Positions 1-64,000 of a stretch of 64,000 bases of DNA are shown here, in pieces. The position numbers were made by a program, and so were the translations under genes. Positions within the stretch are counted from its first letter, which is position 1; each line of letters begins with the position of its first letter. The notes under the pieces were generated by a model, which saw only the letters and a list, made by a program, of their open reading frames with translations, searched no databases and was not told the DNA's origin. The DNA is from Prostheceraeus crozeri (Eukaryota; Platyhelminthes; Polycladida; Euryleptidae), in NCBI GenBank assembly GCA_907163375.1, contig CAJQUW010007080.1:89966-153965 (forward strand). Reading direction: 5' to 3'.

Positions 1-138
1 ATGCCTCTCCTAAAGTTGAAATGGGCTCATATCGACAGATGCTTCATCGACCAAATCGTTTGAACCATTATGTAACCATCTATATACCGGTAGGACAAAA
101 TCTAATTTTATGCCAAATTAAACTATCATTCTTGCTTC

Positions 139-273
139 TACTGGCCTCAATGAGGGCAGTATGGATGTATCTGCATTATCAAATTCTTCGTCAGAAATTA
201 ACTGAATTAGATTACCAATCGGTAGGTCAACCATCTCGGCTTCAAATTCATCATCATCCCCAGTCCTAGTCAT
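139..273 (-). other. Candidate acidic exon, left arm (weak)
   Basis: Mirror of 52636-52771. The minus strand has an acidic open stretch after an ATG at 273. Upstream in the same frame is a further open stretch interrupted only by a TAG that both arms share. I do not recognise a family. It may be a piece of host exon or transposon. Confidence 0.3.
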
Positions 274-359
274 CTAATTCTCTGAACCGTTCATGACTGC
301 CTCAACTACGTCATCGAGTATTTCGGATTTGCATTCTCTCTAGTGGACGCCATGTTGAC

Positions 360-1560
360 GATTGGGCAGATGAAGTTGCTGCTTCCATTTCTAAAGAATT
401 CATTCCTCGACTCATGATGAAAGAAAGACAACAATCCTGGAAGATATTTCACATAATTTGCGTGTAGACATCAATTGCAGCTATGTCAGCTTCTCTGCTG
501 TATGAGCTGAATTATTATATTTATACTACAAAATACATTCTTTAACATCTGACTTTATTGTAGCAATCTGCAGCGATATCTGGTGCAAGTCATGCAAAGG
601 AGGCCTTATTTCTTATGTATGCCTACTTCTAAAACTAAGATGAATAGTAGGTATTTGAACACAATGTGCATTGTATTTGCTTACCACATCATACGAGGAT
701 GCGGTCGTATCTTACTTTACTCTCAGTTCAATTGACTTTTAGTGTTTCTTGATGTATACAATGTTCATTAATGTTTCAACAGATATTTGCAATAACATTC
801 CCTAACGCGTGCTGTCGACATATTTCGACACAGACATTCAAACAAATCCTGTGACCTACTAAATGAATTGATGGATTTTATTTTATACTGAATAGACTAT
901 TTTGAACTTCCTATTCACGATGCAATCATATGCGAATGCAAATGGGTAGTTGTTTTGCCATGAATCGTCATCAAACTTGCCTTCATTTTCATCATGTGGA
1001 AACATGTGTGGAGCACTTCTTAGCAGCACAACAAGACAGTGTTAGTCGCTAGCAGTGATCGAATAGGCAATCATCACCCTTTGTCATTGACCTGTGATGC
1101 AAGTTTCTATCGTCCCTCTTAGATCTCATCAAGTCTATTGTGTTGTAGAGCGATCAGCAGTGACTGTCGCCTTCACACGGGAAGAGATTTGGTGTAGTGC
1201 GGCTGGCTGAGCTGACTGGTGTTTCTCATCAGGCCTATGTATGTCGACCATTGACGACATTCATTCTACAGCTATTTTCCTACTTAAAAACTTCCTACTT
1301 AAAGAGTTACAACATTGCAAGAGCATGAAAGCAAAACATAATTTACGTCATGATGATTGGAGCGTTGGCTGTTGATTAAAGATAGGAAATTACAGATAGT
1401 TAACGATGACGAGTTACTTTGATAATCAGAGTAACTGATGCATCTCATGAGGAAGAGTGTTCTCCGTTTTGGAAGGATAGGATGATGTCAAAGTGCGAAT
1501 AATTGCATGGTTGCTGATTGAAGATCAAATTGGTTAGAAATTGATAAGAATCAATAACTG
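360..1560. other. No gene seen
   Basis: Palindrome-arm sequence without a convincing coding frame, RNA or element end. It is mirrored at about 51360-52550. Confidence 0.6.
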
Positions 1561-1857
1561 TGCGCTTCATTGGGAACTCTTGCTCATCCGGAGTGCCGAC
1601 AGACCTAGCGTACCCGTGATATAGAAATCGAGAAATCTTATGATTTCCAACAGTCGAAGTTGACCTACTGCCAGCCTTAACAATGAGGTTAATGAGATGC
1701 CAGCCAAGCCGGTGCCAGTTTTAGCAGCATTGGCTGCCGGCCCGGTTGCGACTGCTCGGCTTTGATCACGCCGGCCAAGCCCCGGCCGGTTCCATCCCTG
1801 ATAGTCATTATGTGGAAAGGTGCAGAGCGGATCCCGGAGTAGCAGCAACAACTCCAA

Positions 1858-2415
1858 CCCCGAAATGGTAGTCTAATGCCGGAGCCATGCACCACCCTTG
1901 GACGCCTTGACATGTTACAATGGAAGTAGGTACACATGGTTGCTCCATTCAGACTAAGATGAGACATAGCCGTTCTGAAGGGAGGAATGCTTCCATTAAG
2001 CTTCTTAACGCGCGGTCATCAATCCTTGACATAATCCAGGACGTGCAGCTTGGTGATGACCTCGGCATCAGAGGGACATCTTTCAGCTAAAAAGGTGTCT
2101 CCCCCAATCAACAACAGAGCAAAGTATGAGGGTCAGGACGGTCATGAGTCAAGTTGTCGTGACATGTTGGAGGGTACAGTTGCGTTGATCTTCTCTGAAA
2201 TCTACTTTAAGGACTGCCTCAAAGGAGCCACGATTTCTGAAATGTTTGTCACATAGTGAACACTAACAGTGTTGCCTTTGAATTTCAAACTGAAACTATT
2301 TGAACAATGAATGGCAATTTCATCTCATGTCAGCAGATACACAGGAAGGCTCACGGACTGGATTGCAGGAATACAGACTGGTAGACAGGTGGAAAATCAA
2401 ATAGTGAATATATTT
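1858..2415. other. Left-arm-only segment
   Basis: About 560 bp present here but missing at the mirror position near 51130, where the flanks meet directly. It begins after a GC-rich patch (about 1720-1800) with repeated CCGGCC words. An ORF of 68 codons at 2050-2256 has no recognisable homology. I cannot tell insertion from deletion. Confidence 0.5.
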
Positions 2416-3002
2416 GAGAAGCAAGAAGAAAGAACTGCAATTTCAATTCACTTGCTAAATTGATGCTTGGTTTATTACAAACTGCTGATTAAATCATCAG
2501 TGCCATTTCATTTGATTTCAATTCAGACTTTGCAGAAATTTGTTAAACGCAAAATCAATGCGTAGACTTGAGATGTGCAATTACTAAAATTAAGTGAAAT
2601 CTCTGCCTGTATTCATTAAATACTACTTCAAACACACCACTGAAATGTTTTCCAAGTTGGTACGCCTGTGATAATTAACAAGTGCTGCTTTTTGCAATGA
2701 AAATCCATCTGTCAACGTTTAGAATGAAAAGATGATTCATTTAAGAGATCGAAAGTAAGAAATATTCGAACACAGTTCGAGTTGTTGATCATTTCGAAAT
2801 AGAACTTTGGAATGATGAAATGCTTCCACTCTCCCTCTCTAATGACATTTTCATGCGAATGATGATGTTGAGAAATGTTGAAAATGATGTTTTGATTATT
2901 CTACTTTCTTATTGAAGGAATGATTCAACTAGAATGATCTGAATTTGTTCAATGTGTGAAAATCCTCCATTTCTGATTGTCTTGCATTTGTTATCTCTAC
3001 AG

Positions 3003-3358
3003 CAACGCTCTTCAAGATTGTCAATCAACTTGACGATTTCAATGATGGAAAGAACTTCGTCTTCGCTGCAAAATTATCTTCTCATCCAACTGTGGGAGAA
3101 GTGCGGGCGGTGATTGCAGAGAGAGTGAAGAAGGACAAGAAGTTGATTTCCGTGAGAAGACAGGTCGGGATATTCAACAAGAAGCCCGTCTTCTGGAATA
3201 GTCACTGTTACTCGGATATGAGCGGAAACGTGTGTGAGAGTGATGCAGTCAAAGAGGGGAGAACGGTAGATCTGCGTGCCGGTGGTGAACAGCTGCCAAT
3301 CCTTCCTGATGATCAGAACGTGTTCTTTGTTGCTGCTGCCGACGGTCCTCCAAAATGA
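3003..3358 (+). CDS. Candidate 3'-terminal coding exon, unknown protein
   Basis: A pyrimidine-rich acceptor (ATCTCTACAG, ending at 3002) precedes an open frame of about 117 codons ending in TGA at 3356-3358. The protein is soluble, lysine-rich in its first half (VKKDKKLISV) and ends LPILPDDQNVFFVAAADGPP. No ATG lies in this exon before the body, so it would be spliced to an upstream exon that I cannot find. The mirror copy at 49376-49732 keeps the last 88 codons open but has one extra base upstream. Between arms I count 13 replaced codons against 2 silent changes over those 88 codons. A beta-grasp-like character (TVGEVRAVIAERV) is only a guess; I do not recognise the family. Confidence 0.45.
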
Positions 3359-3573
3359 TTTCTATCGAAACTGTTTGGTTGAATATTCTTGTGATGATAA
3401 TTATTCCTCATCGACTTGTTGTGACTTTAAGTGAAACCAATGCCTCGGAAACTGTCGCTGGTAACTCTTTATGAAGTTTGACTACATTTTGAGACATAAT
3501 ATTCTTGGTATTGTGCATTTGCGGAGACTTTCTGTAGCTGTTAAGTGGGCAGAAATGTCAACGACCATGTGAT

Positions 3574-4912
3574 GACAATATTCAAACATGTTTCTCTGCA
3601 GTGATCTCCTAAGGCCTCACTGAAAGCAAAGCAAACACGAGCATCCCGAGCAAACGTATGTCCGCAAGCTGTAAATGGCTCTGCTTTACTGAACTGTTGG
3701 AATGATGACTTCATATTTGCTGCTTTGCTCGGAAACGCTTGGAAAAGCTCGCAGTGTGGCTGAGGCCTAATACGTTTGCAGTTGAGATTTATACGACGGT
3801 CACTTCAACCCAACGTTTGAGAATGTCTATCATGAGAGTAGAGGTCATCGTTGTAAATTATTGTAATTAAAACAAACATTCTCGTGCACACCTCTCATAA
3901 ATCATCTTCAAATGACATTTCAAAGCAGTCCTTTCAAACTTTACGTAGTCCTGCAACTATTTGTCAAAATATTTATCTAGAAATGGTTGACAGATGTAAA
4001 ATAGTTCATTCTTGACCACCAACTTCTACAACTATTGAGTAATTGTCCTTCACAAGGGCAGCTATTATTGTTTCTGATTGTCATCATCTTTCTTATTGTT
4101 TTATTGCTGCATTTTCAGGATATCTTGCGTCTATCACTACATGTGAGACATTTTCTATGTCAGCATTTCACACATTATCTGCTTGTAATTGTGAGTTTGA
4201 TTTCTATTGATTTTCCCTGTCCGGTTCACCTAATTTCAGCAATACTTTATAATTCGAAGCACTTTTGGGGCATGTGATAATAAGCAGACAGATTGTATCA
4301 TAGGAAGTTTGTACTTCCGATTATGTGGGCTATGTATTGCATCAGCTACTAAACAATGTATAGAAAACATAACATTCTACATAAGATGTGTAAACTTACT
4401 GGCATTTGTTGGTGATGGCTGGGATTCATTTGTTGGCTCACAACAAATTACAGATATTTAACTTGCGGAAGAAATTGGAAGAAAGCAAATACCAGTTTTA
4501 GATATTGTTGTGAAATTGTTTGCTCACAAAATTGATTTTCAGGAGTCTAGTTGTAGCCTATACGTGAGTCACCTGAAAAGTCTTGAAGTACACGATTATC
4601 AGCTTTAAAAGCACGAGAAACTTTCTTCTATTGTCGTATTGAGGAAAATCTGGACTTTTCTTGTCGATAATAACAAAGCCTACGTCGATCTTGACGAAAA
4701 TGACGTCGATTAACTGATAATAATTCTATCATAACGCGACCAAGCGCTCGTCATCGCCGACTAGTCAATCTTCCATATATTAGCAATACATAATGTTTAT
4801 TGGACAGGACTGCGCATGATGCATAACCTACAAGATTTTCGTTTTAGTATCTTCGTTATGATCGACGATCGATTATAGCGAATTTCTCGTCGCATCTCAA
4901 TAAAAGATTGCT
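3574..4912. other. Left-arm-only segment
   Basis: About 1340 bp absent at the mirror position, where the flanks CATGGTCG and GTAAATAA adjoin near 49165. No convincing gene. An 80-codon ORF at 4035-4277 is a hydrophobic low-complexity frame. The stretch 4660-4900 has more CpG than its surroundings, including a CGACGATCGATT patch, and could be regulatory, but no motif supports that. Confidence 0.5.
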
Positions 4913-6608
4913 TTTTATTTACTTCCGCGATTTTTAAAAGTATTGGAAAAGCACAAGAAAATTCCTAGTGTTTGATAGAGCAGACTAATATGGTGCTGAT
5001 CAAGTTTTCTTCTCAATACTTTGATGACTATAGGATCTTACGATAACAGACTTTTGAAAAAATACACTTGAATGCTCAAAAGGTGAAATTGTCAATGTAA
5101 AATTTAGGTGTCAAAAATTATCTCGATGCCCCTCTCTGCTGAATGTAAAAGTAAGTCCGAGGGTCAAACCACGAGTTGGTTGCACCGACGAAAAATTTCA
5201 AATCTAATATATAGTCTAAAGTTCAGACGTATTCTAGCTAAAGAGCTGAAATGTGTCTGCATAGATGACAAAGGGTGGTCTAAAACCTATTATATAAGTT
5301 TCAATTATGCCCCTATTTTATGAGCTGTGTGCTTCAATGCATTTAGTACATGAAAATGTCAATATTAAGTTGAAAAATCGTTTGTGATGCTAGATGATTT
5401 CACGTTAGTCAATGTATCTGAAAGACAACTTTCTGTCAAAGTTAATTATGACTCTTTAGAAAAAATTAAATTTCTATATTAGAATGTCGCGAGCGTTACC
5501 GAAAATATAGAATAAGTTTTTCCCTCGGAGACAAGAATGATTAGCCAATTCATACTACCAAAGATTATCGACTTTCCATGAATGCTAATCAGTGTGATAA
5601 TCAACTAAGTTATTCTAAGTCTACTTCCTGGTAGATCATCAGTTTAATGTCTGTCGCGAGTGTTACCATGACATACACTTAGTGAATTTAATCTCGATCT
5701 CGAATCTCAATCTCGAGAATCAGTTTTATCAAATACCGAGATCTCGAGATCTCTAATTCGATATTACAAGCAGGCCTATATCAGATTGTGCCAATTATTA
5801 AGAAAGTGTAATTAATTACAGACAACTGCAATTTGCTGTACAGTAGTCTAATTGGTGACCTAATTGCAATTATCTAGTTTTATCTGTCATTGAAATTAAC
5901 CCATTAAGTCCCACCGCACCCTTCAAGGGTGCGGTGATATAAAAGTCTAGTACCAATAAAGAAAAAAATCATTTTGTTTGAATTTCCCACTAGTATATCA
6001 TGAATACTTCATAGACAATTTCTGGGCATTTGAATATTTTTTGATGTTAGTTTCGTTTTCATAATATCACGTTGAACACGGCACGTTTTGTCAGAATGGA
6101 GCGAAATTCCACGAAGAGGAATAAGTGAGTCAAAATGTCATTGTGTTAAAATTAAATTGAACATTTCCTTGCACATTGATGAGGGACAATGTCATCAATA
6201 TATAAAAATTCATGGTAGCTCAAAGTCGAAATAGATAACCGCTACAGGTACATTTGATGTCGTGCACCCTTGAGGGGTGCGGTGGGATCGGGTGGGTACG
6301 TGTACCGGTAGTAGAGTATATTCCACCCTACTTTGTTAGTGAATATAGGAAAATCGAGGGAAAAGTTATTTAAATCTATTAGACTATTGTATCACCCAAA
6401 TTCGTAGCATTTTACATTGTTAAACCTGTAGAAAGAAAATGAAATATCTAATTAATTTAGTTATTATTTCTGAGAAATAGACATGTAAAGGTCAAGTTCA
6501 TGATAAAATATAGAAGAGCTGGAAATGGAACAAACAAACTGAATGAAATGCGATTGATTGATAATAAAACGTTGAAAGTAGATTAATTGTCGCATTTGGA
6601 AAAGTTCA

Positions 6609-6681
6609 GTAGTGCGGGATTTGAACCCAGCACCCGACACGGCAGAAGCAGCAGCTTTACCAACTGTGCTACCGTTTCACT
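6609..6681 (-). repeat. tRNA-like sequence inside the piggyBac 5' region
   Basis: Read on the minus strand there is an A-box-like TAGCACAGTTGG (6660-6671) and a B-box GGTTCAAATCC (6617-6627) at tRNA spacing. The acceptor arms do not pair, so it is a tRNA-derived relic or SINE head, not a functional tRNA gene. Confidence 0.6.
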
Positions 6682-6766
6682 GGCAAATGCTGCTGTTCAA
6701 TAGCGTTATCTTTTGATTCTCAACAAATCTAAGAGTGCAGATTGGCAGTCTGTCATTGTCTAATAA

Positions 6767-8546
6767 GTGCTTGCTTTTCTTTGCAGGAAACTCTCGGCTC
6801 ACGAAGTAATGTTGATGTTGGAAGAGGAGGATATCCTTGACGCTGAAATTCATTTGACCCCTCCAGATGATCAAAATTCTGATGGCGATAGTGGCGACGA
6901 ACATATCGATACCGAGCGAAACACTTTCGATAACCTAAGTGCGGCGATACTGAATTCGGAGGCTGGTTGCACATTGCATCGTCCGAATGGTATGAGAGAT
7001 AATTTCCCAGATGAGGAGGATGAATCCGATGTACAACAGAAGCAACCGAAGAAAACATTCTACAAAAAGACTGAAAGAGATGATCGAAAATGGAGGAAGA
7101 AAGATCTGTCCCGAAATGTCAACATTCACCGACCTTGGATCGAGAAGCAGAGTGAGGTTATTCAAAGTGATCCCAGCCCTACAGAATTATTCAAGCTTTT
7201 CTTCGATGAGGAGGTGATAATGCATATTGTTACACAGAGCAATTTATATGCAAGACAAGACAAAGGAAACCATTCGTGGTCAATGGATGAAGATGACTGC
7301 TACATATTTCTTGCGATTCTCCTTCTTTCTGGTTACGTTCCACTTCCTCGAAGGCGCATGTTTTGGGAGAAAGATGCAGACTGTCAAAATGCAGCTGTTG
7401 CGGAATCCATCAGCAGAAATAAGTTCTACGACATATTCAGTTTTATTCATCTCTGTGATAACAGCAAAATTAATAAAAATGACCGGGCAGCAAAAATTAG
7501 AGAGTTCTATTCTTTGATCAATGAAAGATGCCAAAAATTCATGCCTTTGCAAAGGAATATCTGTATCGATGAAACAATGCTTCCTTATTATGGAAGGCAT
7601 CCATCAAAGCAATTTATTCGTGGAAAGCCGATAAGGTATGGTTTCAAGCTATGGACACTTGCAACTAGTAACGGTTACGTGATTCGTTTTGATCCTTACA
7701 CAGGAGCCTCTTCTTCTAGTACTAATTTGGGCTTGGGGCCCTCAGTTGTTTTAAAATTAATCGAAAGCCTGCCTGATTTACCGTTTCACCTTACATTTGA
7801 TAATTTCTTCACAAGTCTCCCATTGATTGAAGAACTCAGTCGAAGAGGAATTGAAGCCTGTGGAACTATTCGTTCAAATCGAATTGAGAATTGTCCACTC
7901 ATTGACCCAAAAAAGCTGAAGAAAGATGGACGAGGCTCTCTGGACTTCCGGAAAGATGAGACAACCTGCCTATTGGTTTTAGAATGGCATGATAACAATA
8001 TCGTCACTTTGGCTACGAATGCTGACACCATCGAGCCTGTATGTAAAGCACGTCGATGGTCCAGAGAAGAAAAGAAGTTTATCGATGTTCCCATGCCCAA
8101 AGCAATTCAAACATATAATGAAAGCATGGGCGGAGTAGATCGGTCTGATCAGAATATTTCTTACTACAGAATCAGTATGAGGTCCAAAAAATGGTGGTGG
8201 CCGTCTTTCAGTTCATGGCAGTTCAAAATTCGTGGATTTTATATAAAAAGGCCTCAACATATGAGCGCGAGCCGCTGGATCTTCTAACTTTCCGCCGGCA
8301 AATCGTAAAAACCTTGTTGATGTCTCACAAGAGAAAGATCTTACCAAGGCCATTATCCCGTCAACAGAGAAGTTTGAAGCGAAGGGTTCCCGATGATGCA
8401 AGATACGACGGAAAAATCATTTCCAGTGTGACATGACTACTCAAAAGCGATGTGCTTTGTGCGGAAAAAACAATCGTAGGGGCTGTCAGAAGTGCAACAT
8501 TGGACTTCACAACCACTGCTTCAATGTTTTCCATGGTGCTTTATAG
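6767..8546 (+). pseudogene. piggyBac transposase, two frameshifts
   Basis: A DDE-type cut-and-paste transposase. The first frame (6767-8287) has an acidic N-terminus and the piggyBac catalytic core: D268 in CIDETMLPYYGRH, D345 in LTFDNFF and D458 with D461 in GGVDRSDQ. This matches the spacing of the family's three aspartates. After KKWWWP (about 8195-8215) the reading shifts to the frame that yields QNSWILYKKA and PLDLLTFRRQIV. A second one-base slip in an A run near 8415 leads to the C-terminal cysteine-rich zinc domain (CALCGKNNRRGCQKC, then HCF) and a stop at 8544-8546. The natural start may be the ATG at 6809, since a 3' splice-like CTTTGCAG ends at 6786. Probably not active as it stands unless the slips are sequencing errors. 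Confidence 0.93.
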
Positions 8547-8974
8547 CTTTGACAAAAAATCTATGTGCATATGGCAGTGTTTTGCATTTGGGAAATCATA
8601 TATCTAAATTTATATATTTTCTACTCATTTTTCGTTTTCCTCCATGAGTCACGCCTGGTCTATTACTTGTTTGAGTTTCTTACAACCAAGGCAACTTGAT
8701 TTAAGCCTATACAAAACCGTAACTAGTAAAATAAAGCGTTATGAGAGAAAGAAGTGGATTGGTCGAATCATTGAAAGTAGAACGTGAAAAAGTTGTTCAC
8801 GTACCCACTCGATCCCACCGCACCCTCCAAGGGTGCAGTCTGAGATCATGACCTTTCGAACTTTTTTGGATATATGCACTATAAAATTATCTTAGTTTGA
8901 TCAACCTGAAGACATATAACTAGTTTTTAACCGAAAAAATTCGAATTAAATACACTTGGGTCTTAATGGGTTAA

Positions 8975-11199
8975 GATAGCAATACCAATCTGAACTATAT
9001 TTGACATTTATTAATACGCCCAATCCTTTATTGAAGTTGTTAAACCTACAACACAGACAGCATTAATTCGTGTGCAGACATTAATTCAGGCTAAAGCGAG
9101 GCCTGGTCTTGTAGGCCTAAGTACAAGGACAAAAGCGGGGGGGGTAAGTATATGTGCAAGGACTAGAGAAGTTCCATTTCCTGTCCTAAGTCAGAGAAAG
9201 ACTCATTGAAGTAAGGGAAGTTTCTTCCTCAAGTGACAAAGGCTTGTTCATAATTCTATGGCTATAGCTACCAAAGATATAGTACTCTCCGATGTTGACG
9301 TTCATCTGACATTATGCTTAACTTCTGTGTTATGATTCCGGAACAAATGAATTGTTTGGTGTGCTGTTTCTATATTAATCGTTCAATCTTGTAATCTTCA
9401 TTACTATTATCTTCTGTGATGACAAATTCAATGGCAAAATTTATGTTATCCGTAATTTGATTAGATAATGTCGCGAGCGTTACCGTCAAGATTGATTGAA
9501 ATCTTGCAATCGGTGCATTCAGTAATCCATTCAAGCATGAAGAAATCATCAACTATTCATTATTTATCTATCATTTCGTTTTTGAGACAACAGCTTCTGT
9601 AGTTTAGATAAAATATCCATCCAACCTCAAAAAATCTATAATGAAATATTTATCTCTGTCGCGAGCGTCACCATATTAAATGATCTCTGTACACAAATGT
9701 AGAGATAGTATGAAATTGATATTTTGTATGTATTAGGTCGATGTTGTGTTGCATCAAACTGCATCTTCAGAATATTGAAAAAGGGTATCGTATCATAGAG
9801 AATGTTGGTTTTCTATCGAGTTTTGCTATCAAATGTAGCGAGCGTTACCATAGTTTGGCCCAGGAAGCAAATTCGACCGTCTGCAGTGCAAAACTTACCA
9901 CATGGAATCGGCATCTCTGATGTACAGAACATCAAGTTGATTTGCGAAAATATCAATAGAAATCGAAAAATTTCTTAAGTATAAATAATTCAAGTCAGCA
10001 CTATACTAGAGCTGAATCCCTTTTGGACTTCCTGTGTTGGTAGAAGTCCACGGTTGCATTCAAAAAGCTGGACCAAATCTGGTAAATTAGAACGGTTGAA
10101 GGAGCTATTACAGTGAGATATTTTTCTGTCCAAAAACGGACATTTAGAATAGATTTGACCAGAAATAATGTTGTTCAGTAATTTGTGCAAATATAACTTA
10201 CATCAAAACTACATTGGCCAACATCATATACCGAAGAGTTTTCAGATACTATGAGAGCTTCTACAGCATATTCCCAACCTTTCCGTCCATTTGGTAATTG
10301 ATATGTGAGATGTGATTTTATCAGGGTATTTGATGTCACCCTGTTTTTCTATTCAGCCAAGATTCTTGTCAATGCACATATGGCTTATGACTCATCTATG
10401 CTATTGGCCCTCCAAACTGACTCAACCCAATTGATTGAATTGTCTTTGTTCGGTGCGAGTAGAAACATTAACGCCACTTTGTATTTTTGTTATTATTGAA
10501 ATGATCATAAATATAGTGTCTCACCATTTGTCAAAAACGTTTTCATGCATGATTGTAAATAAATAATGGATTTTTCATGTTTTTGTCATTTTGGTTATTT
10601 ATGGCTATTTATGTTAATTTCTTTTAACTGTGGCAATTTTGATCTAAAACATCGAAAACATTTACAGAAATAGTAAATTATTTTAATAACGAAAATAATG
10701 ATGTTTTTGCCAAAATTAATGGAAATACTAAAAACAAAATAAATTCATGGAAATTTAGGTGGTTACAATAATATGTCCCCTGCTGCATGTTATTGGCGCC
10801 CTGTGCTTACTCACAGCTCGGGTGACTTCGTCTTGCGTGTCCTGGGATACAATGTCGTTTCATTAAAGCCCGCTAGATTGTGTGACAGGTAGACGTGTGC
10901 GTTCATCTTCTTGTTCTGCATAGGAAGTTATTATCCTTGATTATCCAACTTGATACGAATATAATGCATTGTTATTGGACATTTTCCGAGGACCTATCAG
11001 AATCAGTTTCTCACACTTTTCATACAATTACTTCATCCAAACTCAACGAACTCTCGTGATCACACTTGCTTTAAAGTACACTGACACATGCAATGTCTGA
11101 TGTCCTTGACTTTAGAGCCGTTGAAGTGACTGCCTACATGTATTATCAGACTCGAAGGACATTTCGCTTTTATACATATTTTTGACATTAACAAGAGAA
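8975..11199. other. Shared arm sequence without a clear gene
   Basis: Mirrored at about 46140-48340. It holds three of the phased 16-mers (listed separately) and a G run near 9135. The ORFs at 9370-9552, 9990-10190 and 10305-10499 are conserved between arms simply because the whole arm is; none resembles a known protein. Confidence 0.6.
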
Positions 11200-11425
11200 T
11201 GAAATTAAATAAACGACAGATCAAATTGCCATTCAAGAGATGTCCGGCTGACAGCAGGATTCGAGCTCTACGACCAATGTTAACTAGACCTGTGCTCTAC
11301 CAACCGAGCCACGAGCCGCTTACATGCGGCAGTGTCAATTGGCATGATCAGAGCCTCACTACCACACATCAGTTGTCATAGCAATGAGGATCAATGAATA
11401 GATATCTCGTCACAATTGTAACCAT
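11200..11425 (-). repeat. Composite tRNA-derived SINE, copy 1
   Basis: About 210 bp, sharing its full length with the copy at 16535-16748. On the minus strand it carries an A box GGCTCGGTTGGTAGAGCA and a B box GAGCTCGAATCC (RNA polymerase III promoter elements), with a tail ending near ATTTAATTTC. An extra 100 bp lies upstream of the tRNA-like part and includes a second B-box-like word, GGCTCTGATC in this copy and GGTTTGATCC in copy 2. That suggests a dimeric or composite head. The mirror copy is at about 45913-46140. Confidence 0.8.
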
Positions 11426-12313
11426 CGACATTAAGGCAAGTAGCTGGTATCAACATAGTATTAGGCAAGTGACATGTAATATTGTAGTGTTTGTTATAAT
11501 CCATAAATGCTGTTCTCATCATTTCAAAAGATTGTCATATTTCTATTTCAAATCCTTCTTATAATTTTTGCAGACAGACTTCTAGAGGTTCTAATCAAAA
11601 AAGAATTTTCAAGAACGCATAAGCAACTTGAGAGTCTTTGAACTTCATGTTTAACTTAATGATATTCATCTATTAATCGCACCTTTTTGCTTGAGCAGCA
11701 AAACAAAAACAAGAATAAACTCGATGAATTCAATACTGTACTCACTGTTTTGCTCATGCTCATAATTCAAACAATGTAAATGTTCGGTCTACTGTTAATC
11801 AGATGAATTTACTTTCATTTTTCTAAAAACTAAAGGCATTTTTGAACAAAAAACAATTCTTTTTAATAAGTAAATGCGAGCCGAAAATGTAAAAACAACA
11901 ATCTGCAAATCTAAATTAGTGTCCAATTAACAATTCTTTGTGGAAAATTGTGAGGATTTAGGATGTGGAAACTGTGATTCTCTTTCGATTGGTGATTCGT
12001 CTACTTTAAAAGGAAGACTTTTGAAGTGAAATGTACAGTGCAATATGTCATGTGAAAGTTTTTTTTACGGAATGTGTTATATATACACCGTTTTCCCTAT
12101 TAACCTATATCGTTTCTGATGAAGATATCGACAAAGACATCTACAACTCGGTCAGAGCAGTTGAGTGAGCACAAAGGTACATTTGCTGCCAATCTCAGAA
12201 GAAGAGAGGCAATTTTCACTAGAACTCTGTGTCCTGTAATGAACTCAAGGGAAGCAAGGTTGCGTCCAAACTTCGACTTGGAATATCTCCCAAGACCCAA
12301 AACCAAGATTAAT

Positions 12314-13359
12314 CTTGGGTACCCCCAAGAGTGGCTATTTCTCTAATGAAGTGGAAGAACAATTTCCAAGACATGTTTGGAAATTTGATTGAGATTTAAA
12401 ATTTCATGAAGATATTTTGAATCATACCATATTGTACATATTGCTATCCAATTAATAGGAATCTAATGCTCATATTAGTTACTATTTAATACATGAATTT
12501 GTTTTTGCGGAATTGAGGCGATACTAGTACTCAGCTAAAAGTTTTATTTATCGGCATAGGTTATCTCTGGGGTTGATTTCATCAACCCTGTTTGCATCTA
12601 CAGCCTCATAATTTCGTAATTAGAACATGAATGACTAAGCTACATTCCTTACAACATGTCTGATCGAGAAACGAAACACACATAACACAGGCCTCGTATA
12701 AGATGAAAGTAGCACAAATGCAGATGCAACGATATTTTTACTAATCGCAAGAAGCAATCATCAAAGAATGTCACTGCATTAATTGATACCGATAACTTTC
12801 TATTTCTAATACACGTAGCCTACTAGTAGAATAAACAATATAGGCCGAAGTTTTTAGCTTTCAAGGCAAGAGGCTATATGAAGCAAGTTATCTACGAATT
12901 GTTGTAGGCTACCAATTTAACAGCATAAGCGTTATAAAGGTATTGATTTAATGAATTCCACTTTTTCATGTATTATTTGTTTTATTTCACGCAAAATGAT
13001 TTATACAAAATTCTGTCTAACACAATATGCATTACATCTAGCTTAATGGATTAAATTCACAAGGAAGCCATAGGTAATCAAAGCATAGTTCAGAAAGCTA
13101 ATTAAACAAACTATCAGATGGACATTTACGGTAGGTCTATATCAAAGTTGATGATAGCACAGTTTATCATAGAAAGACCAATCGTGTGGTTGAAGTAGGT
13201 TACATATTTACATGTACATACTTGTAAACTTACATGTAGATGACTTGCTATGACATGATGTGGTCATCTACTTGGGCAGAATTTTTCCAAGAAAACCGCA
13301 AATGATCATTCATGGTCAATTTCTGTACTCTTTGGTTCTCACTCTTGGGGGCACCCAAG
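12314..13359. mobile_element. TIR element with CCCAAG-rich ends (MITE-like), left arm
   Basis: Both ends carry a 20 bp inverted repeat with one mismatch: CTTGGGTACCCCCAAGAGTG at 12314-12333 and its complement at 13340-13359 (G for A at position 8). Each end lies next to more CCCAAG or CTTGGG words (12280-12310; 13360-13410), which makes strong hairpin potential. No transposase is visible inside; the 1046 bp body is AT-rich. Class and target duplication are unclear. Confidence 0.6.
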
Positions 13360-13792
13360 CTCTTGGATCCGCACCCCAAGACTACCCAAAACCCAAGAGA
13401 GAACCCAAGACCCAACATTGAGGGAGGAGAAGGATGTGTTGCGCAGACTTGTAAGTGGCCCGGGCCGGGTAGGGCTACTATTTCGCAACTAACATGGGCC
13501 GGGGTGCGCGGGGCCTGAAAATACATCTCTTCCATTAAGCCAACTTGCAACGATCCATTAAATAATGGTTGCTTTTCTCAATACTGATGCTTACAGGCAG
13601 GACTAGTCGCGAGGGGTCAGAAAAGCATTTTTCATTGAGTAGTGTGAATTCAAGTCTGAATTCTGACCAATCAGGACATTTACATCACTTCAAGATTGCA
13701 CGGCTACCAACATTGAGATCGTGGATGTAAGTTGAGGACTGACTTGAGAATTGTGAGAAATTTCAATCGAATCCTCCTCACCAATCACGTGC

Positions 13793-14160
13793 ATGAAGCG
13801 TGGAAGAGTTGATCATTATTTGGAAAGCAGTGATATATTTGATAATCTTCGTGATGCACCAGAAAAAGAAACGACATGCAATTTGCAAGACAAAATTGAC
13901 AATAAAAACGAAAGTTCCATTGCACAACTTGTGACGCGTGTCGGAATATTATCATTCTGGCGGGAACACAGAAATGATTTCCTGCTGTTGTCTGTGGTAG
14001 CAAGAGAAATATTAGCAGTTCAGGCAAGCTCAGGCCAGTCAGAGCGAACATTTCCAGTAGCGGACTTGCAATCAGCCAGACGAGGGCTCATTTAAAGCCA
14101 AAGCACGTGAGGCCATCGAAATTGTCGCAAGTGCCGTGCGAAATGGACAGCACAACCTTT
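13793..14160 (+). pseudogene. hAT transposase C-terminal fragment, left arm
   Basis: The frame contains FWREHRNDFLLLSVVAREI, then LAVQASSGQSERTFPVADL, the C-terminal dimerisation (hATC) signature of hAT transposases. It stops at 14095 just after SARRGLI. The right-arm copy (42999-43370) runs on to AIEIVASAVRNG through a shifted frame. No catalytic part or end repeats found; a relic. Confidence 0.8.
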
Positions 14161-14404
14161 AATTGAAGCATCCAATGAAGCCGCATTATTTCTTTTGTTA
14201 AATGCATTTTTGGTTGCAACACAATTATCGTATAGTTAAATTTACGGAAATCCGGATCTCAAACGCGAGGAAAGATAGTTCGGTAAAATTATCCAATCCT
14301 AATACATTACAGAATTGGATTACAATTCTCGTATAAAAATACACAAAAAATATGAATTCCCAAACGAATTTCCTTCTAACAAAATTATGCATTATTTTTG
14401 TAAA

Positions 14405-14860
14405 GCTTATGACAAAAATGCAGCTCAGAGTCGCAAACTTATAGATCAAAAGTCAGATATTCATGAAATTAATCATGATGGTATAACATATACAGTATTA
14501 TAACAGCCTATGTATTATATGTGACAAAAGTATTATTGATGGTTCGAGAATCTCGAGATGAGCGGGACAGGGCCTGAACATCTCTGATGCAGTGGGCTTG
14601 GACCGGGCTTTGTGTGGGCGGGTAAATTCTGGCCCATTTGCAAGTCTGGTGTTGGTTGAATAATTCCAAAAATATGAGTCACTTTTCAATATAACCAAAA
14701 TATATACGCTTCAGATCCTCTTACTATACATGTGAACCTCTATAAATAAATGTTTCTATCGTGTAAGTCACGAAAAGTAGTCAATCTTGTGATAAACAGT
14801 GATTTTTCAGTAGGATAGCAAATTTATCTAAGGATGGAGACTTCCTGATGGCTTGATGGG
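14405..14860. other. Left-arm-only segment next to the Tc1 relic
   Basis: About 455 bp that interrupts the arm alignment. On the right, the flanks TTTGTAAAGCT and ATTCTTCGAGTC are fused near 42772. It contains a GC-richer patch (14560-14640). No gene. Confidence 0.5.
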
Positions 14861-15115
14861 TTTCTGATTCTTCGAGTCATAAATACATGTATTTACACGC
14901 ATTCTCATTAAATCATTAATTTCTGTCTGAGGAATGATCATCAACTTTCCAACCGCGATGCTCACGTCTTTCAGACACTGAATGCCACCTTTTTCTATAC
15001 TCTCTGCTTCTCCACATCCCATCACACATGTTCGATGCGAATCGAAGGGATTCAGATCTGGTGATCCTGATGGCCACTCTATCCTTCGACTATTTCTAGT
15101 GATGCAATTGATCAA
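14828..15115 (-). pseudogene. Tc1/mariner-like transposase C-terminal relic, left arm
   Basis: The minus-strand frame has EWPSGSPDLNPFDS, the Tc1-like block that holds the second catalytic aspartate (SPDLNP), followed by KLMIIPQTEINDLMRMRVN, which fits the family's IPQ...I..L segment. The residue after NP is F instead of the usual I-E, so a key acid is lost. The upstream domain is missing. Mirrored at 42515-42775. Confidence 0.8.
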
Positions 15116-15119
15116 CCAT

Positions 15120-16461
15120 TGATGAGATATGTTTCATGAAAGATAGAACCCGAAAGTTTGTTGATAATGCATTCAAAAACCTAGTCTGAGTATTGATGAA
15201 GCCTAAGTATCCACGCCTTTCGAATTTCACGAAAGATTTCAGAATTTGTAACTCACTGAGATCATTCAGTCAGATCGCTACCACAACATTAATTGAGCTA
15301 ACTTCCCATACTTTGCAGGCCTCATCTGGAGCTCTCAGCTTTCATTCGCTCATCCGTTCATATCACCATAAATATCACCTTTCTCAAAGTTTCTCTCCAC
15401 ATGCATTTCTTTTAAGCTAATCGTTCTCTCAATCTCCGTACACAACAGAGGATCATGGTGCAAGCGCTTCATTTTAGAATGTAGTTCTGCACGCCACATT
15501 CCATCTTAATCCTATTTGCCTCAGCCTTTTCTGTCGGTGAAGTATGAAGGGAGAAGATGGGGACATCATACCTCCAAAGATATTCTAAAAAATTAACTTA
15601 TGCGACATAACATGCTCTATCCGATAGTAGTATCAGTTTTTCATTCCAAGTTGATATTGTTACGATAAATAGTATTTTAAAATTCAAACATTCATTTTTT
15701 CAAATTTCATCATTGTATCTATAAAACATTATGTATGTATCATATCAGTAAGATTTATAGCTCTATGTATCAATAATTATATTACTAAACCTTTCAGAGC
15801 ATTATCGGTGAATACTAGAGAAGTTTGTGTAGTTCGCTCAGCTATTAAATTATGAATATGTATTGATAAGTAGTATGTATAGAACATACGTAGCATTGGT
15901 CATGATAACGAGGTAGAAGGTATCTGAGTTTCAATTAACATAGTTGCGCGACCATCTTTCCTGAACGGGCAAACTACAGAAGTTGCAAATCAACCTAAAA
16001 CTCAAAATTCCTATCAATATCGGTGAAAATCCAAAATGTCGAAAAAGTGTAGACGTAAATGTTTTCATTTAGCTCCTGTGGCTAAAATATTGGGTCTACA
16101 GAAAGCAGCTACCACTCAGAGAAAGTCAACATAAAGTTAGGAAAGTTCAGTGAAGGAGATCTTCAAACAATCAAATCATTCGTTCCGGCGAGAGATAAGA
16201 AACCGAGGGGGGACATAATGCCCTCCTGAGGCAAATATGGTTAATCATGGAAATCAAGCGAAGGTTCGTTTAATTGCCTGAATAGTTTTAATGTAAAACA
16301 TATCATGAAGCTCTTCAATGAATTAGACGGTGAAGATTTCTCAACAGCAAATCTGAAATGAAACCGGAAAATTGAATCACTTCAAAAGAGGAGGAATGAA
16401 ATTAATTTTGAAAATCTAGAAATGACTTCCATCTGACAAAAGCAAAGAAACTGAAGGTTGA
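15120..16461. other. Shared arm sequence, no clear gene
   Basis: Mirrored at about 37230-38120 and 42120-42510. The empty site of the right-arm RAG1-like transposon lies near 15549-15556 (GGGAGAAGATGG). No convincing coding frame. Confidence 0.6.
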
Positions 16462-16534
16462 TACCGGACATTTAATGATAGAGAAATCATCGTTAGACAC
16501 TTCAATGAGAGAGTGAACATTCAACAATACAATA

Positions 16535-16748
16535 AAATGAAATAAACGATAGATCAAATTGCCATGCGAAAGATGTGCGACGCCAGGATTCGAACCCTAC
16601 GACCAAGGTTAACTAGACCTGTGCTCTACCAACTGAGGCACGAGCTGCTTTATGCGACTGTGACAATTGACAGGATCAAACCCTCACCACCACACATCAG
16701 TTGTCATAGCAATGATGATCAATGAATAGATATCTCGTCACAATTGTG
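16535..16748 (-). repeat. Composite tRNA-derived SINE, copy 2
   Basis: Same family as 11200-11425 with better promoter boxes: A box TGCCTCAGTTGG and B box GGTTCGAATCC on the minus strand. The 5' extension begins ACAATTGTGACGAGATATC in both copies, and a second B-box-like GGTTTGATCC lies within it. Left arm only, because the right arm is deleted here. Confidence 0.85.
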
Positions 16749-17548
16749 AATGACGACGTAGCATTTTAGTAACTATTACGTAACAGATCGTCATGAAAAA
16801 ATATGATGATATGTTCAGATTTTTTTCGAACATTACACGTTTGCATATGTATTTGGTTGGATTGTGTAGTAGAGTGATACTAACTCCGGAATGCCCCAGC
16901 AAAGGATTGTCGCTTGTTTGTCATTGCATACTAAATTTAGAAGCATCAGAAATAGGAATAAGCCTGGTTTGTAGAATTCATACGAGTCGGCTAGTCTCTG
17001 TTTCAGCATGTTGCCTACATTCGAGTTTCAAACTTGTGTAATTTCCTACAATTATATAAAGTATTTGTCTCAATATTTCGTTGTTGTTCCGATCAGAAAT
17101 TCATCCACACTGTAATTCTGAAAGGAATTCGAGAATCAATGTTCGAAATGTAACTGTAATTCTTGTATTTATCACCATTATATAGATACCTAGATAATAT
17201 CATGACTTAGAGGCCGCAATAAGAAAACAGCTGATATGCACTTCGACTTGTGCCATTAATTTCACAGATTCCATTATAACGACAAATGGCCTCCTCTCTT
17301 TATCAGTTAGTTGATATATTTCTAAGATTCTGATAATTTCTAAAATTCTCATTAACGCTTCGAGATATCTGCGACATCTGTCTTAATTGAGATAGACGTT
17401 AGCTTGTCATTAGTTAGATGATCTAGTAATAAATGCAATCCAAGATCAAATGTTGGCTTCCGAATTAGATTTGTGGGAAAAAGCAGAATCACTCCTTTTG
17501 TTCAACGTGCGAGTAAATATATACACATTTTTTTCAATTGTCAAAACT

Positions 17549-17587
17549 AGCCCGACGCGTTTCGTCCTCCTGACAGTATCAAGGGCT
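17549..17587 (-). ncRNA. Decayed hammerhead-like motif
   Basis: The minus strand has AGCCC and GGGCT that pair as a helix I, and between them GGACGAAACGCGTC, which looks like helix II 3' side, the GAAA box and a minimal helix III ending in GUC. The CUGAUGA box is not intact (CTTGATACTG), so this is a relic at best, of the kind left by Penelope-like elements. Confidence 0.35.
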
Positions 17588-18763
17588 TTGCATGTGACAA
17601 GTGTTAAAAAGTAGGTCATATGTACAACAATCCAGTGGTCATGACGTCTGTTCAATTGCGGCATTTCCAAGAGAAGTGCATGTGATTGGGAAGAAGCTGA
17701 GGAATCTCCTGTTCGGGTCTCCTGTTCTATCATGTTTTTGCTGACATGTTTATCTTACAAGGTGAAACCAAAGTATATAGAAAACTCGATGAAACTACCA
17801 GATGCGAGCGATCCAACACCTGGCAAAGAAAAGTGATGTCTCTGAAGATGGAGCTGATGAGACATAACATATCTTTCCTCAAGAAAAAGTCCTTTATCAT
17901 CAATCAACACATATCCTGTACAGATGAATAGCAGCGGAAGATGAGAAGAAATAATGTAGTCACTGCAGCTATCAACCGTTGGAAAATTAGATCTCTGCAG
18001 AGGTGGACTACCATTCAAGCTGCTCATTTGAAATGGAAGATATCGCAACAATAGCACATTTCGTTACATATCAATCTATCTCGCTTACACTGTAGAGTGA
18101 CTTCCATCGATGGCTTTGACTGGCGTTGTGCACGCAGCTTTACTGATTCCAATACAGTGTAACTCAATTTTAGTGAGTTCTTCATTTTCATTATTAAAGT
18201 GTTGTGCAGTTTTGTTGCGCTTTGCTTTCGTCCGCTGTCTGCACCATTTCCATGTAGGCCTATATCACAGACTTTTCGAAATCGATTTCAGACATCTCCA
18301 GAAGGAGTATCTTCCAGATAGGGAATTCATCAACAATTTCAACTTTGAAGATATCTGAAATTTATTAGGACGGATATAAAATATAGGAATGATACCCATC
18401 TGAAGAGAGCTTTAGTGACCTGAGGACACGTTAGCCCCAATGATTTCATAATGTGAGTCCGATTCAGATGGATGATTATTCGCATTGTAACCCGAATTCC
18501 ACCGGGCGTCAATGCAGTTGTATCTCTCATCTTATTTACATTAAAGTCCGTGGGAACGGAGAACTGTTGAACATCTCAATATATTATCGGTTATCATTGA
18601 CGATTCTTATCAGTCTATCTATGGTGACTAGACATTTCAGGTGATGAATCCTTTTGCTCTCAGTAAATCCTCCAGAGGACATAGAAATCGTAACAAATGA
18701 GGGATTGATTTGATTCAAATCAGCTCAATTTGACTGTGTAATTAAGCATTATTTAACATTTAA

Positions 18764-20003
18764 CCCATTAGGCGCCGAATTATTTTTGAAAGTATTTATC
18801 AAAAATTTGAATGGAACCATATCATTCAATCACGTTTTGATACTTTATGACGATCTTATCGAAAATAAATGTTCATTTCATCGTTTTTGATGATGTTCCA
18901 CATGTGGAACATTGGCGCCTGAGACTATACATTTTTTAAGAATTTTTGAAGAATATAAGCGTTGTATATTTGTTAATACTTGACAGATTGCTTATATTTG
19001 ACATATTTGTTTATACATTAAAATAATATTCTATGCTTATACGTTGATTTTAATTTTTATGCAAAAGTAGTATATTAAGAATTTTGATGTATTTTGGTAA
19101 ACGAAACAGGAAAAATACAGACAGAATCACCAATGTATTTTTTTGAAACTAGGTAACAGTAACATCTTTCAGAGTTCAGAGATGGTATTGGACGAAGGAA
19201 CTTGTATGCAACAAAGTGTTGCATGTGTCACACTTCATTTTCGTGCTTTTCATGCATAATTTACAGCGGCCCTGTTTACCGGCTGGTATTGGAAGATGAC
19301 CAACATTTCCAAGTCTTGTGGAGAGGGCAGGTGTTCGTGAAGGTCCAGGTCGAATTTCTCGAACAGTCTAAAGACTCAGAAGATATCTCACAACTTCTGT
19401 GAAAGAAAACGAATGTTTCACGTACATATTTTGATAAAATGAGAGCATGATTGACTAAACACAAGATGACTTAAAAAGTCTATATGCATTATTATTAGGT
19501 TGTAGCAATTTGTGTTCAACTTCGATAAGCAGCAACAGCTTTTTCATCTCTATAGCCAAATTATCGAATGACAGATTTACATTGTAAAGTTATGTGTATA
19601 TATCATCTACTTTCTGACGACCTTATATTTTCTGATTGATTTATGACAATTACTATGTTAAGTTCTAGCATTTTATTAATTGATTTGATATTCATATTCA
19701 TGTCTTGAGACCCCACGATTTCTATTCGGCTTTTTGAAATAAACGTCTAATTTATTTATTTATTTATTTTGTAACACAACAAAATCTATAAGTTTTAACT
19801 CAAAATAGAAGATAATACAAAATATAGATCTAACGATGATGCACCATCATTCATAGGGTTGAAGAAATCATAGCATTTTATCATTTTAGAAGTGAAAATA
19901 GTAAAAGTCATCCAGTGATCACGTGTTACCATTCGATTAAGATCATGAAAATTTCAATTGAAATGGAGATGGTATCAATTTTGATACCACCGTCATCCTA
20001 GTG
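18764..20003 (-). mobile_element. piggyBac relic, internally deleted
   Basis: TTAA flanks the span at 18760-18763 and 20004-20007. The ends are CCCATTAGGCGCCG and, inverted, CACTAGGATGACGG, which are only loosely similar. Inside, the minus strand (about 19166-19464) encodes the C-terminal cysteine-rich domain of a PGBD-type piggyBac transposase (CKLCMKSTKMKCDTC, then LLHTS). The catalytic part is missing. The same relic is in the right arm, which adds the cysteine of the final SCF but has lost the 18760 end. Confidence 0.65.
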
Positions 20004-22133
20004 TTAAGCCAGAGAAAGTCATAAAGCTTCAATCGATTCATGCAATTATTTATCGAATGGTGGTGTTATATCTTTAAGTCTGCGCATGGGTCCAAGATTA
20101 CCCATTTTGCATCCGAAGCCGCATAACTCAGATTCTAGCAGACTATTTATAAATTGCATATATGTTCAAAAAATCTATTTGACTATATATATAGTCTCTC
20201 ATAGAGTCTCTCCATTTTACTATCTCATTGTTTCAAGACGCTTGCATGCGATAATTGACAAAACATGCCATTCATCAAGAATATCTACCATTAACTTCCA
20301 AAACATGCTCAAATAATCAATTTTTTAAAAAATACTGAATTCATAATTTCAGACTTAAGGCGTATGTACACGGGTTCGCTAAGTGAACGGACACTAGACA
20401 CACACGTCCAATTGCGCGTGCGTCATCGTCTCGATCCAGTGGACTCCATGAAATCGGTCAACTAAATTACTTTACCCTTTTGGTAAGGTAAGCGGTCCAC
20501 AAAACCGGGGTCGCAGCAGCGAATTTTTCCTAGGGGGGTCCAACAAATTTTCAGATAAAATATCGTTAAAAATCAATCCATGTTATATTATGAAATCTTA
20601 CGTAATAACTTTCCAGTATTGACTTGTTTATTAGGCAGAGCCGGTCATAGTTCATTGATATACATAAATACCTCTTATTGTCTCTGCAATTTCCCACTTT
20701 ACGCGATAGGCATACATGCTGTCTGTATTAAAAGAAAAAACATTAATTCCGTCATGAATGCTGTGTATTTCAGTGCCTTGGGGGAAATCTTACCCAAACG
20801 CCCTTATGGTCCAAAAATGTGTGACCGGTTGTCTTTGAAGATAAACTCCTTACATACCTCCTCCAAATCTAAAGTCCACGCTAACTCTTTATGAATGTAC
20901 AGAACTGCCAAGTGATTGAGTCGTTGACCGAAGCCAAGTCAAGAGGCGGCGCAAGCTGTGAAAAGCTGCGCTCTGCAGATGCGGTTGTAGGAGGAACAAC
21001 GGTAATTAGACGAACCAGTATCTCCAAACTTTCATTGTTCAAAATTTCTAGAATGCATGCAAATTTTATGGAGCACTAGGAAAATTCTAGTACTGGTGCT
21101 AAAGAATTTCAGACAGACTTGCCTAGGCCTCCTCAGTGATGTAGAGCAGAAAGATAACAGAATAAATGAATTTATTATTATTTGAATTAAACAGTGAAAT
21201 ATCAATTTGATCGAAATTCACATATTTCGGTGCAAGAGCCCGACAATTGGCGCAAATAGAAGAATCAGTGCATCGCGCACAATCAGTGCACAGCCCCAAT
21301 TTTTGTAGAAGTCCCCTAATTTGATGTCTCTTTAATTCCAGAATCATGCAACTGAAATATGTAAGGGGTTTCTGATGTCCAAAAGTCGTAAGCACTCATT
21401 TAGGACATTTACATTACTGACATTTCGTCTCAGTTAGTAGACAATACCAGCTTATAGTGCGTTTTGAAAACAGAATGTAAAGAGAAGAATTGAGTATGCC
21501 TGTTGAGTTACATCCTCAGCTGAAAATGAGAATATACCTGAATATTCAATCATTTTTCATGATTATCAAAATATTATTCATTGCGCAGATGTATCTCAGA
21601 TTTACTCCATGCATGGCTGCCTATTGAATGGGGGAGCTATGTTGATGTGAAATACGTCTCGTAATGATTCCCGATATTGGATAAAATGACAGCTATTCGA
21701 AATGATCCCATTTTCAAACTTAGGATGAAGCTATTTGCAAGTCGCTTTGAAATTTATAGAATGTAGAAATACAGCATAATATACAATGGTGATAGAATGT
21801 ACATCAACAAGCAATGTCGCGTCGTGCGGTTGTGTCTCAGCTGTCCGTCTCGTGGTTTTCATCTTCGCTCCCGTATCTTGCGTCACAGTGATCATTCGGT
21901 TTGGATCTTTATATATTCTGCATCCTCGTTGTCCAATGCATCGTTTGGTGTAACTTTTATCTTCGTGGGATCATTCGTCGCAGTGCCATCCCCGTATTTG
22001 TGCTCTTGTCATTTTTGTCTCAGTCTGCGCATGCGCAGATCTGGATGAATAGTTCTCCACCGTCCCTGTCACGTTGAAATCTAGAGCAAACTCCAGGTTC
22101 CTGGTCAACACAATACCTTGAACACCTCTGTGG

Positions 22134-22218
22134 TCATCGTGGTCTTCTGGTTAGACGGCTGGAAACACGTCTCTCTTTTGCTGACTGGTGTACCTGGTTC
22201 GAACCCTGACACGATCAG
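22134..22218 (+). promoter_or_regulatory. tRNA-like block in the LINE 5' leader
   Basis: An A-box-like TGGTCTTCTGGTTAG and a B box GGTTCGAACCC (22196-22206) lie at tRNA spacing, and ATCGTG pairs with CACGAT at the two ends like an acceptor stem. It could act as an internal polymerase III promoter, or be a captured SINE head. Confidence 0.55.
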
Positions 22219-22273
22219 ATCCACTTTCTCCGGCCACTTTCATCGTTGGTCTGGACATTTCTTTTGACTTCTT

Positions 22274-23026
22274 TTGAGTCAAGTCATGTCACCCACACCT
22301 CCAAGGACTAGATCCAACAGCACAGCTCCTACTCTGCTGACATTAAAGGAGGTCAAGAAATTGCTCGATGACAACAGAAAGGAGATAGTCAGCTTGCTGA
22401 GACCTCAACTGGACAACATTGTCTCTACGGTTTCAGCAATTAGCCAGAGAATGGAAGGTGTGGAGAAATCTGTCTCAGACATGAAGTCGCTGGTTTCGAG
22501 GCATGAAGACGAAATAGCTTCAATCAAGCAGTTTCTTGAAAGGATGTCTCCAGATGAGTTATGTCGTCCTATGTTTCAGGAAATAGACGAACGCATTTAC
22601 AGGGTCAACAACGTTATTGTTGCTGGCTTAGCCGAATCTGATGGTTCGCTTGAGGTGAGGAAAGCAGAGGATTGGAGGAAAACTGAGTCTTTGTTGGCTG
22701 AAGTTGGCAATCCGATCGAGGTTGAATCCATTGTCTCTCAACAGCGTATCGGCCACCCCGGTTCACGAAAACCTAGGCTCTTGCGTCTTACTCTCACTGA
22801 TGTTAATTCGCGTAATGTTTTACTACGAAAGTCCAAGGAATTGCGGAATTCGGCAAGTTTCCGAAACGTGTATGTGAATGCTGATAAGACTCGTGCTCAA
22901 CGTGAAGAGTTTAGAAGACTCAAAGAAGAACTGAGAGAACGCAAAGCAAACGGCGAAGATGTTATTATATATAAACAACGTGTCGTCGTTCGGAAGGGAA
23001 CTGGATCCAATGGAAATTTTCGGTGA
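22274..23026 (+). CDS. LINE ORF1 protein
   Basis: Of 250 residues, the N-terminal 20 are Ser/Thr/Pro-rich and basic. Residues about 25-95 form a heptad-like helical stretch (coiled coil; VSTVSAISQRMEGVEKSV). The rest has the RRM-like and C-terminal layout of L1-type ORF1p: NNVIVAGLAES as the first RRM strand and a basic ending (RAQREEFRRLKEELRER). Such proteins bind the element RNA and act as nucleic acid chaperones. The stop TGA at 23024 overlaps the ORF2 ATG at 23026, suggesting coupled reinitiation. Intact. Confidence 0.85.
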   Translation: MSQVMSPTPPRTRSNSTAPTLLTLKEVKKLLDDNRKEIVSLLRPQLDNIVSTVSAISQRMEGVEKSVSDMKSLVSRHEDEIASIKQFLERMSPDELCRPMFQEIDERIYRVNNVIVAGLAESDGSLEVRKAEDWRKTESLLAEVGNPIEVESIVSQQRIGHPGSRKPRLLRLTLTDVNSRNVLLRKSKELRNSASFRNVYVNADKTRAQREEFRRLKEELRERKANGEDVIIYKQRVVVRKGTGSNGNFR

Positions 23027-25619
23027 TGGATTTTACCTCTGACAATCGTAATCGAAAGTATCCTTCTCTAATGCTCATGAATGCTCGATCGCTTTTGCCA
23101 AAATTTGATGAGCTATGTGCTGTCTTGTCTTCCTTACGTTCGGGAATTGTGTTGATAACTGAATCGTGGTTACATTCCAACATATCTAATGAACTGATCT
23201 GCGTCAGCGGCTATGATCTGTATAGGTCTGACCGGTCAGGTCGCATTGGTGGTGGAGTTTGTGCCTACATCTCCTCTTCCTTGCCATGTGTGTCAATTAA
23301 CAGCTATCCTTGTCCATGTGAAATTGAGTTGCTTTCCTTGAGAGTACCTAATTTGAATTTATTTTTGATTTGTACGTATATTCCACCTGGTTTGAAGGTA
23401 AATGTACTCAAGATGATCTCTGAGTGCATAATTGATATGTTGGATGCCGAGCTTTTGAAATATCCTGATTCAAATGTAATCATTAGTGGTGACTTTAACC
23501 AATTTGACTCATCCATGTTCTCTCATCAATTTTCATTGCGCAATTGTGTGACGACACCTACACGAAATACCTCCCTACTGGATCAGATTTGGATCAATTC
23601 TGACCTCTCTGATTTTTACGAGCACGAAGCCTCGGTTGGTCCTCCAATTGGTTCATCTGACCACAACACTATTCTGCTAGCCAGTAAAGATGATGATGTT
23701 GCGTGTCGTAAAAAACTGACCAAAGTCTGGGACTTTCGAAGATCAAATGTAGAAAGGTTCAACTATCTTCTCTCTGTTGGACTGGCTCACTTTGAGCTGA
23801 ACACGGCTGGTTTATCTATTGATCACATGTGCCTTGAGTTCTATTGCATCGTTCAAGCAGCGTTATCATTCATTCCATTCAGCTACGCTTTGCTATCTAA
23901 AAGGGATAAACCTTGGATGAACCCAATACTGAAGGACCTCATCAACAAGCGGTGGAGAGCTTTTAGGGAGAAGAATTGGCCTTTGTATGCTCACTACAAA
24001 AGGAGAGTTAACGAGGAATTGACGAAAGCAAAATTGAATTGGACCAAAAAGCAGATCAAGTCGTCCAAGAATGTTTGGCGAGTTGTTAACGATGCTCGGG
24101 GCAAATCCAGTTCGAATAGCTTTGATGCTTTGATAGCCAGTCTTGGCGGCATAGAACCCTTTCTGGCTTCTGTTCAACAAGAACTTGAAAAGAATTTTAA
24201 TGATGCTAGTGATGATGATTTGTGCACTCTTAATGATGAATTGTGGGATTTTCAAGTTGATCCTTTTGATGTTTTTCAAGCACTTATACATCTGAAGTCA
24301 TCCACAGCAGCTGGGAGTGATGGTATTCCGAATCGCCTTATCCGTGAAGCTGCTGGAGTAATATCTGAACCGCTTGCGACTATTTTCAACAAATCCATTG
24401 ATGATCGTGTGTTCCCTGCAGCTTGGAAATTGGCCGACGTCATCCTCATCCCTAAATGTCGCAATCCTACAATCGCCGACTTTCGCCCAATATCGCTGAC
24501 TCCAGTGTTCAGCAAGGTTTTTGAAAAGTTAGTTCTAGGTTCGTTGATGGCCAGCTTAATTCCTCTGTATGGACCTCATCAGTTTGCATTCAGAAGGCAT
24601 GGGTCCACGGAAGGGGCACTTGTTCGTGTCCATGATTCTATCACTGAGTTTTTGGACAAACCTGATGTCATGGCTGTAAGGATGACGTGCCTTGATTTGT
24701 CAAAGGCTTTTGACAAAGTCTTGCCAAGTCTACTGATCAATCGCATGTGTTGTACTAATTTAAATCATAGATTCATCATCTGGCTTGTAAGCTATCTAAC
24801 CGGGCGGTCACAAAGGCTCAAGGTCAATGGTGTCTACAGCTCCACGCGGGCTATCTCATCTGGAATTCCTCAGGGGTCAGTGATGGGCCCGGTTCTGTTT
24901 GCAGCTTTTATGGGATCTTTGACCATCGATTCTGATTCTGTCGTTGTTTTGTATGCAGATGACGTTACAATTATCGAGCCAATTTGCGCACTGGACTCGG
25001 GCCGAATAATCTGGTTACTATTCAAGATTGGACAATCAAGAACAAAATGTCCCTGAACATCAGGAAATCTCAGCAACTTATCTTTCAAAAAAGCTCGACA
25101 GGTGCATTTGCATATGCTGACATTGGTGTCTTCAGTGAATTCAAGATTCTGGGTGTCACTTGGAATAATAGACTTACGTGGAACTCACATTTTGATATAA
25201 TTCTTAAGCTTGCATCACAGCGACTTTATGTAATCCGTGTCTTAAAATCTATTTTGTCACGTGATCATTTGGTTTTGGTCTATCACTCAATCATTTTGTC
25301 AATTCTATTATATGCTGCGCCACTTTTTGTGTGGTTGCCAAGTTCTGTGGAGCATAGGCTCGAATGCTTTCACAAAAGAGCGCACAAAATAATTTGTGGC
25401 AGGAACTGCTCCTGTGATTGCTTTCCTTCTCTCTCATCAATGAGAGTAGAACGTGCGTTGAAGTTTTTTGCCAAATGTGAGTCTTTCAGTTCCCATCCAT
25501 TGCATTCACTTGTGCCAAAGCGTATGTTGAGAACTGGACACCTTTGTTTGCCACATATCAACACTTCCAGGAGACTACATTCTTTTTTCCCGTGGACGTC
25601 TGTTCTTTTAAACAAATAA
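23026..25619 (+). pseudogene. LINE ORF2: endonuclease and reverse transcriptase, one frameshift
   Basis: The N-terminal part is an APE-type endonuclease: LMNARSLLPKFDEL, LITESWLHS (catalytic Glu), VIISGDFNQ and GSSDHN (the SDH motif, near residue 211). The reverse transcriptase follows: FRPISLTPVFSKVFEKLV, LDLSKAFDKV, SSGIPQGSVMGPVLF and YADD at about residue 643. The frame then slips between about 24984 and 25056, and the tail (KMSLNIRKSQQLIF, KILGVTWNNRLTWNSHFD) continues to 25619. The protein would nick target DNA and prime reverse transcription there. The slip makes this copy inactive if real. Confidence 0.93.
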
Positions 25620-26124
25620 TTTATGCGGTTTTTTTTTTTTTACTGCTGTGTTTTCTACTGACACTACACTGCATGTACATGTATGTATGCTAGACCTTAG
25701 TGTGACTATAACTTGTAATTTCTTGCAACTTTTTCGATTTTCATTCATGATGACAAATAAACACCTTACTTCTACTTCTACTTCTACATGTATGAAGAAA
25801 TGGCTTCTTCATTCTTGCTGCAAAAGTAAGCGAGCGCCTTATCTAAAAGAACCGCATTTTGTGAATAATGCACATTGTAACTTGCCAATACATATCCAAA
25901 GTTCGCATTCGTTTGGTTCCAGTGACAGACAGTTCCTCTCCCTTTCTTTTCTTGCTTTCTTGAAAGCGAGGCATTGTAAAAGCGAGACGAATCAGACGAT
26001 AGTCGAAAGAATTTTGTAAATAAAAAATATATTCCAAAATGTAAATGGGTACACGGCACACGCCGAAGATTGTCAGTAATGAATTTCAAAATAAATTCGA
26101 ACAGCAATGCTTCACAGTTCACAT

Positions 26125-27180
26125 ACAGTTCTCACAAATCAAGGATTGAATGAAAGGTGTATGACAAAGTCCACTACGTTAATCAATCTTCCACATGTTT
26201 AATGGAATTTGGCCGGAGGGCTCAATGTGTGATGCCCGCCAAATGGGATCTTGTGTCTCGCTAATCCACCGCCAAATGCGTTGGACTTGTAGAATACATC
26301 CTTAGGCACCGATGAAATGCAGCAGAGAGGTTTCCCCCTCATCTTAAAAATATGCTCATTCAATCCCTGCACAGACTGAAGGCGATGTCCAGCTGATTTG
26401 TGTGCAACAACCCCCCAAAAATTTGGATCAGACCGAACTTTGATGGCTTGATGAAGCTGACGGCATCTCTAGCGATTGAAGAGGGTGTTGTACGAACTTG
26501 AGAACTAACAGTGGGAGTGAATAATCATGGCACCCTCTATATACAAGAATTGACACTTGAAATATGTCCTAAGATAAATTTTAAAAAACAATACTTGAAA
26601 CGCAGGTGTAAATGTGTATTTGTGCGTTGTTTATATGTTTATTTGCAAACTGCGAATTCACATTTCGTCAATCCAGTGGGAGACTATGAGGCCATGAGGA
26701 CATGTCACACATGCATGCCTGCATGTTGACATTATTTAATCTTGAGTAGTACATTAATAGGGCCTGTTAGTCTACTTCGCACGGCAATAGCATGCAACAA
26801 TATTTATGTGTTTTATATCAGGCGAACTATTCCTTTGATGCACATAGCCTACTGCTTGAAATGTTTTACTGGCATTTACTAGGATGCTTGTAATTGTGTG
26901 AGTGTTATTTCCATAGTCTTCGTATGAACATAGCTTTAACCCCATAAATTGCACCTTGATTTATCAAAGCAGAAATATCATGCTTCGCAAATGATGATGG
27001 CCTAGTATCACAACAAAGTCATGTTCATTTATAAATCATGTATAATTTCTGAACATATCTATAATAATAATAGTAATAATAAGCAACATATTCTTCAAAA
27101 ATTGACATTCATCAATTTTGCAGAAAACGCGCTCCATTGCCCCGGGAGGCGCTTACAGGATTGCGTAAAGAAAAAGTACA
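26125..27180. other. Shared arm sequence, no clear gene
   Basis: Mirrored at 32865-33930. It contains ordinary AT-rich sequence and a TAA-rich simple run near 27060. The ORF at 26511-26729 has no recognisable homology. Confidence 0.6.
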
Positions 27181-27181
27181 T

Positions 27182-27836
27182 TTATCTAGTATAAAGAAAA
27201 ATTTCTGATCTCAACATTGGTTTAAATCGCTGAAAAGATGGTGCACAATCACATTTAGCAGGTAATGAGTTCCAAAAAAGGAAACACACGACAGAAAAAA
27301 TAATTACGCAATGTCTTTGTGTGAGGAAGGAATTTTGGAAAAACTTGGCACAGATTGTTGACACAACTTCTAATAGAGTATGGGGTATGAAGTGAAATCA
27401 AATATTTCCAAAAATCAGTTTCAATTATGTTATAATACGCTTTGAAAAAAAGATGTAAAATACAATATTTTCCGTCTTTCAAATAAGGAACGAAGACCAA
27501 ATAATTTCAAACGATGATCATAGTCTTCATAAGAAATTTTGCAGCGTTCACAAACTTGTCGAGTGAAATATCGTTGCACACTTTCGATGGAATCAATATC
27601 ACGTTGTAAAATTTGGCTAAAAATTTGACAATTGTATTCCAATATTGATCTTACAAATACTTTATATACATGAATCAAACAGTCTTTGTTGTTAGACACA
27701 AACCCTTTCAAAATGGCATAAGCTCGAGAATAGGCTTTTGACGAAATTTTGCTACAATGAGAACTAAATTTCATATCTCCTAAAATTACACCCCAATCGG
27801 TTACACAATTGACATTTTCTGAGGGGCATCATCTAA
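27182..27836 (-). pseudogene. 5'-truncated LINE ORF2 C-terminal fragment, left arm
   Basis: The minus strand reads VTDWGVILGDMKFSSHCSKI, then YKVFVRSILEYNCQIFSQIL and IESVQRYFTRQVCE, the conserved tail after the reverse transcriptase of jockey/CR1-like LINEs. The frame breaks after FFQSVL and continues as fragments ending SFQRFKPMLRSEIFLYTR. It is a different family from the LINE at 21802. Mirrored at 32225-32863. Confidence 0.85.
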
Positions 27837-27914
27837 ACTGCAAGTAATGTCACTATCATGTGAATGTGACAGTTTCCAGCATCACAGCTTGTCTTTTTTG
27901 TTTCCCTTTCTTGT

Positions 27915-27955
27915 TGATCTTGAAAGAAGATTGAAACATGTCCGGTCAAAGCATT
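27915..27955 (+). ncRNA. Degenerate second hammerhead-like copy
   Basis: GATCTTGAAAGAAGAT makes a helix II like the one at 28086, followed by TGAAACATGTCCGGTC, identical to the 3' half of that motif. The CUGAUGA box is lost (CTTGTT). Mirrored at about 32093-32132. Confidence 0.4.
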
Positions 27956-28073
27956 TGTTCTTTCTTTTAAATATATATATATGTATATATATATACGACA
28001 AATAGTAACCCACACAGAAGGCAAAAAGAAAAAGCACAATTTTGTAGCCCAAACTGTCTCTGTTTGTTACTCC

Positions 28074-28115
28074 ACCGCTGATGATGATGTATTGAACATC
28101 GAAACATGTCCGGTC
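28074..28115 (+). ncRNA. Hammerhead ribozyme-like motif, left arm
   Basis: Order of parts: ACCG (28074-28077), CTGATGA (28078-28084), an extra T, helix II GATGT-ATTGA-ACATC (28086-28100), GAAAC, AT, GTC (28108-28110), then CGGTC. ACCG pairs with CGGT as helix I, and helix III is only A-U plus C-G. Such minimal helix III hammerheads are known from Penelope-like elements. Predicted cleavage is after 28110. The extra T before helix II is a weakness. The motif is antisense to the neighbouring PLE frame. Confidence 0.55.
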
Positions 28116-28138
28116 AAAGAAAATTTGCTTTTCCTTTC

Positions 28139-28141
<3 letters not shown>

Positions 28142-28191
<50 letters not shown>
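28142..28191. repeat. AT microsatellite
   Basis: A long run of TA dinucleotides. Shorter AT runs at 27971-27995 and 28238-28265 neighbour the same PLE-associated repeat. The right arm has only a short run here (about 31880-31893). Confidence 0.9.
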
Positions 28192-28192
<1 letters not shown>

Positions 28193-28479
28193 AAAAAGTG
28201 AATAAGCAAAAATGGAAATTAAATATGCTCAATAAATATATATATACGACAAATATATATATATACGACAAATAGTAACCCACACAGAAGGCAAAAAGAA
28301 AAAGCACAATTTTGTAGCCCAAACCGGTTTCACCTGTGTTCCAGGCTTCTCACGGCAACTGAATTATATTACAAAAATTCGAACTGAAGCATGCAGATGA
28401 TTAACATAACATAATAGATATATGACAATAATTATATGTACCGAAATGGAAAAGGAAATCATAGATTTTTCGGGATGAG

Positions 28480-28765
28480 CACAGTGAGATTCTATGGGAC
28501 TGGTGCATGTTACTCACTTAATGATATACATTTAATTTTGGTTTTAAGATATTTATACACATTTTTTCTTTTAATTCTCTCATGCCTCTGTCACTGCCAT
28601 TCGGTAATTTATATATTGGCATAATCCAGAATGGGGGTCTTCATTTTTTGCATATGCGGATATGTGTTTTCTGGCGTGTAAAATGGCATATTTTTTTCTC
28701 TAACCTGTTGTCTATGCACCTATACTCTAGAACGAAAAATAACTCCTGTTTGCCTGTTTGTATAC
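28480..28765 (-). pseudogene. Second, diverged PLE endonuclease 3' fragment (left only)
   Basis: The minus strand aligns by eye to the 3' end of the PLE endonuclease at 29085-29310 (same order of words such as ACAGGAG, AATGGGGG and TCTCCATACACA-like), but strongly diverged and without an open frame. It lies in a 575 bp block (28204-28780) bounded by about 40 bp direct repeats (28197-28237 and 28772-28810). Tandem, 5'-truncated neighbours of this kind are usual for Penelope-like elements. Confidence 0.6.
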
Positions 28766-29069
28766 AATAAAGTGACTAAGCAAAAATGGAAATTAAATAT
28801 GCTCAATAAATTCACTTAGAAGTATAAAGGAAAAACACAAACTAAAGCCTAACCGGTTTCACCTTTATCCAAGGCTTGTCACGGGCAAGTGAAATATATT
28901 TCATAAAATTCAAAAGCTTGTAAGCTATCAAAGAAATAGAGAGGCAAAATACATTGGATAACTGGTGTCATAGATCAATACATGTAGACGTATAGACATA
29001 GATAAATTTCAGGACATAGACAAATATTCTTCATGCAATTGCTGGGAGTATACAACTTCTTTATTTTCA

Positions 29070-29460
29070 TTAATTATCCTTATTTAATTTTGGTTTCAGA
29101 ATCTCCATACACATTTCCTCTTTTGACTCCCGCATTATTTTGTTACTTCCACTTGGTAATTTCAAAATAGGCATGACATAAAATGGGGGATCATTATCCT
29201 TTGAACAAGAGGAGATATGCTTACTTACATGCAATACTTGATACTTATGATCTCTTACTTGTTGTCGAGTGACTCTTACACGTGACAAGCTATCTCCTGT
29301 TTGCCCTACATAAAGTTCTTCACAACCACGACATCTCATAACACAAATCAGGTCTTTTGATTAGCAGTTCATATTTGCTTTTACGTGAGAATGTTTGATT
29401 TCGTCGCCAAATTTAAAAGAAAACACTGCACCTTCGATGATGTAATGGCAGCATTCACAT
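29070..29460 (-). pseudogene. PLE linker and GIY-YIG endonuclease
   Basis: Continuation of the RT frame after a slip: the cysteine linker (CGYGRCECC), then SFKFGDEIKHSH, a TAA stop near 29360 where the right-arm copy has a Tyr codon, and then CRGCEELYVGQTGDSL with RVRVTRQQVRDHKYQVLHVS and KHISSCSKD. YVGQTG is the YIG part of the GIY-YIG nuclease, which nicks target DNA. It ends KPKLNKDN at 29070. Lies inside the left arm. Confidence 0.88.
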
Positions 29461-31191
29461 CTACCATAACCACATTTTGTAGCACCCACTAATGTTTTCC
29501 TGTTTATTTTTTCTCAATTGCCGGAGTAGTGAAGGAGGCTGACGGTATGTGCGCCTTATTCTGTAGTCTCTAAAAGTCGGATGCACTTTTAAACCAGTGA
29601 AGATTGGATTAATAACGTCCCGGAAAAGTTTCGGATTATTCGGGTTATATGTGGAAATAAAGGGAATCGTTAAACTGGAATGTTGGTTTTTCTTCACCCT
29701 ATTGATCTCACTTTTTGCTTTTGATATCGAATCATTGATTAGAGGCATTGGATAGCCAAGGGCAAGTAGTTGATTTTTCAGTTCATTGAAACGTACTAAT
29801 TTTCTTTCAGATTTCGATACTATTCTGCTTTCTCTGTTCGCAAGGGTGTATGGAATATTACGAATGACATGATTAGGATGGCCGGAATTAAACGGGGCAT
29901 AGTTATGACCATCCGTAGGTTTATAGAATATGTCAGTCTCAACTTTGTTATTTTCTTTGTAAACTGTTACGTCCAAAAAATTCAATTTATCTCTGTTCCA
30001 TTCCATTGTAAAATTTATCTTGCTATTCATATTATTCAAAAATTCATGAAACTCTTCTATGTCCCCAAACGAGTCCCTCCAAATCACAAAACAGTCATCC
30101 AAGTACCTCACCCACTGCAAGTAATCAAAATCATTTACATTCAAAATATTTTTCATATGGGCGTACATTTTCTCTTCCAGGAAGCCAACTGATAATGATG
30201 CGTATGTAGGGGCGAGTCTTGTGCCCATAGCGGTACCAGAAATTTGAAGGAAAAACCTGTCCTCAAAACTGAAGAAATTATTGTTCAAGACAATAGAGAT
30301 TCCTTTCAATATGAAATTAGTTGTATATCTTTCTTCGATCAAATCTCTGTACTTTTCTATCCAAAATTCAATTGCTGTAAGTCCTAAATCATTATCAATA
30401 TTTGTGTATAGAGATGTTACATCAAAAGACACAAAGGACGAATTTTCCACAAATGTTGGTAACTTGGAGATGAAATGAGAGCTATCTCTACAATAGCTGG
30501 GAAGCTTCAAAGTTAAAGGCTTCAAAATTTCATCTAAGAAGAAGCTCAGGTGATTAGTAAGCCCTTTAGCGCTTGATATGATAGGGCGTAATTTTAAATT
30601 TTCTGGTAAGTTGATTTTAGCGTAGCCATATTTATCCATCGATTCTAAATCCACATGTAAGCTCGCAATTTTATGTATTTTTGGCAGTCCGTATATAAAA
30701 GGGATATCTGCACTAAATTTACTAAGATACTTAGTCTCTTTAGTCGTTAAACACTGGCTGAAATCATTACAGTATCTTTTGATAAGATTTTGTGTGCTAT
30801 TAACATCATATTTAAAAATGGGTCTATAGGTATTCGTGTCATTTAAATGCTCATCGTAGATGCAATTCTTATAATCCTCATAGTTCATTATCACGAACGA
30901 TCCACCTTTGTCGGCTTTTGTTATATGTATATGCTCTAGATCACGAAGGTTTTTCAATGCAATTTTCTCCTCCCTGCTTACATTACTCTTCCTTTTCGGT
31001 ACATTTTCTAATTTTTTAGTTTCCTTTAGCATAACATCTATGTTGTTATCCAGAACAGGGTTCAAACCTTTGGGTGGTTCAAAATTCGTATCATTTTACA
31101 TTTGCATTGTAGTTGATGTGGCATTTTCTTCTATTTGATTTTCATCTTTAAAGTAATCTATTTAACGTAGTCTTCTACAGAAATACACCGT
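29442..31191. other. Spacer at the palindrome centre
   Basis: About 1750 bp of single-copy sequence between the two arms, almost entirely filled by the reverse transcriptase frame of a Penelope-like element on the minus strand. Its linker and endonuclease part continues without a gap into the left arm, so the spacer belongs to the left-arm element and the right arm carries only the inverted 3' part. Confidence 0.85.
29461..31065 (-). CDS. Penelope-like element reverse transcriptase
   Basis: Of 534 residues, the motifs in order are ITKADKGGSFVIMNYEDY (about 48-65), IPFIYGLPKIHK (about 120), LRPIISSAKGLTNHLSFFLD, SFDVTSLYTNI (motif A), GTAMGTRLAPTYASLSVGF (motif B), RYLDDCFVIW (motif C, catalytic DD) and KLNFLDVTVY. 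This is the PLE type of RT, related to telomerase, which works with a GIY-YIG endonuclease. The frame is intact but ends early: in the next frame ATKCGYGRCECCHYI, the cysteine linker, joins the endonuclease, so a one-base slip lies near 29480. It fills the palindrome spacer. Confidence 0.93.
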   Translation of the reverse strand: MNPVLDNNIDVMLKETKKLENVPKRKSNVSREEKIALKNLRDLEHIHITKADKGGSFVIMNYEDYKNCIYDEHLNDTNTYRPIFKYDVNSTQNLIKRYCNDFSQCLTTKETKYLSKFSADIPFIYGLPKIHKIASLHVDLESMDKYGYAKINLPENLKLRPIISSAKGLTNHLSFFLDEILKPLTLKLPSYCRDSSHFISKLPTFVENSSFVSFDVTSLYTNIDNDLGLTAIEFWIEKYRDLIEERYTTNFILKGISIVLNNNFFSFEDRFFLQISGTAMGTRLAPTYASLSVGFLEEKMYAHMKNILNVNDFDYLQWVRYLDDCFVIWRDSFGDIEEFHEFLNNMNSKINFTMEWNRDKLNFLDVTVYKENNKVETDIFYKPTDGHNYAPFNSGHPNHVIRNIPYTLANRESRIVSKSERKLVRFNELKNQLLALGYPMPLINDSISKAKSEINRVKKNQHSSLTIPFISTYNPNNPKLFRDVINPIFTGLKVHPTFRDYRIRRTYRQPPSLLRQLRKNKQENISGCYKMWLW

Positions 31192-31636
31192 ATCATCGAA
31201 GGTGCAGTGTTTTCTTTTAAATTTGGCGACGAAATCAAACATTCTCACGTAAAAGCAAATATGAACTGCTATTCAAAAGACCTGATTTATGTTCTGAGAT
31301 GTCGTGGTTGTGAAGAACTTTAGATTGCAGGTCGTTTAGCAAACAGGAGATAGCTTGAGATCACGTGTAAGAGTCCATCGACAACAAGTGAGAGATCATA
31401 AGTATCAAGTATTACATGTAAGTAAGCATATCCCTTCTTGTTCAAAAGATAATGATCCCCCATTTTATGTCATGCCTATTTTGAAATTGCCAAGTGGAAG
31501 TAACAAAATAATGCGGGAGTCGAAAGAGGAAATGTGTATGGAGATTCTGAAACCAAAATTAAATAAGGATAATAATGAAAATAAAGAAGTGGTATACTCC
31601 CAGCAATTGCATGAAGAATATTTGTCTATGTCCTGA
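31192..31636 (+). pseudogene. Inverted copy of the PLE endonuclease, right arm
   Basis: Mirror of 29041-29441. It contains KFGDEIKHSHVKANMNCYSK, and CRGCEEL is followed by a stop and a rearranged stretch (31321-31345) that removes the YVGQT motif. The last 73 residues (HRQQVRDHKYQVLHVSKHI onward) are open. No reverse transcriptase precedes it on this strand, so this is half an element. Confidence 0.85.
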
Positions 31637-31922
31637 AATTTATCTATGTCCATACGTCTACATGTATTGATCTATGACACCAGTTATCCAATGTATTTTG
31701 CCTCTCTATTTCTTCGATAGCTTACAAGCTTTTGAATTTTATGAAATATATTTCACTTGCCCGTGACAAGCCTTGGATAAAGGTGAAACCGGTTGGGCTT
31801 TAGTTTGTGTTTTTCCTTTATACTTCTAAGTGAATTTATTGAGCATATTTAATTTCCATTTTTGCTTATTCACTTTTTTGTATATGTATATATATTCAGA
31901 AAGGAAAAACAATCTTTCTTTG

Positions 31923-31963
31923 ACCGGACATGTTTCGATGTTCAATACATCATCATCAGCGGT
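31923..31963 (-). ncRNA. Hammerhead ribozyme-like motif, right arm
   Basis: Mirror of 28074-28115 with the same CUGAUGA box, helix II, GAAAC, GUC and helix I pairing. Conserved exactly as far as I can see; same caveats. Confidence 0.55.
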
Positions 31964-32224
31964 GGAGTAACAAACAGAGACAGTTTGGGCTACAAAATTG
32001 TGCTTTTTCTTTTTGCCTTCTGTGTGGGTTACTATTTGTCGTATATATATATATATACATATATATATATTTAAAAGAAAGAACAAATGCTTTGACCGGA
32101 CATGTTTCAATCTTCTTTCAAGATCAACAAGAAAGGGAAACAAAAAAGACAAGCTGTGATGCTGGAAACTGTCACATTCACATGATAGTGACATTACTTG
32201 CAGTTTAGATGATGCCCCTCAGAA

Positions 32225-32863
32225 AATGTCAATTGTGTAACCGATTGGGGTGTAATTTTAGGAGATATGAAATTTAGTTCTCATTGTAGCAAAATTTCGT
32301 CAAAAGCCTATTCTCGAGCTTATGCCATTTTGAAAGGGTTTGTGTCTAACAACAAAGACTGTTTGATTCATGTATGTATATAAAGTATTTGTAAGATCAA
32401 TATTGGAATACAATTGTCAAATTTTTAGCCAAATTTTACAACGTGATATTGATTCCATCGAAAGTGTGCAACGATATTTCACTCGACAAGTTTGTGAACG
32501 CTGCAAAATTTCTTATGAAGACTATGATCATCGTTTGAAATTATTTGGTCTTCGTTCCTTATTTGAAAGACGGAAAATATTGTATTTTATATCTTTTTTT
32601 CAAAGCGTATTATAACATAATTGAAACTGATTTTTGGAAATATTTGATTTCACTTCATACCCCATACTCTATTAGAAGTTGTGCCAAAAATCTGTGCCAA
32701 GTTTTTCCAAAATTCCTTCCTCACACAAAGACATTGCGTAATTATTTTTTCTGTCGTGTGTTTCCTTTTTTGGAACTCATTACCTGCTAAATGTGATTGT
32801 GCACCATCTTTTCAGCGATTTAAAGGAATGTTGAGATCAGAAATTTTTCTTTATACTAGATAA
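32225..32863 (+). pseudogene. 5'-truncated LINE ORF2 fragment, right arm
   Basis: Mirror of 27182-27836 and nearly identical. The frame containing FVRSILEYNCQIFSQIL, IESVQRYFTRQVCE and LFGLRSLFERRKI is open at 32370-32615; an indel near 32370 breaks its N-terminal side. Confidence 0.85.
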
Positions 32864-33930
32864 ATGTACTTTTTCTTTACGTTCTTCGCGCAATCCTGTA
32901 AGCGCCTCCCAGGGTCATGGAGCGCGTTTTCTGCAAAATTGATGAATGTCAATTTTTGAAGAATATGTTGCTTATTATTACTATTATTATTATAGATATG
33001 TTCAGAAATTATACATGATTTATAAATGAACATGACTTTGTTGTGATACTAGGCCATCATCATTTGCGAAGCATGATATTTCTGCTTTGATAAATCAAGG
33101 TGCAATTTATGGGGTTAAAGCTATGTTCATACGAAGACTATGGAAATAACACTCACACAATTACAAGCATCCTAGTAAAATGCCAGTAAAACATTTCAAG
33201 CAGTAGGCTATGTGCATCAAAGGAATAGTTCGCCTGATATAAAACACATAAATATTTTTGCATGCTATTGCCGTGCGAAGTAGACTAACAGGCCCTATTA
33301 ATGTACTACTCAAGATTAAATAATGTCAACATGCAGGCATGCATGTGTGACATGTCCTCATGGCCTCATAGTCTCCCACTGGATTGACGAAATGTGAACT
33401 CGCAGTTTGCAAATAAACATATAAACAACGCACAAATACACATTTACACGTGCGTTTCAAGTATTGTTTTTTAAAATTTATCTTAGGACATATTTCAAGT
33501 GTCAATTCTGGTATATAGAGGGTGCCATGATTATTCACTCCCACTGTTAGTTCTCAAGTTCGTACAACACCCTCTTCACTCGCTAGAGATGCCGCCAGCT
33601 TCATCAAGCCATCAAAGTTCGGTCTGATCCAAATTTTTGGGGGGTTGTTGCACACAAATCAGCTAGACATCGCCTTCAGTCTGTGCAGGGATTGAATGAG
33701 CATATTTTTAAGATGAGGGGGCAACCTCTCTGCCGCATTTCATCGGTGCCTAAGCATGTATTCTACGTACAAGTCCACCGCATTTGGCGGTGGATTAGCG
33801 AGGCACAAGATCCCATTTGGCGGGCATCACACATTGAGCCCTCCGGCCAAATCCCATTAAACATTTGGAAGATTGATTAACGTAGTGGACTTTGTCATAC
33901 ACCTTTCATTCAATCCTTAATCTGTGAGAA

Positions 33931-35543
33931 GTGTATGTGAACTGTGAAGCATTGCTATTCGAATTTATTTTGAAATTCATTTCTGACAATCTTCAGCGTG
34001 TGCCGTGTACCCATCTACATTTTGGAATATATTTTTTGTTTACAAAATTCTTTCGACTATCGTCTGATTCGTCTCGCTTTTACAATGCCTCGCTTTCAAG
34101 AAAGCAAGAAAAGAAAGGGAGAGGAACTGTCTGTCACTGGAACCAAACGAATGCGAACTTTGGATATGTATTGGCAAGTTACAATGTGCATTATTCACAA
34201 AATGCGGTTCTTTTAGATAAGGCGCTCGCTTACTTTTGCAGCAAGAATGAAGAAGCCATTTCTTCATACATTCTATCACCATTGTATATTATGCTGTATT
34301 TCTACATTCTATAAATTTCAAAGCGACTTGCAAAAAGCTTCATCCTAAGTTTGAAAATGGGATCATTTCGAATAACTGTCATTTTATCCAATATCGGGAA
34401 TCAATACGAGACCTATTTCACATCAACATGGCTCCCCCATTCAATAGGCAGCCATGCATGGAGTAAATCTGAGATACATGTGCGCAATGAATAATATTTT
34501 GATAATCATGAAAAATGATTGAATATTCAGGTATATTCTCATTTTCAGCTGAGGATGTAACTCAATAGGCATACTCAATTCTTCTATTTACATTCTGTTT
34601 TCAAAACGTACTATAAGCTGGTATTGGCAGACTAACTGAGACGAAATGTCAGTAATGTAAATGTCATAAATGAATGCTTACGACTTTTGGACATCAGAAA
34701 CCCCTTACATATTTCAGTTGCATGATTCTGGAATTAAAGAGACATTAAACTGGGGGACTTCTACAAAAATTGGGGCTGTGCGCGGTGCACTGATTCTTCT
34801 ATTTGCGCCAATTGTCGGGCTCTTGCACCGAAATATGTGAATTTCGATCAAATTGATATTTCACTGTTTAATTCAAATAATAATAAATTCATTTATTCTG
34901 TTATCTTTCTGCTCTACGTCACTGAGGAGGCCTAGGCAAGTCTGTCTGAAATTCTTTAGCACCAGTACTAGAATTTTCCTAGTGCTCCATAAAATTTGCA
35001 TGCATTCTAGAAATTTTGAACAATGAAAGTTTGGAGATATTGGTTCGTCTAATTACCGTTGTTCCTCCTACAACCGCATCTGCAGAGCGCAGCTTTTCAC
35101 AGCTTGCGCCGCCTCTTGACTTGGCTTCGGTCAACGACTCAATCACTTGGCAGTTCTGTACATTCATAAAGAGTTAGCGTGGACCTTAGATTTGGAGGAG
35201 GTATGTAAGGAGTTTATCTTCGAAGACAACCGGTCACACATTTTTGGACCATAAGGGCGTTTGGGTAAGATTTCCCCCAAGGCACTGAAATACACAGCAT
35301 TCATGACGCAATTAATGTTTTTTCTTTTAATACAGCATGTATGTCTATCGCGTAAAGTGGGAAATTGCAGAGACAATAAGGGGTATTTATGAACTATGAG
35401 CGGCTCTTCCTTATAAACAAGTCAATACTGGAAAGCAATTACGTAAGATTTCATAATATATCATGGATTAATTTTTAACGATATTTTATCTGAAAATTTG
35501 TCGGACCGCCCCCCCTAGGAAAAATTCGCTGCTGCGCCCCTGG
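33931..35543 (+). mobile_element. hAT-like relic, right arm (no LINE)
   Basis: Same relic as 20506-26122 without the LINE. It runs from the PRFQESKKRKGEEL frame (33998-34216) through the hATC-like TASAERSFSQL (about 35040-35110) to a clean terminus whose complement reads CAGGGGCGCAGCAGCG (end at 35543). The 5' limit is uncertain. Confidence 0.6.
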
Positions 35544-35559
35544 TTTTGTGGACCGCTTA

Positions 35560-36045
35560 CCTTACCAAAAGGGTAAAGTAATTTAGTTGACCGATTTCAT
35601 GGAGTCCACTGGATCGAGACGATGACGCACGCGCAATTGGACGTGTGTGTCTAGTGTCCGTTCACTTAGCGAACCCGTGTACATACGCCTTAAGTCTGAA
35701 ATTATGAATTCAATATTTTTCAAAAATTGATTATTTGAGTATGTTTTGGAAGTTAATGGTAGATAGCCTTGATGAATGGCAAGTTTTGTCAATTATCGCA
35801 TGTAAGCGTCTTGAAACAATGAGATAGTAAAATGGAGAGACTCTATGAGAGACTATATATATATATATAGTCAAATAGATTTTTTGAACATATATGCAAT
35901 TTATAAATAGCCTGCTAGAATCTGAGTTATGCGGCTTCGGATGCAAAATGGGTAATTTTGGACCCATGCGCAGACTTAAAGATATAACACCACCATTCGA
36001 TAAATAATTGCATGAATCGATTGAAGCTTTATGACTTTCTCTGGC
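35560..36045. other. Shared arm sequence, no clear gene
   Basis: Mirror of 20008-20500. Contains a TATATA run near 35858. Confidence 0.6.
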
Positions 36046-36049
36046 TTAA

Positions 36050-37200
36050 CACTAGGATGACGGTGGTATCAAAATTGATACCATCTCCATTTCAATTGAA
36101 ATTTTCATGATCTTAATCGAATGGTAACACGTGATCACTGGATGACTTTTACTATTTTCACTTCTAAAATGATAAAATGCTATGATTTCTTCAACCCTAT
36201 GAATGATGGTGCATCATCGTTAGATCTATATTTTGTATTATCTTCTATTTTGAGCTAAAACTTAAAGATTTTGTTGTGTTACAAAATAAATAAATAAATT
36301 AGACGTTTATATCAAAAAGCCGAATAGAAATCGTGGGTTCTCAAGACATGAATATGAATATCAAATCAATGAATAAAATACTAGAACTTAACATAGTAAT
36401 TGTCATAAATCAATCAGAAAATATAAGGTCGTCAGAAAGTAGATGATATATACACATAACTTTACAATGTAAATCTGTCATTCGATAATTTGGCTATAGA
36501 GATGAAAAAGCTGTTACTGCTTATCGAAGTTGAACACAAATTGCTACAACCTAATATAATGCATATAGACTTTTTAAGTCATCTTGTGTTTTGTCAATCA
36601 TGCTCTCATTTTATCAAAATATGTACGTGAAACATTCGTTTTCTTTCACAGAAGTTGTGAGATATCTTCTGAGTCTTCTGACTGTTCGAGAAATTCGACC
36701 TGGACCTTCACGAACATCTGCCCTCTCCACAAGACTTGGAAATGTTGGTCATCTTCCAATACCAGCCGGTAAACAGGGCCTCTGTAAATTATGCATGAAA
36801 AGCACGAAAATAAAGTGTGACACATGCAACACTTTGTTGCATACAAGTTGCTTCGTCCAATACCATTTCTGAACTCTGAAAGATGTTACTGTTACCCAGT
36901 TTCAAAAAATACATTGGTGATTCTGTCTGTATTTTTCCTGTTTCGTTTACCAAAATACATCAAAATTCTTAATATACTACTTTTGCATAAAAATTAAAAT
37001 TAAAGTATAAGCATAGAATATTATTTTAATGTATAAACAAATATGTCAAATATAAGCAATCTGTCAAGTATTAACAAATATACAACGGCATATATTCTTC
37101 AAAAATTCTTAAAAATATGTATAGTCTCAAGGCGCCAATGTTCCACATGTGGAACATCATCAAAAACGAGGAAATGAACATTTATTTTCGGTAAGATCGT
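36050..37200 (+). mobile_element. piggyBac relic, right arm, one end deleted
   Basis: TTAA at 36046-36049 begins the element (CACTAGGATGACGG). The plus-strand frame 36591-36872 ends with CKLCMKSTKIKCDTC and TSCFVQYHF, the piggyBac C-terminal zinc domain. The other end is gone, removed by the deletion near 37200 that also lost 2.4 kb seen in the left arm. Confidence 0.65.
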
Positions 37201-37209
37201 CAGTCGGTA

Positions 37210-38120
37210 AAAGATTTTCAGTTTCTTTGCTTTTGTCAGATGGACGTCATTTCTAGACTTATTTTGAAGTGATTCAATTTTCAGGTTTCATTTCAGATTT
37301 GCTGTTGAGAAATCTTCACCGTCAAATTCATTGAAGAGTTTCATGATATGTTTTGCATTAAAACTATTCAGGCAATTAAAGGAACCTTCACTTGATTTCC
37401 ATGATTAACCATATTTGCCTCAGGAGGGCATTATGTCCCCCCTCGGTTTCTTATCTCTCGCCGGAACGAATGATTGTTTGAAGGTCTCCTTCACTGAACT
37501 TTCCTAACTTTATGCTGCCTTTCTCTGAGTGGCAGCTGCTTTTTGTAGACCCAATATTTTAGCCACAGGAGCTAAATGAAAACAATTTACGTCTACACTT
37601 TTTCGACATTTTGTATTTTCAGCGATATTGATAGGAATTTTGAGTTTTAGGTTGATTTGCAACTTCTGTAGTTTGCCTGTTCAGGAAATATGGTCGCACA
37701 ATTATGTTAATTGAAACTCAGATACCTTCTACCTCGTTATCATGACCAATGCTACGTATGTTCTATACATACTACTTATAAATGCATATTCATAATTTAA
37801 TAGCTGAGCGAACTACACAAACTTCTCTAGTATTCACCGATAATGTTCTGAATGGTTTAGTGATATAATTATTGATACATAGAGCTATAAATCTTACTGA
37901 TATAATTCATACATATGTTTTATAGATACAATGACGAAATTTGAAAAAAATGATTGCTTGAATTTTAAAATGCTATTTATAGTAACAATATCAACTTGGA
38001 ATGAAAAACTGATACTACTGTCGGATAGCGCACCCCCAAAATAGCGATACCATATAATGTTATGTCGCATAAGTTAATTTTTTAGAATATCTTTGGAGGT
38101 ATGATGTCCCCATATCTTCC
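37210..38120. other. Shared arm sequence, no clear gene
   Basis: Mirror of about 15560-16460. No open frame of note; flanks the RAG1-like transposon on its left. Confidence 0.6.
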
Positions 38121-38546
38121 CCCACGGTGTGCCCAAATGGGTCGGATTACCAAAAAAATTCACTAAACAAACAGTTATCATTTTCTGTTAGAGAGCACTA
38201 TTCTGAGATTTTTAAGACCAAAGCGAAAATATTTCATCGAGGGATTTTGATTTTAGAGCAATTTTTCGTTTTTTCTATATTGAGCTCTAATTAATGACAC
38301 AACGATACAAGAGGAGCTATCGAAAAAAAATTCACTAAACAAACGGTTGCCATTTTATGTTATAGAAAAATATTCTGAATTTTTTAAGACCAAAATGAAC
38401 ATTTTTCATCGAGGGATTTCGATTTTATGGTCATTATTTGTTTTTTTATATTATAATTTTCCATAATTAATGGGAAAAATTTCTCATGAAAATACTGAAG
38501 AAATCACTACACAAAAGATTGCCATTTTCTGCCATTTCATTTCATG
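38121..38546 (+). repeat. Left terminal inverted repeat of the RAG1-like element
   Basis: Complementary to 41670-42086. It consists of subrepeats starting at about 38161, 38333 and 38515 (period 172-182 bp), each opening with TCACTAAACAAAC or a variant, then CATTTT.TGTTA and later CATCGAGGGATTT. After the heptamer (38123-38129) and 23 bp comes an A-rich nonamer-like AAAAAATTC (38153-38161), which matches the recombination-signal nonamer at 6 of 9 places; an A run makes this weak evidence. Confidence 0.85.
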
Positions 38547-39135
38547 TGAAAATGTTGTATCTGGTTTGAAGCGTCCATTGTGATTCACAAAAGTATAGAA
38601 ATCTAAAACAATGATTCTCATTTGTTTACTACGATGTGTGTACAACGGACTGTTTCATTTCGTGCAATGTTGAAGATATACATCTGCCGTTCTATGGAGG
38701 AGCAAGCGCGCGGATAAAAATCAATTTCTATGGTTTGTGCAGATTGAAATCGTAATGCACAGCTGTCGCGACCAGAGGTCGCCTGGTGCGCGCCCACCCT
38801 TATCTGTGCATTGTATCGTTGCGAGCGCGCTATCATATTTTGATTCCAGTCATTAATTAATCGGTCGGAACAACAATAGCAAATTGACGTCTAAGTGAAT
38901 ACTTGTCACGAGCATTGAGACGGTTCAGGATAAGTGCTATTTCCTAATTGATTTGTGTATTGCGAATGACGCACAATCTAATTTGCTTGTTTCACATGTT
39001 ACATGAAAGTTCTTTAACGTCTTGTTTCACCAGGAGTACTTAATAGGCAAGTCAAATTTTCTGACTTTATCAGAACGGTCATTTTGTAAATGCATGTACA
39101 TGTAGTATAGGCTATTATACATTGTTTCAGATCAG

Positions 39136-41231
39136 ATGCCTCCCGTCAGGACTCATGAGCAAAACCGAAAACTCGTCTGCCTTATCTGTTTCAACAAGGC
39201 CAAGACAATGCAAAATATAACGAAAGCCCTGCACGAACTTATCCAGAAGCATGTACTTCAAGGATATGACCCAGTCGACAGTCGTCTTCCATCTGTTCTC
39301 TGTGGAACTTGCCAATCTGCAATACTGAAAATGGAGAAAGAGCAGTCTACGATACCATTAGAAATTTACGACCACTCCAAAGTTGCTGCACAAGCTCCCA
39401 GAACTAGACTTAGGGCACAACAGGAGACAGAATGCACATGTGATTGTAAGGTCTGTGAAATAGCCCGGTCGACTATACATCATGATGGAGGATTGAAGAA
39501 GCGCAGAGTTGGACGACCTCTAAACGACGAAAATTTCCAAACACATCATTCCAAGCCAAAAGCGATACGTATCTGTTCATTCTGCCTATCTGAACTCATG
39601 CCCGGAAAAAGTCACGTTTGCACAAGAAATACCAGAAATACAAACATAGAGAACTTGGCAATTAATTCTTCACCGAAGGTAAAATCTTTGCAATAGAATG
39701 TCCATGTCATTATACAACTGTACCTAATACACGATTATTTTTCAGGCAATGGAAAAGGCAATGTCAAGGGTAATAAGATCTCAAATGAATGCATCCAGTG
39801 ATGACTCCCCAATCCAATTGGCCACTTCTTCACGTTCGCCCTTATACCTACAACCAAGCAATGACGACATTCGTGGTCAGGATTATTGTCCTGTTGGAGC
39901 TCTTACAGCAAGGAACATGAATGAGATTCAAAAGAACCTGAACCTTAGTGTAAGAAAAACACACAAACTTGGAAGGTGTTTGCGAGAGAATGCGTTGGGT
40001 TCTGATGGTGTGGACAGAAATTTAAGAAGAAAGCTATTCGAACAAGATCACCAACTAGATGATTTCTTCGAAAAGGAGGATATTACGTATGTGAAACTAT
40101 CAAAAGATAACATTGTTGAAAATGCAACATATCCTACAACAATCTGCAACGACATCCAATCCTTAATTGATAAAGTTATCGCTGAAAGAAATCTACCAGC
40201 AGACGATGCTTTGGTCAGAGTGGGAATCGATGGAGGGGGAGGGTTCCTCAAGATCTGTGTGTCCATCTTTGATATTCACAATCAGCATTCAACATCAACA
40301 AACTTCAAGGATTCAGGTGTAAAGCGAATATTCATCGTGGCAATAACTCCCAATGTACAAGAAAATTATGTCAATTGCAAGAAGCTCTGGAACGCTGTGG
40401 GTCTCCACAAATTGAAAAGACCATTTACAATTGCTAGCGATCTGAAGCTATGCAACATCTTACTTGGGATCATGGCTCATGGGAGCAAACATTCTTGATG
40501 TTGGTGTTCATGTGAAAAGGAACGGTTACATGAATTAGGTGAACTGAGAACGATAGGTACTATGAAAAAGGATTTCTGGAACTACTACGACGACGGAAAA
40601 GTAAAAAGTAGAGCGAAGAATTTTAGCAACGTTGTTCACCCATCAATTCTTCAAGGTAGAGATGATGAACTGGTATTGGAGAAGGTGCCTCCACCCGAGC
40701 TCCACCTTCTAACAGGTCCATTCAACAAATTGTATGCAACACTTCTGGAGAAATGGCCAGGAGCTGTCAACTGGCTCAAGCAGTGCCATGTTGAGCGAGA
40801 TCCACTACATGGTGGCAGTTTTAGCGGAGATGCTTCCCGAAAATTGCTGAAGAACGTGGATATCCTGGCATCGATATGTCCATTGAATTGCTTGCCATTG
40901 GTTGCGGCAATGCGAAGTTTTAAGAGTCGTTGAAGCTTGTTATGGACATTCTGTTTCGTCAAATCTGGATGAATTGGTGGACGATTTCAAGACGAAGTAT
41001 CTTGATCTTCATATTGCTGTCACACCCAAGGTACATGCAGTGTTTTTTCATGTACCACAATTTTGCAAGCGAATGGGGCGTGGCTTGGCTCCGTATAGTG
41101 AGCAGACATCTGAGTCGCTCCATCACGACTTCGACCTAACATGGCAAGACTACAAGGTGCCGGACAGACATCCGATTTACAGAGAAAGACTGCTAGCAGC
41201 TGTTCGAGCTTACAACAGCAGAAATCTGTAG
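39136..41231 (+). pseudogene. RAG1-like transposase: RAG1 N-terminal cysteines plus DDE core
   Basis: Exon 1 (39136-39678) ends at a GTAAAA donor. A 67 bp intron (39679-39745, ending TTTTTCAG) precedes exon 2, phase 0. Exon 1 residues C15/C18, C56/C59, C104/C107 and C147/C150 with H160/C162 form pairs spaced as in the RAG1 N-terminal region, including CKVCEIAR then GLKKRR (RAG1 has CxxC followed by AR and GLKR). Exon 2 has GIDGGGG (D343, first acid), TIASDLKLCNILLGI (D413, second acid), a CWC zinc motif, SFSGDASRKLLKNVD, and FFHVPQFCKRMGRGL then SEQTSESLHHDF (the catalytic Glu). This is the order seen in RAG1 and Transib. Breaks: TGA at 40496-40498 within HS-CWC and a one-base slip near 40920. 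No RAG2-like frame is present. Confidence 0.85.
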
Positions 41232-41581
41232 CACTTGAATCTGATCATTGTTGCATATTATCAATACATAGTTCATGTATTCTACACTGATTTTTTTGTT
41301 GGTTTCCGTTTTAGGCTTATTTTGAGCAATAAGCGTAATAGAATAGAATAGAAAAATGATATAAGAAAGAAATTGCAACATGCATAATACATGTACATGT
41401 ATATTAGGTGGGTCTAATCAAAAATAGGAGTAGCCTATATATAGGCCTATAGATTAAACTGATACAAAGTAAAAGGTCTACACATATAATATGGTACAAG
41501 CTGTATTGCAGATGCTAAAACCAGATTACTGTATAGTAAAAATGAAATCATCAGTCTCTCAGAAACAACTGAAATCCTTTT

Positions 41582-42086
41582 TGCCATGAGTTGGAGCCAA
41601 TAACCATAAAATCAAAACTCCTCGATGAATAATGCTTCTTTTGGTCTGAATAACTCAGTTCATTTTTCTATGGCAGAAAATGGCAATCTTTTGCGTAGTG
41701 ATTTCTTCAGTATTTTCATGAGAAATTTTTCCCATTAATTATGGGAAATTATAATATAAAAAAACAAATAATGACCATAAAATCGAAATCCCTCGATGAA
41801 AAATGTTCATTTTGGTCTTAAAAAATTCAGAATATTTTTCTATAACATAAAATGGCAATCGTTTGTTTAGTGAATTTTTTTTTCGATAACTCCTCTTGTA
41901 TCGTTGTGTCATTAATTAGAGCTCAATATAGAAAAAACGAAAAATTGCTCTAAAATCAAAATCCCTCGATGAAATATTTTCGCTTTGGTCTTAAAAATCT
42001 CAGAATAGTGCTCTCTAACAGAAAATGATAACTGTTTGTTTAGTGAATTTTTTTTGGTAATCCGACCCATTTGGGCACACCGTGGG
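41582..42086 (-). repeat. Right terminal inverted repeat of the RAG1-like element
   Basis: The part 41670-42086 mirrors the left end. A third subrepeat continues inward to about 41582 (CATCGAGGAGTTTTG, complement) that the left end lacks or has lost. The last bases are GGGCACACCGTGGG. Confidence 0.85.
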
Positions 42087-42514
42087 CCCCCTTCATACTT
42101 CACCGTCAGAAAAGACTGAGACAAATAGGGTTAAGATGGAATGTGGCGTGCAGAACTACATTCTAAAATGAAGCGCTTACACCATGATCCTCTGTTGTGT
42201 AAAGAGATTGAGAGAACGATTAGCTTAAAAGGAATGCATGTGGAGAGAAACTTTGAAAAAGGTGATATTTATGGTGATATGAACGGATAAGCGAATGAAA
42301 GCTGAGAGCTCCAGATGAGACCTGCAAAGTATGGGAAGTTAGCTCAATTAATGTTGTGGCAGCGATCTGACTGAATGATCTCAGTGAGTTACAAATCCTG
42401 AAATCTTTCGTGAAATTCGAAAGGCGTGGATACTTAGGCTTCATCAATACTCAGACTAGGTTTTTGGATGCATTATCAACAAACTTTCGGGTTCTATCTT
42501 TCATGAAACATATC

Positions 42515-42775
42515 TCATCAATGGTTGATCAGTTGCATCACTAGAAATAGTCGAAGGATAGAGTGGCCATCAGGATCACCAGATCTGAATCCCTTCGATT
42601 CGTATCGAACATGTGTGATGGGATGTGGAGAAGCAGAGAGTATAGAAAAAGGTGGCATTCAGTGTCTGAAAGACGTGAGCATCGCGGTTGGAAAGTTGAT
42701 GATCATTCCTCAGACAGAAATTAATGATTTAATGAGAATGCGTGTAAATACATGTATTTATGACTCGAAGAATAG
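42515..42775 (+). pseudogene. Tc1/mariner-like relic, right arm
   Basis: Mirror of 14828-15115: EWPSGSPDLNPFDS then KLMIIPQTEINDLMRM. The frame runs on artificially past the left-only segment, which is missing here. Confidence 0.8.
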
Positions 42776-42998
42776 CTTTACAAAAATGATGCATCATTTT
42801 GTTAGAAGGAATTTGACTTGGAAATTCATATTTTTTGTGTATTTTTATACGAGAATTGTAATCCAATTCTGTAATGTATTAGGATTGGATAATGTTACCG
42901 CACTATCTTTCCTCGCGTTTGAGATCCGGATTTCCGTAAATTGTGTTGCAACCAAAAATGCATTTAACAAAAGAAGCAATGTGGTTTCATTGGATGCT

Positions 42999-43370
42999 TC
43001 AATGAAAGGTTGTGCTTCCATTTCGCACGGCACTTGCGACAATTTCGATGGCCCCACGTACTTTGGCTGTAAATGGGCCCTTGTCGGCTGATTGTAAGTC
43101 CACAACTGGAAATGTTCGCTCTGACTGGCCTGAGTTTGCCTGAACTGCTAATATTTCTCTTGCTACCAGAGACAACAGCAGGAAATCATCTCTGTGTTCT
43201 CGCCAGAATGATAATATTCCGACACGCGTCACAGGTTGTGCAATGGAACTGTCGATTTCATCATCAATTTTGTCTTGCAAATTGCATGTCGTTTCTTTTT
43301 CTGGTGCATCACGAAGATTATCAAATATATCACTGCTTTCCAAATCATGATCAACTCTTCCACGCTTCAT
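42999..43370 (-). pseudogene. hAT transposase C-terminal fragment, right arm
   Basis: Mirror of 13793-14160. FWREHRDDFLLLSLVAREI, LAVQANSGQSERTFPVVDL, then AIEIVASAVRNG: the hATC dimerisation region. 123 codons open from the ATG at 43370. Confidence 0.8.
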
Positions 43371-43804
43371 GCACGTGATTGGTGAGGCGTATTCGATTGA
43401 AATTTCTCACAATTCTCAAGTCAGTCCTCAACTTACACCCACGATCTCAATGTTGCGAGCCGTGCAATCTTGAAGTGATGTAAATGTCCTGATTGGTCAG
43501 AATTCAGACTTGAATTCACACTACTCAATGAAAAATGCTTTTCTGACCCCTCGCGACTAGTTCTGCCTGTGATCATCAGTATTGAGAAAAGCAACCATTA
43601 TTTAATGGATCGCTGCAAGTTGGCTTAATGGAAGTGATGTATTTTCAGGCCCCGCGCACTCCGGCCCGTGTTAGTTGCGAAATAGCAGACCCTACCCGGC
43701 CCGGGTCACTTACAAGTCTGCGCAACACCACCCTCTCCTCCCTTAATGTTGGGTCTTGGGTTCACTCTTGGGTTTTGGGTAGTCTTGGGGTGCGGACCCA
43801 AGAG

Positions 43805-44966
43805 CTTGGGTACCCCCAAGAGTGAGAACCCAAGAGTAAAGAAATTGACCATGAATGATCATTTGCGGTTTTCTTGGAAAAATTCTGCCCAAGTATATGA
43901 CCACATCATGTCATAGCAAGTCATCTACATGTAAGCTTACAAGTATGCACAATACATGCAAATATGTAACCTACTTCAACCACACGATTGGTCTTTCTAT
44001 GATAAAGCTGTGCTATCATCAACTTTGATTAGATCTACCGTAAATGTCTATCTGATAGTTTGTTTAATTAGCTTTTTAGACTATGCTTTGATTACCTATG
44101 GCTGTCTTGTGAATTTAATCCATTAAGCTAGATGTAATGCATATTGTGTTAGACAGAATTTTGTGTATATATATATATATATATCATTTTGTGTGAAATA
44201 AAACAAATGATACATGAACAAGTGCAATGCATTAAACCAATACCATCATAACGCTGATGCTGTTAAATTGGTAGCCTACAACAATTCGTAGATAACTTGC
44301 TTCATATAGCCTATATGAAAGCCCTGAAAGTTAGAAACTTCGGCCTATATTGTTTATTCTACTATTAGGCTACATGTATTAGAAAAAGAAAGATATCGGC
44401 ATCATTTAATGCAGTTACATTCTTTGATGATTGCTTCTTACGATTAGTGAAAATATCGTTATATCTACATTTGTGATCGTTATAAATATCGTTATATATA
44501 AAATTTCGCTAGATATCGTTATAATAGTAAATAAAAATAGTAAAAATATCGTTATATCTACATTTGTGATCTTTTCATCTTATACGAAGCCTGTGTTATG
44601 TGCGTTTCGTTTCTCGATCAGATATGTTGTAAGGAATGTAGCTTAGTCATGCATGCTGTTCCAATTAGGAAATTATTAGGTTGTAGCCGTAAACAGGGTT
44701 GATGATATACCAGAGATAACCTATGCCGATAATTAAAACTTTTAGCTGAATATCAATATGGCTTCAATTCCGCAAGAACAAATTCATGTAATAAATAGTA
44801 ATTAATATGAGCATTAGATTCCTATTAATTGGATAGCAATATGTACAATATGGTATGATTCAAAATATCTTCATGCAATTTTAAATCTCAATCAAATTTC
44901 CAAACATGTCTTGGAAATTGTTGTTCCACTTCATTAGAGAAATAGCCAATCTTGGGAGTACCCAAG
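43805..44966. mobile_element. TIR element with CCCAAG-rich ends, right arm
   Basis: Mirror of 12314-13359. The 43805 end is CTTGGGTACCCCCAAGAGTG; the other end (44951-44966, CTTGGGAGTACCCAAG) is more decayed. It is longer because of an AT run near 44166 and an expansion at 44440-44575 in which ATATCGTTATATCTACATT occurs twice. Confidence 0.55.
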
Positions 44967-45912
44967 ATTAATCTTGGTTTTATTCTTGGGTCCAATCCAA
45001 GCACAAGTTTGGACCCAACCTTGCTTCCCTTGAGTTCATTACAGGACACAGAGTTCTAATGAAAATTGCCTCTCTTCTTCTGAGATTGGCAGCAAATGTC
45101 TTGACCCAGTACCTTTGTGCTCACCCAACTGTTCTGACAGAGTTGTAGATGTCTTTGTCGATATCTTCATCAAAAACGATATAGGTTAATAGGGAAAAAT
45201 GGTGTATATATATAACACATTTATAAAGATTTCACCATGGCCGTAACAACAAATTCCGTAGAAAACACTTTCACATGACATATTACACTGTACATTTCAC
45301 TTCAAAAAGTTTTCCTTCTAAAGTAGATGAATCACCAATCGAAAGACAGTCACAGTTTCCACATCTTAAATCCTCACAATTTTCCACAAAGAATTGTTGA
45401 TTGGACACTAATTTAGATTTGCAGATTGTTGTTTTTACATTTTCGGTTTCGCATTTACTTATCAAAAAGAATTGTTTTTTGTTCAAAAATGCCTTTAGTT
45501 TTTAGAAAAATGAAAAGTAAATTCATCTGATTAACAATAGACCGAACATTTACATTGTTTGAATTATGAGCATGAGCATGAGTACAGTATTGAATTCATC
45601 GAGTTTATTATTGTATTTGTTTTGCTGCTCAAGCAAAAAGGTGCGATTAATAGATGAATATCATTCACTTAAACATGAAGTTAAAATACTCTCAATTTGC
45701 TCGTGCGTTCTTGAAAATTCTTTTTTCCATTAGAACCTCTAGAAGTCTGTCTGCAAAAATTAAAAGAAGGATTTGAAATAGAAATATGACAATCTTTCGA
45801 AATGATGAGAACAGCATTTCTGGATTATAACAAACACTGCAATATTGCATGTCACTTGCCTAATACTATGTTGATACCAGCTACTTGCCTTAATTAATGT
45901 CGGTGGTTACAA
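44967..45912. other. Shared arm sequence, no clear gene
   Basis: Mirror of about 11430-12310. The ORF at 45283-45486 contains several cysteines (CEDLRCGNCDC), but the left copy is broken. Not assigned. Confidence 0.55.
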
Positions 45913-46140
45913 TTGTGACGACATATCTATTCATTGATCCTCATTGCTATGACAACTGATGTGTGGTAGTGAGGCTTTGATCCTGCCAATTGACACTGCC
46001 GCATGTAATCGGCTCGTGGCTCGGTTGGTAGAGCACAGGTCTAGTTAACGTTGGTCGTAGGGCTCGAATCCTGTTGTCAGCCGGACATCTCTTGAATGGC
46101 AATTTGATCTGTCGTTTATTTAATTTCATTCTCTTGTTAA
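45913..46140 (+). repeat. Composite tRNA-derived SINE, right arm
   Basis: Mirror of 11200-11425: A box GGCTCGGTTGGTAGAGCA (about 46017) and B box GGCTCGAATCC, with about 7 differences over 175 bp from the left copy. Confidence 0.8.
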
Positions 46141-49100
46141 TGTCAAAAATACACATAAAAGCGGAATGTCCTTCGAGTCTGATAATACATGTAGGCATTC
46201 ACTTCAACGGCTGTAAAGTCAAGGACATCAGACATTGCATGTGTCAATGTACTTTAAAGCAAGTGTGATCACGAGAGTTCGTTGAGTTTGGATGAAGTAA
46301 TTGTATGAAAAGTGTGAGAAACTGATTCTGATAGGTCCTCGGAAAATGTCCAATAACAATGCATTATATTCGTATGAAGTTGATAATCAAGGATAATAAC
46401 TTCCTATGCAGAACAAGAAGATGAACGCACGCGTCTACCGGTCACATAATCTAGCGGGCTTTAATGAAACGACATTGTATCCGAGGACACGGACTGTGCC
46501 CTGTGAGAAAGCACAGGGCGCCAATAACATGCAGTACGGGACATATTATTGTAACCACCTAAATTTCCATGAATTTATTTTGTTTTTAGTATTTCCATTA
46601 ATTTTGGCAAAAACATCATTATTTTCGTAATTAAAATAATTTACTATTTCTGTAAATGTTTTCGATGTTTTAGATCAAAATTGTCACAATTAAAAGAAAT
46701 TAACATAAATAGCCATAAATAACCAAAATGACAAAAACATGAAAAATCCATTATTTATTTACAATCATGCATGAAAACGTTTTTGACAAATGGTGAGACA
46801 CTATATTTATGATCATTTCAATAATAACAAAAATACAAAGTGGCGTTAATGTTTCTACTCGCACCGAACAAAGACAATTCAATCAATTGGCTTGAGTCAG
46901 TTTGGAGGGCCAATAGCATAGATGAGTCATAAGCCATATGTGTATTGACAAGAATCTTGGCTGAATAGAAAAACAGGGTAACATCAAATACCCTGATAAA
47001 ATCACATCTCACATATCAATTACCAAATGGACGGAAAGGTTGGGAATATGCTGTACATGCTCTCATAGTATCTGAAAACTCTTCGGGATATGATGTTGGC
47101 CAATGTAGTGTTGATGTAAGTTATATTTGCACAAATTGCTGCACATTATTTCTGGTCAAATCCATTCTAAATGTCCGTTTTTGGACAGAAAAATGTCTCA
47201 CTGTAATAGCTCCTTCAACCGTTCTAATTTACTAGAGTCGGTGCTGTTTTTTGAATGCAACCGTGGACTTCTACCAACACAGGAAGTCCGAATGGGATTC
47301 AGCTCTAGTATAGTGCTGAATTGAATTATTTATACTTAAGAAATTTTTCGATTTCTATTGATATTTTCGCCAATCAACTTGATGTTCTGTACATCAGAGA
47401 TGCCGATTCCATGTGATAAGTTTTGCACTGCAGACGGTCGAATTTGCTTCCTGGGCCAAACCACGGTAACGCTCGCTACATTTGATAGCAAAACTCGATC
47501 GAAAACCAACATTCTCTATGATACGATACCCTTTTTCAATATTCTGAAGATGCAGTTTGATGCAACACGACATCGACTTAAAACATACAAAATATCAATT
47601 TCATACTATCTCTACATTTGTATACAGAGATCATTTAATATGGTAGCGCTCGCGACAGAGATAAATATTTCATTATAGATTTTTTGAGGTTTGATGGATA
47701 TTTTATCTAAACTGCAGAAGCTGTTGTCTCAAGAACGAAATGATAGATAAATAATGAATAGTTGATGATTTCTTCATGCTTGAATAGATTACTGAATGCA
47801 CCGATTGCGAGATTTCAATCAATCTTGACGGTAACGCTCGCGACATTATCTAATCACATTACGGATAACATAAATTTTGCCATTGAATTTGTCATCACAG
47901 AAGATAATAGTAATGAAGATTACAAGATTGAACGATTAATATAGAAACAGCACACCAAACATTTTATTTGTTCCAGAATCATAACACAGAAGTTAAGCAT
48001 AATGTAAGATGAACGTCAACATCGGAGAGTACTATATCTTTGGTAGCTATAGCCATAGAATTATGAACAAGCCTTTGTCACTTGAGGAAGAAACTTCCTT
48101 TACCTCAATGAGTCTTTCTCTGACTTAGGACAGGAAAAGGAAATTTTCTAGTCCTTGCACATATACTTACCTCCCCCCCCGCTTTTGTCCTTGTACTTAG
48201 GCCTACAAAACCAGGCCTCGCTTTGGCCTGAATTAATGTCTGTACACAAATTAATTCTGTCTGTGTTGTAGGTTTAACAACTTAATAAATGTCAAATATA
48301 CAGTAGTTCAGATTGGTATTGATATCTTAATTTCAATAACAGATAAAACTAGATAATTGCAATTAGGTCACCAATTAGACTACTGTACAGCAAATTGCAG
48401 TTGCCTATAATTAATTACACTTTCTTAATAATTGGCACAATCTGATATAGGCCTGCTTGTAATATCGAATTAGAGATCTCGAGATCTCGGTATTTGATAA
48501 AACTGATTCTCGAGATTGAGATTCGAGATCGAGATTCAATTCACTAAGTGTATGTCATGGTAACGCTCGCGACAGATTGATTATCTACCAGGATGTAGAC
48601 TTAGAATAACTTAGTTGATTATCACACTGATTAGCATTCATGGAAAGTCGATTATCTTTGGTAGTATGAACTCGCTAATCATTCTTGTCTCCGAGGGAAA
48701 AACTTATTCTATATTTTCGGTAACGCTCGCGACATTCAAATATAGAAATTTAATATTTTCTAAAGAGTCATAATTAACTTTGACAGAAAGTTGTCTTTCA
48801 GATACATTGACTAACGTGAAATCATCTAGCATCACAAACGATTTTTCAACTTAATATTGACATTTTCATGTACTAAATAAATGCATTGAAGCACACAGCT
48901 CACAAAATAGGGGCATAATTGAAACTTATATAATAGTTTTTAGACTACCCTTTGTCATCTACGCAGACACCTAAATTTCGCATTGACAATTTCAGCTATT
49001 CAGCATTCAAATGTATTTTTTCAAAAGTCTGTTGTCGTAAGATCCTATATACATCAAAGTATTGATAAGAAAACTTGATCAGCACCATATTAGTCTGTTC

Positions 49101-49375
49101 TATCAAACCCTAGGAATTTTCTTGTGCTTTTCCATTATTTTTCAAAATCGCGGAAGTAAATAAACATGGTCGTTGACATTTCTGCACACTTAACAGCTAC
49201 AGAAAGTCTTCGCAAATGCACAATACCAAGAATATTATGTCTCAAAATGTGGTCAAACTTCATAAAGAGTCACCAGCGACAGTTTCCGAGGCATTGGTTT
49301 CACTTAAAGTCACAACAGGTCGATGAGGGATAATTATCATCACAAGAATATTCAACCAAACAGTTTCGATAGAAA
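46141..49375. other. Shared arm sequence; holds mirrored 16-mers, no gene
   Basis: Mirror of 3359-3573, 4913-5899 and 8975-11199. The single TTAA near 48330 is the empty site of the left-arm piggyBac. No coding frame is recognised. A CTCGAG/GATCTC-rich patch at about 48470-48545 (left 5695-5755) can fold. Confidence 0.6.
47465..48734 (-). repeat. Five phased copies of the 16-mer, right arm
   Basis: GGTAACGCTCGCGACA or a close variant at 47465-47480, 47642-47657, 47830-47845, 48559-48574 and 48719-48734. Spacings are 177, 188, 729 and 160. Mirror of the left-arm set. Confidence 0.8.
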
Positions 49376-49732
49376 TCATTTTGGAGGACCGCCGGCAGCA
49401 GCAACAAAGAACACGTTCACATCATCAGGAAGGATTGGCAGCTGGTCACCATCGACACGCAGACCTACCGTTCTCCTCTCTTCGACTGCATCACCCTCAC
49501 ACACGTTTCCGCTCACATCAGAGAAACAGTGACCATTCCAGAAGACGGGCTTCTTGTTGAATATCCCGACCCCTCTTCTCACGGAAATCAACTTCTTGTC
49601 CTTCTTCACTCTCTCCGCAATCACCGCCCGCACTTCTCCCACAGTTGAATGAGAAGATAATTTTGCAGAGAAGAAGAAATCCTTTCCATCATTGAAATCT
49701 TCAAGTTGATTGTCAATCCGGAAGAGCGTTGC
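49376..49732 (-). pseudogene. Mirror copy of the unknown terminal exon, frameshifted upstream
   Basis: The last 88 codons are open as in 3092-3358 and end FFVAAAGGPPK. Between the acceptor side and that part there is one extra base (GGAAAGGAATTT against GGAAAGAACTTC), so the exon as a whole is out of frame from the splice site. Confidence 0.5.
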
Positions 49733-50109
49733 TGTAGAGATAACAAATGCAAGACAATCAGAAATGGAGGATTTTCACACATTGAACAGATTCAGATCAT
49801 TCTAGTTGAATCATTCCTTCAATAAGAAAGTAGAATAATCAAAACATCATTTTCAACATTTCTCAACATCATCATTCGCATGAAAACGTCATTAGAGTTG
49901 GAGAGTGGAAGCATTTCATCATTCCAAAGTTCTATTTCGAAATGATCAACAACTCGAACTGTGTTCGAATATTTCTTACTTTCTATCTCTTAAATGAATC
50001 ATCTTTTCATTATAAACGTTGACAGATGGATTTTCATTGCAAAAAGCAGCACTTGTTAATTATCACAGGTGTATCAACTTGGACGACATTTCAGTGGTGT
50101 GTTTGAAGT

Positions 50110-50913
50110 AGTATTTAATGAATACAGGCAGAAATTTCACTTAATATTGTAATTAGTATTAGCACATTAGTAATTAGTAATTAATATAGCCTTCAAAATT
50201 GTTAGTTATTGATATAATATGGTCAAAGACAGTGGAAGATTTAAATAGTCTTTGAATATGGTGACTGCCGATAACCCAATTTACAATATTCTTCTTTCAA
50301 TACGTGATGAAATCAAGAGCCTTTAGCGAGATGCTAAGTATTTGAGTTAGCCTAAATGCATTTGAGTCAACAAACCTTAGAAATATTTAAAAATGTTGGA
50401 GAGAATCAAAATAATTAAAATACCCAAAAAATCCAAAAATATGTCTAAAAAAATATCTATCAGAACCCTATAAATAACTAGGCCTAGTCATACGAGTTCT
50501 TATATAATTCCCTACACCTTCTTACGATATCTTTGCAATCTCTTCTATAAGTCACCAGTTTTATAATCCGATTCTGAGAAATGTACGGTTGAGCAAACGA
50601 AGGTTGAATCGCGGTAGTCCATTGCTGAGTTCTCTCCCAATTTGACAAGGGGAAGGAAAGCATGAAAGGACAGATGAGTTGCTTTGGTTGCTCTATTCGA
50701 GCACAAAGGAAAGCAACAACTCTTCATCATGATTAAAGAGTCGACTGAGAGGCAAGAATGCAGTATGTAGGGATAACTCCTGTGATGTGCTATCGGTTTT
50801 ATCTCTCTGCCACTATTGCACAAGGTGCTCGTGAATCACCAGGCTTCATTTCAGATGCACATGATGATAGCTGAGCGAGTTATCTTCCCCTTTCTACATC
50901 AATGGTCAGAAAT
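50110..50913. repeat. 804 bp right-arm-only unit bounded by a 36 bp direct repeat
   Basis: The same 36 bases stand at 50110-50145 and 50914-50949; the left arm has them once (about 2589-2624). The block between is absent from the left arm. It carries a THAP-like frame. A retained insertion with duplicated target or a segmental copy would look like this; a 36 bp target duplication would be unusually long for a transposon. Confidence 0.75.
50545..50823 (-). CDS. THAP-domain-like fragment
   Basis: The minus-strand frame has MMKSCCFPLCSNRATKAT, then LSFHAFLPL and STFVCSTVHFSESDY. This follows the THAP pattern: a C..C pair, LSFH.FP, and a distal C with H in VCS.HF, a zinc-binding DNA-binding domain found in P-element transposases and host regulators. 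There is one extra residue between the last Cys and His, and the central Trp is not visible, so the domain may be decayed. Only 92 codons; no downstream domain. Confidence 0.6.
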   Translation of the reverse strand: MCNSGREIKPIAHHRSYPYILHSCLSVDSLIMMKSCCFPLCSNRATKATHLSFHAFLPLVKLGENSAMDYRDSTFVCSTVHFSESDYKTGDL

Positions 50914-50949
50914 AGTATTTAATGAATACAGGCAGAAATTTCACTTAAT

Positions 50950-52635
50950 TTTAGTAATTGCACATCTCAAGTCTACGCATTGATTATGCATTTAACCAAT
51001 TTCTGCAAAGTCTGAATTGAAATCAAATGAAATGGCACTGATGATTTAATCAGCAGTTTCTACTAAACCAAGCGTCAATTTAGCATGTGAATTGAAATTG
51101 CAGTTCTTTCTTCTTGCTTCTCAAATAAAATTGGAGTTGATGCTACTACTCCGGGATCCGCTCTGCACCTTCTACAGGAGGACTAGCAGGGTTGGAACCG
51201 GCCGGGGCTTGGCCGGCGTCTCATTAACCTCCTTGTTAAGGCTGGCAGTAGGTCAACTTCGATCATTGGACATCATAAGATTTCTCGATTTCTATATCAC
51301 GGTTACGCTAGGTCTGTCGGTACTCCGGATGAGCAAGAGCTCCCGATGAAGCGCACAGTTACTGATTTTTATCAATTTCTAACCAATTTGATCTTCAATC
51401 AGCAAACATGCAATTATCCGCACTTTGACATCATTCTATCCTTCAAAAACGGAGAACACTCTTCCTCATGAGATGCAGCAGTTACTCTGATTATTATTAA
51501 AGTAACTCGTCATCGTTAACTATCTGTAATTTCCTATCTTTAATCAACAGCCAACGCTCCAACCATCATGGCGTAAATCATGTTTTGCTTTCCTGCTCTT
51601 GCAATGTTGCAAGTCTTTTAGTTAAGTAGGAAAATAGCTGTAGAATGAATGTCATCATTGGTCGACATACATAGGTCTGATGAGAAAAACCAGTCGGCCC
51701 AGCCAGCCGCACTGCACCAAACCTCTTCCCGCGCGATGTCGACAGTCACTGCTGATCGCTCTACAACACAATAGACTTGATGAGGTCTAAGAGGGACGAT
51801 AGAAACTTGCATCACAGGTCAATGACAAAGGGTGATGATTGCCTATTCGATCACTGCTAGCGACTAACACTGTCTTGTTGTGCTGCAAAGAAGTGCTCCA
51901 CACATGTTTCCACATGATCAAAATGAAGGCAAGTTTGATGACGATTCATGGCAAAACAACTACCCATTTGCATTCGCATATGATTGTATCGTGAATAGGA
52001 AGTTCAAAATAGCCTATTCAGTATAAAATAAAATCCCTCAATTCATTTAGTAGGTCACAGGATTTGTTTGAATGTCTGTGTCGAAATATGTCGACAGCAC
52101 GCGTTAGGGAATGTTATTGGAAATATCTGTTGAAAAATTAATGAACATTGTATACATGAAGAAACACTAAAAGTCAATTGAACTGAGAGGAAAGTAAGAT
52201 ACGACCGCATCCTCGTATGATGTGTAAGCAAATACAATGCACATTGTGTTCAAATACCTACTATTCATCTTAGTTTTAGAAGATAGGCATACATAAGAAA
52301 TAAGGCCTCCTTTGCATGACTTGCACCAGATATCGCTGCAGATTGCTACAATAAAGTCAGATGTTAAAGAATGTATTTTGTAGTATAAATATAATAATTC
52401 AGCTCATACAGCAGAGAAGCTGACATAGCTGCAATTGATGCCTACACACAATTTATGTAAAATATCTTCCAGGATTGTAGTCTTTCTTTCATCATGAGTC
52501 GAGGAATGAATTCTTCAGAAATGGAAGCAGCAACTTCATCTGCCCAATCGTCAACATGGCGTCCACTAGAGAGAATGCGATTCCGAAATACTCGATGACG
52601 TAGTTGAGGCAGTCATGAACGGTTCAGAGAATTAG
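50950..52635. other. Shared arm sequence, no clear gene
   Basis: Mirror of about 275-2590 without the left-only block. A GC-rich patch at 51150-51230 corresponds to 1720-1850. No gene recognised. Confidence 0.55.
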
Positions 52636-52771
52636 ATGACTAGGACTGGGGATGATGATGAATTTGAAGCCGAGATGGTTGACCTACCGATTGGTAATCT
52701 AATTCAGTCAATTTCTGACAAAGAATTTGATAACGCAGATACATCAAAACTGCCCTCATTGAGGCCAGTAG
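52636..52771 (+). other. Candidate acidic exon, right arm (weak)
   Basis: ATGACTAGG opens an acidic frame (TGDDDEFEAEMVDLP) that ends at a donor-like GTAAGC (52772). Directly upstream in the same frame is SEILDDVVEAVMNGSEN, separated only by a TAG. Both arms share that TAG, so it predates the duplication or is not coding. Family unknown. Confidence 0.3.
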
Positions 52772-52929
52772 AAGTAAGCATGATAGTTTTATTTGGCATA
52801 AAATTAGATTTTATCCTACCGGTATATAGATGGTTACATAATGGTTCAAACGATTTGGTCGATGAAGCATCTGTCGATATGAGCCCATTTCAACTTTATG
52901 AGAGGCATTGTGACAAGAGGGAAGACTGA

Positions 52930-53313
52930 GATACATAAAATGCAACGTCTTCTTGTGTCTATACTCAAGGGAAGCTATAGATTAGCCTTAGACCATAGCC
53001 TTAATCCATGTGATTGCACAAATTTGTTCTGCATGACAATAATTTAAAGAAACTTTTTCTTCCAATGACTTTAAACAGAGAAAATAAAAATAAACTCATA
53101 ATATTATGTATTATCTCAAGCGCTTTCAATGACTCTAAACATAAGATACAAAGGGATACAAAAGGACTCAAAATAATCTTACACTGAAAGTTATAGACAT
53201 TCAAATTACATGGCTATGAAAAGAGATTAAGCAAGTAAAAAATATACATACATACTGAAATCGAGACATTGGACTACAGAAAATTAATAGATAAGATGAT
53301 AGTAGAAAAGGGG
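52930..53313. other. No gene seen
   Basis: AT-rich unique sequence just outside the palindrome. Confidence 0.6.
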
Positions 53314-53697
53314 CTATGTCCAGGGCAGGAGGAAATCACTAACAGAATCTGTCATGATACATAGCTTGAATCGTTTTGATAAAATGGCCTCAGTGATCTT
53401 GACATGTTGTACATTTCTGCAGTATGCAACGACAGAGAAATAGGACTCGATCTTATGTCCGGAGAATTGATTGCAGTCCCAGAGATGCTTTGATATTGAG
53501 GTGGTTTGATCTTTAAGGCCTCTCAATCTTGCTGCTGCCCACTTGGGATGGTGCTCTTTGATTAGGATAGCAAGACATCTCGTTGTCCGACCAATATAAC
53601 TGCATCCGCAGTCGCATTTGAAATTGTAACAGACGTTTGACCGGTCAACGAGAGGAATTGGATCCTTCAAAGAACGACAAGTGACCTTTTGTTTCAT
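53314..53697 (-). pseudogene. PLE GIY-YIG endonuclease fragment
   Basis: The 127-codon minus frame has NVCYNFKCDCGCSYIGRTTR, the GIY-YIG core, then LIKEHHPKW and SISKHLWDCNQF, typical of Penelope-like endonucleases, and ITEAILSKRFKL at the end. It is a different PLE family from the one at the palindrome centre. No reverse transcriptase lies upstream, so it is a truncated copy. Confidence 0.85.
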
Positions 53698-55195
53698 GAC
53701 GTTATCTTGTGATCAGAGTCATCGAATATATCACATTATATCATGAGTTTATTTCTATTTTCTTTACTTAATTTAAGTCATTGCATAACAATTTTCTTTT
53801 CCTTTCCATAAGTTCTTGGCTTGTACATGTACAAGCATACACATTTGTTGGAGTGGCACTGTTGGTCTACGACATGCAATATGAACTAAATACGTAATTT
53901 TGGATTACCAAGACGGAGTAAGTCAGTGCGTAGTTTAGATAATTGACAAATTCGACATATCATGCTCATGTACTGTATCCACATGCACATTTACGAGAGT
54001 GGTGCTGAATGCCTATGCCATACATGTGAAGTTAAATATGGATATTTGGATTGATAAGAATGATTCAATAACAAATTAGCCATGATAGTAGTGATGAAAG
54101 ATTGTCGATTCTACGAGTCGTACAAAACAATCACTGTGGCAAAATCAGACTTAACGTGCAATGTCGACATTCTGAAAAATGGTCAGAATGAAAAAACCAT
54201 TGTTACAAATGACCAAAAACATTTCATTTCAATCATGCAATACTGAGAGAGTAGTTGTTGTACGTCAAGAGATCGATGTGTTAAATCAAGCATTTTTAAG
54301 GAAGATCTTTTTCATATGAAAATTTATGCCCAGGGCATCATGTGGCTTTCATCAGAAAACAATATAACTTGCATATCTATGAACTATCTGCAAAGCCGAA
54401 TTTCAAATTTGCAATGAGAAGTAATTACATTCGAGCCCATAGCTTGAAATGTTTGTTCAATTTTGTCACTGAAAAATGTCACAACTGCATGTAGAGAGAA
54501 AGAGTGTTTAAAACGATGCGTAGAATGCCTACATCACTTGCATCCGATCATGAACACATTGAATGAAGTCTAAGGGTCAAAAGTAAATGTGATGACATAT
54601 TTCTAAATGAAAATGATTGAGGTTTAACTTGGACGAAATGTGGAAGAGATGTGAAGACTTTGGAATAGATACAACAGGAAAACACAAAATGTTTTGGCGT
54701 TCCGGCGTTAAAAGGCGTGATTCCTGAAGGTTGATCCAGTCATCACCCAATTGATGTTGTGTGATCATCTGCAGCAGAAAGACTTCGACAGACCAGCTTT
54801 TCCATTCATTCGTTGTTCTTTTCATCTAGTTTTTTGGATTTCGAGCTATTCTGCTTTGTGTGCATATTGAACTCTCATCCTCAAGTGCAATCATTGCAAT
54901 GTTGATTCCGGTAACGAAGATGTGTATTGGCATCAAAATGAGACCTTATTTGATCATTTTTGTTGGACAATTAGAAAGTTATGTTACATTGAAATTTGGT
55001 CACAAGTTTTATGCCACACCCTGTATCTCCTCATACGTAAAAAACAGTTGAAATGATTTTTTCCAATCATACGCAAAAGTGCGCGCGTGAAGAGCCGGCG
55101 CTCGACCGTCGCCGGTTCCACTCATGATAGCTATCATTTCAAAACAAAATCCACATCCTTGAAAAACTGAAAGATTTTGTTTCAATCGAGTGCAA
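53698..55195. other. No gene seen
   Basis: Unique AT-rich sequence. Small ORFs at 54577-54825 and 54860-55051 have no recognisable domain. A short GC-rich palindromic-looking patch is at 55082-55120. Confidence 0.6.
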
Positions 55196-55290
55196 ATGCT
55201 CTCTGGCGCTGTGGCCCTGTGGTGCAGTGTTCGCCCTGCGTCCGGAAAATCTTAGCTCAAACCTTGGTCGGGTCAATTCGTGGACTTCAA
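55196..55290 (+). repeat. Degenerate tRNA-derived SINE
   Basis: TGGCCCTGTGGTGCAG is A-box-like and AGCTCAAACCT stands at B-box distance. Imperfect; no tail or target duplication confirmed. Confidence 0.5.
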
Positions 55291-55947
55291 AATAGGTACA
55301 GTCGAATACATTTCAGGTGTTTTCTGCTTCTCACAAATTACAAATTCATTTTTACTCACATTATGGACCTATTCAGTTGTCTGGCTACTGGGATAGCTGA
55401 TTTTGAGATCTGTACGTGCCATTCCATTGCTTGTGAAGCATGAAAAACACAAATCTCAGGTATTACATTACGCTCTGTCCTCCCATATTTACATCGAAGA
55501 TTATATTTTGGTTGTTCTCATAGGTGCGAGATGAAGTTCGAGAATACTCATGCATCTGCTGCTTACGTGTGTAGTAAGTAGTATGGAGATACGTAAGTAC
55601 CCAAGCAATTGTATTCTGAAAAGTCAGGGTGAATCAGTATTGAACCATGCAAATTCAGTAAAATCATTTCATTACAATATTTTCCGTCTAAATCAGTGTT
55701 AAACTGAACAAGATTCAGTAAGGTTTAACTTGATTTATTTTACTTTGTCATTCTGCAAGATAACTATTTAGATTTCGGTCTGATTTTGCCTGAAATTTAT
55801 GTGTGCTACGAATCAGGAAGAATAAGATCATGTTTTGAAAAAAAAGATTCAGCCGTATTTTAAAAGTAAGTTGTAGTACGATTTTCCCTGAAATATCAGG
55901 AATTAGAATGAGTTTTACAATTAACTCTTAATTGAACCCTACATGTA

Positions 55948-56011
55948 ATACCGAGTTAACTCGACATTGCTCAACAACCTCTCAGCCCTAATACCGAGTT
56001 AACTCGGTATT
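55948..56011. repeat. Two copies of a TTAA-centred palindrome
   Basis: AATACCGAGTTAACTCGG continues as a perfect 22 bp palindrome at 55990-56011. A copy with a changed right half is at about 55949-55970. It lies just upstream of a piggyBac fragment, whose target is TTAA, and may be its terminal region. Confidence 0.6.
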
Positions 56012-56203
56012 GGATATTTTTTCCTCCCTGCGACTATTAATCAAGCTGTTGGCAACCAAATCACATCATCAACAACATTGGCTTATTGTTAACAGTCTGT
56101 CTGCTGTTTGCTGACTTGATGAGTCATTGGGAACGGTGCCAAGCATTGATTCTTTATGTCAGGCAGAATAACTGCGTGCGCTCATTTTCATCGTGGTGCG
56201 TGA

Positions 56204-56702
56204 AATGACAACACGACGTACGACTATATCTCCCGCCGAGGTGCTTGAAAGGCTTCTATCCATCGATTCAGACATTGAACCGGAATCTGAAGAGAAGATG
56301 ATGCCTCATTGATTGATGATGTTGAAGAAGAAGACTTTCCGACGACGGCTGGACACGCGACCTACGAGGATTTCCAAGTTGTTGTCAATTTCCGGGAGAT
56401 AGTGGCGTTGTCAATATACCAGATGATACGTGACTCCATATAAATTCTTCTGTCTCTTTTGGACTCCTGAGATGATGAAGATACTGAAGCGTCACACGAA
56501 CATGTATGCTACTCAGATGAGTCTTCAGAATCCGGAATCTTCTCCGAATTCTATATTCAGGAAATGGAAGCCTGTCTCTTTGAATGACATTCGAGGTTTT
56601 CTTTCGTTGCTAATACACATGAGTGTAGTCGTAAAAATCCTCATAATCGATTACTGGTCCACGAAGGCTATGTCATGTCTGCTCGCTCATCAGAAGGAAT
56701 AG
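56204..56702 (+). pseudogene. piggyBac transposase N-terminal fragment
   Basis: It starts MTTRRTTISPAEVLERLL with an acidic stretch (SDIEPESEE), then after frameshifts FWTPEMMKILKRHTNMYAT, WKPVSLNDIRGFLSLLIHM and DYWST: the N-terminal half of a PGBD-type transposase (insertion-domain helices before the first catalytic Asp). No catalytic core follows. Relic, unrelated in sequence to the copies at 5900 and 18764. Confidence 0.75.
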
Positions 56703-58887
56703 GTCTGTCGTTGCTGAAGGACGAAAACGACGTGAAACAAGGTATGAATGCGCTCCATGTCAGAAAGCACTAGCACACAGTTGAAAGCTTTGATTAGATT
56801 TACCGATCATGTGTATCGACATATTTGAGCGATTTGCGTTTTTGAAAACTTTTTTTAGTCTATAAGCACATAGTTTTGTTAATCATTTTTTGCACTTTTT
56901 ATACAAGAAATACCAATATAATATAAATCACTTGAAAAGGGATACGCTAAACCTATTATGTATATCTCAATTCGCAATACAATCAGATAAATACTTAATA
57001 ATCAGGAGCATCTCAAAATAGGTTAAAAATCTCCAGGTTCTGGGTAGGTAATAGCCTAACTGCTCGCTAAATGAGCGTAGGTTTCAAAGAGTTAAGAATA
57101 AGTCTTACTTTCGACGTATTCTTTTCAAATAACTGCTAAGTATCTTGAAGATTTAGAAAAATCGTATCATCAATTTTAAATTACTGCCGACACGTTTAAA
57201 TCATTTCATCAAATGAGTCATCGGGGTTTAGAATAATTGAAAAATCAGCTGTGAGACTGAGTTAATTGTCAATTGATAATAATAAACAAATTTAATTTTT
57301 AGTCTTAGTTCTACAACTTCTAATTTGTTTGTGGTAGAAAGTCATTCAAGATTCATTACCTTGTCATAACATATTTAATATTGATTACCATTGGTTGGCT
57401 TACAGCTCGATAGTCTCTACTCCCTGGTATAATGACGTCATCAATATGTAGATCTTTAAATATCCTTTTAACTTTATGTCTGAAATAATATTTTCTAAGT
57501 TATATAAAGTAAATTTTGTAATAAGATGCTTTTCATATTATCAACGTCGAATTCTAAAATTCGAAAAAAAAATTCTAAAAAAGAATTCTAAAATAAATGA
57601 TTTGCAAAAGATTTTATTGCACGCTATTTTCTGGCCAATCGGTGAATGAAACGCATGATCGTGCGAATTTGGTCCGAGTTATAATTTTGCCTTACCTTTG
57701 ATCATACCGTACCTCTAACATTTATCATTCCATGTTCTCAACTGTTGAATTTATTTTTGTCTGTATTAGATATTTGTAGTCACTCAAAGTTTACAAAAAA
57801 TACTACATTGTAACAGAATGCTTTTTGTAAAAATGTGTTCTTTAAAGACATCATAGTCATCCAATATTCAAATTTATCTTCTCATACCCTGAGACTATGA
57901 AAATATCAAGACAGTAAACTCAAATAAAAGTTGGAATCGCGCAATATCTATGATCGGTAGTTTAACTTTCTATGGTAACTCCTAATTAATCTTCAATGTT
58001 TAAAAAATTGTCCGACATTCAGCAGTATAATAGTGTTTCCAAAAGTTAATCATGCAGAGATAGGGAAGCTTACAGTTTTAAAATGATTCATTGTCTTTGG
58101 TCATACCATTTTTAATATATATTGAATAACTTTGGTCATATCGTACTTCTAAAGTTTTTTATTTAATATTTCCAATTATTGAATTTATTTTTGTCTGTAT
58201 TAGATATTTGTAGTCTCTCAAAGTTAAAAAAATACTAAATTGTAACAGAAAGATTTTGCAAAAATGTATTCTTTAAAAACGTGATATTATTTAAAAATGT
58301 CATCTGCTTCATCAAAATAGCTAAGTATGTAGAGTTAATTTAATTGATAAATGCGTTGATAAAAAAATCATTGTCACACCATTCGTCAATACTTAGCCAA
58401 TTATTCTTAAGAAAAAGAAATATGCTATTATTAAAAAATTATATTAAATATATTGAATATTATTTAAAAAAGCTATTATGTACTCAAAGCTTGGTATTAT
58501 TATTATTTAATTATTATAATTTATATTTATCTATAAATGATGTAGCTAATAAATAAAATGCGTACTAAGAAGTTTTTAAAGAACCAATCAGAATCCGAAT
58601 CAAAATTTACTTGCTTATTAGTCTCACAAAAAAAGTTAATCTTACACGTACTACTTAGAATTTTGGGGAGATGTATGATTACTTCCACACCCCTTTCGGT
58701 ACCCGCATTTCGGTGTGATAAGAAAATCAATCAGTATGGTGTACAAAATAAGCATGTACGTATAGACTCAAAATACGTGTGACATATTTTAATATCTTTG
58801 TATAGACCTTAATATCTTAATATACTTAATATCTTTGTATTAGTGTAGCACCTAATGATACTTAGCCTAATATGTCTATTGTTTCAG
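56703..58887. other. AT-rich unique sequence, no gene
   Basis: Holds a direct duplication (listed separately). The ORF at 58558-58782 is unassigned; it could be an upstream exon of the BEN-like gene, but nothing supports it. Confidence 0.55.
57686..58300 (+). repeat. Diverged direct duplication, about 175 bp each
   Basis: 57686-57860 and about 58125-58300 share long words such as TTGAATTTATTTTTGTCTGT and TTAGATATTTGTAGTC in the same order, 439 bp apart. No coding content. Confidence 0.75.
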
Positions 58888-59839
58888 AGATTAGTCGACG
58901 CAATTGTAAACTTAACAAATGTATGTGAGAAGTCACAACATTCCGTGGATCAGAATACCAAAGAAATGAAAAAGTGACGAAAAGAATACGTATCGACTCC
59001 AGCCCCTACGGAACCTCTACGCCCGGTGGTAAGTTGATATTGATCATTTCAATGATATATGCAATCATACACTTGTTGCCCCAAAACATTCGAAAATGCA
59101 TACAACCAGTGAAGACAGTCATAACCAGTATTTGAAGACATTATTTGTTAGATTCTCTTGATAGGAAAATTACTTTTAAGATTTAAACCCACGGCATTTC
59201 ATGGATAATTTATGTTAACTTAATGAACATACTCACTACATTAAATATTTGTGTTATACGAATGAAATTAAACGTTATGCTCTTACTTTCAGATCTACAA
59301 ACAAGGCGATACAAACATCAACCTAACAAGAATAACTGGTAATCGACCCTCAAAATTTGCTTTGAACGTTGCCAAAAAACTGATCAATGAGGATGAACTG
59401 ATGGAAGGGCTCCTGAGTCCCCAAAAAGAAAAACGGGCAAGACCATCCTTGTCACCAGTACGAGCCAACTTACTTAAAGGTATTTTCCCCAGAATTGATA
59501 AACATCATAGAAACGTTAGGTTTAAAGAATGGGGTATTCAACAGTCTGATTTCTTGTACTAATGTATTAAGATTCTCCTATTTGATCAATTTATTTGTTC
59601 AGAGGTCGAAGGTATACTCACTGATCTCTTCTGTAGCTCACATTTCTAAACAAAATAAATTCAAATAATTACAATTCGTCATTCATGATAAATAAAAAGT
59701 TTAACAACGGCGCTAGCTATTAACTTAAGTACTTTGCTTATAAATCAATGATCTCGTAGTTGGCCAGACGTAACATATTGAGCCCAGGCGCTTCGGAGAA
59801 CTTCGCTTCATTCTATCATCCTTTATTTACGAGTAACAT

Positions 59840-59882
59840 ACCAAATTGCAATTTCAAAGACAATGTCTTCTTCGTCAGTGGT
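59840..59882 (-). ncRNA. Type I hammerhead ribozyme candidate, minus strand
   Basis: Exact reverse complement of the motif at 59986-60028, in the other arm of the short inverted repeat. Confidence 0.6.
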
Positions 59883-59985
59883 TTAAATATAAAAGCACAC
59901 GCATGCACACGTACGTATAAACAACAACACGGATTACCACGTATATATAAAAGCACACGTATTTATCGTGTGCTTTTATATTTAA

Positions 59986-60028
59986 ACCACTGACGAAGAA
60001 GACATTGTCTTTGAAATTGCAATTTGGT
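59986..60028 (+). ncRNA. Type I hammerhead ribozyme candidate, plus strand
   Basis: ACCA (59986-59989), CTGACGA (59990-59996; position 7 may be any base), helix II AAGAC-ATT-GTCTT with a bulged G, GAAA (60013-60016), helix III A-T/T-A closed by TGCA, site ATT ending at 60024, then TGGT. ACCA pairs with TGGT as helix I. All core positions fit. Cleavage would fall after 60024. Confidence 0.6.
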
Positions 60029-60859
60029 ATGTTACTCGTAAATAAAGGATGATAGAATGAAGCGAAGTTGGCCAGACGTATCTCTCGAATTGATTTTTTA
60101 TTGGACGTAGGAAAAATAAATCAAATGTGACTTTGGACAGGGGATACGGCCTCCATCGCCTTCTCATGGTTGATCTTATTTGTAGTCGCGTATCAGTGTG
60201 AAGCTTTATAAGTGATTGATATTAAAGAATTATGTTCCATGTCGAATGTGAGGTGATTGAAATGAGAAGACAAGTTGTTTGGAAATTCGTGTTTTTTATT
60301 GATCGTGGGATGAAGCTGAGTGATTGCTTTTGATTATGTAAATGTTGAATCTCGAGTGTTTTTGTTAGTTCAGTATGAATCCGACGATAAATTTGTGATC
60401 AGTTTTACCGAGCTAGAATCATTGCAGGAGCTACTTATGTACATGCAGTTACCTTATAACAACAAATCTGTCGGTACAGGAAAACTTCAGTTGAGCGCAA
60501 ATATTACAACTGCATTCGACTCCACTTACTTGTATGATTAAAGTATTGAGAAGATTGATTGCCGGACTCATTGACGATTAAAAATAAGAAATCATATTTT
60601 CGTATAGCTTTTGATTTTTTCACTGCTTCTCTGCTCGTCCTGACACATGCCAGAAAAAAAATGTTGTATTCCATGTAGTGATGTCTTCAAGTCATGGGGT
60701 TGTGATGTGTTTCATAAAACGATTATATATCTTTTAATTTCAGAGACTGTTTCCGCCAAATACGGTGAAGGCAATGAAAACTGGACGAAAGCGAGAGGAG
60801 CAGTAAACGAACACAGGTTGGATTTAAAACGAAAGAAAAAGTCGCAGACGAAATCATAA

Positions 60860-62329
60860 AGTGAGACATAGACCTTAAACCGACTGTGGACGTTTGCTTT
60901 TGTAGAACATTTCAAGTATAGTATAAGCTTACATTTATTAATTAAATACATTTAACCCTCTAAATACTATCGGCCTCTGAACCCTATCGATAAAATGTAG
61001 TACAAAGACTTTCATATCAGTAATAATCTGAAATGTCTCTCGGTCAATCTACTCGTATATATATACCGATTTCAGTGAAAATCTATATGTAGCTTACAGC
61101 TACAAATTCAGGAAATAAGACTATCAAAGACATGAAAAACTTTGAATTATCTAAATTCAACTTTTTTACAGGTACTGAGAGCCCTGTCGGTCTTTGGAGG
61201 GTTAAAATACGCGTAACATGTGGATTTTTTTAGATATTCTCTGTTAGGCCTACGATTTTTGAACTGGTTTATGTGTAGCATAAGCTAATTTTTGTATCAA
61301 AGTTGTATAATATATTCTTATGTATATTAACATTTTTTTCTCCGTAATTCTTTGGTAAAGAATTGATATATTCTATTCAGAATCAGGATGAATCCTGCTA
61401 TATGCAATTGATTAACTTTGATGAGCATTAAGCATCATAAAGATTCAGGAGGCGCTCATTAATCGAAAGTAAGAATGTAATTTTAAAAATTTGAAAGTCT
61501 TAGTGAATCTGACTGCAATCTACAAAACCAGTCTGTATCTGTAAGCATAGATAGTTAATCAGACTTATTCCGTTTGTCTCCATCGAAAATCAGACTGGTT
61601 CATTTTAAAAACTAGTAATATCAGACTGAATCTTAAGTAAAACAGATCATTTCTTGCAACGTTCTTGCAAGAAACGCTTCAAGAAATCACAATGTAATCT
61701 TGCTGATTCAGAAAAGATTTAAACAGAGGCAATTATATGGGTAGTGTGTCAGCATTGAAGTGCGCGTTTTTTAGATTCCCCTCTTACGTTAGAGCACTCA
61801 GAGTATCTGACACAGATCTAGGTATATGAACAGTTAGAGCAATAGAGAGAGAGAGTGCAATAAGATGTGATTGATGACATGTGACCACCGAGAAGGGCTG
61901 CTGATCCATTTCGGTCGGTTACCGCTGTTTTACGCTAATATCAACTTCTTTTGTAGACATCACAAAGAATGCACAGAAGCATGACAGACAACACCATGAT
62001 ATCCTCGTTTATCCCAGTTCATGCGCAATGTCTGAAGATATTACATGTAGAAGAGGCAAACAAGATCATAAATTCGTTTAGCCCTAGATGTACAGTAAAG
62101 CAAGTTTTGAGCTCGACCCCATGTTGTTGGTGAAGGTTTATTATATGAGAATCTTGCCTCCAACATATATAGCACGATTTTAATATTGTCAAACTTCTCA
62201 TTCATTTATGTTGAGAATTTCCGCTTGTTAATGAATTGCAGTTGGATCTAGTACGCTCTGAAACCGTATGTATAGGATTGTTTAACGATTTGATGGGCGA
62301 AAACATTGGTCCAAATTTACGGAGCAAAG
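60860..62329. other. No gene seen
   Basis: AT-rich sequence downstream of the BEN-like gene. AATTAAATA near 60940 could serve as a poly(A) region. GATTCAG/CTGAATC words are frequent at 61370-61720 and also at 55600-55900, without a clear repeat unit. Confidence 0.55.
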
Positions 62330-62363
62330 AAGACTGTCCGAGATATGGAAGGGATTACCATGT

Positions 62364-62560
62364 GAACTTCAATATGAAGATGACATTCTTCTTATGGCAG
62401 ACTCGGAGGAAGATCTTCAAGCGAAATTGCTGTGTTGGGAAAGAAGTCTTGTAAAAGTTTGAAGATGAATGCTACAAAGTCAAAGATCATGGCAAGCTGT
62501 TGTAAAGACACGATAGAAAAGAAGTACCAGACAGCAAAATGGCCATGAGTGAAATGCTGC
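62364..62560 (+). pseudogene. LINE reverse transcriptase fragment
   Basis: ELQYEDDILLMADSEEDLQ then LLCWERSL corresponds to the catalytic YADD block of RTE/jockey-like LINE RTs (here YEDD). After a slip, MNATKSKIMA matches the following N..K.K.M segment. About 65 codons only; 5' and 3' parts not recognised. Confidence 0.75.
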
Positions 62561-62793
62561 AAAGGTGTGTGAGTAGGATTATTAGTATTTTAAGATCAAC
62601 TGTCAACAATTGTCAGATAAGCTCGTTTAATGTGATATTCCTTAGGTGACTTTTGTCCTTTTCATGTTGTTTACAAGGTAAAATGAATAAAAATAAATTG
62701 CAGCTTACTTGAGTGACTTAAACTGTTAATGAAAATTCTAAAAAACAAGAAAAATATCAATAAATGTCAATTTTTCTTTTCATTAACTCGACT

Positions 62794-63086
62794 TCTGCTT
62801 CAACTACAATTTTCATCGTATTATCGTATTTATCATTGTAATTATTTATTTAATTTCAAATTATTTGTTTATTTATTGTATAAGTTTCCTTTAGACTGAG
62901 TATTTTCGCTATTTATATTTACTATACTGTTTGATCTCTATGATTTGACTGGGATGATGATGAGCGGAGGTGAATGATGTTCAATTGTGTGTCGGCGCTG
63001 TCTATCGGTCATGCGTTGTTCATTATTCAAGCGTCAGATCACGGTAATGCATGTTTTCTCTGCTTCAACTACAATTTTCATCGTAT
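62794..63086 (+). repeat. 28 bp exact direct repeat
   Basis: 62794-62821 and 63059-63086 are identical (CTGCTTCAACTACAATTTTC within), 265 bp apart. May mark a small duplication. Confidence 0.8.
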
Positions 63087-64000
63087 ATCTTATTTTCTGT
63101 TAACATTTAGATTTAGTGTCTGTACGTGATAGATGTGCAGGGCTCCACTCGAACAGGTCTGAGCGTTCAGGAATCATGGGACGAAACGCGAATCCTGGTC
63201 GAGCTCCTGTTGATGAACTCATTACTTTCAAGTTATTTAATCATTTTAAGCATCATATTCTTTCTTCATTCTTAGACACGTTTTGCAGAACTTTTAAATG
63301 ATTCTTAGCATCTGTAGAGAACGAAACACGCGTCCTTGTCAGAATTTCATCACTTTATCCTCATCTTAATCTCGCCTTAGTCCGCAGATGACAGGTCTGG
63401 TATCAATTTTCAAATAGAATGCATGTAGAATAGAATTGAAAAGTGTTTATATTGCTTTGAATGAAAATCATAGTTATGACAATGTACTGCAGACAGAAGA
63501 AAGGGTTGTTATGGGAAAACTAAAGACCATTCGACCGTCAACGTTAGAACAAATTTGACCAAATTGAAAAAGTATTCACCACACGTTGTAGTATAGCTGT
63601 AGAACTCGTAATCAATGAACCTTCAAGTAAGCAATTTGTAATACTTCGTGAAATTTCCTTTTGATTTATTCACTGGCATTTATCATCTTCATTTTAGTAT
63701 ATTGCCTTTGGCTTATAGATTGACTGCACTTTAAAGTCTAGTCCACTCTTGTGTTGTATTGAAATTGGCATGTTTTCATGCCATTGCTACTGCTGTGTTG
63801 TCTGGCATGCTGTTCATGGATGGCAATCATCACAGATGTAGGCAGCAGGATGACTAAATGATGTATAGATGCTTAACTATGCTCAGATGCGAAATGAAGT
63901 ATAAGTTCAAGATACTTGTGAAATTGTGGACTGCTACGTCTGATAATTGACAACGATCATGAAGGCGTTTATGTAGTTCCTCATTTTTTATGTCGCTTGC
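63087..64000. other. No gene seen
   Basis: Unique sequence. The ORF at 63116-63301 is unassigned; no element ends or RNAs noted. Confidence 0.6.

Follow-up and report, generated by a model that had tools for sequence, protein, structure and literature searches.

Within the window (i.e., the whole 64,000-nucleotide stretch of Prostheceraeus crozeri DNA analyzed here), we found a DNA transposon of 3,962 bp that extends from CAC at position 38123 to GTG at position 42084 and carries its transposase on the + strand. It is bounded by a left terminal inverted repeat (TIR) of about 417 bp (38123..38540, + strand) and a right TIR (41670..42084, - strand), the two arms being 98.6% identical over 417 bp and 100% identical over the outer 38 bp. 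A unit of approximately 171 bp is repeated at that offset within each arm at 75-83% identity. The initial annotation had described a transposon with inverted ends spanning 38121 to 42086; the inverted ends are real, while these boundaries include 2 bp of flank at each end. The true ends are CAC/GTG since 28 of the 43 TIR matches in the P. crozeri genome start at query base 3 and the target duplications of other copies adjoin CAC/GTG directly, and the 2 bp beyond them on either side are flanking DNA outside the element. CAC/GTG termini were found in the window copy and in the other copies with readable ends.

The transposase gene (39136-41231) consists of two exons. Exon 1 (39136..39678, + strand) encodes 181 amino acids with a probably Chapa-type N-terminal zinc region and is followed by a 67-bp GT..AG intron (39679..39745, + strand) and by exon 2 (39746..41231, + strand), which encodes the catalytic core. 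The reading frame of exon 2 is interrupted twice, by an in-frame TGA (40496..40498, + strand) that takes the place of the first Cys of the C(2)C motif and by a single frame change near 40.92 kb. Thus the gene, its intron and its two breaks could all be seen in the sequence as initially annotated. Seven of the 12 other copies that were aligned have this 67-bp GT..AG intron at identical boundaries; of the remaining five, two show an altered donor, one carries a stretch approximately 1 kb longer at this place, and two are noisy. The window copy is no longer able to make transposase; since it has kept good ends, it could still be movable in trans.

The read-through protein (675 amino acids, with X at both breaks) matched 158 proteins at E<=0.01, the best being P0001 with an E value of 1.4e-180 and 45% identity over the whole length, so the transposase frame is not a chance reading frame. 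Proteins from Brassicogethes, Pseudolycoriella, and Macrostomum are among the 120 of these 158 relatives that were listed. We aligned 71 of the 120, picked by eye for near-full length (the 49 left out mostly had lower coverage), and all counts out of 71 given here refer to this set. A profile of 13 distant relatives recovered 17 proteins (7989 candidates scored), and a search of IMG/VR gave 47 pattern matches of which 0 were confirmed.

A search of the genome (2.05 Gb, 14,165 contigs) with the TIR returned at least 43 matches, and 20 genome stretches were taken for copy comparison. We found an exact 4-bp target-site duplication (TSD) in 11 of 11 other elements with both ends readable, none of which extends to 5 bp; one of the 11 was paired from two ends 14 kb apart on the same contig, and the count leaves out two stretches missing one readable end (L009 and L018) and others that are single ends or an array. 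These TSDs are without evident consensus. The window copy has no exact TSD (CCCC on the left, GGCC on the right), and CCCC recurs two bases farther out on its right within a C-rich stretch, a recurrence from which we draw nothing. Over aligned columns, 10 of these 12 copies share 97.9-99.6% identity with the window copy in their exons, and the non-exon features of those ten are 93.9-100% identical. Both exons are open in 4 of the 12 (L011, L013, L016, and L019), in line with the earlier expectation of intact relatives in the genome, and this family has been mobile recently. L018 and L020, which lie close to contig ends, carry many small indels, and their identity to the window copy goes from approximately 99% at one end to 87-88% in parts. 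Exon swapping was at first suspected in these two copies because their exon 1 proteins matched poorly, but we rejected it given their DNA identity and the position of the indels; the pattern suggests assembly noise. Separately, one stretch (L027, G000:C13937:32600-42000) contains four TIR-plus-5'-half units in tandem at approximately 2,252-bp spacing, the first with a left flank identical to that of the complete copy in L015, and is either a tandem duplication or an assembly artifact.

Other repeats are present in the window. A 505-amino-acid open frame (6767-8281, + strand) matches Pfam DDE_Tnp_1_7 at E 1.4e-80, and we take it to be a piggyBac-type transposase. A LINE-type element lies at 22268-25616 (+ strand; reverse transcriptase E 1.2e-19, with weaker endonuclease matches), and a hAT dimerization-domain relic (43002-43406, - strand; E 2.5e-7) lies about 0.9 kb past the Chapaev element. 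Frames of 544 and 132 amino acids (29464-31095 and 53317-53712, both - strand) have no Pfam match at E<=0.01; from their motifs, these are presumably Penelope-type reverse transcriptase and GIY-YIG pieces. Two further 132-amino-acid open frames (2960-3355, + strand, and 49379-49774, - strand), about 46 kb apart and in opposite orientation, are nearly alike over their first 70 residues and belong to another repeat family; one of the two was run against Pfam, with no match.

Turning to the catalytic core, the first catalytic Asp (40229..40231, + strand; residue 343 of the read-through) aligns with human RAG1 D603 (mouse D600), the second (40439..40441, + strand; residue 413) with D711 (mouse D708), and the candidate catalytic Glu (41112..41114, + strand; residue 637, the second E of SEQTSES) with E965 (mouse E962). 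The three acids that the initial annotation had placed in RAG1-like settings (GIDGGGG, TIASDLKLCN, and SEQTSES) therefore do align with RAG1, and the failure to align that it had named as grounds against its reading was not seen. These D, D, and E residues are conserved in 71/71, 71/71, and 70/71 aligned relatives. Together with the DDE residues, the family alignment contains the C(2)C motif, the LH motif (40700..40705, + strand; PPPELHLL), and the H(4)H motif (41034..41051, + strand; residues 611 and 616, aligned with human RAG1 H940 and H945). The first Cys of C(2)C, a stop codon in the window copy, is Cys in 71 of 71 relatives. A model of the core built on the nearest relative, P0001, and not on the window protein, had RAG1 and Transib as its best structural matches, indicating that the core encoded by exon 2 has a predicted RAG1/Transib fold in which the positions of the three acids correspond. 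The link to RAG1 is carried by structure and spacing since hhalign probabilities against RAG1 are low (1.7% for the whole protein, 36% for the core, and 12% for the N-terminus) and neither phmmer with the read-through nor a profile of the 71 relatives found a RAG1 chain in the PDB at E<=10. Other spacings differ between the element and RAG1 (D1-D2, 70 and 108; LH-RKL, 45 and 60; RKL-H, 65 and 82; E-E, 4 and 3). Pfam matches of window pieces to HAUS4 and NifH fell below the cut-off and were taken as spurious. Pfam DUF1280 overlaps the core, both in relative P0247 (28.3 bits, cut-off 25) and in 17 of the 71 sequences of alignment A1 (best E 7.1e-05); judging by this overlap, DUF1280 may be a piece of a Chapaev-type transposase.

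Exon 1 begins with a zf-AD-like module (residues approximately 7-72), followed by CxCxxC, an AT-hook-like GRP, and CxxC...HxC, and nine of its cysteines are conserved in 67-71 of 71 relatives. This multi-cysteine region, conserved in the family, was aligned with the RAG1 N-terminus, and the two have the motif order H..CxxC..P..CxxC..CxxC in common. In a first setting, exon 1 scored 19.0 against the RAG1 N-terminus, while 100 shuffles had a mean of 12.0 and a maximum of 19.3. In a second setting, with the window row and eight distant relatives added, the region trimmed, and the window row as reference, the score was 22.3 and was matched by 0 of 200 shuffles, a figure obtained after the change of settings. 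In line with the initial proposal, exon 1 aligns with the RAG1 N-terminal zinc region, and our data indicate that the zinc-binding start of the transposase is probably a distant cousin of that of RAG1. The likeness might instead be convergence of small zinc folds, with the element being Chapaev regardless. We regard convergence as unlikely given the common motif order, the full region scoring above 200 of 200 shuffles, and a shared Chapa domain already described in the available part of PMC4411706.

Also arguing against convergence, zf-AD was picked at E<=10 by 6 of 10 RAG1 fragments and, independently, by 10 of 16 Chapaev fragments. The known carriers of ZADs are C2H2 regulators, and the domain is not known from transposases. 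The first module of exon 1 resembles zf-AD and the N-terminal module of RAG1 does likewise, weakly, which bears on the other ground against its reading that the initial annotation had named, a placement of exon 1 with unrelated zinc fingers. With the exon 1 model, ZAD chains rank first in Foldseek at a best E value of only 0.16, and relative P0242 passes the Pfam zf-AD model (PF07776) at 33.1 bits against a cut-off of 28. The window's own first module has no match to this model, and a sequence search of the PDB with a profile built from 16 zf-AD-like modules did not recover any ZAD chain. A solved 137-residue chain of V(D)J recombination-activating protein 1 (PDB 21wb_A) covers RAG1 profile positions 95-226; it is absent among the fold-search rows listed for the exon 1 model (library to April 2026). 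In the open-access literature, we found no paper joining ZAD with Chapaev or RAG1. We tentatively suggest, as a proposal that is at present more doubtful than not, that the N-termini of RAG1 and Chapaev start with a ZAD-type dimerization domain followed by an AT-hook-like GRP, and that this bipartite end-gripping module, from which the nonamer-binding system of RAG1 was later rebuilt, is older than the divergence of Chapaev and Transib/RAG. If this is true, the RAG1 N-terminus would have a common origin with the ZADs of insect regulators, and transposons may have been the source; confirmation of the zf-AD link would assign the N-terminus of RAG1 to a fold family and point to its likely role.

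The published hallmarks of Chapaev are ends of CAC/GTG, a TSD of 3 to 4 bp, and three motifs, namely C(2)C, LH, and H(4)H (excerpts of PMC4079192), all of which we found in this family. We are therefore highly confident that the element is a cut-and-paste DNA transposon of the Chapaev superfamily (CMC/CMCT clade) from a family recently mobile in the 2.05-Gb genome, a placement made by these hallmarks and not by a tree with Repbase references. The element is related to RAG1 and Transib only distantly, and the initial reading of a RAG1/Transib-type element was overstated in view of the 4-bp TSD and the three motifs named above. Identity as a Transib or a RAG-like (ProtoRAG/TransibSU) transposon would fit the best structural matches, the CAC at the termini, and the alignment of the N-terminal region with RAG1, but the TSDs contradict it, being invariably 5 bp in protostome RAGL transposons and predominantly 5 bp in ProtoRAG and Transib (part of PMC7204232) and never reaching 5 bp here. 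Furthermore, Pfam RAG1 (PF12940) is absent among the 25 of 62 families listed for the 71 relatives and was not found in four window pieces or 10 further relatives, whereas amphioxus RAG1L (6b40) matches a vertebrate RAG1 profile at 2.2e-94. Only approximately 595 and 440 bp lie outside the TIRs and transposase, leaving no room for a RAG2-like gene; no such paired gene was found in the element, whose other frames of at least 80 amino acids have 90 and 111 amino acids (- strand). Gar RAG1 gave 33 matches in the P. crozeri genome, all at query residues 244-400 (the RING and its edges) and none in the catalytic core, which is weak evidence against a RAG1L core, and Pfam RAG1 found no match in this genome or in control genomes, making that search uninformative. 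We consider a RAG-like or Transib identity very improbable. Least probable of all is a chimera of a Transib-type core with a recently captured, unrelated zinc-finger exon, for although the two halves lie largely in separate exons and the first module resembles the zf-AD of insect regulators, core and N-terminal region occur together in relatives down to approximately 31% identity, and nine cysteines are kept in 67-71 of the 71. This shows that the coupling is old; with the 71 chosen for near-full length from 120 listed, it does not show that the coupling is universal.

For a Chapaev element of this kind, we propose that transposase subunits would pair both TIRs and that the core would cut at CAC/GTG with a RAG1-like, RNase H-type two-metal DDE site, as expected from its fold family. 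The C(2)C and H(4)H motifs would coordinate the zinc of the core, and the ends would be joined to 4-bp staggered target sites in cut-and-paste insertion. The zf-AD-like N-terminal module would most likely dimerize, and GRP would most likely hold on to an A-tract some 20 bp in from either end of the element.

Elements of this kind are already described, and the bearing of an element with both halves on RAG1 assembly, raised in the initial annotation, is already in print (PMC4411706 and PMC7204232, each cited here from the part available to us, as are the other articles below). Kapitonov and Koonin (2015) reported a Chapa domain common to the N-termini of Chapaev, TransibSU, and RAG1, with a RING finger added in two Chapaev subgroups, and inferred that Chapa and RING were fused to the core already in a common ancestor (PMC4411706); Martin et al. 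(2020) described N-terminal zinc motifs in RAG1-like transposons (PMC7204232). Chapaev, Transib, and RAG1 have been placed together in a broader clade whose members have H(3-4)H and C(2)C in common (PMC12730594). N-RAG-TP of Aplysia is likewise a transposon with a RAG1 N-terminal-like protein but is described, second-hand in a 2021 hypothesis article (PMC8355894), as entirely N-terminal-like, and we set it apart by that description. Transib differs in its 5-bp TSD and in having no identifiable domain beyond the core (PMC4411706). ProtoRAG, RAGL, and TransibSU have the same N-terminal zinc motifs, RAG1-fold core, and CAC termini (PMC7204232, PMC4411706) but differ in their 5-bp TSDs and are far nearer RAG1 in sequence, and complete elements, those of protostome RAGL among them (PMC7204232), carry a RAG2-like gene. 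Chapaev3 has 3-bp TWA TSDs, unlike the 4-bp TSDs here. Chapaev has the same CAC/GTG termini, 4-bp TSD, C(2)C/LH/H(4)H motifs, and N-terminal zinc region joined to a RAG1-like core (PMC4079192, PMC4411706), and Garfield_BM has two exons, as here; this element is distinguished by its approximately 417-bp TIRs with internal repeats and by 45% identity to the nearest protein found. The fold of zf-AD appears the same as that of the first zinc module of the element. With its recent mobility, its open copies, and its measured 4-bp TSDs, this Chapaev family is useful for studying how RAG1-fold transposases function without RAG2. Overall, the both-halves architecture seen here belongs to Chapaev, and the element is ordinary in kind and well preserved, with zf-AD in Chapaev and RAG1 as a suggestive side result.
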